IMG/VR virus record: IMGVR_UViG_3300044986_000600
Coordinates: 1 to 42,970 of that record
Reading direction: 5' to 3' (one strand)
DNA from: a virus
Length of the DNA stretch: 42,970 bases
In this document: piece by piece, positions 1 to 42,970 of the stretch
Layout of the letters: each line of letters begins with the position of its first letter
Position numbering within the stretch: the first letter of the stretch is position 1
Notes under the pieces: model-generated
Seen by the model: the letters and a program-made list of their open reading frames with translations, nothing else
Database searches by the model: none
What the model was told of the DNA's origin: nothing
Made by a program: the position numbers and the translations under genes

Positions 1-3000
1 CGCACGAAACCGTTCTTGACGGCGTCGAGTCGATCTGCCTTCGCCTTGAGGTTGAACTGCTTGCGCTCGTCCGCAGGCAGACTGTCGAGCGCATTCTGGT
101 GCCAGTCGCCGGAATTCATCATGGACCCGCCGATTTCCGAGCTCAGATAGTCCCCGGTCGGCTTGATCCACCCAGTAGGGGACCGCTGCGCCACGGGGGC
201 CTTCTTCGCCACCATCGGAGCGGCCTGTTGCTTCTTCCGCTCGGCCCGCTGCCGTTCGTATTCCGCAGCGGTGGGCATGTAGACAGCAGCTCGGAATTTA
301 TCCCCATCTTCGGTAGCTGCCCCGCGGTCTATCCGCTTACCCACCTGTTCCGAGATGGATTGCAGCTCCCGGAAGAGTCCCGTAGCTAGACCCTGCCTCC
401 GCAGATCGGACTCCGTGAAGGTATTTAGGATGTTGAGTGTCGTCGGGCCTTCCTCGTAATCCAAGAACGATCCGGGAACCTCCAATCTTTTTATCGGGAA
501 GTCTTTTAAGTCACTCACGTCATAACCAGCCTCGGAAGCCTCTTCAGCGGTGAGTGTGCGGGGCATGAACTTGGCTTCCGGGTCGATCCGGGAAGTGATG
601 GAAGCCGTCGGGACGATTTCACCCAAGCCGAGGTCGCGTCCCTTGAACTCCAGTTTCTCCGGCGTCCCGAAAATCTTCTCCCGGGCAGCGATCACCGGCT
701 TCGGGTTGATGACGTCCCCTTCCAGCTTGGTGATGCCGTCCCGCTGAAGTCGAGCACCCAGCTCCCGGTAGAGCGCACTGGCAATACCGGACTTCTGGAG
801 CTCCTTGTCCACGGAAATCAGGCCGACCTTCGCCGTGCCCGGCCCAGTAACGCTGGCCGAAATTCCGGCAACTGCCATACCGTTACGCCGGTCCACCACG
901 GACGGCTTGCGGACCCTTAGGAAGTAGGTCCCAGAACCCGACTCGGAGTCGTCGAACACGAGACCCCTCGCTTCGAGCTCCCGACCGGCGTCCGTCAGGG
1001 GCATGAACTTGGCTTCCGGATTCACCGACCGGGATTCACCGCCGAACAGTCCGCCACGTTCAGTCAACAGGTCTACGGATTCACCCGCCTCCACGTTGTT
1101 CCAGAGGTTGCGATCCACTCGGATTTCCACGGGTTCCGAACCGGTTTCGGAGGCTACCCTGACGTAGTATTCCTGCGACCGGCCGGACCGGGCACGCGCC
1201 GACTTATCCACCACAGTGACCTGTCGGAGCGACTCTGGGTCACCCAGCGCCTTGTCCACTGCCGGGGAAGCGATCAGGGCACTCAGCAGAGCCCCGGCGG
1301 CCATCGCTTTTGCCCGGGACCTACCCTTGGCTTGTCTGGCTTCCTCCCAAGTCTCGGGACTGGGCATATACTGACCACCACGTTCAACGGGTGCAAGAGC
1401 TTCCTGAATGAGGGTTGCGTCAAGGACCGTGGTTTTCTGGTCGGCGAACGGGCGCTGCGGAGCCGGTATGAAATCCTTGTCGCCGCGCACCGGGACAGAA
1501 CCGTCCGGGCGGCGGAGGTGCCTGCCGTAGTTCACCCACGAGTTCTGCGCCATCGTCTCCGACGCGAGAGCGGGAATCGCCTCGTCGGAGAACATGCGGC
1601 TGTGGGCGAGGAAAGCGTTGTATTCGCCCCGAGGGCCGAACTGGTAACCTTCCTTGGCGTGAGTCAGGGCGTCGTGGACCCCTCGGAAAAGGTCGTTCAC
1701 CAACAGCTTTTTGCCGTTGACTACGATCCCCGAGTCTTGCAGCAGAGCGTTGTCCGGATTCGCCTCGGCGAGAGTGCCGAATCCGTTGTCCGTGGCGAAG
1801 AACCATAGGTGCTTGTTCTCTTCCATGTCCTTGACCATGTCTGCGGAGTTCTTGTAAGGCTCCCCAGTTCCGGTCCACGGTTCGATCTTGTAACCAGCCG
1901 ACGCCAAGGCATCCCACTGAGCCTTCGTCTCGGTAGCCAAAGCATCGTAGGCTCGCTTCACTTCCGGGGCGCTCGGATTGTCTGTGGCAGCCTCATAGGC
2001 GTCAGCAAACCGCTTCGCGAGTTCCTCGTTCACTGGCTCGTAACCTGAGAACGGCTTTCTGTCGGTGAGACCGGCGTTACGGGTGTATTCCTCTTCGACT
2101 CTCCGTAGGGGTTCGTTGCCTTTCCGCTTCGCGCCGAACTGAGCCGGGTCTGGGTCGGGCATGAAGCCAGCCCTGACCAAGTCGGTGCTCGGTGCCCGAA
2201 GCCGACTCTCTGGGCGGGGTTTCGGGTTTCGGATGCGTTGGAGGTCGAGTTCCTCGGTGACTTGGAACAGCTCGCGGCCGGTGAGGTCTATGCCCCGCTT
2301 GGCGAACTGATTCCGCAACGGGTTCGTCTCCGCAACAGCGATCTGGATACCGCCGGGACGTGTGTAAACATTCTTTCCGGCCTCCGACGTGGCGGCGGGT
2401 TGGATTACCGGGCGCTGGTTGGCTGTTGCGAGCTTCGCCGCCTCAATGTTCGGCACTACCGGTGCCGCCCCACCACGGGCAGTCTTCGGCGGCGGGAGAG
2501 CCATCGCCGCATTGAGGAAGTCCGCCTTGGTCTTGTCGAGCGCGACCGGGGAGTAGGTCGGGTTGCGTTCCGGCAAAAAGCCGGAGTAGTCCGACGGAAC
2601 AGTCACCGGGGAGCCGTCACCAGCGTAGCCGTTGGCTTGGTTACGCGAATAGGTGATGAAGTCCGCTACAAAGTCCCGCCAGCCTTGGTCGGTGAGCTTC
2701 CCGCCTTTGGTCTGGTAGGGAACCAAGTCCGCGTTCTTGTTGCCGGCCTTCTGGGCGATCCGGTGCGCGTTGGCCATCACCTTGTCGGTGGACATGGCCA
2801 ACAGGTTGACGTTCTCACCGCGCACAACCCAGCGAACCGGAACGGTAGTTTTCTCAACCTGCTGCCGCAAGTCCGGGGGCATCGTCCCGAGCGCCTCTTG
2901 CTCGTATGCGGAATCCTGTTCCAGCTTACGAATCTTCGCGTTGTCTGCCCCGCCTTGCGTCGGAGTGACTGAATCGTATTCGATGGACACCGGCACGACC

Positions 3001-5666
3001 TCGCCTTGCTCGCGGTTCAGCGATTCGTTGACCGTGTCGAAAACCTGCCGGGCTTCCGGTGGGTAGTTTCCACGGGTAAGTGCTGCTTCGGCTTCCACCG
3101 CACCGGAGGCTTGCTTCCGTGTGTCCGCGGCTTGCTGCTGCTCCGGCGTCACCCGGAGATTGCGGAGCGGTGCCGAAGGCGGCGAGGTAGCCGGCGGGGT
3201 AGCCGGCGGTGTCGAAGGCGGTGGTGTAGCCGGCGGAGGCGCGGCAGCGGTGGGCGGGGTAGCTGGCGGTGCCGAAGGCGGAGTGGTGGGCGGGGTAGCT
3301 GGCGGTGCCGAAGGCGGAGTGGTGGGCGGGGTAGCTGGCGGTGCCGAAGGCGGAGTGGTGGGCGGTGGTGTGGTGGGCGGCAGGGGCGGCGGCATGACCG
3401 GCGGAACGCCAGCAGCCCGCGCTTCCATGCGCTGACGGACCCGGTCAGAAATCTTCAGGGAGGCTTCCATCGACTGGCCGACGCCCAGCGGAGAAAAACC
3501 CGGGGTTCCTTGCGGCGCAATTTCCGGCGGGCTGGCGATGCCCAGTTGCTCTGCCCAGAGAGCCGCTACATCCAACAACCTGTCCAAGACAGGTTGAGGT
3601 GTCCCCGACACAGAGTCCGAGGAAAAGACCTTGTGACCGAGCTCGGCGGCGAATTCCTCCGCGATCCGGCGGACGTCTCCCCGCAGAAATGAGTTGGGAT
3701 TCTTGACGCCGTTCGCTGCCAGCCACTTGTCGTATTCGGCGCCTTTCTGGAGTAGCGCCGGTTCACCGTAGGACGCAACGACCGAGTCAATCAGGTCTTT
3801 CTTAAACGCCTCACCGCCGAGCGCAAAAAGGGTGTGCTCCAGTTCGTGGCCCAGTGACGTGGTGTCGGTGTTGATTAGGATGCGGGTTCCCTCGCCCCCG
3901 CGGCCGGGCAGGACGACTCCCTTCGGTGCTGGTCGCCCTGTCGGTAGGCCGGCGGCGGTAGCGAACTCGTCGTTGTTGAGTAGGTAGAGCTCGCCGTCGT
4001 CTCCAAGCACGTTCTCCCGAATCCAGTTGACGAGGTTCACCGCATCCGGAGCAGCCTCCCTGAATGCTGCCGTATTCCGTTCGTGCGCCGCGTCGAGCGA
4101 CGAGTCGATTCCGTAGGACTGAGACGTAGTCTCAGGAGGTTGCCACTTCTTGAACCGCGATTCCCGGAGCTTGTCGGCACCGTAGCGAACTCGGCCCGCG
4201 GCTTTGCCGGCAACCGCACCACCGATACCGCCAAGCACCGGTCCGGTGAGTGCCATTGCCCGCTCTTCCGGAGTGTCAGAACCGACCGCAGCAGCGACCG
4301 GCAGGGCACCCAGCGGGCTGGTTGGCGTAAGGCCGGCAAGAACGCCTTGGCCCACCGTCTTTGCCGTGCCGGTGACTGCTTTCTCCACAAGACCGGGAGT
4401 CCGAATCGCTCCGGCGATGGGCTTGTTGAGCAGCCACCCGCCGAACTTCATTGCCGGCGGAGTGACGATGCCAGCAACCGCAGCAGGAGCGGCACCGACT
4501 CCAGAGAGGGCACCGATACCACCGAGCACCGCGCCGGAAACAGTGCGGCTCGTCTTCTCACCCCGCTCAACCAACCGCTCGCCCTGCTTGGCTACATAAT
4601 CCGCCACGCCGTTACGGAGGGTCGTGATGGCTTTCTCTGCTGCCGCCGCGGTTTTCGCGAACAGGACAGGTCGGCCAGCCGCAGACGCGACTTTGAAGCC
4701 CTCGCCACCCGGAACGAGCACCGTGGGGTCAGTAAACCAACTCAGGTCTTGAATCGCCGCTGGGTCAACTTTGATGCCTTCCGCTTTCAGCTTTTCAGCA
4801 TCCAGACCGAGGGCACGCATGAACTCAGTGTCGCCTTTCGCCGCATCCTCCAAACGCTTGCGAAGCTGCGAGGTGGCCTCGAAACGAGTGTCCCAGTCGT
4901 CATCGGAAAGGGTTTCCAGCGGAGCAACCAGTGCGTTGACTTCCGGGGACGCAAAAAGTTTGGTCCCCAGAGCTCCCGCAGGGTTGAGTCGGTTCATCAC
5001 CGAGCCGGCCTTGACGCCGAGGTCCGCCAGCCCTTGGACGTTCGATTCCGCAGAAGCGAGTGTTTCCGCAGCGGCTTTTTTGACTCGTGGGAGATTCTGC
5101 TCGGCCTGCTTGTCCACTGTCGCCTGACGGCCCCAGTTGGCCTTCGCCAGTTCGACGACGCCTTTCAGGCCGGGAGCGGGGTTAGCCGCTACCGTGATGG
5201 CAGCGTTCTTCAGGTTCTCCGCGCCTCGCTTAATCGTGTCGATGACGGACTCACCTTCGACAGGTCGCTTCGCCGGAATGGTCAACGCACCCGGAGCCCC
5301 GCCGGACAGGAGGGTGACGTAGGTTTCTGCGAGCGTGGTGGCGGCGGCAGGTAGCTCTTTGCCGAGTTCCACGACACCCTTGGCAAGCTCCTTGCCCGTC
5401 TTCACTGCCTCGGATACGGGGCTGGCTTGGGCGCGGAGTGCCCGCAGCTTGTAGGCTTTGACGAGGTTCTTGCGGGCCTCGGGGGTGATGTCGTCCTCGT
5501 TGCTGAGGTAATAGCCCCGCTCGTCGAAACCTTCTCGGGTGCTCAGCTCCTCCGGACTGGCGTCGAGAACCGGATGCTTGTCCGGCACGACGCCCGTCAA
5601 GTCTATGGTTTTGCCTGCTGGGTAGCCGGGGCTGGGGATGTCGGCGAGGTTTATGAACTGCGGCAT
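1..5666 (-). CDS. giant polyvalent virion protein (partial; HExxH and two GNAT-like motifs)
   Basis: The frame is open from ATG at 5666 to the left edge, at least 1888 residues, so the C-terminus is missing. Visible parts in order: an Ala/Gly-rich N-terminal third; a zinc-peptidase-type motif HELEH at residues about 607-611 in the context SLGHELEHTLF; a proline-rich repeat tract (about residues 769-805); a conserved phage block around residue 1340 (ALTHAKEGYQFGPRGEY, then MAQNSWVNYG); and two GNAT-like acetyl-CoA loop motifs (QKSGIASALYREL near 1620, RRQGLATGLFREL near 1757). It is last in the virion operon after two internal-protein genes, so I infer an injected internal virion protein carrying several enzyme domains. 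The start sits against a perfect hairpin and has no Shine-Dalgarno sequence. Enzyme activities are inferred from short motifs only. Confidence 0.85.
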   Translation of the reverse strand, partial: MPQFINLADIPSPGYPAGKTIDLTGVVPDKHPVLDASPEELSTREGFDERGYYLSNEDDITPEARKNLVKAYKLRALRAQASPVSEAVKTGKELAKGVVELGKELPAAATTLAETYVTLLSGGAPGALTIPAKRPVEGESVIDTIKRGAENLKNAAITVAANPAPGLKGVVELAKANWGRQATVDKQAEQNLPRVKKAAAETLASAESNVQGLADLGVKAGSVMNRLNPAGALGTKLFASPEVNALVAPLETLSDDDWDTRFEATSQLRKRLEDAAKGDTEFMRALGLDAEKLKAEGIKVDPAAIQDLSWFTDPTVLVPGGEGFKVASAAGRPVLFAKTAAAAEKAITTLRNGVADYVAKQGERLVERGEKTSRTVSGAVLGGIGALSGVGAAPAAVAGIVTPPAMKFGGWLLNKPIAGAIRTPGLVEKAVTGTAKTVGQGVLAGLTPTSPLGALPVAAAVGSDTPEERAMALTGPVLGGIGGAVAGKAAGRVRYGADKLRESRFKKWQPPETTSQSYGIDSSLDAAHERNTAAFREAAPDAVNLVNWIRENVLGDDGELYLLNNDEFATAAGLPTGRPAPKGVVLPGRGGEGTRILINTDTTSLGHELEHTLFALGGEAFKKDLIDSVVASYGEPALLQKGAEYDKWLAANGVKNPNSFLRGDVRRIAEEFAAELGHKVFSSDSVSGTPQPVLDRLLDVAALWAEQLGIASPPEIAPQGTPGFSPLGVGQSMEASLKISDRVRQRMEARAAGVPPVMPPPLPPTTPPPTTPPSAPPATPPTTPPSAPPATPPTTPPSAPPATPPTAAAPPPATPPPSTPPATPPATSPPSAPLRNLRVTPEQQQAADTRKQASGAVEAEAALTRGNYPPEARQVFDTVNESLNREQGEVVPVSIEYDSVTPTQGGADNAKIRKLEQDSAYEQEALGTMPPDLRQQVEKTTVPVRWVVRGENVNLLAMSTDKVMANAHRIAQKAGNKNADLVPYQTKGGKLTDQGWRDFVADFITYSRNQANGYAGDGSPVTVPSDYSGFLPERNPTYSPVALDKTKADFLNAAMALPPPKTARGGAAPVVPNIEAAKLATANQRPVIQPAATSEAGKNVYTRPGGIQIAVAETNPLRNQFAKRGIDLTGRELFQVTEELDLQRIRNPKPRPESRLRAPSTDLVRAGFMPDPDPAQFGAKRKGNEPLRRVEEEYTRNAGLTDRKPFSGYEPVNEELAKRFADAYEAATDNPSAPEVKRAYDALATETKAQWDALASAGYKIEPWTGTGEPYKNSADMVKDMEENKHLWFFATDNGFGTLAEANPDNALLQDSGIVVNGKKLLVNDLFRGVHDALTHAKEGYQFGPRGEYNAFLAHSRMFSDEAIPALASETMAQNSWVNYGRHLRRPDGSVPVRGDKDFIPAPQRPFADQKTTVLDATLIQEALAPVERGGQYMPSPETWEEARQAKGRSRAKAMAAGALLSALIASPAVDKALGDPESLRQVTVVDKSARARSGRSQEYYVRVASETGSEPVEIRVDRNLWNNVEAGESVDLLTERGGLFGGESRSVNPEAKFMPLTDAGRELEARGLVFDDSESGSGTYFLRVRKPSVVDRRNGMAVAGISASVTGPGTAKVGLISVDKELQKSGIASALYRELGARLQRDGITKLEGDVINPKPVIAAREKIFGTPEKLEFKGRDLGLGEIVPTASITSRIDPEAKFMPRTLTAEEASEAGYDVSDLKDFPIKRLEVPGSFLDYEEGPTTLNILNTFTESDLRRQGLATGLFRELQSISEQVGKRIDRGAATEDGDKFRAAVYMPTAAEYERQRAERKKQQAAPMVAKKAPVAQRSPTGWIKPTGDYLSSEIGGSMMNSGDWHQNALDSLPADERKQFNLKAKADRLDAVKNGFV
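3252..3359 (-). repeat. three perfect 36-bp tandem repeats (Pro-rich linker)
   Basis: Copies occupy 3252-3287, 3288-3323 and 3324-3359, flanked on both sides by degenerate copies (about 3180-3251 and 3360-3390). Read on the minus strand each unit encodes 12 residues of the type TPPSAPPATPPT. They form an extended Pro/Thr/Ala linker inside the giant protein, between the HExxH region and the middle region. Confidence 0.9.
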
Positions 5667-5700
5667 AGCGTCCTAGCCACAATATCGGACTAGGACGCTA
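5666..5700 (-). promoter_or_regulatory. perfect 11-bp hairpin touching the start codon of the giant gene
   Basis: Arms 5666-5676 and 5690-5700 are perfect complements (TAGCGTCCTAG / CTAGGACGCTA) around a 13-nt loop. On the minus-strand RNA the hairpin ends on the A of the AUG at 5666, and no Shine-Dalgarno sequence is present. The loop holds CCGATATTG, a near match to the CGATATAG element found before other late genes. No U-tract follows, so it is not a classical terminator. A translational control hairpin, an operator or an RNA-processing site are all possible. Confidence 0.6.
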
Positions 5701-5709
5701 CCTTCAACC

Positions 5710-7044
5710 TCAGGGTAGGGGAACCCCGGCAGAATCGGTCACTATACCTCTCTGGGGGTTCGTTGGGTCTGGGATGTAGTAGGTCGTCTTCCCGTCGGCG
5801 GTGAACGACAGGACCTTGGCTGGCTGTGGCGCGGCTGGCGAAGCTGTAGGCGCGGGGGCTGGGGCTGCTGGTGAGGCTGGAGTCGAGGGGTCAACCGGCT
5901 GAGCAGTGCCGGTCTGGTCGTAAAAAATGCCCTTGCCACCGTTCTCGAAGGTGGCCCGCATCGCCTCTTCTGCCGCTGCCCGCAAAGCACGTTTCTGAAC
6001 GACTACTGACGGAGCGTCGCCGGGCTGAGGAAAATACTGCTTGTCCGCGTTGCCGTATTCCGTCTTGGCGATGGCCGCTCCGGAACGCTCACGAAGGACT
6101 GCTTCGATCCACTTGTCCTTTGCGGCCTGCCACGATTGAGCCTCGTCCGAATTTACGAACGACTGGAACGCATCTGGAACGAACTTCTCCACGAACTTGT
6201 CCTTCACCGACGGCTGGTAGCCTTTCCGTTCTAGCTCGTCGATTACGGGTCGGGTCTGTTCGAGTTCCTTGACGTAAATGCTCGCCTTCTGCTGGCCTTC
6301 CGACGGTTTCGCGGAGCCCGTCTCTTTCTTCCGGGTCTCCTCGGCGTTCTTCTTGGCCACGAGGTTGGACAGCTCCCCGAGGTCGAGGAGGGAGTATTCG
6401 GAAAAGCCGACCCCCAAGTCCTCGGCCTCTTTCTCCAACCGGCCGCGGACCTTGTCGTCACTCTCTTGCTTCTCCCGCTTTTTCTTCGCCTCCGAGTAGG
6501 CGGCACGGCCTCGGTTGATTTCCGCGTCGATAGGTGCGTCGGGGTCCGGCGTGAAGTCCACGTCGTAATCCAGCATCTTTTTCTGGAGTGTGTCCAACAC
6601 AACCAGCTTGCGAGCCTGCTCCGCTTTCTCCTTCGAGTGCGTCGAGAGAGCCTCCATATCCTTGGTCACGTCGCCCGTCGGAGTCTTACCAACCTGCAAC
6701 AACTCCTTCGCTGCATATTGCTTCAGACCGAGCGGGTCGTCGATCTTGATGCTCAGCTCCTTGTTCCGCAGCTTCGCTTCCTCAACCTTCAGTGGTTCGA
6801 GTTCTGGGCGCAGCCGGATGTCGCTCTGTGCCTGCTCGGCTTTGTTCCTAGCCTCAATCTGGCGAGTCCGTTGTTCCGCCGGCACGACGTTGATAGCCTC
6901 GTTGATTTCCGCGCTGGAAATCAAGCCTTGCTTGAACGCTTTGCCCAGCAGCTCAAAAGCACTGTTCGGATCGACTGCCGACGGGGCGATCTGGCCGAAT
7001 CCGCCGGTCTGGACTGCGGCTCCCTGTTGTGTATAGGCTGCCAT
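5710..7044 (-). CDS. internal virion (ejection-type) protein
   Basis: The 444-residue product is hydrophilic, rich in Lys, Glu, Ala and Gln, with long predicted helices (about 60-260). A conserved segment around residues 305-350 (WIEAVLRERSGAAIAKTEYG followed by a KQYFPQPGD motif) is common in internal or DNA-transfer proteins of podoviruses. The C-terminal part (about 375-415) is a Pro/Ala linker ending in a short YYIPDP-type tail. It lies between another internal-protein candidate (7047-8015) and the giant polyvalent protein, the position of ejection proteins in P22-like late operons. No signal peptide or membrane segment is seen. The family assignment rests on motif and position. Confidence 0.75.
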   Translation of the reverse strand: MAAYTQQGAAVQTGGFGQIAPSAVDPNSAFELLGKAFKQGLISSAEINEAINVVPAEQRTRQIEARNKAEQAQSDIRLRPELEPLKVEEAKLRNKELSIKIDDPLGLKQYAAKELLQVGKTPTGDVTKDMEALSTHSKEKAEQARKLVVLDTLQKKMLDYDVDFTPDPDAPIDAEINRGRAAYSEAKKKREKQESDDKVRGRLEKEAEDLGVGFSEYSLLDLGELSNLVAKKNAEETRKKETGSAKPSEGQQKASIYVKELEQTRPVIDELERKGYQPSVKDKFVEKFVPDAFQSFVNSDEAQSWQAAKDKWIEAVLRERSGAAIAKTEYGNADKQYFPQPGDAPSVVVQKRALRAAAEEAMRATFENGGKGIFYDQTGTAQPVDPSTPASPAAPAPAPTASPAAPQPAKVLSFTADGKTTYYIPDPTNPQRGIVTDSAGVPLP

Positions 7045-7046
7045 GT

Positions 7047-8015
7047 TTACGGATACTTGTTGCCGTCCTTATCGAAGCCCCACCACTTATTCGCCTGACC
7101 CGCTCCGAGGATTCCGGAGCCAGTCATGCCTCCCGTGCCGAGACCGCCCACCGCCGAGGCAGCGACACCAGCAAGCTCAGCTTTCATCGCACCAGACGCC
7201 AAGGCTTTCTGTGCGATGGCGTCACCCTTCGCTAGGGTCACCGAGTTCTTCAAGTTGGTGTTCGCCACCATGAGGTTTGACGTGTCGCCGCCGGTCAGGC
7301 CGAAGGCGGGCAAAAGGCTCTGGCCGACGTTCGCCGCGTTCGTTGCCCGCTGGGCGCGGGAACCGATCAACGCCTGAAAACTCTGGGCGAGGTTGCTGAG
7401 GATGGACGCTTGGCTGAGGTTGCTCTGGTCCACCGCGGCCACTGTGCCGATAGCCTGCTGCCGGCGCTGTTCCTGAAGCTGGAGTCCGGCGGAGCCGACG
7501 AGCTTGCGGAGAGTCTGTCCGGAAGCGCCCTGCCTGTCCGGGGTCAGTCCGGCAGTGCTGGTCTGCTCCAGTCCCGTCCGCACCAGCTCCGCTTGGAACT
7601 CGGGCGGCAAGGAAGCGCCTTGAGCGAGCGCGGTCTTCGCGTTCTCCAGCAAGGTCTGCTTCAGGAGCGTGGTCTGTTCAGCGGTTAGGTTCTGGGTCTC
7701 CAAAGCCCTTTCGAGGGCTGTTTTGGAGCTCTGGTCTTCACTACCCGAGACGGATTCCACGACGCCGGCAAGACCCTTCGCTCTTGCCTCCGCAGCCATC
7801 GGGTCTTCTTTGCGTTGGAGCTCCAGAGAACCCTTGAATCGTTCCGTGTCCGCCTTCTGGGCAGCCGTCTGGATTCCGGGAATGTCCAGCTCCTTGACTT
7901 GGTCAAGGGCAGCAATCCGCATGTTGGCCGCTTTCTTGGCGGCCTGACCCTTCGAGTAGGCGCTATACGCCGAGGCTCCGGCTACGACGATTGTTCCAGC
8001 GATTAGGGCGCTCAT
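7047..8015 (-). CDS. internal virion (DNA-transfer-like) protein
   Basis: The 322-residue product starts with a short hydrophobic stretch (AGTIVVAGASAYSAY) followed by KGQAAKKAA. It continues as Ala/Gln-rich helices to about residue 220 and ends in a Gly-rich tail (GLGTGGMTGSGILGAG). An N-terminal hydrophobic Gly/Ala segment plus a long helical body and Gly-rich tail is the usual layout of podovirus proteins ejected with the DNA (P22 gp7 type). It overlaps the upstream cupin-like gene by 4 nt (ATGA) and is 2 nt from the next gene, so all three are probably co-translated. Function is inferred from architecture and position. Confidence 0.7.
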   Translation of the reverse strand: MSALIAGTIVVAGASAYSAYSKGQAAKKAANMRIAALDQVKELDIPGIQTAAQKADTERFKGSLELQRKEDPMAAEARAKGLAGVVESVSGSEDQSSKTALERALETQNLTAEQTTLLKQTLLENAKTALAQGASLPPEFQAELVRTGLEQTSTAGLTPDRQGASGQTLRKLVGSAGLQLQEQRRQQAIGTVAAVDQSNLSQASILSNLAQSFQALIGSRAQRATNAANVGQSLLPAFGLTGGDTSNLMVANTNLKNSVTLAKGDAIAQKALASGAMKAELAGVAASAVGGLGTGGMTGSGILGAGQANKWWGFDKDGNKYP

Positions 8016-8446
8016 GGGGCAGTTTCAACTTCCAAGGCAAGCCGATGCTCTGCCTCTTTTTCGATCAACGCGGCTGAGGGTTCAAAAAGTGCCTCTTCCA
8101 CTCGCTCAATATCGGTCTCGTCGGTCGGGTTCTGGTGACAGGTGACCCAGCGCACTGTTTCGAGGACGTAGGCGATCTTCTGGGAACCCGCCTCAGTGAC
8201 AATGATCTGTGGGGCTTCCAAGTCCCGTATCTCGCCCCCGACCAGTAGCCGCATCTTGCCCGTGAGCATGATGTTCACACACGGGTATTTGTGCTTGCGT
8301 CCGATGGCAAAAGTGCCTGTCGGAATCTCCAACTCCCGGACGTAGGTCTGTGGTCCGAAGTAATGCCGGAGAGGGCATTCCGCCTGCGGATGTTCCAAAA
8401 GCTCCTTGGCCAGTGCCTCTGGGTATCCCTTTTCTGTCAGTTCCAT
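8012..8446 (-). CDS. cupin-like conserved phage protein
   Basis: The 144-residue product carries the pattern of a conserved phage family: HYFGPQTYVREL, then a glycine-containing beta region (GTFAIGRKHKYPCVNIMLTGKM) and a closing segment TCHQNPTDETDIERVEE. This reads as a single cupin beta-barrel (about residues 28-118). Such proteins are frequent in late operons of podoviruses, but their role is not known to me. It overlaps the following internal virion gene by 4 nt and follows the fibre-like gene at 8451-9872 by 4 nt. I do not see a complete metal-binding His set, so it may be structural or may bind a small molecule. Confidence 0.65.
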   Translation of the reverse strand: MELTEKGYPEALAKELLEHPQAECPLRHYFGPQTYVRELEIPTGTFAIGRKHKYPCVNIMLTGKMRLLVGGEIRDLEAPQIIVTEAGSQKIAYVLETVRWVTCHQNPTDETDIERVEEALFEPSAALIEKEAEHRLALEVETAP

Positions 8447-8450
8447 GAGC

Positions 8451-9872
8451 TTAGTTGGTCCCCGTGACGATGATGGATACCCGAGTGCTGTCTACCCGCC
8501 AACCGATGGACGGCATGTTGGCGCCGACGGGGAACCGGGCTACCGCGGGGGTTCCATCAGCCGGTGCGGGTGGGGCTAGATAGCAGAACGCCGTCGGAGC
8601 TACCGTCGTAACCGTTCCAGAGATGGCGTAGTCGTCATTCGGTTGGTCGGTGGTGAAATCGACGATCCACCAAGACCCACCCTCTTCCAAGATGACGCCG
8701 TCGATCCCGGCACTGGCTAGGATTGGGTTTGCTGCCCACCTCTTTATTGCGTTGGACAGCCCGGAGGCGTTCGTTGCCAGCGTCACGAAATCCGGACCAC
8801 CAGCTCCGGCAATAGCCGCCGCTTTCGACTTGTAAATCTGAAGCCAATCGACGTCTACAACCTTGAAATAGTAAGGGATGTCCTCCGCAAGTTCCGCGAT
8901 GCTCGCGGTAATCGAAGAGGCACACCAAAAAAGTTGTCCGCTGGAAAACCCATGTCCGGCGATTTTAACGGCTGAGTCTACTGCCCGGACGTCGGTGATA
9001 GTTGACGCAGCGAGGGCGGCTGCTCCAGAAGAGTCGAACGTCACGAACGCCCGTGTGGAGGCCGCGCTGGACCCGGCCGCGGAGACGGTCGTAACCCTAC
9101 CCTGAGCGTCGGTGGTGATACTCTGGACGTTGTTGTATGTGCCGGCAGTGCCGACGTTCGGCAGGGACGGGTTCAGTAGCCGGTAGTAAACGCCATCGTA
9201 GACGACTTGGTGTTCCCGGCCGGCTTCAAACTGGCCGGCGGACAGGGCAGTGGAGCCGACCCGGATTTGCGTGGCTGCCGTGCCGTCCACTGCTAAAGTT
9301 ACCGCCCCGGTATTCGTCGCCACCGGGGTGATGTAGAGAATCTTGTTCTCCAGACTGGCAAGCGTGATACCAGTCACGCCAAAGGTAGCCACCTGAGCGT
9401 TCGCGGTGCCGGTGGTCGTAATCGACGGGAAGCGGTCCGGCATGAACGCCCAGACCACGCCGTCCCAGTAGCGCAGCGCAATCGGTTTCCCGGAGGCGGT
9501 CTCAATCCAGACAGTATTCGGGCGATCCGCAGCGGCGGGTTCGGTGGCGGAAAAGATGACGCGCCCGCCACCCACCTTAGCCTGAAGTGCCGTGATGGCC
9601 GCGAGTATCGAAGTCAGGGAGTCCGTGAGGTCCGCCGGGATGTAAGCTGCCGTCCCGGTGTCCCAGACATACGGCTTGGTCCCGTCCTTCAACCAGATGC
9701 CTTGGTTGCTTGTCGGGGCTGTGTCTGAAATGATGACGTAGTAAACGCCGTTGGGGCTGACGATGGTCGAAAGCCGCACCAGTTCCGCAAGGAACTCTTG
9801 CGGGGTGCCGTCGAAGGCTGGACTGAGGGCACCGACCATCAGCCGAAGATTTGTGTCAGTGTAGTCGCTCAT
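8451..9872 (-). CDS. tail-fibre-like virion protein
   Basis: The 473-residue protein is rich in Thr, Ser, Ala, Val and Gly with regularly spaced aromatic residues, typical of beta-structured fibre proteins. The N-terminal 100 residues contain two Trp-containing repeats of the kind found in phage fibre proteins (NQGIWLKDGTKPYVWDTGT; NTVWIETASGKPIALRYWDG). The middle holds YNNVQSITTDAQGRVTTVS, a motif common in tail fibres. The C-terminal part resembles a small beta-sandwich. Its start overlaps the stop of the 49-residue upstream gene (TAATG). I call it a fibre or tail appendage protein; the receptor cannot be predicted. Confidence 0.65.
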   Translation of the reverse strand: MSDYTDTNLRLMVGALSPAFDGTPQEFLAELVRLSTIVSPNGVYYVIISDTAPTSNQGIWLKDGTKPYVWDTGTAAYIPADLTDSLTSILAAITALQAKVGGGRVIFSATEPAAADRPNTVWIETASGKPIALRYWDGVVWAFMPDRFPSITTTGTANAQVATFGVTGITLASLENKILYITPVATNTGAVTLAVDGTAATQIRVGSTALSAGQFEAGREHQVVYDGVYYRLLNPSLPNVGTAGTYNNVQSITTDAQGRVTTVSAAGSSAASTRAFVTFDSSGAAALAASTITDVRAVDSAVKIAGHGFSSGQLFWCASSITASIAELAEDIPYYFKVVDVDWLQIYKSKAAAIAGAGGPDFVTLATNASGLSNAIKRWAANPILASAGIDGVILEEGGSWWIVDFTTDQPNDDYAISGTVTTVAPTAFCYLAPPAPADGTPAVARFPVGANMPSIGWRVDSTRVSIIVTGTN

Positions 9873-10021
9873 TAAAGGGACCCTCCGTAAAACTCGGAGG
9901 AGCTGTCGTCAGGGGGAATATCGACGGGCGACTGGTTGTCGAACACCGGAACCCGATAAACCTCCGGGAGCACGATGCGAGTCGTGGCTTCGATGGGTGT
10001 GGCTACTGAGGCGTCTGTCAT
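9872..10021 (-). CDS. 49-residue small protein, coupled on both sides
   Basis: A short reading frame starts at ATG 10021 and ends with TAA at 9874-9872. Its ATG overlaps the stop of the tail-hub gene (ATGA at 10021-10018) and its stop overlaps the ATG of the fibre-like gene (TAATG). Such double overlap in a late operon is strong evidence that it is translated. The product starts MTDASVATPIEAT and has an acidic C-terminal tail (DIPPDDSSSEFYGG). I do not recognise it; a small virion accessory or linker protein would fit the context. Confidence 0.65.
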   Translation of the reverse strand: MTDASVATPIEATTRIVLPEVYRVPVFDNQSPVDIPPDDSSSEFYGGSL

Positions 10022-11961
10022 GGTGCTGCCTCAGATATGACAGGTTCGGCCAACTCTTCAAGCGTGTAGGCTACTTGGGCCTTCGCTGCCTGAAGAGCCA
10101 TCTTCTCCGCAGTCCGCTCCGACAACAGGCTTTCCGCCTCGGCTACTGCCGAGACTTCGGTTCCATCTACCCAGCTACCCTCGAAGGTGGCCGAACCGGT
10201 GTAGACCGGGACTCGGTTATCCTCAGCCCACAACGCCTCAGCCGCATTCGAGCAGGCTCCATCGTAGCGTGTAAACGTCTCCTCCTTGTCGTCCGCCGCG
10301 CAGTTGCCGGCCGTTCGCTCCACTGCTGGTTGGAACACTGGGGTGAATTCCCGCAAGGCTGCGCGACCGTTCCAGCGGACCAGAAAAGAGAAAGCCCAAT
10401 CTTTCGACTCCGGAAGTCTTGATTCGATCCCGCCAGAACTTAGCGCCACCTCGTTCGTGTAGGTGGTCTGCTCTGTCTGCACTCGGCGCATCTGGCCTTG
10501 GTAAGTGAGGACCCGGAAATCTGAGTTTATCGGTGTATCCGAGCGGAAGGAGCCCCGGCCGACCAGCGCCCGGAAGCTCATGCACTGCTTCCACGGACCG
10601 CGGCTGAAACCTCGCCAGTCCACCCGGAAGTCCACAGTCCCCTCCACGTCGCTAAACGTGACGTCGGCGAAAGAGAACTGCTTGAGCGTCGGCGTCCCGC
10701 CGGTGTGCGCCCGCAGCTCCACGCTACATTCGATGTCCTGCCCGGAGTCCGTGCGGTGGCCGCTGAAAAATTCGAGGAGCTGAGAATTGCCGTTGTCGTC
10801 CACCGTGGCGGTGTAGAGCCTCTCCACACCCATGACGGTGAGCTTCGCCCACGCTATCGGCTCGAAGCCGGTCCACACGCCGGCCCACGCCGGGCGAGCG
10901 TTGCCGCCGATGGTCTGCATCACCGAGGAATCCAAGACCCACGTCTGTTTGTTCCGACCAGAGGCAGCCGGCACAGACACCAACAGCAGGTTATCGAAAG
11001 TAGCGGTGGCGACTTTATCGCGGGAGGGGGTGAGACTGACCTTGTAGTGCTGCATCTCATTGTCCCACGTAAAGAACGTGGAACTCACCTGAGTCTGCTG
11101 CGCGATGTCGATGGACACCAACCCGGAGCGGGAGAACCACCAGAGGCGACCGAACTGGGCCACTACGGACCTTTGGGAGACGCAGCCGACGTCCGGGAAG
11201 ATTGTTTGCTGAAAATTGGCGGTGGTGGGCCACGAATCCCGGGGGATGCTGGATTGGATGGCTACCGTCTGGTCTTGCTGAAACGCCAGCAGAACGGCGC
11301 TGTTACCCGTGCCGGGAACCTCGGACAGCGCGGTCACGTTGCCCGGCATCAGCAACGAGTCCGCGCCGCCGAGGTAGTATTGCTCGACGAAGGAAAACGG
11401 GTTCCCGAAGTCGGACGCAAAAAGTCGGTTTCGCCGGGCGACCCAGAGCCGGTTACCACTCCACGCCATTGCCGTGCCTTGTGGGATAGTGTCCACGCCG
11501 CTGAGCATCCCAGAGGCGTAGCCATCATAATACCCCGGAGCCCCGACGCCGTCTTGGAACACGAGCACCTTCTTCGGGGTAATCAGCGTGAGCGAGCCGT
11601 CGGTATTCCGCTGGACGTATTGGATCGTCTCCTGAACCCAAACCGTTTTGGCGGAGGAGCTCATGCGGATGTTTCGGAGCCTTCTTAGTCGCCGAAAAGG
11701 ATACTCGGAGACGTAGACGTATCCGTCCGCAACGAGGACCAGCGACGGAGGACCGCTGGTCGGGTCGTAGGGAACGAGAGCTTGGACGTTCGTGCTCGGC
11801 AGGTTGAACAGGAACCGGCTACCCGGTCGCGTCCGGGGGATACCGCTGCGGACCACCACGTTGGTAGCCCGGACGAAATACCCTTCCGGAAGACGTGGGT
11901 CCGCCGCGGAGTTTGCTCCGGCGGTCCACACGGCGTCCATGCTGGAGGGTTGAGAAGCCAT
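10018..11961 (-). CDS. large tail hub / stabilisation protein (P22 gp10-like)
   Basis: I chose ATG 11961 (647 residues) because it overlaps the upstream stop as TAATG; an in-frame start 30 nt upstream would run into the preceding gene. The protein is almost all beta strand, with repeated W/Y-containing blades (for example GNRLWVARRNRLFASDFGNP, RLWWFSRSGLVSIDIAQQ, ARPAWAGVWTGFEP). This suggests a beta-propeller-like core like those of podovirus head-closure and tail-hub proteins. It ends in an Ala/Glu-rich helix. Gene order (gp4-like adaptor upstream, ejection proteins downstream) matches P22-like late operons. The family is inferred from fold pattern and order, not from a sequence search. Confidence 0.7.
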   Translation of the reverse strand: MASQPSSMDAVWTAGANSAADPRLPEGYFVRATNVVVRSGIPRTRPGSRFLFNLPSTNVQALVPYDPTSGPPSLVLVADGYVYVSEYPFRRLRRLRNIRMSSSAKTVWVQETIQYVQRNTDGSLTLITPKKVLVFQDGVGAPGYYDGYASGMLSGVDTIPQGTAMAWSGNRLWVARRNRLFASDFGNPFSFVEQYYLGGADSLLMPGNVTALSEVPGTGNSAVLLAFQQDQTVAIQSSIPRDSWPTTANFQQTIFPDVGCVSQRSVVAQFGRLWWFSRSGLVSIDIAQQTQVSSTFFTWDNEMQHYKVSLTPSRDKVATATFDNLLLVSVPAASGRNKQTWVLDSSVMQTIGGNARPAWAGVWTGFEPIAWAKLTVMGVERLYTATVDDNGNSQLLEFFSGHRTDSGQDIECSVELRAHTGGTPTLKQFSFADVTFSDVEGTVDFRVDWRGFSRGPWKQCMSFRALVGRGSFRSDTPINSDFRVLTYQGQMRRVQTEQTTYTNEVALSSGGIESRLPESKDWAFSFLVRWNGRAALREFTPVFQPAVERTAGNCAADDKEETFTRYDGACSNAAEALWAEDNRVPVYTGSATFEGSWVDGTEVSAVAEAESLLSERTAEKMALQAAKAQVAYTLEELAEPVISEAAP

Positions 11962-12365
11962 TACGAGAAAATCGACGAGACCCGTTGCCAAAGAGTAGGG
12001 CTCGTAACGGCGGGTTCGGCATTCTGCGAACTCACCAAGAGGGTCGATTCGGAAGTGGTCAGTTCTGAAACCGAAGTCGCTACGGTGGCCGCGGCGCGGG
12101 CCGCTTGCTCCTCGTCAAAACGCTTCCACCCCTCGCCGGATATGCGGGCATAGGTGGCCGGGAATTCGGGCCAGAGCTTGAACTCGTCGAACGGGAACAC
12201 GACTGGGACGCTCTCGGTGTGCTCGGAACCGTCCTGCTGCGGCGTGACCGTCTCGACCGTGACAATCATCTCCGTGGGGTAGCCCCCTTGGCATTTGAAG
12301 CGGATTTCACCAAAGCGGACGATGGGAGTCACAGTGAGGTTAATGGGGGGTAGTTCTCTAGGCAT
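11961..12365 (-). CDS. hypothetical virion-operon protein
   Basis: The 134-residue product starts MPRELPPINLTVTPIVRFG and consists of a beta-rich N-terminal half (about 1-75, with FPFDEFKLWPEF) and an Ala/Ser/Thr-rich helical half. It overlaps the upstream YadA-like fibre gene by 8 nt and the downstream tail-hub gene by 1 nt (TAATG). This places it in the tail module, perhaps as a small joining protein. I do not recognise the family. No membrane segment, signal peptide or cysteine motif is present. Confidence 0.6.
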   Translation of the reverse strand: MPRELPPINLTVTPIVRFGEIRFKCQGGYPTEMIVTVETVTPQQDGSEHTESVPVVFPFDEFKLWPEFPATYARISGEGWKRFDEEQAARAAATVATSVSELTTSESTLLVSSQNAEPAVTSPTLWQRVSSIFS

Positions 12366-13404
12366 AGATTACCTGCATGATGTGGGCGTTGATGGTCCAG
12401 CGAATGTTGGTGGCTGCGGCCCCGGTGACCTGTTGCCGGACGGCCCCGTTGGTGGTGTCGGCTGAAAAAGTAACTGCCCACAGAACGGCGCCGGCCGAGG
12501 CGATGTCGGTGCCGACGGTGTTCTGCCCGACAATGGTGGTGGTGTTAGCGGCTGAGCCTCGGCTGACCAATACCTTGCGGGTAAATGTGGCGCTCTCAAT
12601 CGTGCCGGCGGCCGTGCTGGTCCGGGCCACCACCTCAAACAGGACCTCCATCGTGGCATTTGCTGGCACGTTCAGGCGTTGCGAGGCGCCGTCGAGAAAC
12701 GCCTCGGTGATGGTCGCGTTGGTGGTTGCGACCCGGCTGCACACCCATGAGTGCTGGCTGTCACCCACAGTCGCGAACACTCCGGCTGAATGCGCGAGCT
12801 CGCCATAGAGAGTCGCCGCCGAAAAATACCCGAAGGCGGCCGAATAGCTGCCGCTGGCACCTGTTTGCTGCCCGGTCGCAAACGCGGCACTGCCGCTCGC
12901 CCCCACGGCATGACCAAACGCGAATGCTCGCGAGCCGCTGGCGGTGGTGTAATGCCCACCCGCAAAGCTGCCGGCTCCCGATGCGGTGCAATACTCGCCA
13001 GTCGCCACCGCGTAGTCGGCCCAAGCGAGGCAACCTGTCCCGAATGCGAATGAAGCGGTGTGGCTTGCCCAGCACGAATTGCCCCCGACAAAGGAATAGG
13101 CACCAGCGGCCACCCGGTTGTTGTCGCCCCGGAGCTGCTGCACATCGACCGCGTTGGCTCCTCGCACGTTGCCACCTACCGCGGTCCCGTCCGCCGGCAG
13201 ACCTAGGTAGAAGGCCCCGTTGCCTTGCGGACGGACACAAACACTTGTATTCGGGGTGGAGAAGTCGCTCGCCGGCTCAAGCACGTCGCTGTGCCTGCCG
13301 CCGAAGGTGCTGCGCCGCAGTTGCATCAGCCCGAAATCAATCGTTCCGTTCACTCCTGCCCGGACGACTTTCCCGGTTGTCGGGAACCATGAAATGAAGT
13401 CCAT
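12358..13404 (-). CDS. tail fibre with YadA-like head repeats
   Basis: In the 348-residue product, residues about 97-196 form a ladder of 14-15-residue repeats alternating A-x-G and S-x-A-x-G signatures (ATGEYCTASGAGSFAGG, TTASGSRAFAFGHAVG, ASGSAAFATGQQTGA). This is the pattern of the left-handed beta-roll of YadA-type trimeric adhesins, which phages also use in receptor-binding fibres. The N-terminal 95 residues (SWFPTTGKVVRAGVNG) may attach to the virion. The C-terminal 140 residues are Thr/Ala-rich beta structure. It sits between a conserved virion protein and a small protein in the tail module. Receptor binding is inferred. Confidence 0.75.
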   Translation of the reverse strand: MDFISWFPTTGKVVRAGVNGTIDFGLMQLRRSTFGGRHSDVLEPASDFSTPNTSVCVRPQGNGAFYLGLPADGTAVGGNVRGANAVDVQQLRGDNNRVAAGAYSFVGGNSCWASHTASFAFGTGCLAWADYAVATGEYCTASGAGSFAGGHYTTASGSRAFAFGHAVGASGSAAFATGQQTGASGSYSAAFGYFSAATLYGELAHSAGVFATVGDSQHSWVCSRVATTNATITEAFLDGASQRLNVPANATMEVLFEVVARTSTAAGTIESATFTRKVLVSRGSAANTTTIVGQNTVGTDIASAGAVLWAVTFSADTTNGAVRQQVTGAAATNIRWTINAHIMQVIYA

Positions 13405-13407
13405 AGC

Positions 13408-13851
13408 TCAAAAGTCCGCGCATTCGGCGGTGACCGCCCAGCCGGCCGCCACGGCGGTGGCCAGACACCCATAAAGTCGGTAGCCGGCCGGCAGCACCAA
13501 CGGAAATCCGGTGGGGTCGGCCACGGTGTTGGCGTTGGGGATTTCCTGCATCCCCGAGGTCACCGCCGCGACTTCCGAGTTGGTCGTGGCGGGTAGGGAC
13601 ACGCTGGCAAAATAGGCGTTGTTGCCCGCCGTGGCGGGGGTGCTGCCGTTGTTGACCCACAGCCGCAGCACGCTCGCCGTGTTGGTGCCCGCCGCTTGGG
13701 CACGCACCCGCTTGACCATGCCGCCATTCACCCCGGCGGTGTAAAGCAGGGCAGTGGTGCCGGTGCCGTCCTTGGCGGTATTGGCCGCCGTCAGCGTGGC
13801 AAAACCGAAGACCGGAGTGAGTGGGTGGAGGGGAGCTGTGTTGGCAGGCAT
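13408..13851 (-). CDS. conserved virion-associated beta protein
   Basis: The 147-residue product starts MPANTAPLHPLTPVFGFATL and contains NTAKDGTGTTALLYTAGVNG followed by VKRVRAQAAGTN and LRLWVNNG. I recall this arrangement from small phage virion proteins; it reads as a single beta-sandwich domain with a Gly/Ala-rich C-terminus (LPAGYRLYGCLATAVAAGW). It lies 3 nt from both neighbours, between a short fibre gene and the YadA-like fibre, so it is probably part of the tail appendage. No enzymatic motif is visible. Confidence 0.6.
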   Translation of the reverse strand: MPANTAPLHPLTPVFGFATLTAANTAKDGTGTTALLYTAGVNGGMVKRVRAQAAGTNTASVLRLWVNNGSTPATAGNNAYFASVSLPATTNSEVAAVTSGMQEIPNANTVADPTGFPLVLPAGYRLYGCLATAVAAGWAVTAECADF

Positions 13852-13854
13852 GGC

Positions 13855-14229
13855 TCAGAAGTGGGAGGTTGCGTAAATCAGCGAAAGCACGGCGGCCGGA
13901 CTGACTCCGCCAGCCGCCACGGCGGCAGTCACGAAGGCCGTGGAAGCGGCCTGAGTGGAATTCGTTCCGGGCGCGGCGGTTGGGACGGTCGGAGTCCCGG
14001 TGAGCGCGGGCGACACCAGCGGCGCCTTGGCTGCCAGTGCCGAGACCAGTCCAGTTACCTCGGATTGCGGGTGAGTGTGCGCTTCCGGCGGAAACTCCGT
14101 AGGCTTGTCGGTCAGTTCGTCCCACGTAGACGCACCGCCGCCACCGCCTTCCGAAACCGACTGCGCGATCTTCCGCAGCAAGTCGTATTCCGAATCGGCC
14201 CGTCGTGGGGTTGTCTCAGGTGACGCCAT
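13855..14229 (-). CDS. short tail-fibre protein
   Basis: The ATG at 14229 gives 124 residues starting MASPETTPRRADSEYDLLRK. The body carries a widespread tail-fibre signature: HTHPQSEVTGLVSALAAKAP, then SPALTGTPTVPTAAPGTN and a QAASTAFV segment. The N-terminal DSEYDLLRKIAQ matches DSRYSLLRKIAA near the end of the preceding 63-residue gene, so the two share a short helix that may be a partner-binding or attachment element. The start overlaps that gene by 14 nt. A longer in-frame start at 14304 would lie almost entirely inside the upstream gene and is less likely. Confidence 0.65.
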   Translation of the reverse strand: MASPETTPRRADSEYDLLRKIAQSVSEGGGGGASTWDELTDKPTEFPPEAHTHPQSEVTGLVSALAAKAPLVSPALTGTPTVPTAAPGTNSTQAASTAFVTAAVAAGGVSPAAVLSLIYATSHF

Positions 14230-14407
14230 TGTCGTAGTAAGCCGCGATCTTCCGCAGCAAGGAATATCGGGAGTCAGTCTGGGACGCCGCGCCGACCAAT
14301 TCAACCACCTCAGGTGAGGCTCTCAATTCCAAGGACTTCGCCCACTTCCAGAGCAGCTTCTGGCGGGTATCCAGTGCGCTGGGGCGGAGGTCAATCGAGG
14401 TAATCAT
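14216..14407 (-). CDS. 63-residue small tail-module protein
   Basis: ATG 14407 is preceded at good distance by AGGTGG, one of the few Shine-Dalgarno-like sites on this strand; an in-frame GTG at 14416 is the alternative. The product (MITSIDLRPSALDTRQKLLW...) is helical and ends with DSRYSLLRKIAAYYDNG. That segment resembles the N-terminus of the next gene product. It overlaps the adaptor gene by 17 nt upstream and the short fibre gene by 14 nt downstream. Function unknown; duplication of the LLRKIA helix suggests both proteins bind a common partner. Confidence 0.6.
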   Translation of the reverse strand: MITSIDLRPSALDTRQKLLWKWAKSLELRASPEVVELVGAASQTDSRYSLLRKIAAYYDNGVT

Positions 14408-15320
14408 TGTGGCCACCTAGGGTTCCGGCCACGTTCACCTGAATCGGCATGTTTACAGGCGGTTGCAGCCGGTAGTTCTTCTCCGCCGTTAGCCGGGCGG
14501 CTTGCGCCTCGTAGGCGAGAGCAATATCGAGCCGTTCGTCGTCGTAGGCTTTGATTGCCCGCAGAGCTAAGACGAGGGCGAAGCGTTGGTTCAGGGGAAT
14601 CCAGTCGGTTCGGCTGGAAACTTTGAACGTAGTGCGGCGGAAAAAGATGCGAACCGAGGCTGCCGTGTTCGATACTTGGATGCGCCGATAGCTCGTGGTC
14701 CTCTCCAGAGGGGCCATGTCCGCCAGCACGATGCCCGACTCCGTTACGACCCGCAGGCGGCCTTTGGTGATGCCTTTCCGGATTGCCGTGATGGTGCCCG
14801 GAAAAGCGTCAGAGAAAACAGTCGCTGAACCTGACTCGGCTTCGATTACCAAACCGTTATCGAACACTCCCGGAGAAGTCTCAGTCTGGAGCGGCTTTCC
14901 GTTCTCGTCCTCGCCGTAGACCGTCACAAACGCTCCGAGGTCCTGAGAGTTGTTCGAGTATGCCCCAACCCCTTCGGTTCCGTCCGGGTCAACGCGGGTA
15001 GGGTGCTGGAACGCATCCCGCCATGACCAGACGCATTCGTTCCAGTCGTCGCCGGGTCCGTTGACGTGGAACTCAAACAGTTTGTCCTGCCCGAGGGCTG
15101 GGTTGCCGTTCAGGCTGACTGCTAGGGGCGTTTCTACCTCCGAAGGAAGGGCAACGGTGCGGCCAGTAGCGACGATGTCGAGGTAGGCGTTCAGAGGCTG
15201 CCACTCGCCCTTGTTGGCAAGCAGTTCAACCGCATCGTTGATGCGTTCGTAGACGACCTCCTCGTCGCAGTTGCCAATCACCCGCTTGGCGTCGTCCCAG
15301 ATGTCCTCAACGAAAATCAT
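14391..15320 (-). CDS. head-to-tail adaptor-like protein (P22 gp4 type)
   Basis: The 309-residue product begins with a helical segment (IWDDAKRVIGNCDEEVVYER followed by a NDAVELLANKGEW motif) of the form seen at the N-terminus of podovirus adaptor proteins that dock under the portal. The middle is beta-rich and the last 80 residues return to helices (FALVLALRAIKAYDDERLDI), consistent with the helical bundle that packs against the portal ring. Its place between the head genes and the gp10-like tail hub supports the role. The call is structural inference; no catalytic residues are expected. Confidence 0.6.
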   Translation of the reverse strand: MIFVEDIWDDAKRVIGNCDEEVVYERINDAVELLANKGEWQPLNAYLDIVATGRTVALPSEVETPLAVSLNGNPALGQDKLFEFHVNGPGDDWNECVWSWRDAFQHPTRVDPDGTEGVGAYSNNSQDLGAFVTVYGEDENGKPLQTETSPGVFDNGLVIEAESGSATVFSDAFPGTITAIRKGITKGRLRVVTESGIVLADMAPLERTTSYRRIQVSNTAASVRIFFRRTTFKVSSRTDWIPLNQRFALVLALRAIKAYDDERLDIALAYEAQAARLTAEKNYRLQPPVNMPIQVNVAGTLGGHNDYLD

Positions 15321-15584
15321 TTAGCTCACTTTGGAGTGAAATAGTGCCGTAAGCGCGGCGAGAACCGCCGCCGCTTGCGGGTGGCAAGCAAGCAGTTCCG
15401 CCTGAGTCACCTCAACGGCGGGTCCGGATTCCCACGAAACCTCTCCCGAGCCTTGCTCGGTATACCGGAATTGGTGGTAGCCGACGGCGGAAAGCTCCTT
15501 CGTCCCCGGATCGACGGTAAAAGTGACCTGCCGGACTTCCCGGAGGTCCCGTTTCCATGTTTGGTCTGCTAGTTGAACTGGCAT
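15321..15584 (-). CDS. hypothetical 87-residue protein
   Basis: I prefer ATG 15584 (MPVQLADQTWKRDLREVRQV) because the CGATATAG late-strand element ends 5 nt before it. A GTG 33 nt upstream would add 11 residues and overlap the spike gene. The protein combines a short beta-rich part (HQFRYTEQGSGEVSWESGP) with a C-terminal Ala/Leu helix (VTQAELLACHPQAAAVLAALTALF). It ends one base before the adaptor start. I do not recognise the family; a small head-completion or tail protein is plausible. Confidence 0.55.
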   Translation of the reverse strand: MPVQLADQTWKRDLREVRQVTFTVDPGTKELSAVGYHQFRYTEQGSGEVSWESGPAVEVTQAELLACHPQAAAVLAALTALFHSKVS

Positions 15585-15589
15585 GCTGG

Positions 15590-15598
15590 CTATATCGG
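15590..15598 (-). promoter_or_regulatory. CGATATAG element (copy 1)
   Basis: Minus-strand CCGATATAG lies in the 14-nt gap between the spike stop (15599) and the ATG at 15584. The same eight bases occur at 21162, 22647 and 28892, always on the late strand and always at gene boundaries. A phage late-promoter core is one reading, but transcription start sites are unknown. Confidence 0.4.
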
Positions 15599-17875
15599 TT
15601 AGTGTAGGTCTACCCACGCCCCGCTGACGCGCCCTTGGAACTTGCCTAGGGTAGTATTCAACAACACGATTCCATCGGGAACAGAAGTCATCGCATCTCG
15701 CTGGGTGTTGGTCAGGCGGGGCAACAGCAGCCCACGAGACGTAGACGCCAAGTCGAGCACCGCGGAATTATTCGGATACCCCGCTGCTGTGTCTGAGATT
15801 GCGACGCCGCGAGACAGCCCATAAAGGAACGTGCGACGCGAACCGCCTGACCCGATGTCCGTAGCCCTTAGGGTAACCGACGAGCCCTTGGTGGACCCAG
15901 ATACGGCGTTTTCGGCGTTGATAGCCACTTCCCCGATGGCTGTCTGATAAGTGGACCCATCGAATGCGGAGCCGAGTAGTGACACCAACGTATCACCCGC
16001 TTGGACTGCGGTAGGCGAACCGAGCGTCCCCCGGCTACGGTAAAAAACCAACCGGTTAGACAACCCTGCCGAAGACCCGGCGGCGTAGAAGCCGACCGTC
16101 TCCGTGGCTTCCTGCGACTTGAACACCGCCGATCCGTTTCCTGCGGTCGCCGGGATGAAGTTCGGTGTGCTGGTAAAGGTCCAAGCAGCCCCGACTGTTG
16201 CAGGAGATGTCCACGTTATGGTGTCCCCCTGAGAGGCCCAATCTACCGTGTGAGACGTTGCGAAAGCCGTATTGACTACGTTGGTCCCGCAGTTGTCGTA
16301 GCGATGATTGCACCAGTTCCGGTATCCGGCCGTTCCTTCGATCCATACGCCATACCTACCGGTCCCGGAGTTGCTGCAATTTATCGTTCCAGATAGCAGA
16401 CTGTCGCTAGTGGCTCCGATGATGTGTAGTGCTGCGTATGGCTGCGACCTAACGATGCCGCCGATGGCTTGCATGCCACCAATGGACACGTATTCGCAAC
16501 TCTGCATGCAGACATATGCGGAATCAACTACCCGAACGCCATCCAACACCGAGAAGTCAAACCTACACGAGGAGAAGGCGTTTCCGCGGACATTGTAGAG
16601 GAGCAGGCTGCACTCCCCACCCTCCGTGCAATACCACCCGGCAGTGCCGTCCGTCGTCAAGTCCACGACGTCTCCCTCTAGCGCCCCGGCAGTGCCGCTT
16701 GGGGTCCGGGTGATGCGCGTCGATACCTTGAACTGACCGGTGGTGTTGTCGCACCAACTGACGAAGTAGGCTTTGTTCTCCAACAGCGGAGAAGGCAGGG
16801 TCCCGGTCCCGGCGTGGAAGAACACCGGGTCACCGACGGTCAGTGTCCCGATGGGTCCGGTTACTTTTGTCCCAGTGATTCGGTCGGTGGAAGCCGACGC
16901 CGAGAACACCGTCAACGCCTGAGTCTGGCCGGACAAAGTTCCGCGAAGAATGTCTTCGTAGGGGTTGGCAAAAAAGTTTGCCGAAAACAGATTGTGGTTC
17001 CCGTTACACCATAGGGTGTATCCGTATCCTCCCTCCAGATTGTTGCCGACGAAGGCGCCGTCCGAAACACCGTAGACGAATGCGTTCCGTCCGTGATAGT
17101 TTATGAGCGTGCTGTGGAATACCCGCAACCCAAGACACCCGTAGGCGTAGAGCGTATTTCCGCGAGACCTCTGGATGGTGCATCGGTCGATTGTAACGAA
17201 CGCCGACCTCCACATTTTTACGGCATGCTTCCGACCTCCGGTGGCACCGAAACTACCGTAAACACACAACCCGCGCAGGGTAGCGTAGAACGGGAACATC
17301 TCCGCGTCCTCCCCGTTCAAAAAAGTGTATCCGCTACCCTTAGTGGGTGTTTCTTCCGAGTCAGGTCCGTAAAACAGGATCGTGTCGAAAGTGGGTAGCG
17401 AACTGTCCGGGGCTATCGTAGCCGAGCCGCCAGAACCCTGACCAATCTCGCCAAGAGGGACTGATAGATTATACTGCTCCGTCCGTTGGTTTCCGGGTCC
17501 CTCCAACGTCACGCGAGGACGCATCCGGATCGTGCCCGTGGTGCGGTAGATTCCCGGCGGCAAAAAGACCGTCCCGCCATTCGGCAACGCGGCGGCAGCG
17601 TCAATCGCTGCCTGTATCGCTGCGGTGTCGTCGGCTACGTTGTCCCCAACAGCTAGGTAGGGACTCGCCTTCGCGTTTATTACCGACTGCCCCAAGGTAG
17701 CCAGTGCCGCCGATATGGCGCCCTCGAACTTGTCGCGGGTGCGCCAAGTTGGGTCCCCCGATCCGGGAGTGAGTTCTTCCCGCTCCGCCGCAGGAACTGC
17801 TGGAAGAATGCGTTCAGTCCGCTCGCGGGTTCGCAGGCGTTCTGACTGTTGGGCTGGGCGGCGCTCGTCGAACAT
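15599..17875 (-). CDS. tail spike 1 (pectate-lyase-fold beta-helix)
   Basis: The 758-residue protein has three parts. Residues 1-60 form an anchor (TERILPAVPAAEREEL...) similar to that of spike 2 (19086-20972). From about residue 78 a parallel beta-helix begins with the classic entry DNVADDTAAIQAAIDAA and FLPPGIYRTTG, as in pectate-lyase-3 type spikes that bind or cleave polysaccharide. After about residue 560 a second beta region carries a C-terminal tail-fibre signature (STSRGLLLPRLTNTQRDAM, then a GKFQGRVSGAWVDL end). I infer host-surface glycan recognition or depolymerisation; no catalytic residues can be fixed by eye. The stop lies in the gap that also holds a CGATATAG element. Confidence 0.85.
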   Translation of the reverse strand: MFDERRPAQQSERLRTRERTERILPAVPAAEREELTPGSGDPTWRTRDKFEGAISAALATLGQSVINAKASPYLAVGDNVADDTAAIQAAIDAAAALPNGGTVFLPPGIYRTTGTIRMRPRVTLEGPGNQRTEQYNLSVPLGEIGQGSGGSATIAPDSSLPTFDTILFYGPDSEETPTKGSGYTFLNGEDAEMFPFYATLRGLCVYGSFGATGGRKHAVKMWRSAFVTIDRCTIQRSRGNTLYAYGCLGLRVFHSTLINYHGRNAFVYGVSDGAFVGNNLEGGYGYTLWCNGNHNLFSANFFANPYEDILRGTLSGQTQALTVFSASASTDRITGTKVTGPIGTLTVGDPVFFHAGTGTLPSPLLENKAYFVSWCDNTTGQFKVSTRITRTPSGTAGALEGDVVDLTTDGTAGWYCTEGGECSLLLYNVRGNAFSSCRFDFSVLDGVRVVDSAYVCMQSCEYVSIGGMQAIGGIVRSQPYAALHIIGATSDSLLSGTINCSNSGTGRYGVWIEGTAGYRNWCNHRYDNCGTNVVNTAFATSHTVDWASQGDTITWTSPATVGAAWTFTSTPNFIPATAGNGSAVFKSQEATETVGFYAAGSSAGLSNRLVFYRSRGTLGSPTAVQAGDTLVSLLGSAFDGSTYQTAIGEVAINAENAVSGSTKGSSVTLRATDIGSGGSRRTFLYGLSRGVAISDTAAGYPNNSAVLDLASTSRGLLLPRLTNTQRDAMTSVPDGIVLLNTTLGKFQGRVSGAWVDLH

Positions 17876-17879
17876 GGGG

Positions 17880-18218
17880 TTACTTCTTCAGGGCCTTGTC
17901 TACCGCCTCTTCCGCCGACATGAGTTCCTCGTCGTCCTCTTCCGCCCCGGCGTCCGGAACTGCGGAAATCAACTTCAGCAGCTTCAAGTTGTAGTTGCAT
18001 TTTTCCTTGCCGGACTTCTTTTCGGTCACTTCCCGGGTCACCTCATACCGGAAGGTGATGGTCCCGCTGTCCGGGAGTTCGAGTTCCTCCACGCCTTCGA
18101 TGTAGACGTCCGGATACTGCGGCTTCATTTCCTGCGCCGGCACGGACGGTGCGGACACCGGAGCGGATTTCATCCAGTCCGGAACTACGCCGAGGTCTAC
18201 ATTTTTCGAGATTCTCAT
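17880..18218 (-). CDS. conserved hypothetical protein, acidic C-terminus
   Basis: The 112-residue product has a short beta-rich core (DVYIEGVEELELPDSGTITF followed by RYEVTREVTEKKSGKEK) and ends in an acidic helix (EEDDEELMSAEEAVDKALKK). It overlaps the lipoprotein gene by 4 nt (ATGA) and is 4 nt before the spike 1 gene. The location between lipoprotein and spike gives no clear role. The family looks like small conserved phage proteins, but I cannot name it. Confidence 0.6.
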   Translation of the reverse strand: MRISKNVDLGVVPDWMKSAPVSAPSVPAQEMKPQYPDVYIEGVEELELPDSGTITFRYEVTREVTEKKSGKEKCNYNLKLLKLISAVPDAGAEEDDEELMSAEEAVDKALKK

Positions 18219-19081
18219 ACGCTTCTGAGTTTCAGCCGCTGCTTCACTTCCCGAATCACCGGCCGGCTCACCCGCTCGTCCGTTGCGTCGGCCAAAATAG
18301 GCTCCAGTTCCTTGCGGACATGCGGAATCTTCCTCGCCGCTTGGATGGCGGACACGGTGTCATCGAGAGCACCCTGAACCTTATGAAACTGCTCCGAGGC
18401 TACGTAGCCTGCTTTCTCCGCCGCTGCCGGGACTGCCTTCAATATCGTCCTACCCGCGGCACCGAACAGGGACGAAAAAATCCCAGCTACCGGACCGGAG
18501 GCCGGAACCAGAATGGCGAGGATACGAAAGGCGATTGGAGCGATGAAAAGCACCCCAAGGAAGCCCACCCCCAACCAGAACCAGCTACGTAACCGAACGA
18601 ACTTGGTGGCGAGACCGGCGAAGTCCACAAACTGCTCGTCCCGCTTGTCCTCTTGTTTCGCGAGAGTGCCCTCCAGCTTCACCAACCGGTCCTGTAAGCC
18701 GACCAGTTGCTCGTCTCGTTTGGCGAGGGCCTTCTCGGCGGACTGCCGGGCTTTCGCTTCCTCCGACAGCAGCCCGGCCACGATGCGATCCACCTCCAGA
18801 GCATCCTTTGCCTGCGGTTCACCCAAGGCAAGGCGAACCCGGTCGTTCAGGGTGTAGGCAACCGACACCTCCGGGGTCTTCTCGGCTCGGTCGAGAGCCT
18901 TTGACACCCCGTAGGCGTTGGCCTTCGCGAAATCGACTTGCTGCTGTTCGGTGTGGTCGATGCGCTTTTCCGTCTTCGCCACTGCCTCTAATCTGGCTTC
19001 TGCCTTTTTCGTCGGCGACCGAAACAAACACCCCGACAGCACGAGGCTGAGGAGTGCAACGAGCAGTAGTCTACCGGTCAT
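18215..19081 (-). CDS. coiled-coil lipoprotein with transmembrane segment
   Basis: ATG 19081 (288 residues) gives a clean signal peptide with a lipobox: MTGRLLLVALLSLVLSGC, with Cys18 as the expected lipid-modified residue. An in-frame GTG 30 nt upstream would spoil the signal. After the lipobox comes a long charged coiled coil (about 24-160), a strong membrane segment (about 165-192, SWFWLGVGFLGVLFIAPIAF) and a basic helical tail. A lipid anchor plus coiled coil plus membrane span could bridge two membranes, so a spanin-like lysis role next to the holin candidate is possible. It is much longer than known spanins, so the role is uncertain. Confidence 0.65.
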   Translation of the reverse strand: MTGRLLLVALLSLVLSGCLFRSPTKKAEARLEAVAKTEKRIDHTEQQQVDFAKANAYGVSKALDRAEKTPEVSVAYTLNDRVRLALGEPQAKDALEVDRIVAGLLSEEAKARQSAEKALAKRDEQLVGLQDRLVKLEGTLAKQEDKRDEQFVDFAGLATKFVRLRSWFWLGVGFLGVLFIAPIAFRILAILVPASGPVAGIFSSLFGAAGRTILKAVPAAAEKAGYVASEQFHKVQGALDDTVSAIQAARKIPHVRKELEPILADATDERVSRPVIREVKQRLKLRSV

Positions 19082-19085
19082 GGAC

Positions 19086-20972
19086 TTAGAAGCTAGGTGA
19101 GGCGGCACCAATCTGGACGAAGTTCGTTCCGTTGTAGATGAACCGGACTGTTTTTCGCTTACCAGACCCTACGGGGAGGGTGTCGCCGGCAGTCAGATAC
19201 GCAGCGTTCCAGTTCAACGTGGTGAGTGTGCCGCCACTGTTGATAATCTCGAACACGTATTCCTGACCTGTCACGGCACCTACAATCGCGCCAATGGTTA
19301 CCGTCGCAGTGGCCGATTCTATCGAGAAATAATTGGCTGCATCGTTGGTATAGTTGTGTTGGGGGGTTCGGGAACCGCCTACGAAAGCGTAGTTCCGGCG
19401 CCAAGTAGACTGGCCGAAATAGTTCGGAGTAACCCCGCCGAACCGGATAGCCCCCGTTATGGCTGGGAGATTACCGACGAAAGCAACGCCACCGGGCGTT
19501 CCCTCCAATACGTAAACGGTGGCTCCTGCCCCCGCCGTGAGCGTCGGGTAGTCGCCGTTGTTCATGTTGTCTAGGTTCAACACGACCAACTTATGCCCGG
19601 CTCCGTCAGTATCGGTGTGTTTGACTATGCTTACCGTGAGTGAGGCGTCTACGTAGATGGCACTTACGTCCATGCTAACGATGGTAGTCCCCACGTTAAA
19701 GCTGTTTAAGACACCAGTGTTGGTAGTAGACAGCCGGATACCCTCAACACGACAGTTCGAGATTGTGGCGGCCGACCCCGGCCCGCCGATGAGGCTAACT
19801 ACAAACGCAGCGGCATTACGCACGGCGTTAATCTCCACGTCTTCCAGCGAGGCCGCAGTGACTCCGGAAAGATAAATCTGCTCCTCAGCATACGAATATG
19901 GTGAGGTCTGGACCGCTTGACCGTCCGTCCGCCCTTGTATGTAGACATTGCGTAGCACGAAGTTCGGTGAGGAACCCGACCCGCTGTTTGTAATCCGGAA
20001 AGCGCCCCCGTTAAAGTAGCTTACGGAGCAGTCCTCAAACAAGGAACACCAAACATTCACCCCGCTTGACGTGCCGCTGCTGAGGTCGTAGTTGCTTGCG
20101 AAGCGAAAGCCAAACCTAGCGGATACGTCCCTGACCTGAAAGTTATACACCCCGGAGCTGGTTACTCCACCTTCGGTGTTCGCGAAAAGGAACCCACAGC
20201 ACTTGAACCCGGAAGCTGGGACGTTTGCCGGGTTATACCAGAAAAAATAAAGCCCTTCGATGGTGAAGTCGCTTACGACCGTGCCAGTAAACTCAAAAAT
20301 CGCTGCCCCGTCGCCGGAGATGGTTCGTTGGGTTATAGTGGTGGCGGCTCCGTCGCCGACAATACTCCAGCGGCTGGTGTTTCCGGCGATCTTGAGGCTC
20401 GCGGTTATGCCGTAGTTGCCTGCCGGCAGGTAAACCCGGCGCCCGTTCGTGGTGGCGTAGGTAATAGCTGCCTGAAGTCTTGCCGTATCGTCTAGCCCAC
20501 TTGCGCCATTCGTATAGGTCCCCAAGGCACCCCACTGACGGACGTTTACCTCGCCGCCGTCTACGAGTAAAAACCGGCCCGAAGCCCCGCCAGTAGGCGA
20601 AATGACGCTTCCTCCGTCGTGGGTGGCTGAACTACCCGCGACGAACTTATACAGGGCTCCGCCTCCGTCTCCGGGGGTGTAATACCCGGCGGTTGAGAAT
20701 ACCTGCCCATCACGCAGCCGGGACACGTCCAGCGCCCGGAGGTCCGCCACGTTATCTACCCCGGTCGTCGAGCGGCCTGCCGTGCTTACGACCGCCACCA
20801 ACGCACCTGACAGCTTGTCCTCAGCGTCTTCCCGGGTGTCCCCGGGAGAGGGAGACAGGGCGAGCAGCTCGTTTTCGTCTTGGACGGCCGGCAAGACCCG
20901 GTCCAAACGGACCCGAGCACGCGCCCGGGGACTGAAATTTTCGGGTAGTCGCTCGGTTTGACTGTCTGCCAT
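19086..20972 (-). CDS. tail spike 2 (pectate-lyase-fold beta-helix)
   Basis: The 628-residue protein shares with spike 1 an N-terminal anchor (LDRVLPAVQDENELLALSP, then a region aligning with the KFEGA segment of spike 1). Residues about 70-150 form a small beta domain (TPGDGGGALYKFVAGSSA). From residue 161 the helix-entry motif DDTARLQAAI and YLPAGNYGI start a parallel beta-helix, followed by a C-terminal beta domain (YVFEIINSGGTLTTLNWN). Two different spikes with a common anchor suggest branched or alternative receptor-binding proteins. It starts 1 nt after the holin-like gene stop. Glycan binding or cleavage is inferred from the fold. Confidence 0.85.
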   Translation of the reverse strand: MADSQTERLPENFSPRARARVRLDRVLPAVQDENELLALSPSPGDTREDAEDKLSGALVAVVSTAGRSTTGVDNVADLRALDVSRLRDGQVFSTAGYYTPGDGGGALYKFVAGSSATHDGGSVISPTGGASGRFLLVDGGEVNVRQWGALGTYTNGASGLDDTARLQAAITYATTNGRRVYLPAGNYGITASLKIAGNTSRWSIVGDGAATTITQRTISGDGAAIFEFTGTVVSDFTIEGLYFFWYNPANVPASGFKCCGFLFANTEGGVTSSGVYNFQVRDVSARFGFRFASNYDLSSGTSSGVNVWCSLFEDCSVSYFNGGAFRITNSGSGSSPNFVLRNVYIQGRTDGQAVQTSPYSYAEEQIYLSGVTAASLEDVEINAVRNAAAFVVSLIGGPGSAATISNCRVEGIRLSTTNTGVLNSFNVGTTIVSMDVSAIYVDASLTVSIVKHTDTDGAGHKLVVLNLDNMNNGDYPTLTAGAGATVYVLEGTPGGVAFVGNLPAITGAIRFGGVTPNYFGQSTWRRNYAFVGGSRTPQHNYTNDAANYFSIESATATVTIGAIVGAVTGQEYVFEIINSGGTLTTLNWNAAYLTAGDTLPVGSGKRKTVRFIYNGTNFVQIGAASPSF

Positions 20973-20973
20973 A

Positions 20974-21174
20974 CTACTTCTTGGTTTTGCTGTTGTTCTT
21001 GAACCACGTAATCAGCGTGGTGCTGCTGACCGCGATGGCCAGAACGAAAGTTACGATCTGAAGAACATCCTTGATGCCAGACAGGGTGCCGGTGGCGAAT
21101 AATCCCCAGCTCACGATGGTTCCGGCTGCTTGTTTCATCAGGGCGTCACTCGGACTGGATACTATATCGGACAT
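20974..21174 (-). CDS. small membrane protein, holin candidate
   Basis: ATG 21174 gives 66 residues: a polar N-terminus (MSDIVSSPSDALMKQ), a moderately hydrophobic stretch (AAGTIVSWGLFATGTL), a strong membrane helix (VLQIVTFVLAIAVSSTTLIT) and a basic tail (WFKNNSKTKK). Small size, one or two membrane segments and a charged C-terminus suit a holin. A CGATATAG element lies just inside the frame (21162-21170); if it is a promoter, translation may start at the downstream ATG 21138 (54 residues). Frames upstream of 21174 run through the terminator and are not credible. No endolysin is visible nearby. Confidence 0.6.
   Translation of the reverse strand: MSDIVSSPSDALMKQAAGTIVSWGLFATGTLSGIKDVLQIVTFVLAIAVSSTTLITWFKNNSKTKK
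21162..21170 (-). promoter_or_regulatory. CGATATAG element (copy 2)
   Basis: Minus-strand CCGATATAG lies about 50 nt downstream of the capsid terminator and at the start of the holin-like gene. A promoter is expected after a terminator, which makes this copy a plausible start point for the spike transcript. Confidence 0.4.
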
Positions 21175-21218
21175 GACTTTGTCAGCGTGTGGCATGAACA
21201 ACATGGTTTCAAACTGAA

Positions 21219-21257
21219 AAGGCCCCCCGGAGAGCGGGGAACTCCCTCGGGGGCCTT
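21219..21257 (-). terminator. rho-independent terminator after the major capsid gene
   Basis: Arms 21219-21227 and 21249-21257 pair perfectly for 9 bp (AAGGCCCCC / GGGGGCCTT on the minus RNA) with extra GC pairing inside, followed on the minus strand by TTTTCAGTTT. It begins 16 nt beyond the capsid stop. A small hairpin (GCTCT-GCTT-AGAGC) overlaps the stop codon itself. The element would end high-level capsid transcription before the tail genes. Confidence 0.85.
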
Positions 21258-21272
21258 GTTTAGTTGCTCTGC

Positions 21273-22520
21273 TTAGAGCACCGAGCCGGTATAGGTGGTG
21301 CCGGTGTCGTCGCAATCGAAGAGACCGAGGTCCGCGTCGCAACGCTTGAACAGGATGGGGATGACGTGCTCCGGGCGGATGGGGCGGTAAGCACGGCTGA
21401 TCTGGAACTGGTGCCAACCGAAGTCACCGAACGGATTGCAGTCGTTGTCCACGACATAGTGCCACTGGAGTTCTCCCATGTGGAGCTGCGGAGCGAACTT
21501 GAAACTGCCTTCGCCCACGTAGCGTTCCGGAACCTGACGCTCGAAGGTGTTGTCCGCGATCAAGAACAGGATTTCGAGAGGCGCGTCCAGCCACGCCGGG
21601 TTGGGCTTGCTGTGAGCCTTGTTGGCGTCCTCGTCGTCGTCCACGACGACCACTGGGTTGACCAGCGCGAGGGTGCCATCCGGATTAAATCCGGTGGCCC
21701 GCATGGGGCGCTGATCGACACCAAAAGAGAGGCCGCGGTAGGGGGCCGAGACGTCCCACTTGTAGCTGGTAAGGACGGATTCCCCGAGCTTGTAGCCCCC
21801 GTTGGTGAGCGCCAGAAGCACGTCCTTGACGCCGGTCTCTTCACGGAACTTGTCAATAATGTCGATGCCGCCGATCACCTTGAAGTGCTCACCGACGTTG
21901 CCGCCACTGAACGATTCGGCCAGAAGATGTTCCCGGAGATGGCGAGCGACCTTGTGGACCGCCTTGAAGCTGACCTCACCCGTGGGGACGACGTCGGCAA
22001 ACTTGACGCCGATATCAGCAGCGTCACCCCCCGTGAACATGTCGTTGAACCGATAGCCCGCGCTCGCGTTGAACTTGGAGGCGCTCTGGGAATAGAGCTG
22101 ATACTTGATGTCCGCGTTCAGGTATTGGGTGACCGTCTTGGCGAGACTGTCCTCAGCCATCGAGTAGCTGTTCTTGAAAGCGGCGTAACCCTGCTTGACG
22201 CAAACCCGAGGGCCGCGGCCGCGCTTCGACTTCAGTCGATAGGTGAATTCCGCGGTGCTGACCCGGTCTTCAGTGCCTGAAGTGCCGCAAATTTCGGTGT
22301 CGTTGGTGAACGACGGATTCACCAGACTGTCGCCGGGAGCGGCGGGGAGCTGGACGACGGAACGCACTTCGTCGGACACGCCGGAAGCGAACGTGCCCCC
22401 CTTCAGGACGTTGAGGAAGGGAGAGTTGGCTGCCAACGCTTTGGCAATGTTGCCTTGGACACGGTTGGTGTCCTTCGTGGCAAAGTCGGAGATTTCGGCT
22501 GGATTGATACAGTCACCCAT
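21273..22520 (-). CDS. major capsid protein
   Basis: The 415-residue product is of typical size for an HK97-fold capsid subunit. It begins MGDCINPAEISDFATKDTNR, has a helix-rich N-terminal part, a spine-helix-like region (HKVARHLREHLLAESFSGGN) and beta-rich later parts (VIPILFKRCDADLGL near the C-terminus). Context is the strongest evidence: it follows the scaffold-like gene (after two glycosyltransferase genes), has its own leader with a hairpin and CGATATAG element, and is followed by a strong terminator, all signs of a highly expressed gene. No Shine-Dalgarno sequence precedes ATG 22520. A search against capsid families was not possible here. Confidence 0.8.
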   Translation of the reverse strand: MGDCINPAEISDFATKDTNRVQGNIAKALAANSPFLNVLKGGTFASGVSDEVRSVVQLPAAPGDSLVNPSFTNDTEICGTSGTEDRVSTAEFTYRLKSKRGRGPRVCVKQGYAAFKNSYSMAEDSLAKTVTQYLNADIKYQLYSQSASKFNASAGYRFNDMFTGGDAADIGVKFADVVPTGEVSFKAVHKVARHLREHLLAESFSGGNVGEHFKVIGGIDIIDKFREETGVKDVLLALTNGGYKLGESVLTSYKWDVSAPYRGLSFGVDQRPMRATGFNPDGTLALVNPVVVVDDDEDANKAHSKPNPAWLDAPLEILFLIADNTFERQVPERYVGEGSFKFAPQLHMGELQWHYVVDNDCNPFGDFGWHQFQISRAYRPIRPEHVIPILFKRCDADLGLFDCDDTGTTYTGSVL

Positions 22521-22547
22521 AACGGGAAGGAGTAAACGGACGTTGGC

Positions 22548-22567
22548 TCAACGATAGCTGTCGTTGA
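22548..22567 (-). promoter_or_regulatory. hairpin in the capsid leader (intergenic 22521-22665)
   Basis: Arms 22548-22554 and 22561-22567 are perfect (TCAACGA / TCGTTGA, loop of 6). It lies 27 nt upstream of the capsid ATG in a 145-nt gap with no gene of its own. A 5' hairpin could protect the capsid mRNA or mark a processing site. Confidence 0.5.
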
Positions 22568-22646
22568 TTCAGTCGTCTCCAAGGCCAGCGGTGACTTCTT
22601 CGGCCTGATTCCCGGTGAGGCAGCCGAGCGTGTTAGCCTCAACTGC

Positions 22647-22655
22647 CTATATCGC
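22647..22655 (-). promoter_or_regulatory. CGATATAG element (copy 3) upstream of the capsid gene
   Basis: Minus-strand GCGATATAG starts 10 nt after the stop of the preceding gene and about 127 nt before the capsid ATG. This is the position expected for a dedicated capsid promoter, giving a leader of about 125 nt that contains the hairpin at 22548-22567. Confidence 0.45.
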
Positions 22656-22665
22656 ACCACCCCCA

Positions 22666-24483
22666 CTACTCCCTCTTAAACGAGGCAAAAAGTTTTTCCA
22701 GAGGAACCTGATGCCACGCTACTGAATGCTCATTCAATCCAGACACCACAAACAGGGCTTTACCATCCTCGGTAAGTCCGGCGCTACCGGGAAATAGGAC
22801 CTGTGGGCTGAATCCTACGGAGCTCCCTAGCATCCACGCGAGGCCGTCGTTCAACGATCCCGTGAATAGGGGTCTCTTGCTGAACTGCGTAGCCTGAAAA
22901 CTGGCGTGTTCGCTGGAAAAACAAACGGCCCCGACGTGGTATCGACGCCGGATGATGGGTTCTTCCCGGTGGCTGTGAAAAAGAGACAACCACGAGCCGC
23001 CGACCTTTACCGGCATGGTTCCTCCCCGTGGGTCGCCCCATGCCCTAGACCACTTCTCAGCCCCGCCAAAGGGAGTTGATTTCCACGCTCTGCCAGTGCC
23101 TACTTCGACGACCGTGTGGGTTGGGTGTGTGGAATACACGAACCTCAGCTTACCGTGGTCCTCGAAGAACGCCCAGTTCTTTTCATGGAGTCCCGCCTTC
23201 GCAAAGTTCTTGCCGTGCGGCAGGGAGACGTCGCGGAGCACCGACACCATGTCCCTACCCAAGGCCACCAGTCGTTGGTTGGTCGCAATCACCTCACCTT
23301 TCGGATTGTAGGCGAGGTGTGAATAAGCGAGGTGGGGCCGCCCTTGAAAGAGGAATAGCCGCGGGTCCCCGTAACCGTCTTGCCAACCGGGCTGATCCCA
23401 CCGGGCGAGTCCTTGCACGGGGCCGACGATTTGGGCCTTGTTGGTCTTGCGATCCAGCTTGGACATCCACACTTCCGCGGGTTCTTCCCACCGGTCGGTG
23501 GTGGCTGCCAACTCCGGAACCGATTTCTGTAGTCGGAAGGCCAGCCAGTCGGTTCCGTCGCAGTTTACGTGACTGCCATTCTTGCGGGCGAACAGAGTCT
23601 TGCCCTCGAATAGGGGTTGGTCAAACTCCACCAGCCCGCCAACGAACCCCTGCTGAAACACCGAGGGCTTCGTGTCCGAGTAGTAGAACAGCCCCTCCTT
23701 TGGGTTCGGTGGTTCGTATGGGGGTATCTTCGATCCACGACCGCTTACCCAGTCCCGAACTGATTCGTCCTTGCACCCGTGGTGAAAGATTACTCCCGCC
23801 CGAGCCAGCCCGGTGAGGTAGGCCGGAGACAGGCTCTGGGACTTGTAGTCCGATTGGATTTCACCAACATTCTTCACCCCCAGTGAGGCGAACTTCGGGT
23901 AGATGATAACGTCCCACGGGTCTTTCTTCCGGTGCTCTGTGCGGTAGGCCGCGATCTGGTCAAGCACCGCCGAGGACTTCAAGGACACCACGAGATTGCC
24001 GTTGATGTGGCCCTCACCCCGGGGACGTCCTTTTGCCGTAAACGGGTGGTGGTCACCCATCACCGACACTGGGTTCTCCCGGTCGAAGGTCTCCACCAAC
24101 CGGGCGATCCAATCCGGGACTAACGGGCTGCAATCCGCCTCGAACGTCAACATGCAGTCGGCTGACGTCTCGCCGTTTTGTTTCGCTGCCCGTGCCCAGT
24201 CGATGGAGTCTAGCCACATTGCGGCGCACCCATCCGGATACCCCATCCATTTCGTGGTGCTCTTGTGAACGACCGTGCGGAACTTCTCCCGCAGCTTGAC
24301 CACGAGGCTGGCTGGGGGTGGTTCACAGTCGAACGCATGGACGAACAGAAAAACTGCCGTCGGGTTGAACTGCGGCTCTAGTTCAGCCAACGTGTCGGCC
24401 AACCGCAACGCCGGCTCCCGGTCGCCTCCGAAATACTGGAGGGCGAGAACGATCCGTTCAGCTCGTGGTGTTGGTTGGTCCAT
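22666..24483 (-). CDS. glycosyltransferase / GH130-like beta-propeller fusion
   Basis: The 605-residue product has two domains. Residues about 1-245 look like a GT-A glycosyltransferase: a nucleotide-binding-type start (IVLALQYFGGDRE), an acidic motif CMLTFEADCSP (E115-x-D117) in place of DXD, and HINGNLVVSLKSS. Residues about 285-605 look like a five-bladed propeller of the GH130 mannoside-phosphorylase type: QDGYGDPRLFLFQGRPHLAY (D373 in the GDPR signature), EKNWAFFEDHGKLRFVYST and a closing RRRYHVGAVCFSS. It overlaps the upstream glycosyltransferase gene by 26 nt and directly precedes the capsid gene. I infer synthesis and trimming, or recognition, of a glycan, possibly on capsids. Domain calls rest on pattern recognition. 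Confidence 0.65.
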   Translation of the reverse strand: MDQPTPRAERIVLALQYFGGDREPALRLADTLAELEPQFNPTAVFLFVHAFDCEPPPASLVVKLREKFRTVVHKSTTKWMGYPDGCAAMWLDSIDWARAAKQNGETSADCMLTFEADCSPLVPDWIARLVETFDRENPVSVMGDHHPFTAKGRPRGEGHINGNLVVSLKSSAVLDQIAAYRTEHRKKDPWDVIIYPKFASLGVKNVGEIQSDYKSQSLSPAYLTGLARAGVIFHHGCKDESVRDWVSGRGSKIPPYEPPNPKEGLFYYSDTKPSVFQQGFVGGLVEFDQPLFEGKTLFARKNGSHVNCDGTDWLAFRLQKSVPELAATTDRWEEPAEVWMSKLDRKTNKAQIVGPVQGLARWDQPGWQDGYGDPRLFLFQGRPHLAYSHLAYNPKGEVIATNQRLVALGRDMVSVLRDVSLPHGKNFAKAGLHEKNWAFFEDHGKLRFVYSTHPTHTVVEVGTGRAWKSTPFGGAEKWSRAWGDPRGGTMPVKVGGSWLSLFHSHREEPIIRRRYHVGAVCFSSEHASFQATQFSKRPLFTGSLNDGLAWMLGSSVGFSPQVLFPGSAGLTEDGKALFVVSGLNEHSVAWHQVPLEKLFASFKRE

Positions 24484-25399
24484 AGACAGCTCCGCCGACG
24501 TGTCCTGCGATCAAACCCAAGTCCACATGGGGTTGGTGCCCCGCCACCTGAGCTCGCCGGCAAAAGGTGACGTCCTCTCCGGTCCCGGGGCGATACTTGG
24601 TCACAGCCTCCACAAGCTCCTGCTGGGCCTCGGGAGTTTTCGCTTCCGCGAGTTTCAGCAACACCTCGTCCGGGGCGGGGGAGAAAAATTCCCACGGCAG
24701 GTCTGCCCGCTTCGGGGCGAGGTGGGGGAACTTTTTCTGGATGTCGAGGAAGACGTCCCGGTGAATCAACATACACCCAGTTCCGACCCATTTCGTGGCT
24801 TGGACCGTTGCCGGTCGGGTGTCGCGAATCCGAGCGGCCAGCGCCGGGTCGTTTGCCCCCTCGGCGAACATGGGCTTGCCTTTCGGGTGCCGACCGAAAT
24901 ACAAGGCGCCCACGAGCTTTTTCTTGGCAGCCAAGAGACGTTTGAGGGTGTGTTGGCCGGCAAACTCCTTCGGGAGATTGAGATTCGTTACGCCGTTGAA
25001 CCACCCCGCATCACCAATGGGGACGACCATGTCGTCGTCGATCCACAGCGACCACGGACAATCGCTGGCGAGGAACGACTGCGCCAACTTGTTCCGGGTG
25101 TGGACAATAAAGGCGTCGCCGAAGTGCATCGTGGCCCGCATGGTGGCGCGGTCCCACAAACCCAGCAGCGAAAACAAGGTGGCTGGGTTGGTGTGCTTGT
25201 ATTGCGGCAGCAGGAGCATCACCTCCCGGCCCGGACCCACCGGGGAGAAAGCGTCGTTACCACTGAACAGGTCATCCACCGCTTTTTGGGCGTGGTCGAT
25301 GTTGACGGCCTGTCCGTCGAATTTCTTGCCGAACACCGCTTCACGTTCGGCGACAGACAAAGACGCCGCGTAGTTCTGGGTTACTTGCTTGAGGTCCAT
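24458..25399 (-). CDS. GT-A family glycosyltransferase
   Basis: The 313-residue product has the hallmarks of a metal-dependent GT-A enzyme: a hydrophobic strand leading to a DXD-type motif (SLWIDDDMVVP, D121-D123), a later acceptor-side motif GTGEDVTFCRRAQVAGH (E275, D276) and a conserved His near the end (LIAGHVG, H300). The N-terminal 55 residues are an extra helical segment. It lies between the scaffold-like gene and the glycosyltransferase/GH130-like fusion, overlapping the latter by 26 nt, so the two are probably translated together. The sugar donor and acceptor are unknown. Confidence 0.7.
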   Translation of the reverse strand: MDLKQVTQNYAASLSVAEREAVFGKKFDGQAVNIDHAQKAVDDLFSGNDAFSPVGPGREVMLLLPQYKHTNPATLFSLLGLWDRATMRATMHFGDAFIVHTRNKLAQSFLASDCPWSLWIDDDMVVPIGDAGWFNGVTNLNLPKEFAGQHTLKRLLAAKKKLVGALYFGRHPKGKPMFAEGANDPALAARIRDTRPATVQATKWVGTGCMLIHRDVFLDIQKKFPHLAPKRADLPWEFFSPAPDEVLLKLAEAKTPEAQQELVEAVTKYRPGTGEDVTFCRRAQVAGHQPHVDLGLIAGHVGGAVYGPTNTTS

Positions 25400-25408
25400 A
25401 CGTGGTGG

Positions 25409-26566
25409 TTACTTGCGGTCGCCGAAGAACTCAGCCATCGCAGCGTCGGCTGAACGGAGGTCGGTCCTAGGTCCCGTCTTGGGTGCGGTGGGTCGTGGAT
25501 CGACGCGGAGAGTGCGACCGGCGTCTTGGAAGGATTTGATCTTCTCCTGTGCCTCGGCGAGTTGCTTGGTGAGTTGCTCGGTTTTCCTACTCAGCCCGTC
25601 CCGCTCCATGAGGAAAACGTGAGCCAGCGCATAGCCCGCGGCGAGCTCGGCTTGGAGTTTTGGACTTCCCTTTACGACCATCCCTTCTACCTCCGTCAAT
25701 TTGTTGGCGACGAAAGTGTTGATTTCTTGGATGTTCTTACGCTCCTCTGCCGAAGCATTCTTTGGGACCTCAATAGGTTTGAAGGGGTCGAGCGTCGTGG
25801 CGAGCCGCTTGAACTCAGTGGTGCGCTCCTCGGTCTGCTTCTTACCTTCCTGCTCATAAGACTGCCGGCGCTCCTCCAAAAATTTCTTCCGGGTGTCTGA
25901 GCCCTTCGCAACGGCTTCCTTGCGCTGCTCGGTGACCTCGTCCTTCTCCACGAGCTTGGTTTCGATAAACCTACGAAGCCGTGGGTCCGGTGCGAGTTTA
26001 TCCAAGTCGAGCTTCTCCACCCCGCCGAACTCCTTGATCTTGGTGATGTCTGCGTCCGAGGCGCCGGCCTCTTTCAGTCGGCTGTAAATCTTCTCGTCGA
26101 TGGTCGTCAGCCGCTTGTCGAACCTTTCGACGAAAGTAGGGTCCGCCTCCAGCGCGACACTCTCCCGGAAGTTGCGAAGCTCTTCGAGTTCCTTCGTGGT
26201 GCTCTCGTCCGGCTCGGCAGGCTTCGCCGAGGTCCGCACTGTCTCCAACTCCTCGCGGAGTTTTCGGATTTCCTGCCGGGCGAGCTCCTTTACCTTCGTG
26301 AATGCCTCGGTTGTTGCCGGCCTCGCGTGGGCGCCCAGCTTGATGCTGTCCAGCGCATCCTCCTCAGTCGCGACAACGACGGCAGTAGGCTTCGGTTCCT
26401 CGGTAGTTGACTCCGAGGTCGTGGCAGCAGTCGCACTCTCCTCCTCCTCCTCGGGTTCCGCAGATTCCTTTCCCTCCGGGACGCTGGTTTCGGTGGTCTT
26501 GCCAAGCAACATCTTGTCGATGTGACTTTCGGTATCTAGGGCGTCGTCAGTGATTACTTCGCTCAT
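25409..26566 (-). CDS. scaffolding-like protein
   Basis: The 385-residue product is almost entirely charged and helical. An acidic, low-complexity N-terminus (EPEEEEESATAATTSESTTE) leads into coiled-coil segments (about 85-335, such as KELARQEIRKLREELETV), and the C-terminus is short and mixed (SADAAMAEFFGDRK). No catalytic or membrane features are present. An acidic, coiled-coil protein of this size encoded between portal and capsid genes is the usual profile of a scaffold that directs procapsid assembly. Unusually, two sugar-enzyme genes separate it from the capsid gene. Confidence 0.75.
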   Translation of the reverse strand: MSEVITDDALDTESHIDKMLLGKTTETSVPEGKESAEPEEEEESATAATTSESTTEEPKPTAVVVATEEDALDSIKLGAHARPATTEAFTKVKELARQEIRKLREELETVRTSAKPAEPDESTTKELEELRNFRESVALEADPTFVERFDKRLTTIDEKIYSRLKEAGASDADITKIKEFGGVEKLDLDKLAPDPRLRRFIETKLVEKDEVTEQRKEAVAKGSDTRKKFLEERRQSYEQEGKKQTEERTTEFKRLATTLDPFKPIEVPKNASAEERKNIQEINTFVANKLTEVEGMVVKGSPKLQAELAAGYALAHVFLMERDGLSRKTEQLTKQLAEAQEKIKSFQDAGRTLRVDPRPTAPKTGPRTDLRSADAAMAEFFGDRK

Positions 26567-26576
26567 GGTAAAAAAC

Positions 26577-26870
26577 TCAGGAATTGCCGTTCAACTCGTC
26601 GTCGGCCTGCTGTAGGGCCGACTTCCGCTTCATAAGGTCGTCCGCGACTTCAACCGAAGCGAGGCCCACCATCGTCTGTAGGCAGACCTCATACCCCCGG
26701 ATGACTCCAAGCTGATTGTCTGCTGACTGGTTGGGTGCGGTCCGTGGGGGAGGTGTGGCGAGGATTAGAACCTCAAGCAACCGCTGCCCCAGCTCCGTCT
26801 GCAACCACTTCGCCAGACTGTCCGACTGCTCCGGGTTCCATTGGGCTTCCTGCTTGAGTTTCGGCAACAT
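26577..26870 (-). CDS. small conserved-type protein overlapping the portal 3' end
   Basis: ATG 26870 gives 97 residues (MLPKLKQEAQWNPEQSDSLA...). The reading frame overlaps the last 98 nt of the portal gene in another frame; a TTG 42 nt upstream is an alternative start. The pattern WLQTELGQRLLEVL, then DNQLGVIRGYEVCLQTMVGL and a closing ADDLMKRKSAL helix resembles small helical proteins found beside portal genes in other podoviruses. The long overlap and lack of a Shine-Dalgarno sequence suggest reinitiation or coupling. Function unknown; a head-assembly accessory is plausible. Confidence 0.55.
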   Translation of the reverse strand: MLPKLKQEAQWNPEQSDSLAKWLQTELGQRLLEVLILATPPPRTAPNQSADNQLGVIRGYEVCLQTMVGLASVEVADDLMKRKSALQQADDELNGNS

Positions 26871-28878
26871 TTTGTTGTTGAGCCAAACTAAGCTCCTGAA
26901 GCCCCTTTTCAACCTGAATCACTTGGGCCGCGATTTCTTCTAGCTCGGGGTCTTTGATACCTTGCTGCGCCGCGAGGGCGAGGTGTTCCTTCGCGTGCTG
27001 GAGGATGAACTCCACCGATCCAACCTGCTGCGGATTCGCCGAGGCAGTCTGGAGCGCGGAGGCAAAGAGCGGCAACAGCGTGCTAAGGTGGACCTTGTGG
27101 TTGTCGCGGGGAGAGACTGGAATCGGAAGCCCACTGCCGAGGGCCACGTTTTCGAGTTGCTGCATCCGCACCGCTTCCGCGAGCACCGTCTGGTCATCGT
27201 CGGGAAGCAGGATTCGGGTGGCGAACTCCGGGGACACTTGCGCCGAAAGTTTTTCCCAGAGCAGCCGCTTGTTGTCCACCAGCGGGTTGCCCATCGTCTC
27301 CGTGGCCGCGGTGATGATGCTTTGGCGCTCAAGGTTGGACAGGTCCTGAACGACCTGTAGGGCCGGGGACTCCCTCAGGTAAAGGAGTTCGTCCGGGGAG
27401 AGCACCGTCAGGAGTTTCTGCTGGAACGCCCGGACCGCGGGAATCGTGGTGTTCGGGTCGAGGACCCGTTTTTGAACGCTCGAAACCATCGCCCCGAACT
27501 GCTGGAGCCACCGCCCCAAAACATCGTCACTCCGTTCACCTTCCCGCGAGGCGAGGAGGTTAATTTCTTCCTGCGTGACCCGGTCACGGCCAGAAAAGCT
27601 GGTCGGCGACACGGAGCCGGACATTTCGTCCAACAGCCGTCGAAGGTAGTCATCCAGCGTCACGCTGGCTTCGATGTTGGCGTCAATCCGGGCTGATTGG
27701 ATAACCCAGTCGGAGCTGAACGTCACCACGTTGCCCACGACGTTCATCTTCAGCCGCGTCGCGTTGTTGTCAGGGCCTTGGAGCACCAGCTTGCCGGCCA
27801 ACTGCATCCGATCCACCGCATCGTTGCGGCTGCGGTCAAGGACGGTCGCAAAAGCGTAGGCGGTGCGGCCCAATCCCTTCGATCCGTGGAGAGTTCCGTC
27901 CGCATACTCGAAGGAGAAGAACGAACTCACTTCGCCAAGAGACTGGAACCGGTCCAACCACGTAAATACCAGCCGACCCTTCTCGTCGGTGATGAAATGG
28001 CTCACTTTTCCCGACAATTCCACCGCCAACAGGTGAAACAGCCGGACTTTTTCCGAGCCGACGAAACTGGTGCCCTGACTGACCTGCCGGTAGAGGTCCT
28101 CGTAGAAACGAACCTCGGAAGCTGGCCCGGCGACCCGTCGATTCTCCGGCAAAGCGTTGTTGATCGTCTCCGCAAAGGCGGCCACGTCCCACCGTTCGTC
28201 TCCGACGACCTCCTTGCTCTTGCGACCAGCCTGAAGCATCTGGAACGCAATGTGGGGGGCGACGTCTACCGCAAAAACAATGGCTGGGGCGTGCTCGGGG
28301 GTCTGCCGCGTCGCGACGGGCACGAAAAACTGGTCCTGCCGGAACGCTTTGGGTAGGACGGTATCGTCGTCGAGTGCCGCGGAGGCGGTATAGCCAAAAA
28401 GCACCGTCTCGTGAGACAGCGATTCGACGAGGTCGTTCCAACCGGGCTGCGAACGGAGGAAAAGCGTCAGTTCCCGGCGGAAGAACTCGGTCTTTTTCTC
28501 CTCTCCGGGTGTGCCGGGAGGTAGAGAAGCGGCGGTGAGGAACCGGGCTGAGTTCACCGCCCTCGGGAACCGGCCAACCACCTTGGAGACGAGGGTGTTG
28601 AGCGGACGGGTGGTGAAATTCGACTTCCATGACAACCCGGCGGACTTGAGCTCTGCGGGGTCCCACGGTTGCTCGGAGTTCAGCTTCCGCGTTATCTTCG
28701 CGTTGCGGTTGTTGCGCTGGTTGTTGTCCTCCTTCAGGTGGGTGACAAACGTGGCAACACTCTCGGGAGAGGGGAAAGCTCTGGAAATAGCCTCGCCCGT
28801 CTCCGAGACACGTTTCTCCCCGTCGGCGGGGGATAGTTGTCGGGTGTCTATCTGTGGGGATGGTCCAAAGTTGCTCAT
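26773..28878 (-). CDS. portal protein
   Basis: The 701-residue product has the size and composition of podovirus portals. The N-terminal helical part includes NNQRNNRNAKITRKLNSEQP and WKSNFTTRPLNTLVSKVVGR, the region where such proteins contact the capsid and adopt the wing fold. Central helices (RNDAVDRMQLAGKLVLQGPD) are followed by a stem-like region and a long C-terminal helical barrel-type segment rich in Gln/Ala/Glu (about 560-690). It lies between the TerL/zinc-protein genes and the scaffold-like gene. ATG 28878 follows a CGATATAG element by 13 nt. Assignment is by size, composition and gene order. Confidence 0.75.
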   Translation of the reverse strand: MSNFGPSPQIDTRQLSPADGEKRVSETGEAISRAFPSPESVATFVTHLKEDNNQRNNRNAKITRKLNSEQPWDPAELKSAGLSWKSNFTTRPLNTLVSKVVGRFPRAVNSARFLTAASLPPGTPGEEKKTEFFRRELTLFLRSQPGWNDLVESLSHETVLFGYTASAALDDDTVLPKAFRQDQFFVPVATRQTPEHAPAIVFAVDVAPHIAFQMLQAGRKSKEVVGDERWDVAAFAETINNALPENRRVAGPASEVRFYEDLYRQVSQGTSFVGSEKVRLFHLLAVELSGKVSHFITDEKGRLVFTWLDRFQSLGEVSSFFSFEYADGTLHGSKGLGRTAYAFATVLDRSRNDAVDRMQLAGKLVLQGPDNNATRLKMNVVGNVVTFSSDWVIQSARIDANIEASVTLDDYLRRLLDEMSGSVSPTSFSGRDRVTQEEINLLASREGERSDDVLGRWLQQFGAMVSSVQKRVLDPNTTIPAVRAFQQKLLTVLSPDELLYLRESPALQVVQDLSNLERQSIITAATETMGNPLVDNKRLLWEKLSAQVSPEFATRILLPDDDQTVLAEAVRMQQLENVALGSGLPIPVSPRDNHKVHLSTLLPLFASALQTASANPQQVGSVEFILQHAKEHLALAAQQGIKDPELEEIAAQVIQVEKGLQELSLAQQQNVAETQAGSPMEPGAVGQSGEVVADGAGAAVA

Positions 28879-28891
28879 TCCGCGTCGTTTC

Positions 28892-28900
28892 CTATATCGG
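28892..28900 (-). promoter_or_regulatory. CGATATAG element (copy 4) before the portal gene
   Basis: Minus-strand CCGATATAG covers the last codons and TAG stop of the 79-residue gene and ends 13 nt before the portal ATG. The overlap with coding sequence means conservation here could also reflect the protein end, so this copy alone is weak evidence for a promoter. Confidence 0.4.
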
Positions 28901-29131
28901 CCACCGGTTCTCCGGGCATTTCTCAGTTCGGAGGGGTGCCTTCAACTCCACGTAGCACCCGCACGAGTCGCATCTCCCCGGCCCCGGGTCGAAAAACGGG
29001 CATTCCTCACACACAAGAAGCCGTCGATCACGGTCCGCGTCAGGGAGAAACACCGGTTTACGGCGGAGCAGAGCCGTGACGAGTCTTTTCGCAGACGAGA
29101 GAGCATTTAGGATCGTGGTCTTCGCCAGCAT
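28892..29131 (-). CDS. Cys-rich zinc-ribbon-like small protein A
   Basis: The 79-residue product has a basic helical N-terminus (LAKTTILNALSSAKRLVTAL) followed by a compact cysteine module: LLVCEECPFFDPGPGRCDSC (C-x2-C and C-x2-C), then GCY and KCPENRW. This pattern suggests one zinc-binding ribbon. It overlaps the preceding, related gene by 25 nt and ends just before the portal gene. The pair may be packaging or portal-associated proteins. The product ends NRWPI, comparable to the PEQCWRRP end of its neighbour. Confidence 0.65.
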   Translation of the reverse strand: MLAKTTILNALSSAKRLVTALLRRKPVFLPDADRDRRLLVCEECPFFDPGPGRCDSCGCYVELKAPLRTEKCPENRWPI

Positions 29132-29700
29132 TGTTCAGGGGCGCCCGGGTCGAATTCAGTAAAAGCGATCCGGACAGCGGTGGGGAGGTGGTAGCCGTGG
29201 TGGTCGCACGCTTTCAGACCCTTGGTTTCCACTTCAGGTCCGTCACGGGAGAGTAACTCGGCGGCGGACGAAACTTTCTCCACGCAACTCGCGCAGTTCT
29301 TCTGCCACATGAGGTTGTGGGGACACTTCCGGCAGATGTCGGCCCGCTCTTTCGCTACGCTCGGGTCCACCCTCGGCAGTCCCCCCGCCTTCACCCTGTT
29401 TACACGCACCGTCTTGGCAAGGTAGCCAAGCATCCGGGCCGTCAGGTCCGCGGCTTGGCTGTTCGCCCGCTTCGGAGACATGATCCGGGAGGTCTCCCGG
29501 CAGATGGATGGGTGGTGAGAACAGATGAACTCGTCTACCAACTGCTCGGCTTTCTCGTGGTTCTCGTCGAGCTGGGCCAGATACTCCGCGACGGCAAACA
29601 CCAGCTTGTCCTTCGAGGCCCCACGGATGGTAGTCCCGTCAACGTGACGATACCACCACCCCCGGGGTGGGTGCAGGCTGGGGTTGGGCTGGATCGCCAT
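29107..29700 (-). CDS. Cys-rich zinc-ribbon-like protein B
   Basis: ATG 29700 (197 residues) follows the stop of the 75-residue gene by 1 nt; a TTG 12 nt upstream is less likely. The N-terminal part has PPRGWWYRHVDGT and a helical segment (LDENHEKAEQLVDEFICSHH). The C-terminal half holds the metal-site candidate ICRKCPHNLMWQKNCASC, a third ACDHHGYH group and the end APEQCWRRP. Spacing and ends resemble protein A, so the two are probably paralogous, with an added N-terminal domain here. Function unknown; DNA-packaging context. Confidence 0.65.
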   Translation of the reverse strand: MAIQPNPSLHPPRGWWYRHVDGTTIRGASKDKLVFAVAEYLAQLDENHEKAEQLVDEFICSHHPSICRETSRIMSPKRANSQAADLTARMLGYLAKTVRVNRVKAGGLPRVDPSVAKERADICRKCPHNLMWQKNCASCVEKVSSAAELLSRDGPEVETKGLKACDHHGYHLPTAVRIAFTEFDPGAPEQCWRRPRS

Positions 29701-29701
29701 A

Positions 29702-29929
29702 TCAGGCGGCAAGATTCGGACCCGTGTTCCGGCTTTGAAAAGCCGGTCCTATCTCGGCGACGACTTGCTCGAAAGCGTCCACGACGGTGGTGGGCTGGTA
29801 GCCGGCCGCGAGCATCGCAAAGTAGGCCGCCATAGCGATGGTTCGTGCGGGATTCTCTTGGTCGAGAACTATCTCGGAGGAACCCGTAGCGAGAACATCA
29901 TTGACGGTTACGCGAACTGTTTGCGACAT
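29702..29929 (-). CDS. hypothetical 75-residue protein downstream of TerL
   Basis: ATG 29929 gives MSQTVRVTVNDVLATGSSEI, a short beta-rich start, then a helix (TIAMAAYFAMLAAGYQPTTV) and a polar tail. A longer frame exists but overlaps TerL with non-native composition. It starts 34 nt after the TerL stop and is followed by the Cys-rich pair. I do not recognise the family. Confidence 0.55.
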   Translation of the reverse strand: MSQTVRVTVNDVLATGSSEIVLDQENPARTIAMAAYFAMLAAGYQPTTVVDAFEQVVAEIGPAFQSRNTGPNLAA

Positions 29930-29963
29930 ACAAAAACCGTGATTAGGATTGCGAGTGCTACGT

Positions 29964-31790
29964 TCAAAAGTCTCCGGAATCGAACCGATTGGTGATGTCA
30001 ATATAGGCTTCCTCGCCGTCCTCTTCAACCGACTTCTGGTTTTGCTGACTGCTGTTTGGCTTGCCGGCGGGCGGCAGCTTCGCGTCCAAGACGCACCGAA
30101 CTACGTGGATGGCGAGCGTCAGAGCGTCAGCGTCGTCGGGGGAGTGGCCGCGGTTCCGGAGCTTGAACTCTTTCTTCTCCTCCACCTTGTTCCGGCGGCG
30201 AGGGTCGTAGCGGCGCCCGGAGAGCTGCATCACTACTTCCGAACGGTCGAACTCCGGCAGGAAAAAGCAGCAGTCCCGCTCGAACCAGTAGCGGACCGCG
30301 AAGTGGAGTTCTGAGAGGACTCGGTCGAACTCTTCGTCCGACTTGGGACCGTCCTCTTCGATCTGTTTCCCCGTTGGGGATTCAGAGTAGTTCACCCCCA
30401 GCAACGGACCCCAAGTGTTCTTCAGGACGTCGAAAACACCCCGGGTGTGCCCCGTTTTGTCAACAGCCAGCATCTCCGGCTTGATCCCAAGAGCGGCAGC
30501 AAGGGCTTTGACCTCGTTGGCCATCTGGACTGTGTCACCTTTCGGCAGAGTGAAGATTCCGTTGATCTGGAGGCAGTTCCGCGGCCGTGAAAACTTGACC
30601 AGCTTGCCGGCCACCTTGATACCCACCGCCATGCCGTAGAGACCGTGACAGAGTTTAGCATGATCGCCGCCGTCGAGCGCCAAGTCGGCACCTCCGACTG
30701 ACGTAGGTCGGCTGGAGAAAACCAACTCCGCTACCGCAGTGTCGAGGACAGACTGGGGAATCACCCCCAAGTCAACACCCTGCGGAGGGTAGCATCCTCG
30801 GCCGAAGGTCCAGTAGCCCGGCGAGTTCCTTCCGCCAGATTTCGATTCGAGGGCCTTGAGGGCAGAAAAGCTCTGGAGCCCCGGATAAATGACTCGCTCT
30901 TCGAGGACGTTCTCGGACTTCTCGGCGTCGAGCCGGATGACGTTCCAGCCCTTCTTGCTGAGCCACTGTTCGTCCGTCTCCGCGTTAAAGCCTTTCCACC
31001 CTCCTTCCGGCTCCGCCATTCGTCCGGGCTCAAGGCTGGGGTCCTTGGGGTTGAAAGCAGCCACCACCTTGAAGCCCTTGTCGTTCTCGTCCGCGAGGTT
31101 CGACATTTGATTCTCAAGGTCCGGGTAGAGTCCCGTTGGCACATTCTCCAGCTCGTCAATGAGCAGGAACAGCCGGGACATGTTCCCGTAGATGGGGTGG
31201 GGCGTCGGTCGGGGATGTCGCTTCGCGCCTTGCAAACGGCCGGCTGACTTCCGGCCGATGGGTAGAACAGTGCCTTGGATCGAGCTCTTTCGGTTCCGGG
31301 TGCTCAGCCCGATGAACAACTGGCCCACCGTGCCGGGAATCGGCAGGGCTGCTTCCGAGTGGAGCTTGACGAGGTGTGTAAACAGGTTGTCCTGAAGATG
31401 GTCTTCCGAGGGTCCGATACACTTGACGTTCGTATACTCCGGGTCTGCGAGCCACTCCAGCAGGAAAAGCACCGCGGGAGTGTAGCTCTTCCCCATCGAC
31501 GACGCACCCATGAGCAGGGTGAAGTTGTTCTTCTGGACGCCTTCCCAAATCATCTTCACCGACCGCGGGTCCGGAGTGAAAAGTGTGGCTGGCCATTGTA
31601 GCTTCGCCGCCAGTTCTAACCTGCGGTTTTTCAGGCAACTGGAGAACACCGATGACAGGATCGAGTCAGCCGTGGACGCGGAGTCGCAGCCCTGTTTGAC
31701 TCCCGTAAGCGAGAGAACCAAACGGGCTGCGTCTACCTTCTGCCCCGCATGGATGTGCGGTGCTGCGTCGGCTACTATTTTATCGAGCAT
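29964..31790 (-). CDS. terminase large subunit
   Basis: The 608-residue product has both motor and nuclease signatures. Walker A is GASSMGKSYT (residues 95-104, K101) and Walker B is LFLLIDELENVP (D212, E213). The RNase H-like nuclease supplies D369 (GGADLALDGGD), D444 (LAVDKTG) and the closing HSPDDADAL (D552, D553, D555). It cuts concatemeric DNA and drives packaging into the procapsid through the portal. An extra helical N-terminus of about 85 residues precedes the ATPase, and the last 40 residues are a polar tail. It starts 6 nt after the CCA of a tRNA-like minihelix. The TerS candidate is about 3.3 kb upstream, separated by sugar genes and RNAs. Confidence 0.9.
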   Translation of the reverse strand: MLDKIVADAAPHIHAGQKVDAARLVLSLTGVKQGCDSASTADSILSSVFSSCLKNRRLELAAKLQWPATLFTPDPRSVKMIWEGVQKNNFTLLMGASSMGKSYTPAVLFLLEWLADPEYTNVKCIGPSEDHLQDNLFTHLVKLHSEAALPIPGTVGQLFIGLSTRNRKSSIQGTVLPIGRKSAGRLQGAKRHPRPTPHPIYGNMSRLFLLIDELENVPTGLYPDLENQMSNLADENDKGFKVVAAFNPKDPSLEPGRMAEPEGGWKGFNAETDEQWLSKKGWNVIRLDAEKSENVLEERVIYPGLQSFSALKALESKSGGRNSPGYWTFGRGCYPPQGVDLGVIPQSVLDTAVAELVFSSRPTSVGGADLALDGGDHAKLCHGLYGMAVGIKVAGKLVKFSRPRNCLQINGIFTLPKGDTVQMANEVKALAAALGIKPEMLAVDKTGHTRGVFDVLKNTWGPLLGVNYSESPTGKQIEEDGPKSDEEFDRVLSELHFAVRYWFERDCCFFLPEFDRSEVVMQLSGRRYDPRRRNKVEEKKEFKLRNRGHSPDDADALTLAIHVVRCVLDAKLPPAGKPNSSQQNQKSVEEDGEEAYIDITNRFDSGDF

Positions 31791-31796
31791 CGAAAT

Positions 31797-31838
31797 TGGT
31801 ATCCACGGTCGGACTCGAACCGACTAAGCATCGTGGAC
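31797..31838 (-). ncRNA. tRNA-like acceptor/T-arm minihelix with CCA end
   Basis: The minus strand reads a 7-bp acceptor-type stem (GTCCACG / CGTGGAT, one G-U), a 7-nt linker ATGCTTA, a 5-bp T-stem with canonical T-loop (GTCGG-TTCGAGT-CCGAC), discriminator A and an encoded CCA (31799-31797). The D-arm and anticodon arm are absent: only 7 nt separate the 5' acceptor strand from the T-arm. Such a minihelix is the known minimal substrate type for RNase P and CCA-end enzymes. It could be a deleted tRNA, an RNA-processing signal just before TerL, or a decoy. I found no other 5' acceptor strand nearby. Confidence 0.6.
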
Positions 31839-31841
31839 ACT

Positions 31842-31900
31842 GAAAAACAAGCCGGTCTTTCGGGTAGTAACTGTCCGGAAACACCCCGTCGAACCGGCTC
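31842..31900 (-). terminator. terminator-like or structured element between tRNA-like RNAs
   Basis: Arms 31894-31900 and 31849-31855 pair as GAGCCGG / CCGGCTT (one G-U) and are followed by GTTTTTC on the minus RNA. A 38-nt interior could form further short stems (CGGG / CCCG). The closing helix is 7 bp, like an acceptor stem, but no tRNA arms are recognisable. It may reduce transcription into TerL or separate the RNA units. Confidence 0.4.
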
Positions 31901-31927
31901 CTCGCCCACACGGGAAAGGTTAAAACT

Positions 31928-32001
31928 GAAGCGCGGGCTGGGTTCGATACCAGCATTCTCTGGAGCTAAAGCACCAGCGTCTTTCTTATCACCACCGCGC
32001 A
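31928..32001 (-). ncRNA. aberrant tRNA-like cloverleaf
   Basis: On the minus strand GCGCGG / CCGCGC (32000-31995 with 31936-31931) closes a 6-bp acceptor-like stem. Inside are a weak D region, an arm CTGG...CCAG with mismatched inner pairs and a TTTA apex, a 5-nt variable region and a T-arm-like hairpin GCTGG/CCAGC. Its 8-nt loop TATCGAAC equals a T-loop with one extra A. No CCA is encoded (TTCA follows). The anticodon cannot be fixed. It may be a decayed tRNA or a tRNA mimic; it lies 11 nt after the tRNA-His. Confidence 0.35.
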
Positions 32002-32011
32002 TCTGAAAAAT

Positions 32012-32088
32012 TGGGGTGTCGTGCCGGACTTGAACCGGCGTTCTCGGATTCACGATCCGGGGTCCTGACCAACTGGACGAACAACACC
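32012..32088 (-). tRNA. tRNA-His (anticodon GTG)
   Basis: A complete cloverleaf is present: G-1 at 32088 paired with C73, acceptor GTGTTGT / ACGACAC, D-arm GTCC-AGTTGGTCA-GGAC, anticodon loop TCGTGAA with GTG at positions 34-36, T-arm GCCGG-TTCAAGT-CCGGC and an encoded CCA. The G-1:C73 pair is the identity element for histidine. Oddities: position 33 is C instead of the near-universal U, and base pair 27-43 is a C-A mismatch. Confidence 0.85.
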
Positions 32089-32257
32089 ATTAGGAGAGGG
32101 TGGATTTACTGACTGCCCTTACTCCCGGCCGTCGCGCCGGGAAGCCCCTCGGGTAAATTTTCACTGTTTCGATGTCAAAGACCGGTTCAGCTTTGCTGCT
32201 GACGAGGACCAACATATCGTCGCCGCAGGGGGAGTCAACACCTGAGTGAAGATTTTT
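32089..32257. other. intergenic region with GC-rich hairpin
   Basis: There is no gene between the GDP-fucose synthase stop and the tRNA-His. A perfect 7-bp hairpin lies at 32123-32129 / 32136-32142 (TCCCGGC / GCCGGGA, loop CGTCGC) without a U-tract on either strand. It could be a processing or pausing structure in the leader of the tRNA array. Confidence 0.5.
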
Positions 32258-33193
32258 TCAAAAAACTTCTCTGAGCTGTCCGGCTGCCTCCCTGCGTTGG
32301 AAATCTTGGTAGGCTACGCGCAGCCCGCCCACCAAGGAAAACCGCGGTTTCCAGCCCATTTCGCGAATTACCGACGAGTCGAGGAGCTTCCGTTGCGTGC
32401 CGTTCGGGATTTTTGAGTCCCAGACGATTTCTCCGCGGAAACCGACCACTTCCATGAGGAGGTAAGCGAGTTGGTGAATGCTGACTTCGTCTCCCGAGCC
32501 GACGTTGACAGGTTCCTCGCCGGAGTAGTCCCGAATCAGAGTCTCAACAGCTCTGGCCAAGTCCTCGGAAAAGAGGAATTCGCGAAGCGGGGTCCCGTCG
32601 CCACCGACTTTCACCGTCTCCGCGCCGGCCTGCTTCGCAGCGTGAAAGCGACGCAACAGGGAAGGGAGGACGTGGCCACCGTCCAAGGAGTAGTTGTCGT
32701 TCGGCCCGTAGAGATTAACGGGCATCGCGGTGACACAGTCGAAGCCGTATTGTTTGCGGTAGGCCCGGCAGAGTTCGATCCCGGCAATCTTCGCCAGTGC
32801 GTAGGGTCGGTTCGTCGGCTCCAACGGGCCGGTCAAAAGGGCTGAGGGCTTGATAGGCACCTCCGCGTGCTTCGGATAAATGCAGTTCGAGCCCAGAAAA
32901 ACGAGCTTCTTCACCCCCGTGTCGTAGGCGGCTTTGATGACCGAGCCCTGAAGGTCGAGGTTGTGCTGGAGAAAGTCTACTGGTTTGGTGGAGTTTGCCA
33001 CGATACCACCCACCTTGGCTGCCGCGAGAATAACGACGTCGGGCTTGTGACGGGTGAACTCACGCTTGACCCAAAAGTATTCCCGGAGGTCAAGCGCCCC
33101 CCGTGGGCAGGAGTAGGTGCCCGGGATGACGCGCATACAGGCAGAGCCGACGAGCCCGTAGGCGCCGGCTACGAAGATGTTGGGGTAGTCCAT
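32258..33193 (-). CDS. fcl: GDP-L-fucose synthase (NAD-dependent epimerase/reductase)
   Basis: ATG 33193 gives 311 residues starting MDYPNIFVAGAYGLVGSACM, the Rossmann glycine motif GAYGLVG at 10-16. The SDR triad is intact: S102 (LGSNCIYP), Y131 and K135 (PYALAKIAG). PVNLYGPNDNYSLDGGHVLP and a GDGTPLREFLFSEDLARA region are typical of GDP-4-keto-6-deoxy-D-mannose epimerase/reductase. The enzyme makes GDP-L-fucose from GDP-4-keto-6-deoxymannose; no GMD dehydratase is in the window, so the substrate would come from the host or another phage gene. It overlaps the upstream glycosyltransferase by 25 nt. Confidence 0.9.
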   Translation of the reverse strand: MDYPNIFVAGAYGLVGSACMRVIPGTYSCPRGALDLREYFWVKREFTRHKPDVVILAAAKVGGIVANSTKPVDFLQHNLDLQGSVIKAAYDTGVKKLVFLGSNCIYPKHAEVPIKPSALLTGPLEPTNRPYALAKIAGIELCRAYRKQYGFDCVTAMPVNLYGPNDNYSLDGGHVLPSLLRRFHAAKQAGAETVKVGGDGTPLREFLFSEDLARAVETLIRDYSGEEPVNVGSGDEVSIHQLAYLLMEVVGFRGEIVWDSKIPNGTQRKLLDSSVIREMGWKPRFSLVGGLRVAYQDFQRREAAGQLREVF

Positions 33194-33810
33194 AGTTCTC
33201 GGTAACAAAATTCCATGACCTCATATTTTGAGCGGACGGGGCCAACATATTGGGTGCAGACGTGCCAGAGAGGAAAATCTGGTCGGACGTCCGGTTGTTC
33301 GCACCGCTCGAAAAGCTCGCCTTTGTAGCAGGCTTGGAAAAAGGTCATGTCGGAACAGTGGTCCCGGCCGTCGATCTTGGTCAGGGCTTTCCGGAGGAGG
33401 TTCGGTTGCAGGAACCAGCGGGTGATTTCCTTCACTCCCTCCGGGGTGGCGTAAACGGCACAGGGTATCCGGTCGGCCCCCAGCACGAGGAGGTGCCGAG
33501 AACCGGGGTGGAGGTGGTCTGGTGGGAAGCCTTTGTTCAGGACGTCGAAGTCCACCATCAGGCCACCACCCGCCTGAGCGAGGGCAAGCCATCGGACGTA
33601 GCAGGCGGTCTCGTAGTCGATGGCATTGACCGTCGGTAGGTGAGGGATGCGCCTGAGGAGCGTCGGATAGTCGGCGTGTAGCTTCGCCGTCTCTTCGTCG
33701 AGCACGACGGGCTTCCAGCCTTGCTCCGACCACGACCGTGCCCACAGCGCGACGATCCGGTCGAGCTCCACTGATTTGCCGGGGCGGTCGTAGTAGGTGA
33801 AGACCTTCAC
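33169..33810 (-). CDS. DXD glycosyltransferase (GT32-like)
   Basis: GTG 33810 overlaps the upstream stop as GTGA and gives 213 residues (MKVFTYYDRPGKSVELDRIV); an in-frame GTG 27 nt upstream is the alternative. The arrangement WKPVVLDEETA, YETACYVRWLALAQAGGGLM and the DXD motif VDFDVLN (D87, D89) is that of small GT-A sugar transferases related to GT32. HCSDMTFFQA supplies the later acidic region. Partner context is strong: its 3' end overlaps GDP-fucose synthase, so a fucosyl or related transfer is a reasonable guess. The acceptor is unknown. Confidence 0.7.
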   Translation of the reverse strand: MKVFTYYDRPGKSVELDRIVALWARSWSEQGWKPVVLDEETAKLHADYPTLLRRIPHLPTVNAIDYETACYVRWLALAQAGGGLMVDFDVLNKGFPPDHLHPGSRHLLVLGADRIPCAVYATPEGVKEITRWFLQPNLLRKALTKIDGRDHCSDMTFFQACYKGELFERCEQPDVRPDFPLWHVCTQYVGPVRSKYEVMEFCYRELWTTPTSS

Positions 33811-34052
33811 TTCTTGACTGTCCGCTTCTCCGACCACTCAGCCAGCCCGACGATGACAAAGGCGAGTCCCGCCACCGCGGCAGCGAAGGCGATCACGAGC
33901 AGCACGACACCCCACCCGAGCCAGAAGGGGAGTGTCACCCACCACCAAGACCAGTCGATGACGTGGGTCAGCTTCAGGGCAACGAAGAGCACCCCGAGGA
34001 GGGTGCCCGCGGATACTGCGCTGCGGTGGATCACGGTTTTCGTTTCAGCCAT
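33807..34052 (-). CDS. two-TM small membrane protein ('Fragile-X-F' phage family)
   Basis: ATG 34052 gives 81 residues. The core LLGVLFVALKLTHVIDWSWW followed by WVTLPFWLGW is the signature of small phage membrane proteins commonly annotated as transmembrane Fragile-X-F proteins (the name has no functional meaning). Two membrane helices (about 15-37 and 40-70) flank the Trp-rich turn, and the tail is basic (EKRTVKK). It overlaps the glycosyltransferase as GTGA. The function is unknown; host membrane modification or superinfection effects are possible. Confidence 0.75.
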   Translation of the reverse strand: MAETKTVIHRSAVSAGTLLGVLFVALKLTHVIDWSWWWVTLPFWLGWGVVLLVIAFAAAVAGLAFVIVGLAEWSEKRTVKK

Positions 34053-34416
34053 GCGTCCACAGTAGGGCAGGGGAGTGGTTGTTTCAACCAAAGTGCCTCG
34101 TGCGGTGAAATTTTTATGCCGCGCTCGGGGGGCTAAGCCAAACCACCCGCCTCGGTTTGTCCCCCGTCCACCTCGTTACCGGTAAAGATGGAACGAATAA
34201 CCGAAGTGAATATAACAATTACTGTGCAGCATGACGTCACGACGGTCCATTGACACCTCGTCAGGCCGGATCGTCGGTCCGTCGTTCCCTAGGGACGGAC
34301 CATCCCGGCACATAACCCATTGCAATCACGAGAGTTTGGTGTTGGTTTGGCTTAGTGTGCCAAGATGGCACTACCTATTTCAGTCGTGGCCGAATCATTA
34401 TCGAGTTGCTCAGGAT
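34053..34416. promoter_or_regulatory. 364-bp intergenic region with two inverted repeats
   Basis: No gene is supported here on either strand. It holds a perfect 8-bp inverted repeat 34276-34283 / 34294-34301 (GGTCCGTC / GACGGACC) with TCCCTAGGGA in its centre. A tight 6-bp repeat lies at 34357-34371 (GTGCCA-AGA-TGGCAC), with an overlapping TTGGC/GCCAA pair. An AT-rich stretch sits at about 34198-34220. It separates the TerS cluster from the sugar genes and may carry a promoter with operator sites for the latter. No convincing -35/-10 pair could be fixed. Confidence 0.45.
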
Positions 34417-35100
34417 TCAGATTTGGTAGTCTGGTTCGGGTGGTGTGGGTCCATTCAACCAGAACGTGCGCGGCAGTCGGCGGCCTTTCCTCGGCATCGG
34501 TCGGCGGTGCTTGCCTCGCCGGGTGGCGGCAAAAGTAGCTGGGCCGAGCTCTCCGTTCTTCCGAGCCCAGCTCGGGGCGTAGTCCAGCGGGTTGAAGGGG
34601 CGCTTGCACGCTTGGATCAACGGCACGAGGTCTGGGTGCGTCCAGTAGGCGCTCTTGGGGCCTTTCTTGGCGTTCTTGCCTCGGCTTGAGCGGATAGCCG
34701 GCCGAAGACGATGATCGAAGGCCGGGTCCTCTATCGGGTCAGCGTCTAGGTCTCGTTGCAGCTTCGCACGCCAACGGCACAGGGACGCCTCGAAGTCGCC
34801 TTTGAAGCCCAAGCCATAGGCGTAGAGCTCAACCATCCAAAAGCCCCACAGCGGATCGACGAACCGGACGAACTCACGCTCGAAGTCCTCACCATCCAGA
34901 CCACAGTGCTGACGAACGTGGTCCTTCCAGTTGCGGCCGAACTTCGCCCGGAAAAAGCGGCAAAGTTCCCAACGCCGCCACGTCTTGAACTTGTCGGTGT
35001 CCCAGTTCTCGAAGAACCGCTCCAGCCGTTTCCAACTGTCGAGGATTACCGCATGGGGGGCCTCGTTTACCTCCTGCTGGACGTCACACCAAGTCTTCAT
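34417..35100 (-). CDS. hypothetical basic, Trp/Arg-rich protein
   Basis: The 227-residue product has a helical, aromatic N-terminal two-thirds (DSWKRLERFFENWDTDKFKT; WGFWMVELYAYGLGFKGD) and a very basic C-terminal third (about 138-215, GKNAKKGPKSAYWTHPDL; RRGKHRRPMPRKGRRLPRTF). The basic tail suggests nucleic-acid binding. It overlaps the TerS candidate by 4 nt (ATGA). No domain is recognised. With TerS next to it, a role in packaging initiation is possible, but this is only context. Confidence 0.6.
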   Translation of the reverse strand: MKTWCDVQQEVNEAPHAVILDSWKRLERFFENWDTDKFKTWRRWELCRFFRAKFGRNWKDHVRQHCGLDGEDFEREFVRFVDPLWGFWMVELYAYGLGFKGDFEASLCRWRAKLQRDLDADPIEDPAFDHRLRPAIRSSRGKNAKKGPKSAYWTHPDLVPLIQACKRPFNPLDYAPSWARKNGELGPATFAATRRGKHRRPMPRKGRRLPRTFWLNGPTPPEPDYQI

Positions 35101-35672
35101 TTCGTCGGTAGGATGCCCGGCAATTCACGCACCAGCTCACTGGACGGCCTACCGGTCTGGGTCGCCGCTTCCAAGGCGGCACCAACCGCAAGGGAGAGCT
35201 GGTTGCCGTCCATCGCCTCACGGTCGCCTGACTCGTTGTCCTTGTGGTCCTGTAACGCCCGGGAGGTCATCATCTGAGCTGTGTCAGCCGCGTTCACCAA
35301 GTCCACGATGGCTCGCATGTCACGCTTGAAGCCGTTCTTCGACACCACCGTGGTAAACTCCTTCAGCTTCTCCGGGTCCTCCAAAAGCTCCACGGTCAGT
35401 CGATCCACCAATTCCCGCAGCCGGATAGCTTGAACGAAGTTCATCGCCCGGTTTTGGAACCGGGCTACGGCGTCCTGTTTGTTCGTCGGTCCGGTCGAAC
35501 CAGAGACACCCATGTCTCGGAGCTTGGTGGCCCAACCATACTTCGCCGAGAACTCCAGCACCACCTTCTCCGGGATACGGAGTGACTCGGCAGTCTGGAT
35601 GGGGTCGCCGCGGAAAAGCACCAGCGCCGAGAACACAGCGGCTGGGTCTATGGGTCGGGCCGGTTCGCTCAC
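35097..35672 (-). CDS. terminase small subunit candidate
   Basis: GTG 35672 overlaps the upstream stop (GTGA). The 191-residue product starts with a helix-turn-helix-like segment (ALVLFRGDPIQTAESLRIPE followed by KVVLEFSAKYGWATKL), as in small terminases that bind the packaging site. It continues with helices suited to ring assembly (about 60-150) and ends in a Thr/Ser/Pro tail. Size and layout fit TerS, and it precedes TerL in the same transcription unit, though about 3.3 kb of sugar and RNA genes intervene. Assignment is by layout, not by a diagnostic motif. Confidence 0.6.
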   Translation of the reverse strand: MSEPARPIDPAAVFSALVLFRGDPIQTAESLRIPEKVVLEFSAKYGWATKLRDMGVSGSTGPTNKQDAVARFQNRAMNFVQAIRLRELVDRLTVELLEDPEKLKEFTTVVSKNGFKRDMRAIVDLVNAADTAQMMTSRALQDHKDNESGDREAMDGNQLSLAVGAALEAATQTGRPSSELVRELPGILPTK

Positions 35673-36022
35673 AGGTCAAAGAGGCGCCACGTAGCCCACA
35701 GGGCGACGAGATGGAACACGTTATCAACGACGATCATGCTCCACGGGGCGCATGGGCCGGTGGCGAACTGGGTCTGGCCCGAGACTCGGGTCATCCACCA
35801 CTTGACCACTTGGGTGTGGTCTTGGAGGAAGTGCGGCACGAACAGAACCAGCGACAGCCACACACTCGGCGGCCAGCCGGAAAAGAACAGCACCGAGGCG
35901 GTCCACAGCGCCGCATGGACGAGGCACGGGAAAACCCGGGACTTCTTGTTCAGGGCCATCCAGTCGTTTTGGAGCAGGTAGTCACCGACGAGGTGACCTA
36001 ACGTCGCGAGGAAAAGACTCAT
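35669..36022 (-). CDS. DUF3307-like membrane protein
   Basis: ATG 36022 gives 117 residues. The start MSLFLATLGHLVGDYLLQND followed by WMALNKKSRVF and LVHAALW matches the DUF3307 pattern (H-x3-D, LQ, W-M-A-x-N-K-K, then H). Three to four membrane helices follow (WTASVLFF, VWLSLVLFVPHF, VFHLVALWATW), with conserved His/Asp residues at the membrane face (H10, D14, HFLQDH). The biochemical role of the family is not established. It overlaps the first late-strand gene by 41 nt and TerS by 4 nt. Confidence 0.7.
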   Translation of the reverse strand: MSLFLATLGHLVGDYLLQNDWMALNKKSRVFPCLVHAALWTASVLFFSGWPPSVWLSLVLFVPHFLQDHTQVVKWWMTRVSGQTQFATGPCAPWSMIVVDNVFHLVALWATWRLFDL

Positions 36023-36179
36023 CGTTGATACTCTGCCCTGACTTTCCGTTCGTTTCAAACCACTCCTTGCGGAGCCGAAGGCGACGAGCCGACGAAGCGA
36101 TTTTCTGAAGGTCCTGAATTCGCTTGGGTGACTTCTTGAAAAGTTCGTTCACGGTCAAAATATCGGGGTCAGCCGGCAT
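35982..36179 (-). CDS. small basic protein, first gene of the late strand
   Basis: The 65-residue product MPADPDILTVNELFKKSPKR... is helical and very basic in the middle (SSARRLRLRKEWFETNGKSG). Its ATG at 36179 is the first credible start on the minus strand beyond the palindrome, and its 3' end overlaps the DUF3307-like gene by 41 nt. A small basic protein at the head of an operon could be a regulator. Translation is not proven; the long overlap lowers confidence. Confidence 0.45.
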   Translation of the reverse strand: MPADPDILTVNELFKKSPKRIQDLQKIASSARRLRLRKEWFETNGKSGQSINDESFPRDVRSPRR

Positions 36180-36203
36180 ATAGACAACTCGTCTACATAC
36201 AGC

Positions 36204-36380
36204 GGATGTGAGACCCGATTCTGCGGGGAGGCGGGTTTTGGACTACCCATGTATCTGCGCTTTTGTCATTTTAACTAATACCTTTTATATATATATATAT
36301 ATATATATAAGATAAGGAATAATGAGCAGATGCATGGGTAGTCCAAAACCCGCCTCCCCGCAGAACCACCTCTCACATCC
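36204..36380. repeat. giant AT-centred palindrome between divergent operons
   Basis: The core arms 36219-36258 and 36326-36365 are inverted copies of 40 bp with 39 matches (single T/C difference). Outside them GGATGTGAG (36204-36212) pairs with CTCACATCC (36372-36380), and weaker similarity runs on to about 36180 and 36405. The 67-nt centre is AT-rich and includes (TA)12 at 36286-36309, bounded by CCTT / AAGG. It lies exactly at the strand switch between the late and early gene blocks. It could extrude a cruciform. An origin of replication, a bidirectional control region or a recombination product are candidate roles. Confidence 0.9.
36263..36291 (+). promoter_or_regulatory. sigma70-like rightward promoter in the palindrome centre
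   Basis: TTGTCA at 36263-36268, a 17-bp AT-rich spacer and TATATA at 36286-36291 (first six bases of the TA run) make a strong -35/-10 pair pointing toward the early genes. Transcripts would begin near 36298 and contain the right palindrome arm as leader. A weaker leftward pair (TTGGAC, 16 bp, CATTAT) can be read in the right arm on the minus strand. Confidence 0.6.
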
Positions 36381-36432
36381 TCTATATACAAACTGGTTGA
36401 CTGTATGTCTGTATCGGCTAGGGTGGTGGCCT

Positions 36433-37182
36433 ATGGTTCAGTTCTATCTGCCGGCGGGTCGCAACCCGCTCACCTTTTTGCGGGGAGTCCACTCCCCTGC
36501 CCTTGGGCTGTTCCAGCCCAACCTCGTCCACCACCACGTCGGCTCGCGCCGGCAGTGTATGCGGCCTAAACCGACGGGCCTAACAACCGACGATCCTTAC
36601 GAAGCCAGTGCCGACGCCTGTCGGCTGGTTGGCGGCCTGCCTGCTTACGGCTTGGGTCTTTCCGAGGAGGAGCTGCTTCAGGTCCTACCGCTGGCGTGGC
36701 GTCAGGTTGTCGGCACGGATTCCCTGTTTACCGGTGCCGGCGTGCTGTCGATCCCCAAACCCGGAGGAGACTACCGCGCAGGAGTGCCCGGATTCCTCTC
36801 TGGCTGCCTCGTAGGCGGCGTTTTCCACTGTCTGGGCCGTCACAGCACCACCGAGCTCGCGGCGCGTCGCTACAACCGTTTTCTGCGCGAGAACCAACTG
36901 CCCTTCGATCCTCACCCAGCCGGCTTGGTGGAATTGAACCGCGACTGGGTCTATCTCCGCCAGCGCGGCAGCGACGGCATTACCGAGACTTCCCGCGGTT
37001 GGGAAGTGAGGGTAGTGCGGAGTTCAGCCAAGCGGGATGGTTGGTGGGAGCCTGATTTTCTGGTCGGAACCTACCCAAGCCATGCCGATGCCCTGCTCGC
37101 CAAACAGCAATTTTTCGCTCAAAACAACCCAGAAACGTGGGAATTCACCCACCGCGGTGATTTTCCTGTTGACCCAGAGTGA
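36433..37182 (+). CDS. hypothetical early protein (possible AP2-like C-terminus)
   Basis: ATG 36433 (249 residues, MVQFYLPAGRNPLTFLRGVH) is preceded by GGTGGTGG. The frame stays open back to 36322, but that extension would be encoded by the palindrome arm and looks non-native. The middle has LGLSEEELLQVLPLAWRQVV and a Gly-rich region. The C-terminal 85 residues (RGWEVRVVRSS, then FLVGTYPSHADALLAKQQFF) resemble the strand-strand-helix layout of AP2-type DNA-binding domains, a weak call. As the first rightward gene behind a strong promoter it may be a regulator or host-takeover protein. Family unknown. Confidence 0.6.
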   Translation: MVQFYLPAGRNPLTFLRGVHSPALGLFQPNLVHHHVGSRRQCMRPKPTGLTTDDPYEASADACRLVGGLPAYGLGLSEEELLQVLPLAWRQVVGTDSLFTGAGVLSIPKPGGDYRAGVPGFLSGCLVGGVFHCLGRHSTTELAARRYNRFLRENQLPFDPHPAGLVELNRDWVYLRQRGSDGITETSRGWEVRVVRSSAKRDGWWEPDFLVGTYPSHADALLAKQQFFAQNNPETWEFTHRGDFPVDPE

Positions 37183-37206
37183 AGTGCCGTTTACACATCT
37201 TCCCAC

Positions 37207-37494
37207 ATGAATACGAACCTGTTCGACATCCCGGTCTCTCCCCTCTCCGTCGCCCGCTGTGGTAAGTGCGGCTGCGCGGCCGGCAAACATTCGACGGCTT
37301 GCGAGCACTACGACCACCGGCTCGTGGCGGTGGGTGAAATCCTCCGAATCGACGATCCGAAAGCCAAGCACTCCTACGAGGTGCAAGTCAGCCGCACCGA
37401 CTACGCCAAGGTCGCTGCCAACAACCGGACCCAAGCAGCCAAGCTGGTCAAGGCCCGCGGCTTTGAAGTCTTGTCGGTCAACTTTGTTGGTTGA
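37207..37494 (+). CDS. hypothetical small early protein with Cys cluster
   Basis: The 95-residue product starts MNTNLFDIPVSPLSVARCGK and has a cysteine/histidine group (CGKCGCAAGKHSTACEHYDH) that could bind zinc. It ends with a beta-alpha-beta-like region (SYEVQVSRTDYAKVAANNRT; AAKLVKARGFEVLSVNFVG). The start context is CCCACATGAAT, with no Shine-Dalgarno sequence, as for most genes here. No family is recognised. It lies between the first early gene and the frameshifted gene. Confidence 0.65.
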   Translation: MNTNLFDIPVSPLSVARCGKCGCAAGKHSTACEHYDHRLVAVGEILRIDDPKAKHSYEVQVSRTDYAKVAANNRTQAAKLVKARGFEVLSVNFVG

Positions 37495-37529
37495 CACCGC
37501 TCCGAAAAACCCATACACATACGCCAGAC

Positions 37530-38055
37530 ATGAACGCAAAATACGAATTCTCCGAAGTCCAGAGCCGCATCAACCACCTGTTGCTCCGCACTCCGCGGGA
37601 CCAGCAGACCAAGGCATGGGAGGCGCTCTACTACGCCCAGCCGAACACCTCCGAGGCTCAGGTGGCCGGCTACCGCCGCAAGTTCGACGCCTACCACCAA
37701 GAGGGCATCGGTGAGTATCTCACCAGCATCGAAGGGCTGGTCAACGAGATGGCTCGGCTTGCCGAAATCGTCCTCGCTGAGAAGTCCGCGCCGAAAGTAA
37801 AGCGGCAGGTAGTGTCCGACTCCGGCCACTACAACTACCCCACTGAGCCCGGGAGATTACCTGCTCGTTCGCTACGGCAACGGCACCCAACTAGTGTTCG
37901 TCAAGGGGTCCCTTCAGGGGCGGAAAACTCTGAAAATCCGCCGGCTCTTTTCTCGCGGCACTCGCTGGGTTGGCTGGCGCGACTCCACCATCAGCCGGGA
38001 AGACAAGCGCATCCTCGGTCGTTCCTCCAGAGTTTCCCAAGACCCCTTGCCCTGA
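37530..38055 (+). CDS. hypothetical early protein read across a +1 frameshift
   Basis: From ATG 37530 the first frame encodes MNAKYEFSEVQSRINHLLLR through KVKRQVVSDSGHYNYPTEPG (to about 37853). After that its translation becomes Arg/Pro/His-rich and non-native. In the +1 frame good coding resumes at once: DYLLVRYGNGTQLVFVKGSL, then RGTRWVGWRDST and TISREDKRILGRSSRVSQD, with stop TGA at 38053-38055. The second frame has no start codon before the join, so it is not a separate gene. Skipping one G in GAG-CCC-GGG-AGA restores a continuous 174-residue protein. A sequence error, a recent indel or a programmed +1 shift at the CCC codon are the options. Unshifted ribosomes would continue in frame into the next gene. 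Confidence 0.6.
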
Positions 38056-38066
38056 ATATCCACGCC

Positions 38067-38654
38067 ATGAAATACACCACGACACTCGCCCAAATTCGGA
38101 AACACGACCCCTGCGCCCCGGGCTGGCGTAAACTCGTCACCCATCTGGGCGCCGGCTATCCGGAAGACCAGCCCATCGAATTGTCCACCATCCTCAAGTC
38201 GAACGGCTGGCGGGATGCCGTGTGGGCTCTGCGCTCAGTCCCCGGAATTGACGAGGATGCCCGGCTGTTTGCCTGCGACTGCGCGGAGAGGGTCCTGCCC
38301 GAGTTCGAGTCAATGTATCCGGACGACAAGCGCCCACGCAAAGCTATTGAGACCGCCCGGCTGTTCGCCGAAGGCAAGGCTTCGTCAGAGGACCTGAAGA
38401 TTGCCCGGGCAGCCGCCGCCTCCGCCTCCGCCTCCGCCTCCGCCGACGCCGCCTTCGCCGCCTCCGCCTCCGCCTACGCCGCCGCCGACGACGCCTTCGC
38501 CGCCTCCGCCTCCGCCTCCGCCTCCGCCGACGCCGCCTTCGCCGCCTCCGCCTCCGCCTCCGCCTACGCCTCCGCCGACGCCGCCTTCGCCGCCTACGCC
38601 TCCGCCGACGCCGCCAACGTCGAGAGTCTGTTCACCCAACGCTTTTGCAACTGA
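38067..38654 (+). CDS. Imm5-like 'putative immunity' protein with Ala/Ser tail
   Basis: The 195-residue product begins MKYTTTLAQIRKHDPCAPGW and carries the family core: LVTHLGAGYPEDQPIELSTI, then WALRSVPGIDEDARLFACDC, AERVLPEFESMYPDDKRP and an AIETARLFAEGKAS segment. This core is common in bacterial and phage proteins annotated as putative immunity proteins. It is followed, as in relatives, by a low-complexity Ala tail; here it is a Ser/Ala/Asp/Phe repeat of about 65 residues encoded by GCCTCC-type hexamers. It is in the same frame as the first half of the preceding gene, with no stop between. Whether it neutralises a toxin or defence effector is not known. Confidence 0.7.
   Translation: MKYTTTLAQIRKHDPCAPGWRKLVTHLGAGYPEDQPIELSTILKSNGWRDAVWALRSVPGIDEDARLFACDCAERVLPEFESMYPDDKRPRKAIETARLFAEGKASSEDLKIARAAAASASASASADAAFAASASAYAAADDAFAASASASASADAAFAASASASAYASADAAFAAYASADAANVESLFTQRFCN
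38409..38620 (+). repeat. GCCTCC/GCCGAC hexanucleotide repeat tract
   Basis: The stretch is built from GCCTCC units interspersed with GCCGACGCCGCCTTC and GCCTACGCC variants, giving imperfect higher-order copies (for example GACGCCGCCTTCGCCGCCTC recurs). It encodes the ASASADAAFA-type tail of the immunity-like protein. Slippage could change tail length in steps of two residues without shifting the frame. Confidence 0.9.
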
Positions 38655-38655
38655 C

Positions 38656-38904
38656 ATGAGCAAGAAAACCAAACCGAGGACCCGACACCTGTCCGGCTGG
38701 GTTGCCGTCAAGTCCGTCTCCACCGAGAAGACCCGCCTGACCCTGATCGACCGACGGGGCAAGCTCAACATCACCTTCGATCTGGAGACGTGGCAATGGA
38801 CCAACCTCGCCCATAACTGGATACTGAGCTACGCCGCCGCGTCCCAAAACCAGAAGGACTGGATGGACAAGCAACTCTCAATCGCGAAAGGAGGAACGAA
38901 GTGA
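38656..38904 (+). CDS. hypothetical small early protein
   Basis: ATG 38656 begins 1 nt after the upstream stop and gives 82 residues: a basic start (MSKKTKPRTRHLSGWVAVKS), a beta-rich core (RLTLIDRRGKLNITFDLETW) and a helix (SQNQKDWMDKQLSIAKGG). The open frame upstream of this ATG is only the proline-rich shadow of the hexamer repeat. Its end carries a strong Shine-Dalgarno sequence for the next gene, with a GTGA overlap. No family recognised. Confidence 0.6.
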   Translation: MSKKTKPRTRHLSGWVAVKSVSTEKTRLTLIDRRGKLNITFDLETWQWTNLAHNWILSYAAASQNQKDWMDKQLSIAKGGTK

Positions 38905-39098
38905 ACCTCGACCGACGCCTCCGTTTCGCCGCCGGGCCGATGTTGCTGCTGGCAGCTCTGGCTATGGCGGAACACCAGAACCACCCACGCCGCTACGAAG
39001 CCTCTAGGCCGGGCTGCCTGCTGGACGAACACGAACCGCTCAGGACTTTTGGTCGCCCCAGTAAACGACAACAACGACGCCGCAAAAAGAGGGCTTGA
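38901..39098 (+). CDS. small basic protein with hydrophobic N-terminus
   Basis: GTG 38901 overlaps the previous stop (GTGA) and is preceded by AAAGGAGG, a perfect and here exceptional Shine-Dalgarno site. The 65-residue product has a short hydrophobic segment (FAAGPMLLLAALAMAEH) and a strongly basic end (RPSKRQQRRRKKRA). It may be a membrane-associated peptide or RNA/DNA binder. No family recognised; the ribosome site argues it is well expressed. Confidence 0.6.
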   Translation: MNLDRRLRFAAGPMLLLAALAMAEHQNHPRRYEASRPGCLLDEHEPLRTFGRPSKRQQRRRKKRA

Positions 39099-39134
39099 CG
39101 AACCGAACATCCGACGCCACGCTGTCCTCACGAT

Positions 39135-39419
39135 ATGAAAAACAAGCTCGCAAAACTCCTCGGTCTCAAGGCATCCCAGCTCTCCGTTACCGGCACCACG
39201 TCCGGTAGCTACGTGGTGGCCAGAATCCGCCCCAACCGGGTGGTTTTTTCAAAAGACTCGCTGCTCTATCCCGGTGAGTTCCCCGAAGAACTGCGCCGGA
39301 AAGCCCTCGTGGCAGTCTACGGCAACGCGGAGTGGATCAAGGCTCCCTACTGTGCCGGCAACGTAGGCCACTACTGCATCGCCATCACCGCCGGCCAGTG
39401 GGAACTTGTTCTGGCATGA
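39135..39419 (+). CDS. hypothetical small early protein
   Basis: The 94-residue product starts MKNKLAKLLGLKASQLSVTG. It alternates short strands and helices (YVVARIRPNRVVFSKDSLLY; ELRRKALVAVYGNAEWIKAP) and ends with GHYCIAITAGQWELVLA. Its stop overlaps the next ATG (ATGA), starting a chain of six coupled small genes to 40677. No known motif is seen. Confidence 0.6.
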   Translation: MKNKLAKLLGLKASQLSVTGTTSGSYVVARIRPNRVVFSKDSLLYPGEFPEELRRKALVAVYGNAEWIKAPYCAGNVGHYCIAITAGQWELVLA

Positions 39420-39676
39420 GCGCACAACCTACACCAGAGACGGATACTAAAAAGTTCTGGTCAGACTGTGGAGGCTGGGTAGTCTCTGAATCTGATTGCC
39501 GCAACCTCGAACGCCAGCGCGACGAGTTGCTGGAGGCGTTGGATGCGCTCTCAAATTGTTACTGTGGAAGCCTTGAGGGCGTTGGCGGGGGCACGCGCAT
39601 CGCTCCCTCAATGACAGTTCAACTGTTCAAAAACGCCCGCACCGCCATCGCCAACGTGAAAGGCGGAGCCAGATGA
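39416..39676 (+). CDS. hypothetical small early protein
   Basis: The ATG 39416 overlaps the upstream stop and its own stop overlaps the next ATG. The 86-residue product is mostly helical (CRNLERQRDELLEALDALSN) with three cysteines near the middle (CYCGS and an earlier DC). The layout resembles short phage proteins made of one coiled helix and a Cys turn. Function unknown. Confidence 0.55.
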   Translation: MSAQPTPETDTKKFWSDCGGWVVSESDCRNLERQRDELLEALDALSNCYCGSLEGVGGGTRIAPSMTVQLFKNARTAIANVKGGAR

Positions 39677-39972
39677 CCACCACCACCCACCGCCGAGGTG
39701 ACCGTCGGGCAGATGGCTTCCTTTTCTGGAGCTACGAAAAGACTGCCACCGGTTTCCGGGAGAAGTGGAAGTCACCAGCCGGCTTTGCCAAGTGCGCTGC
39801 CCATCCGTGGAAACCAAGACCCACTCAGGACCGGGGACTGAGGGAAATCAAGTCCACCACCGCCACTCATTTTGTTTTGAGCTGCGGACACACCCAACCT
39901 CACCGTCGCGAGGACTTTCGCTTCGGCTTGCCACGTCAAAAAACTACCCGTTGTTTCTCCTGTTTGCCATGA
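39673..39972 (+). CDS. hypothetical small early protein, basic, Cys/His-containing
   Basis: The 99-residue product (MTTTTHRRGDRRADGFLFWS...) is basic. It contains CAAHPW, then LSCGHTQPHRREDF and a terminal TRCFSCLP, a spread of Cys and His that could form a zinc site. It overlaps both neighbours by 4 nt (ATGA on each side). No family recognised. Confidence 0.55.
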   Translation: MTTTTHRRGDRRADGFLFWSYEKTATGFREKWKSPAGFAKCAAHPWKPRPTQDRGLREIKSTTATHFVLSCGHTQPHRREDFRFGLPRQKTTRCFSCLP

Positions 39973-40436
39973 ATACCACCACCCATAAATTCACCGTCGG
40001 CACCTACAAAACCCGTGACGGCCGCGAGGCAGTTGTTCTTGCCGACGACATCGACAAGCGGGCTGATTCGCTACTGGGTTACATTCGGATTGCCGGGCGT
40101 AGTAAACAGGTCCGGATGTGGCACCCTAACGGCCGATACTTCCTGAGCGGGATTTCGCTCGACGACCTCATGCCGCAGCCCCCGCCGGAACCGAAATACC
40201 GACCTTGGAACACTGGGGAGATACCGCTGGGTGCTTGGCTACGCGCCCCAGAGACCCCTGAGTTTACCCGGCTAGTTATCTGCACGGGCAACCGACACGT
40301 AGTCGTGGCCAGCCTCAGCGACATCTCTTCGATGGCCCAGATATCCACGTCGTCTTTGTTATACGACGGCTTCACGCATTCCGTGGATAGTGGCAAAACG
40401 TGGCTCCCCTGTGGAGTGCTGGAGGTTACTAAGTGA
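39969..40436 (+). CDS. hypothetical early protein
   Basis: ATG 39969 (155 residues) overlaps the previous stop. The product is beta-rich: MNTTTHKFTVGTYKTRDGRE, ADSLLGYIRIAGRSKQVRMW and HPNGRYFLSGISLDDLMP, then a proline linker and a second small domain (LVICTGNRHVVVASLSDISS). The WHPNGRYF turn resembles short repeats found in other small phage proteins, but no function is assigned. Its stop overlaps the next GTG start. Confidence 0.6.
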   Translation: MNTTTHKFTVGTYKTRDGREAVVLADDIDKRADSLLGYIRIAGRSKQVRMWHPNGRYFLSGISLDDLMPQPPPEPKYRPWNTGEIPLGAWLRAPETPEFTRLVICTGNRHVVVASLSDISSMAQISTSSLLYDGFTHSVDSGKTWLPCGVLEVTK

Positions 40437-40591
40437 AGTTCCTGTCCCAAGCAGAGGTTGCCCGCGTGAAGGGAATGCGACTGGCCCGTTACCACGAGGC
40501 CAAGATGCTCCAGAACAACCGCTGGGGCATCATTCGCCACAACAAACAGAAGCAGCACCAGCCGCCGACGCCAACCCCTGACTGGGCATGA
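40433..40591 (+). CDS. 52-residue basic protein
   Basis: GTG 40433 overlaps the previous stop (GTGA) and gives MKFLSQAEVARVKGMRLARY, a helical, Lys/Arg/Gln-rich peptide ending in a Pro tail (KQKQHQPPTPTPDWA). The stop is TGA at 40589-40591 and overlaps the next ATG. The coupling on both sides is the main evidence that it is translated. Function unknown. Confidence 0.55.
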   Translation: MKFLSQAEVARVKGMRLARYHEAKMLQNNRWGIIRHNKQKQHQPPTPTPDWA

Positions 40592-40677
40592 CCCCACCAC
40601 TACCCAGCGACGTGCCGAAACACCCACGCCCGGTGAAGCGTTCAGGGAACGACTTCCGTGAACTCAGCCAAGTGTAG
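40588..40677 (+). CDS. 29-residue micro-ORF leading into the HNH-like gene
   Basis: ATG 40588 overlaps the preceding stop; the frame encodes MTPPLPSDVPKHPRPVKRSG and a short tail and ends at TAG 40675-40677, overlapping the HNH-like start by 20 nt. It may be a coupling leader rather than a functional peptide. Confidence 0.4.
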   Translation: MTPPLPSDVPKHPRPVKRSGNDFRELSQV

Positions 40678-41080
40678 GACACCCCGATGCCGGCACCGGG
40701 TGCGGAGTAGTGAAAAATCTCCCTACTGCGCCCGGTGTCGCTATCGTCGTTTCGCTGCCGCGAACCCCATCGCGTGCGCGTTCAACAACATCCGTAAACG
40801 AGCGAAGCAGAGAGGACACGCTTTTCTGTTGACCCGGGAGGAATTTTCTGAACTGGTCACCAAGTCTGGGTGGATCGAGAAGCGCGGCAAGACAGCGAAG
40901 TCACTGAGCATCGACCGGATTGACCCTCGTCTGGGATACCAGACAGGCAATGTTCGTGTCTTGACATTGGCCCAGAATTCTCGCCTCCGATACGCTCCGC
41001 TGCCGGGCTGGATGCGCGAGCAGATGGAGGCCGAAGAAAAATCGCAATCAGGTGTTGACCACGCCGAAGGCGTAGTGTAA
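40658..41080 (+). CDS. HNH-like endonuclease
   Basis: GTG 40658 gives 140 residues. An N-terminal zinc-ribbon-like set (C6, C11, C24, C27 in KCRTPRC and YCARC) precedes a helical linker. The core SLSIDRIDPRLGYQTGNVRV followed by LTLAQN (residues 82-107) matches phage HNH-type nucleases, where ID-R-ID, GY-x2-GNVR and a final N are conserved. The first His of the classical HNH triad is replaced by Asp-containing sequence, as in several phage relatives. It could be a homing-type or DNA-processing nuclease within the early operon. Confidence 0.65.
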   Translation: MNSAKCRTPRCRHRVRSSEKSPYCARCRYRRFAAANPIACAFNNIRKRAKQRGHAFLLTREEFSELVTKSGWIEKRGKTAKSLSIDRIDPRLGYQTGNVRVLTLAQNSRLRYAPLPGWMREQMEAEEKSQSGVDHAEGVV

Positions 41081-41131
41081 ACGTCTCCTCGTCGGCGGCA
41101 ATGAAGCTGCCGGCGAAACAGAGATACAAAC

Positions 41132-41521
41132 ATGAGCAGCAAAAACATTCTGGCCTTCAACACTGTCACGGGTTCCTTCTGGGGCGGTTCCTCCGTCGGA
41201 TTTAACGCTTCTCGCGACGCCGCGGTTGCGGTTGACGCCGCAGAGCTCGCGGTCCTCCGGGCGACGTTCCTGAACGTCGGGACAGAAACACTTCCTGAGC
41301 TCACGAGAACGGAAGCAGACGTAGTGAAGGGACTGCTACCGGGGCATTTTCTGACGGTTGCGGAAGCCCGCCGGGCAGTTCGCAAAGCGACTCGGCAAAA
41401 CTTCTGGACCCGTCCTAGCGCCGAAACCGTCGAAGGCATCCTTGTCAAACTCGTGACCGCCCGACGCATCCGCTACGGTCTTTTGGGACCTCGCTCCGCC
41501 CGCGGCTACGTCGTCGCCTGA
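41132..41521 (+). CDS. hypothetical early protein, winged-helix-like C-terminus
   Basis: The 129-residue product has an Ala-rich N-terminal half (SRDAAVAVDAAELAVLRATF). The C-terminal half reads as helix-helix-wing (FLTVAEARRAVRKATRQNFW; AETVEGILVKLVTARRIRYG; then SARGYVV). That order suits a winged helix-turn-helix DNA-binding domain. The 51-nt gap before it holds no gene. Function is inferred only. Confidence 0.6.
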   Translation: MSSKNILAFNTVTGSFWGGSSVGFNASRDAAVAVDAAELAVLRATFLNVGTETLPELTRTEADVVKGLLPGHFLTVAEARRAVRKATRQNFWTRPSAETVEGILVKLVTARRIRYGLLGPRSARGYVVA

Positions 41522-41547
41522 CTCAACCTCGAACATACGACACCACC

Positions 41548-41730
41548 ATGAACGCAGACAAGCTCGACACCGTTGGTTTCATCATGGCCTGTGAGGACGG
41601 CTCCCTGACTCAGGAGCAGTTCGACGCCTCGGCTCAGGATTTCGTGGACTCCGGCATCTGGAAGTCCTTGCAGGGTTCGTGGCAGCGTGCCGTGAGCCAG
41701 TGGATCGAAGACGGTCTGGTTACCGCTTGA
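41548..41730 (+). CDS. conserved small phage protein
   Basis: The 60-residue product contains the pattern FIMACEDGSLTQEQFDASAQ, then DSGIWKSLQGSWQRAVSQWI and DGLV. This is a recurrent small phage protein (acidic helix, then LQG-S-x-x-R-x-x-x-x-L/I-x-x-G). Its role is not known to me; it is frequent in early regions. The start has the CACCATGAAC context with no Shine-Dalgarno sequence. Confidence 0.75.
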   Translation: MNADKLDTVGFIMACEDGSLTQEQFDASAQDFVDSGIWKSLQGSWQRAVSQWIEDGLVTA

Positions 41731-41763
41731 CACCAGCCACCAAACCACCAACACTACGCACAC

Positions 41764-41964
41764 ATGATTGACCCGTTTCTCTCCCTGCTGCTCGCGCCTC
41801 CGTCCTCGGCTTCGGTGCCGGCGAAGCCAACCAGCTACCCGCCCGAGCTCACCACCAACGACTGGCTGAGGCTGCTCTTCCCGCCGGTCCACTCACCGGC
41901 AAAGTCGGACTACCCCGCAGATGCGGGGGTGGTCTACGGCGGCGACCACGAGGAGGTTTTCTGA
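41764..41964 (+). CDS. hypothetical 66-residue protein
   Basis: The product MIDPFLSLLLAPPSSASVPA... is Pro/Ser-rich with a short helix (TTNDWLRLLF) and an acidic end (GGDHEEVF). Its terminal codons carry the GAGGAGG ribosome site of the next gene and its stop lies 1 nt before the next ATG. Weak coding evidence except for that spacing. Confidence 0.45.
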   Translation: MIDPFLSLLLAPPSSASVPAKPTSYPPELTTNDWLRLLFPPVHSPAKSDYPADAGVVYGGDHEEVF

Positions 41965-41965
41965 C

Positions 41966-42292
41966 ATGAAGCCTGAGAACTACACTGACCCGCTGCTGCG
42001 GGACATCGTCTACTCCAACAAGCCCAGCGCCGTCGCCATGAGGAAACTTCGGGCCGACGATCCGATTCGCCAGCAGGCAGACAACGCGAAGCGAACGAAG
42101 CTCCGGCGGGCGAAGCGTGTCCTCACAGTGCGCCAGAACGCTTGGCGGAAGGCGCACCTCACTACCGGGAAAATCGACCGGGTTCGACACCACCTGTCCC
42201 GAGGCCGCGACGCCGGCAGCATTGCAGTCCGGGAAGGCTGGCTCGTGTCCGACGTCAACAAACTCATTGAAGAAACCACCAGAACACCATGA
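41966..42292 (+). CDS. hypothetical basic early protein
   Basis: ATG 41966, preceded by GAGGAGG, gives 108 residues rich in Arg and Lys (RQQADNAKRTKLRRAKRVLT; GKIDRVRHHLSRGRDAGSIA). The C-terminal half (GKIDRVRHHLSRGRDAGSIA, then VREGWLVSDVNKLIEE) looks like a helix-turn-helix. A DNA-binding role is likely but not specific. Its stop overlaps the thyX start (ATGA). Confidence 0.6.
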   Translation: MKPENYTDPLLRDIVYSNKPSAVAMRKLRADDPIRQQADNAKRTKLRRAKRVLTVRQNAWRKAHLTTGKIDRVRHHLSRGRDAGSIAVREGWLVSDVNKLIEETTRTP

Positions 42293-42970
42293 AGACCTCA
42301 CTCGTCGCTGTTACCCAGCCCCGTATCAACCACCCCAACGGCAATCGCTGGCTCACGCCGGACGAACTCATTGCCTACGCAGCTCGCGTTTCCAATCCAG
42401 CAAACCAGCACAACCACGAATCCGCGCCGAAGCTGTTGGCATACTGTATCCGGAAAGGCCACTGGAGCATTTTCGAGACCGCTTCGATGACTGTGGAAGT
42501 GGTCACCAGCCGCGCCATTGCTGCTCAGATTCTCCGCCACCGGTCGTTCACTTTTCAGGAGTTCAGCCAGCGGTATGCGGTGGCGACTGATTTCGAGCCC
42601 GTTGAGCTCCGCAGTCAGGATACAAAGAACCGGCAGGGCAGTGGCGAGGCGTTCAATCCGTCGTTCAAGCTGCCCGGCGAATGCCTTCAGGCGCCGGCTG
42701 ATTTTCAGGTGGCGTCAGCGATCAAGCACTGCGAGCACGTCTACGAACAACTCGTGGCCGCGGGAGTGAGCAAAGAGACCGCCCGTTTTGTCCTGCCACT
42801 CTGCACCCAGACCACCCTCTACGTCACCGGCAACTGCCGGAGCTGGATTCACTACTTCCAACAACGCTGTGCGCCGGAGACCCAGAAGGAACACCGCGAG
42901 GTGGCTCTGTCGATCCGTGAGATTTTCCGGCGGGAGTTTCCCTCGGTCGCTGAAGCTGTTTGGCCCCACC
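42289..42970 (+). CDS. thyX: thymidylate synthase ThyX (partial)
   Basis: The reading frame starts at ATG 42289 and is cut by the right edge after 227 codons. The flavin-dependent thymidylate synthase signature is clear: ILRHRSFTFQEFSQRYA, with R83-H84-R85, then S93, R95 and Y96, the ThyX RHR-x7-S motif. HWSIFETASMTVEVVTSRAI precedes it and ARFVLPLCTQTTLYVTGNCR followed by WIHYFQQR follows, as in ThyX. The enzyme makes dTMP from dUMP with methylene-tetrahydrofolate and FAD, supplying DNA synthesis during infection. Its start overlaps the upstream stop by 4 nt, so it belongs to the early operon. Confidence 0.95.
   Translation, partial: MKTSLVAVTQPRINHPNGNRWLTPDELIAYAARVSNPANQHNHESAPKLLAYCIRKGHWSIFETASMTVEVVTSRAIAAQILRHRSFTFQEFSQRYAVATDFEPVELRSQDTKNRQGSGEAFNPSFKLPGECLQAPADFQVASAIKHCEHVYEQLVAAGVSKETARFVLPLCTQTTLYVTGNCRSWIHYFQQRCAPETQKEHREVALSIREIFRREFPSVAEAVWPH

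Follow-up and report, generated by a model that had tools for sequence, protein, structure and literature searches.

The window, the whole stretch of DNA analyzed here, is a linear 42,970-bp IMG/VR virus record from an uncultured phage. On its minus strand, the gene for the terminase large subunit (terL) is preceded by an array with the order promoter, boxA, tRNA-His, element B, element C, minihelix, and terL. The features of this region are as follows.

32211 to 32238, minus strand: sigma-70-type promoter TTGACT-N16-TATGTT, identified by motif.
32175 to 32182, minus strand: boxA-like GTCTTTGA preceding the array, identified by motif.
32012 to 32087, minus strand: tRNA-His (GTG) with G-1 and encoded CCA (50.8 bits, Rfam tRNA).
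31927 to 32000, minus strand: element B, a degenerate 74-nt tRNA-like RNA (z only -1.6).
31848 to 31901, minus strand: element C, a hairpin closed by (G)AGCCGGT/ACCGGCT(T) and followed by a T-rich stretch, without CCA (z = -2.4).
31840 to 31847, minus strand: leader TTTTTCAG just 5' of the minihelix, read directly.
31797 to 31838, minus strand: tRNA top-half minihelix (element D), assigned by sequence and fold.
31838-31832, 31831-31825, and 31824-31808, minus strand: acceptor 5' strand, linker, and T-arm of the minihelix, respectively.
31807-31801, 31800, and 31799-31797, minus strand: acceptor 3' strand, A73, and CCA of the minihelix, respectively.
31791 to 31796, minus strand: 6-nt spacer ATTTCG between the minihelix CCA and the terL start codon (ATTTTA, of equal length, in the related locus L050).
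29964 to 31790, minus strand: terL, 608 aa, with a start backed by alignment with relatives.

The minihelix is read from 31838 to 31797, the same strand as terL, and its 42-nt RNA is 5'-GTCCACG ATGCTTA GTCGG TTCGAGT CCGAC CGTGGAT A CCA-3'. It is made up of a 7-bp acceptor stem (six Watson-Crick pairs and one G1-U72 wobble), a 7-nt linker, a 5-bp T-stem, a TTCGAGT loop, A73, and an encoded CCA. The predicted fold reached -15.3 kcal/mol and accounted for 85% of the ensemble (z = -2.3), with 4 of 200 shuffles being equally stable. In a longer transcript, A73 and C74 could find additional partners in T-1 and G-2, making a 9-bp outer stem possible. An earlier note on this DNA had described an acceptor/T-arm minihelix with an encoded CCA directly before terL and without D or anticodon arms. 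This observation was confirmed: the coordinates were right, the fold was as claimed, and the terL ATG lies 6 nt past the CCA. The RNA cannot decode. By sequence and fold, it has what is minimally required of an RNase P or CCA-enzyme substrate, namely, a stacked 12-bp acceptor and T-stem, a T-loop, and a 3' CCA.

The minihelix motif with CCA occurred once in the window against 0.0025 expected from Markov-shuffled windows. When the 3' half was taken as a tRNA fragment, an equally good 7-bp partner was obtained with p = 0.2% (about 0.002) for linkers of up to 10 nt and p = 0.6% for linkers of up to 30 nt. Allowing any G-U pairs with linkers of up to 30 nt raised the acceptor-partner probability to 6%. 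Chance is a poor explanation of the complementarity. The earlier wording, that it cannot be chance, is slightly strong in view of these values.

ARAGORN and Rfam at the gathering threshold returned the tRNA-His (32087-32012) alone in the window, and the minihelix stayed unmatched when the region was scanned with Rfam at permissive settings. Compared with the Rfam tRNA family (RF00005), the minihelix falls below the gathering threshold; the acceptor stem, the T-arm with a TTCRA loop, and CCA are all present, the D-arm and anticodon arm are absent, and the linker alone joins acceptor to T-arm. The armless mitochondrial-type tRNA class does not fit, as there is no anticodon arm. No tmRNA was detected in the window by ARAGORN or Rfam, including the permissive scan. 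Two further classes were tried and rejected. For an intron-containing tRNA, ARAGORN with intron or mitochondrial settings yielded overlapping low-score models only. For a split or permuted tRNA, acceptor-complementary 7-mers were listed across the window, and the few nominal D-arm-like contexts among them were unconvincing; the missing tRNA 5' half, which was to be sought as a separate exon, therefore had no convincing candidate in the window.

The tRNA 3'-end shape of the minihelix would also be expected of an attachment site copied from the 3' end of a host tRNA, as in integrating phages, and the best blastn matches of this stretch were phage tRNA-Leu ends at 83-88%. However, an exact search for the 21-nt GGTTCRAGTCCGACCGTGGAY in 84,980 species genomes gave no match, nor was it present in any IMG/VR contig besides that of the window; integrase families were unmatched among the proteins tested, and an att core is not expected to have a paired 5' acceptor strand. 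We consider an attachment site very improbable.

No Shine-Dalgarno sequence was seen at the terL ATG (31790). Among the window genes checked by eye, a Shine-Dalgarno-like sequence was present at 3 of 31 start codons, pointing to a host not reliant on such signals. Elsewhere in the window, 37491-38654 on the plus strand encodes a 387-aa protein with an Imm5-like immunity domain (Pfam PF21805, 7.8e-12; PHROG 18326). A stem that ends 6 nt from a start codon lacking a Shine-Dalgarno sequence, with the 9-bp outer extension possible, could simply be a terL leader hairpin acting in translation or mRNA stability, its likeness to tRNA being incidental to present function. A plain hairpin, however, needs neither a TTCGAGT loop nor the 5-bp plus 7-bp geometry nor CCA, and the near upstream neighbors include a tRNA-His and a tRNA-like RNA. 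A mere leader hairpin is improbable.

The promoter and boxA pair was found in 7 clade arrays (the window and six others) and was absent from 1.3 Mb of shuffled sequence. Given the array order and this recurrent pair, the minihelix closes an array that is read toward terL. The leader octamer TTTTTCAG is also present at 32010-32003, ahead of element B. Element B has a 6-bp acceptor (GCGCGG/CCGCGC) and the T-arm GCTGG-TATCGAAC-CCAGC, lacks a 7-nt anticodon loop, and ends in TTCA, not CCA. Element C (31901-31848) and positions 2790-2858 of the clade locus L016 each form a long hairpin with a T-run after tRNA-His, possibly an array terminator; a simple terminator scan of the window did not flag element C.

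Relatives of this TerL in IMG/VR shared about 40-45% identity. Among cultured phages, TerL was unmatched by tblastn, and no relatives were found in GTDB genomes. In one relative, L014, the TerL match at 3001-4834 contains in-frame stops in the frame tried, with near-identical relatives free of them, suggesting a frameshift or assembly error. Many members of the TerL clade carry tRNA arrays 5' of terL, and these often hold CCA-ended RNAs with a good acceptor stem and no usable anticodon loop. In the RNA at L104 1826-1899, the anticodon stem is 6 bp long and closed by a tetraloop, yet the RNA still scores 42 bits to Rfam tRNA; the CCA-ended array RNA at L016 2630-2704 combines a 5-nt loop with the T-loop TGAAACA, and L050 contains several odd-bodied CCA-ended RNAs (e.g., 1585-1664). 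The last array RNA of L050 has no usable anticodon loop, and its CCA lies exactly 6 nt 5' of the terL ATG, like that of the window. In L053, L057, L059, L084, L088, and L108, the array closes with a tRNA or tRNA-like RNA whose CCA is followed 4-8 nt later by the next ATG; in many other clade arrays, the end does not adjoin a start codon.

These arrays also hold other RNAs. In L104, a tmRNA (1038-1423, 78.7 bits) is located in the array 5' of terL, beside the anticodon-less tRNA-like RNA. A conserved 68-75-nt RNA, GTCGAGACGGGG...CCCGAAAGGACGCATGGCCCCGCACCAGCTCGAC, is found about 2.4-3.0 kb upstream of terL in L040, L045, L048, L051, L059, L061, and L112. It shows a covarying closing stem and a hairpin, with 95% of cells paired and 4 pairs changed on both sides; the six members scanned against Rfam (all but L112) were unmatched. 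An array RNA ending CCGGTARRAACCCGGCG..AGGGYCMCGATAG..TCCACCA and followed by ATTT is present in L048, L061, L066, L087, and L093, with similar RNAs in L034 and L040; it is CCA-ended and not a tRNA. The T-loop TGAAANN takes the place of TTCRANN in L044 tRNA-Met (1642-1717), L016 (2630-2704), L094, L050 (1585-1664), and L022 (about 1300-1385). GG is apparently missing from the D-loops in three of these loci, L044, L016, and L022, which suggests that the elbow changed in a linked way. GOLLD and ROOL had no Rfam match in the window or the clade arrays scanned.

Scans of about 145 fetched clade loci gave no further convincing minihelix. A candidate in L101 was rejected as A+T-rich and apparently coding, and one in L112 as lying inside a tRNA-Arg. 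The exact minihelix pattern had no match across IMG/VR. A structure-only scan (acceptor, T-arm, and CCA) returned 84 hits versus 75 in shuffles, little better overall, and single candidates were therefore judged by spacer, position, and T-loop. A CCAATTT-anchored scan found an acceptor partner in 20 of 50 cases against 6.7 expected.

The 23-nt pattern TGCTNAGTCGGTTCRANTCCGAC, covering the minihelix linker and T-arm, was present in 1 of 2.9 million viral contigs, L108, where 21 of 23 bases were identical; L108 had been obtained independently as a TerL relative. There the stretch belongs to a longer tRNA-like RNA, as its variable loop and T-arm; this RNA has the acceptor GGAGAG/CTCTCC and a D-arm hairpin and lies in an array upstream of terL. 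Its acceptor is unlike that of the minihelix in sequence, yet 6 of the 7 positions still pair; common descent with turnover of the stem would fit this, as would convergence. Conservation of the stem in relatives, a point raised earlier, could be judged against L108 only, where pairing is kept and the sequence is not. The whole fold of the L108 RNA was no better than shuffles (z = -0.2), and this RNA may itself be degenerate; the homology spans 23 nt, and T-arms of such sequence (GTCGGTTCRANTCCGAC) may be common. On account of the L108 match, the minihelix is read as a tRNA or tRNA-like RNA minus its D and anticodon arms. We hold with high confidence that it is a tRNA-derived top half, and an internal deletion from a tRNA or tRNA-like gene is, judging from the sequence, its most likely origin.

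The reading we tentatively favor is that this top half, left by deletion as the last element of a promoter-boxA array and cotranscribed with terL, may serve as a processing signal. Internal deletion would have reduced a tRNA-derived RNA to acceptor stem, T-arm, and CCA, with the linker as a leftover of the variable loop. The array would be transcribed from the conserved promoter with its boxA antitermination signal, and the transcript would most likely continue into terL. RNase P clamps the top half of tRNA (PMC4919913), and the minihelix is a known substrate of tRNA enzymes (PMC4033280). Since the top half is the part contacted by RNase P and by the enzymes that mature tRNA 3' ends, the element would be cleaved at the 5' end and perhaps also behind the CCA. 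Cutting here would free the upstream tRNAs from the terL message, leaving a terL mRNA with a 12-bp hairpin cap or an almost leaderless one (AUUUCG-AUG). A near-leaderless mRNA is plausible because Shine-Dalgarno signals are rarely used in the window and none was seen at terL. We infer transcription, processing, and any benefit of the minihelix from the DNA. A processing role in cis is suggested by its place as the last array element, 6 nt from the ATG, and by the repetition of this arrangement in L050. Counting against it, element B and hairpin C have no CCA, and pairing of T-1 and G-2 with A73 and C74 could hinder normal RNase P contacts. The minihelix is thus possibly an RNase P/3'-processing signal, a role to which we attach moderate to low confidence.

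The same deletion may instead have left a nonfunctional remnant, with an array tRNA or tRNA-like gene having recently lost its middle, the rest undecayed, and nothing depending on it. Array elements turn over among close relatives: the element related to the minihelix in L108 is absent from L106, which is 97% identical nearby. No second minihelix emerged from the clade loci scanned, and elements B and C look degenerate. On the other hand, all 12 pairs, the T-loop, the discriminator, and CCA are intact, and the position is exactly that of the functional-looking last array element in L050. Selection on the stem is unproven, as the data hold no true orthologue, and a recent neutral deletion would look alike. 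Since no orthologue permits a selection test, we regard a neutral remnant as quite possible and nearly as likely as the processing role.

An action in trans was also considered, with the minihelix as a stand-alone small RNA serving as a decoy for enzymes that grip acceptor, T-arm, and CCA, such as host tRNA-tail nucleases (e.g., Cas12a3), RNase P, or the CCA enzyme. The parts by which Cas12a3 grips a tRNA (T-arm, acceptor stem, and CCA tail) are all retained here, and this nuclease still cuts truncated tRNAs (PMC12851939); an antidefense role is discussed for clustered tRNA genes (PMC12803027). However, neither the window nor the clade shows a link to such defense, and one copy adjoining terL is an odd dosage. 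A decoy therefore seems improbable. The earlier note had set processing tag, decoy, and remnant side by side, an interpretation that is partly supported: deletion origin is the best supported through L108, cis processing is suggested by place and by L050, and nothing specific speaks for a trans decoy.

Reduced and nondecoding tRNA relatives are known from other systems. Armless mitochondrial tRNAs have lost whole arms inside long tRNA-punctuated transcripts, keep the anticodon, and decode; the minihelix, likewise a reduced tRNA, has no anticodon. The tRNA cluster of phage T4 includes the stable, nondecoding RNAs C and D, which resemble the minihelix in being nondecoding members of a phage tRNA cluster but are larger. 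GOLLD and ROOL, structured noncoding RNAs without an assigned role beside phage tRNA islands (PMC12286853), are far larger and have no top-half form. The tRNA minihelix of the literature, the acceptor-TPsiC top half used in operational-code studies, shares the 7-bp plus 5-bp stem, 7-nt T-loop, discriminator, and CCA; it is mainly a laboratory substrate and origin model (PMC4033280), whereas the window element is genome-encoded, has a 7-nt linker, and lies in a phage tRNA array. In mitochondrial tRNA punctuation (Ojala, Montoya and Attardi 1981, as cited by PMC10941002), a tRNA end abuts the start codon, and cutting there would likewise yield a near-leaderless mRNA; the window, in contrast, is from a bacterial virus, where processing is a prediction. 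The tRNA array units of Mycobacterium avium plasmids differ from chromosomal tRNAs mainly in the D, anticodon, and variable arms and are still cloverleaves with anticodons, and the available text of that paper does not mention a minihelix (PMC12803027).

Extended to the clade, the tRNA top half may be a modular tag for processing in these phages, whose array RNAs would keep acceptor stem and CCA while the body is freely replaced, and the window would bear the bare minimal tag, punctuating the transcript right before terL to give a near-leaderless mRNA. We consider this broader proposal rather unlikely. If the element is a mere remnant, it offers a clear snapshot of phage tRNA arrays losing the half that decodes and retaining the top half for longer. 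Should it be expressed and processed, the element would represent a tRNA minihelix encoded naturally by a bacterial virus and an example of a phage transcript punctuated in tRNA style. The finding opens up little-described phage tRNA arrays that hold CCA-ended, nondecoding RNAs.
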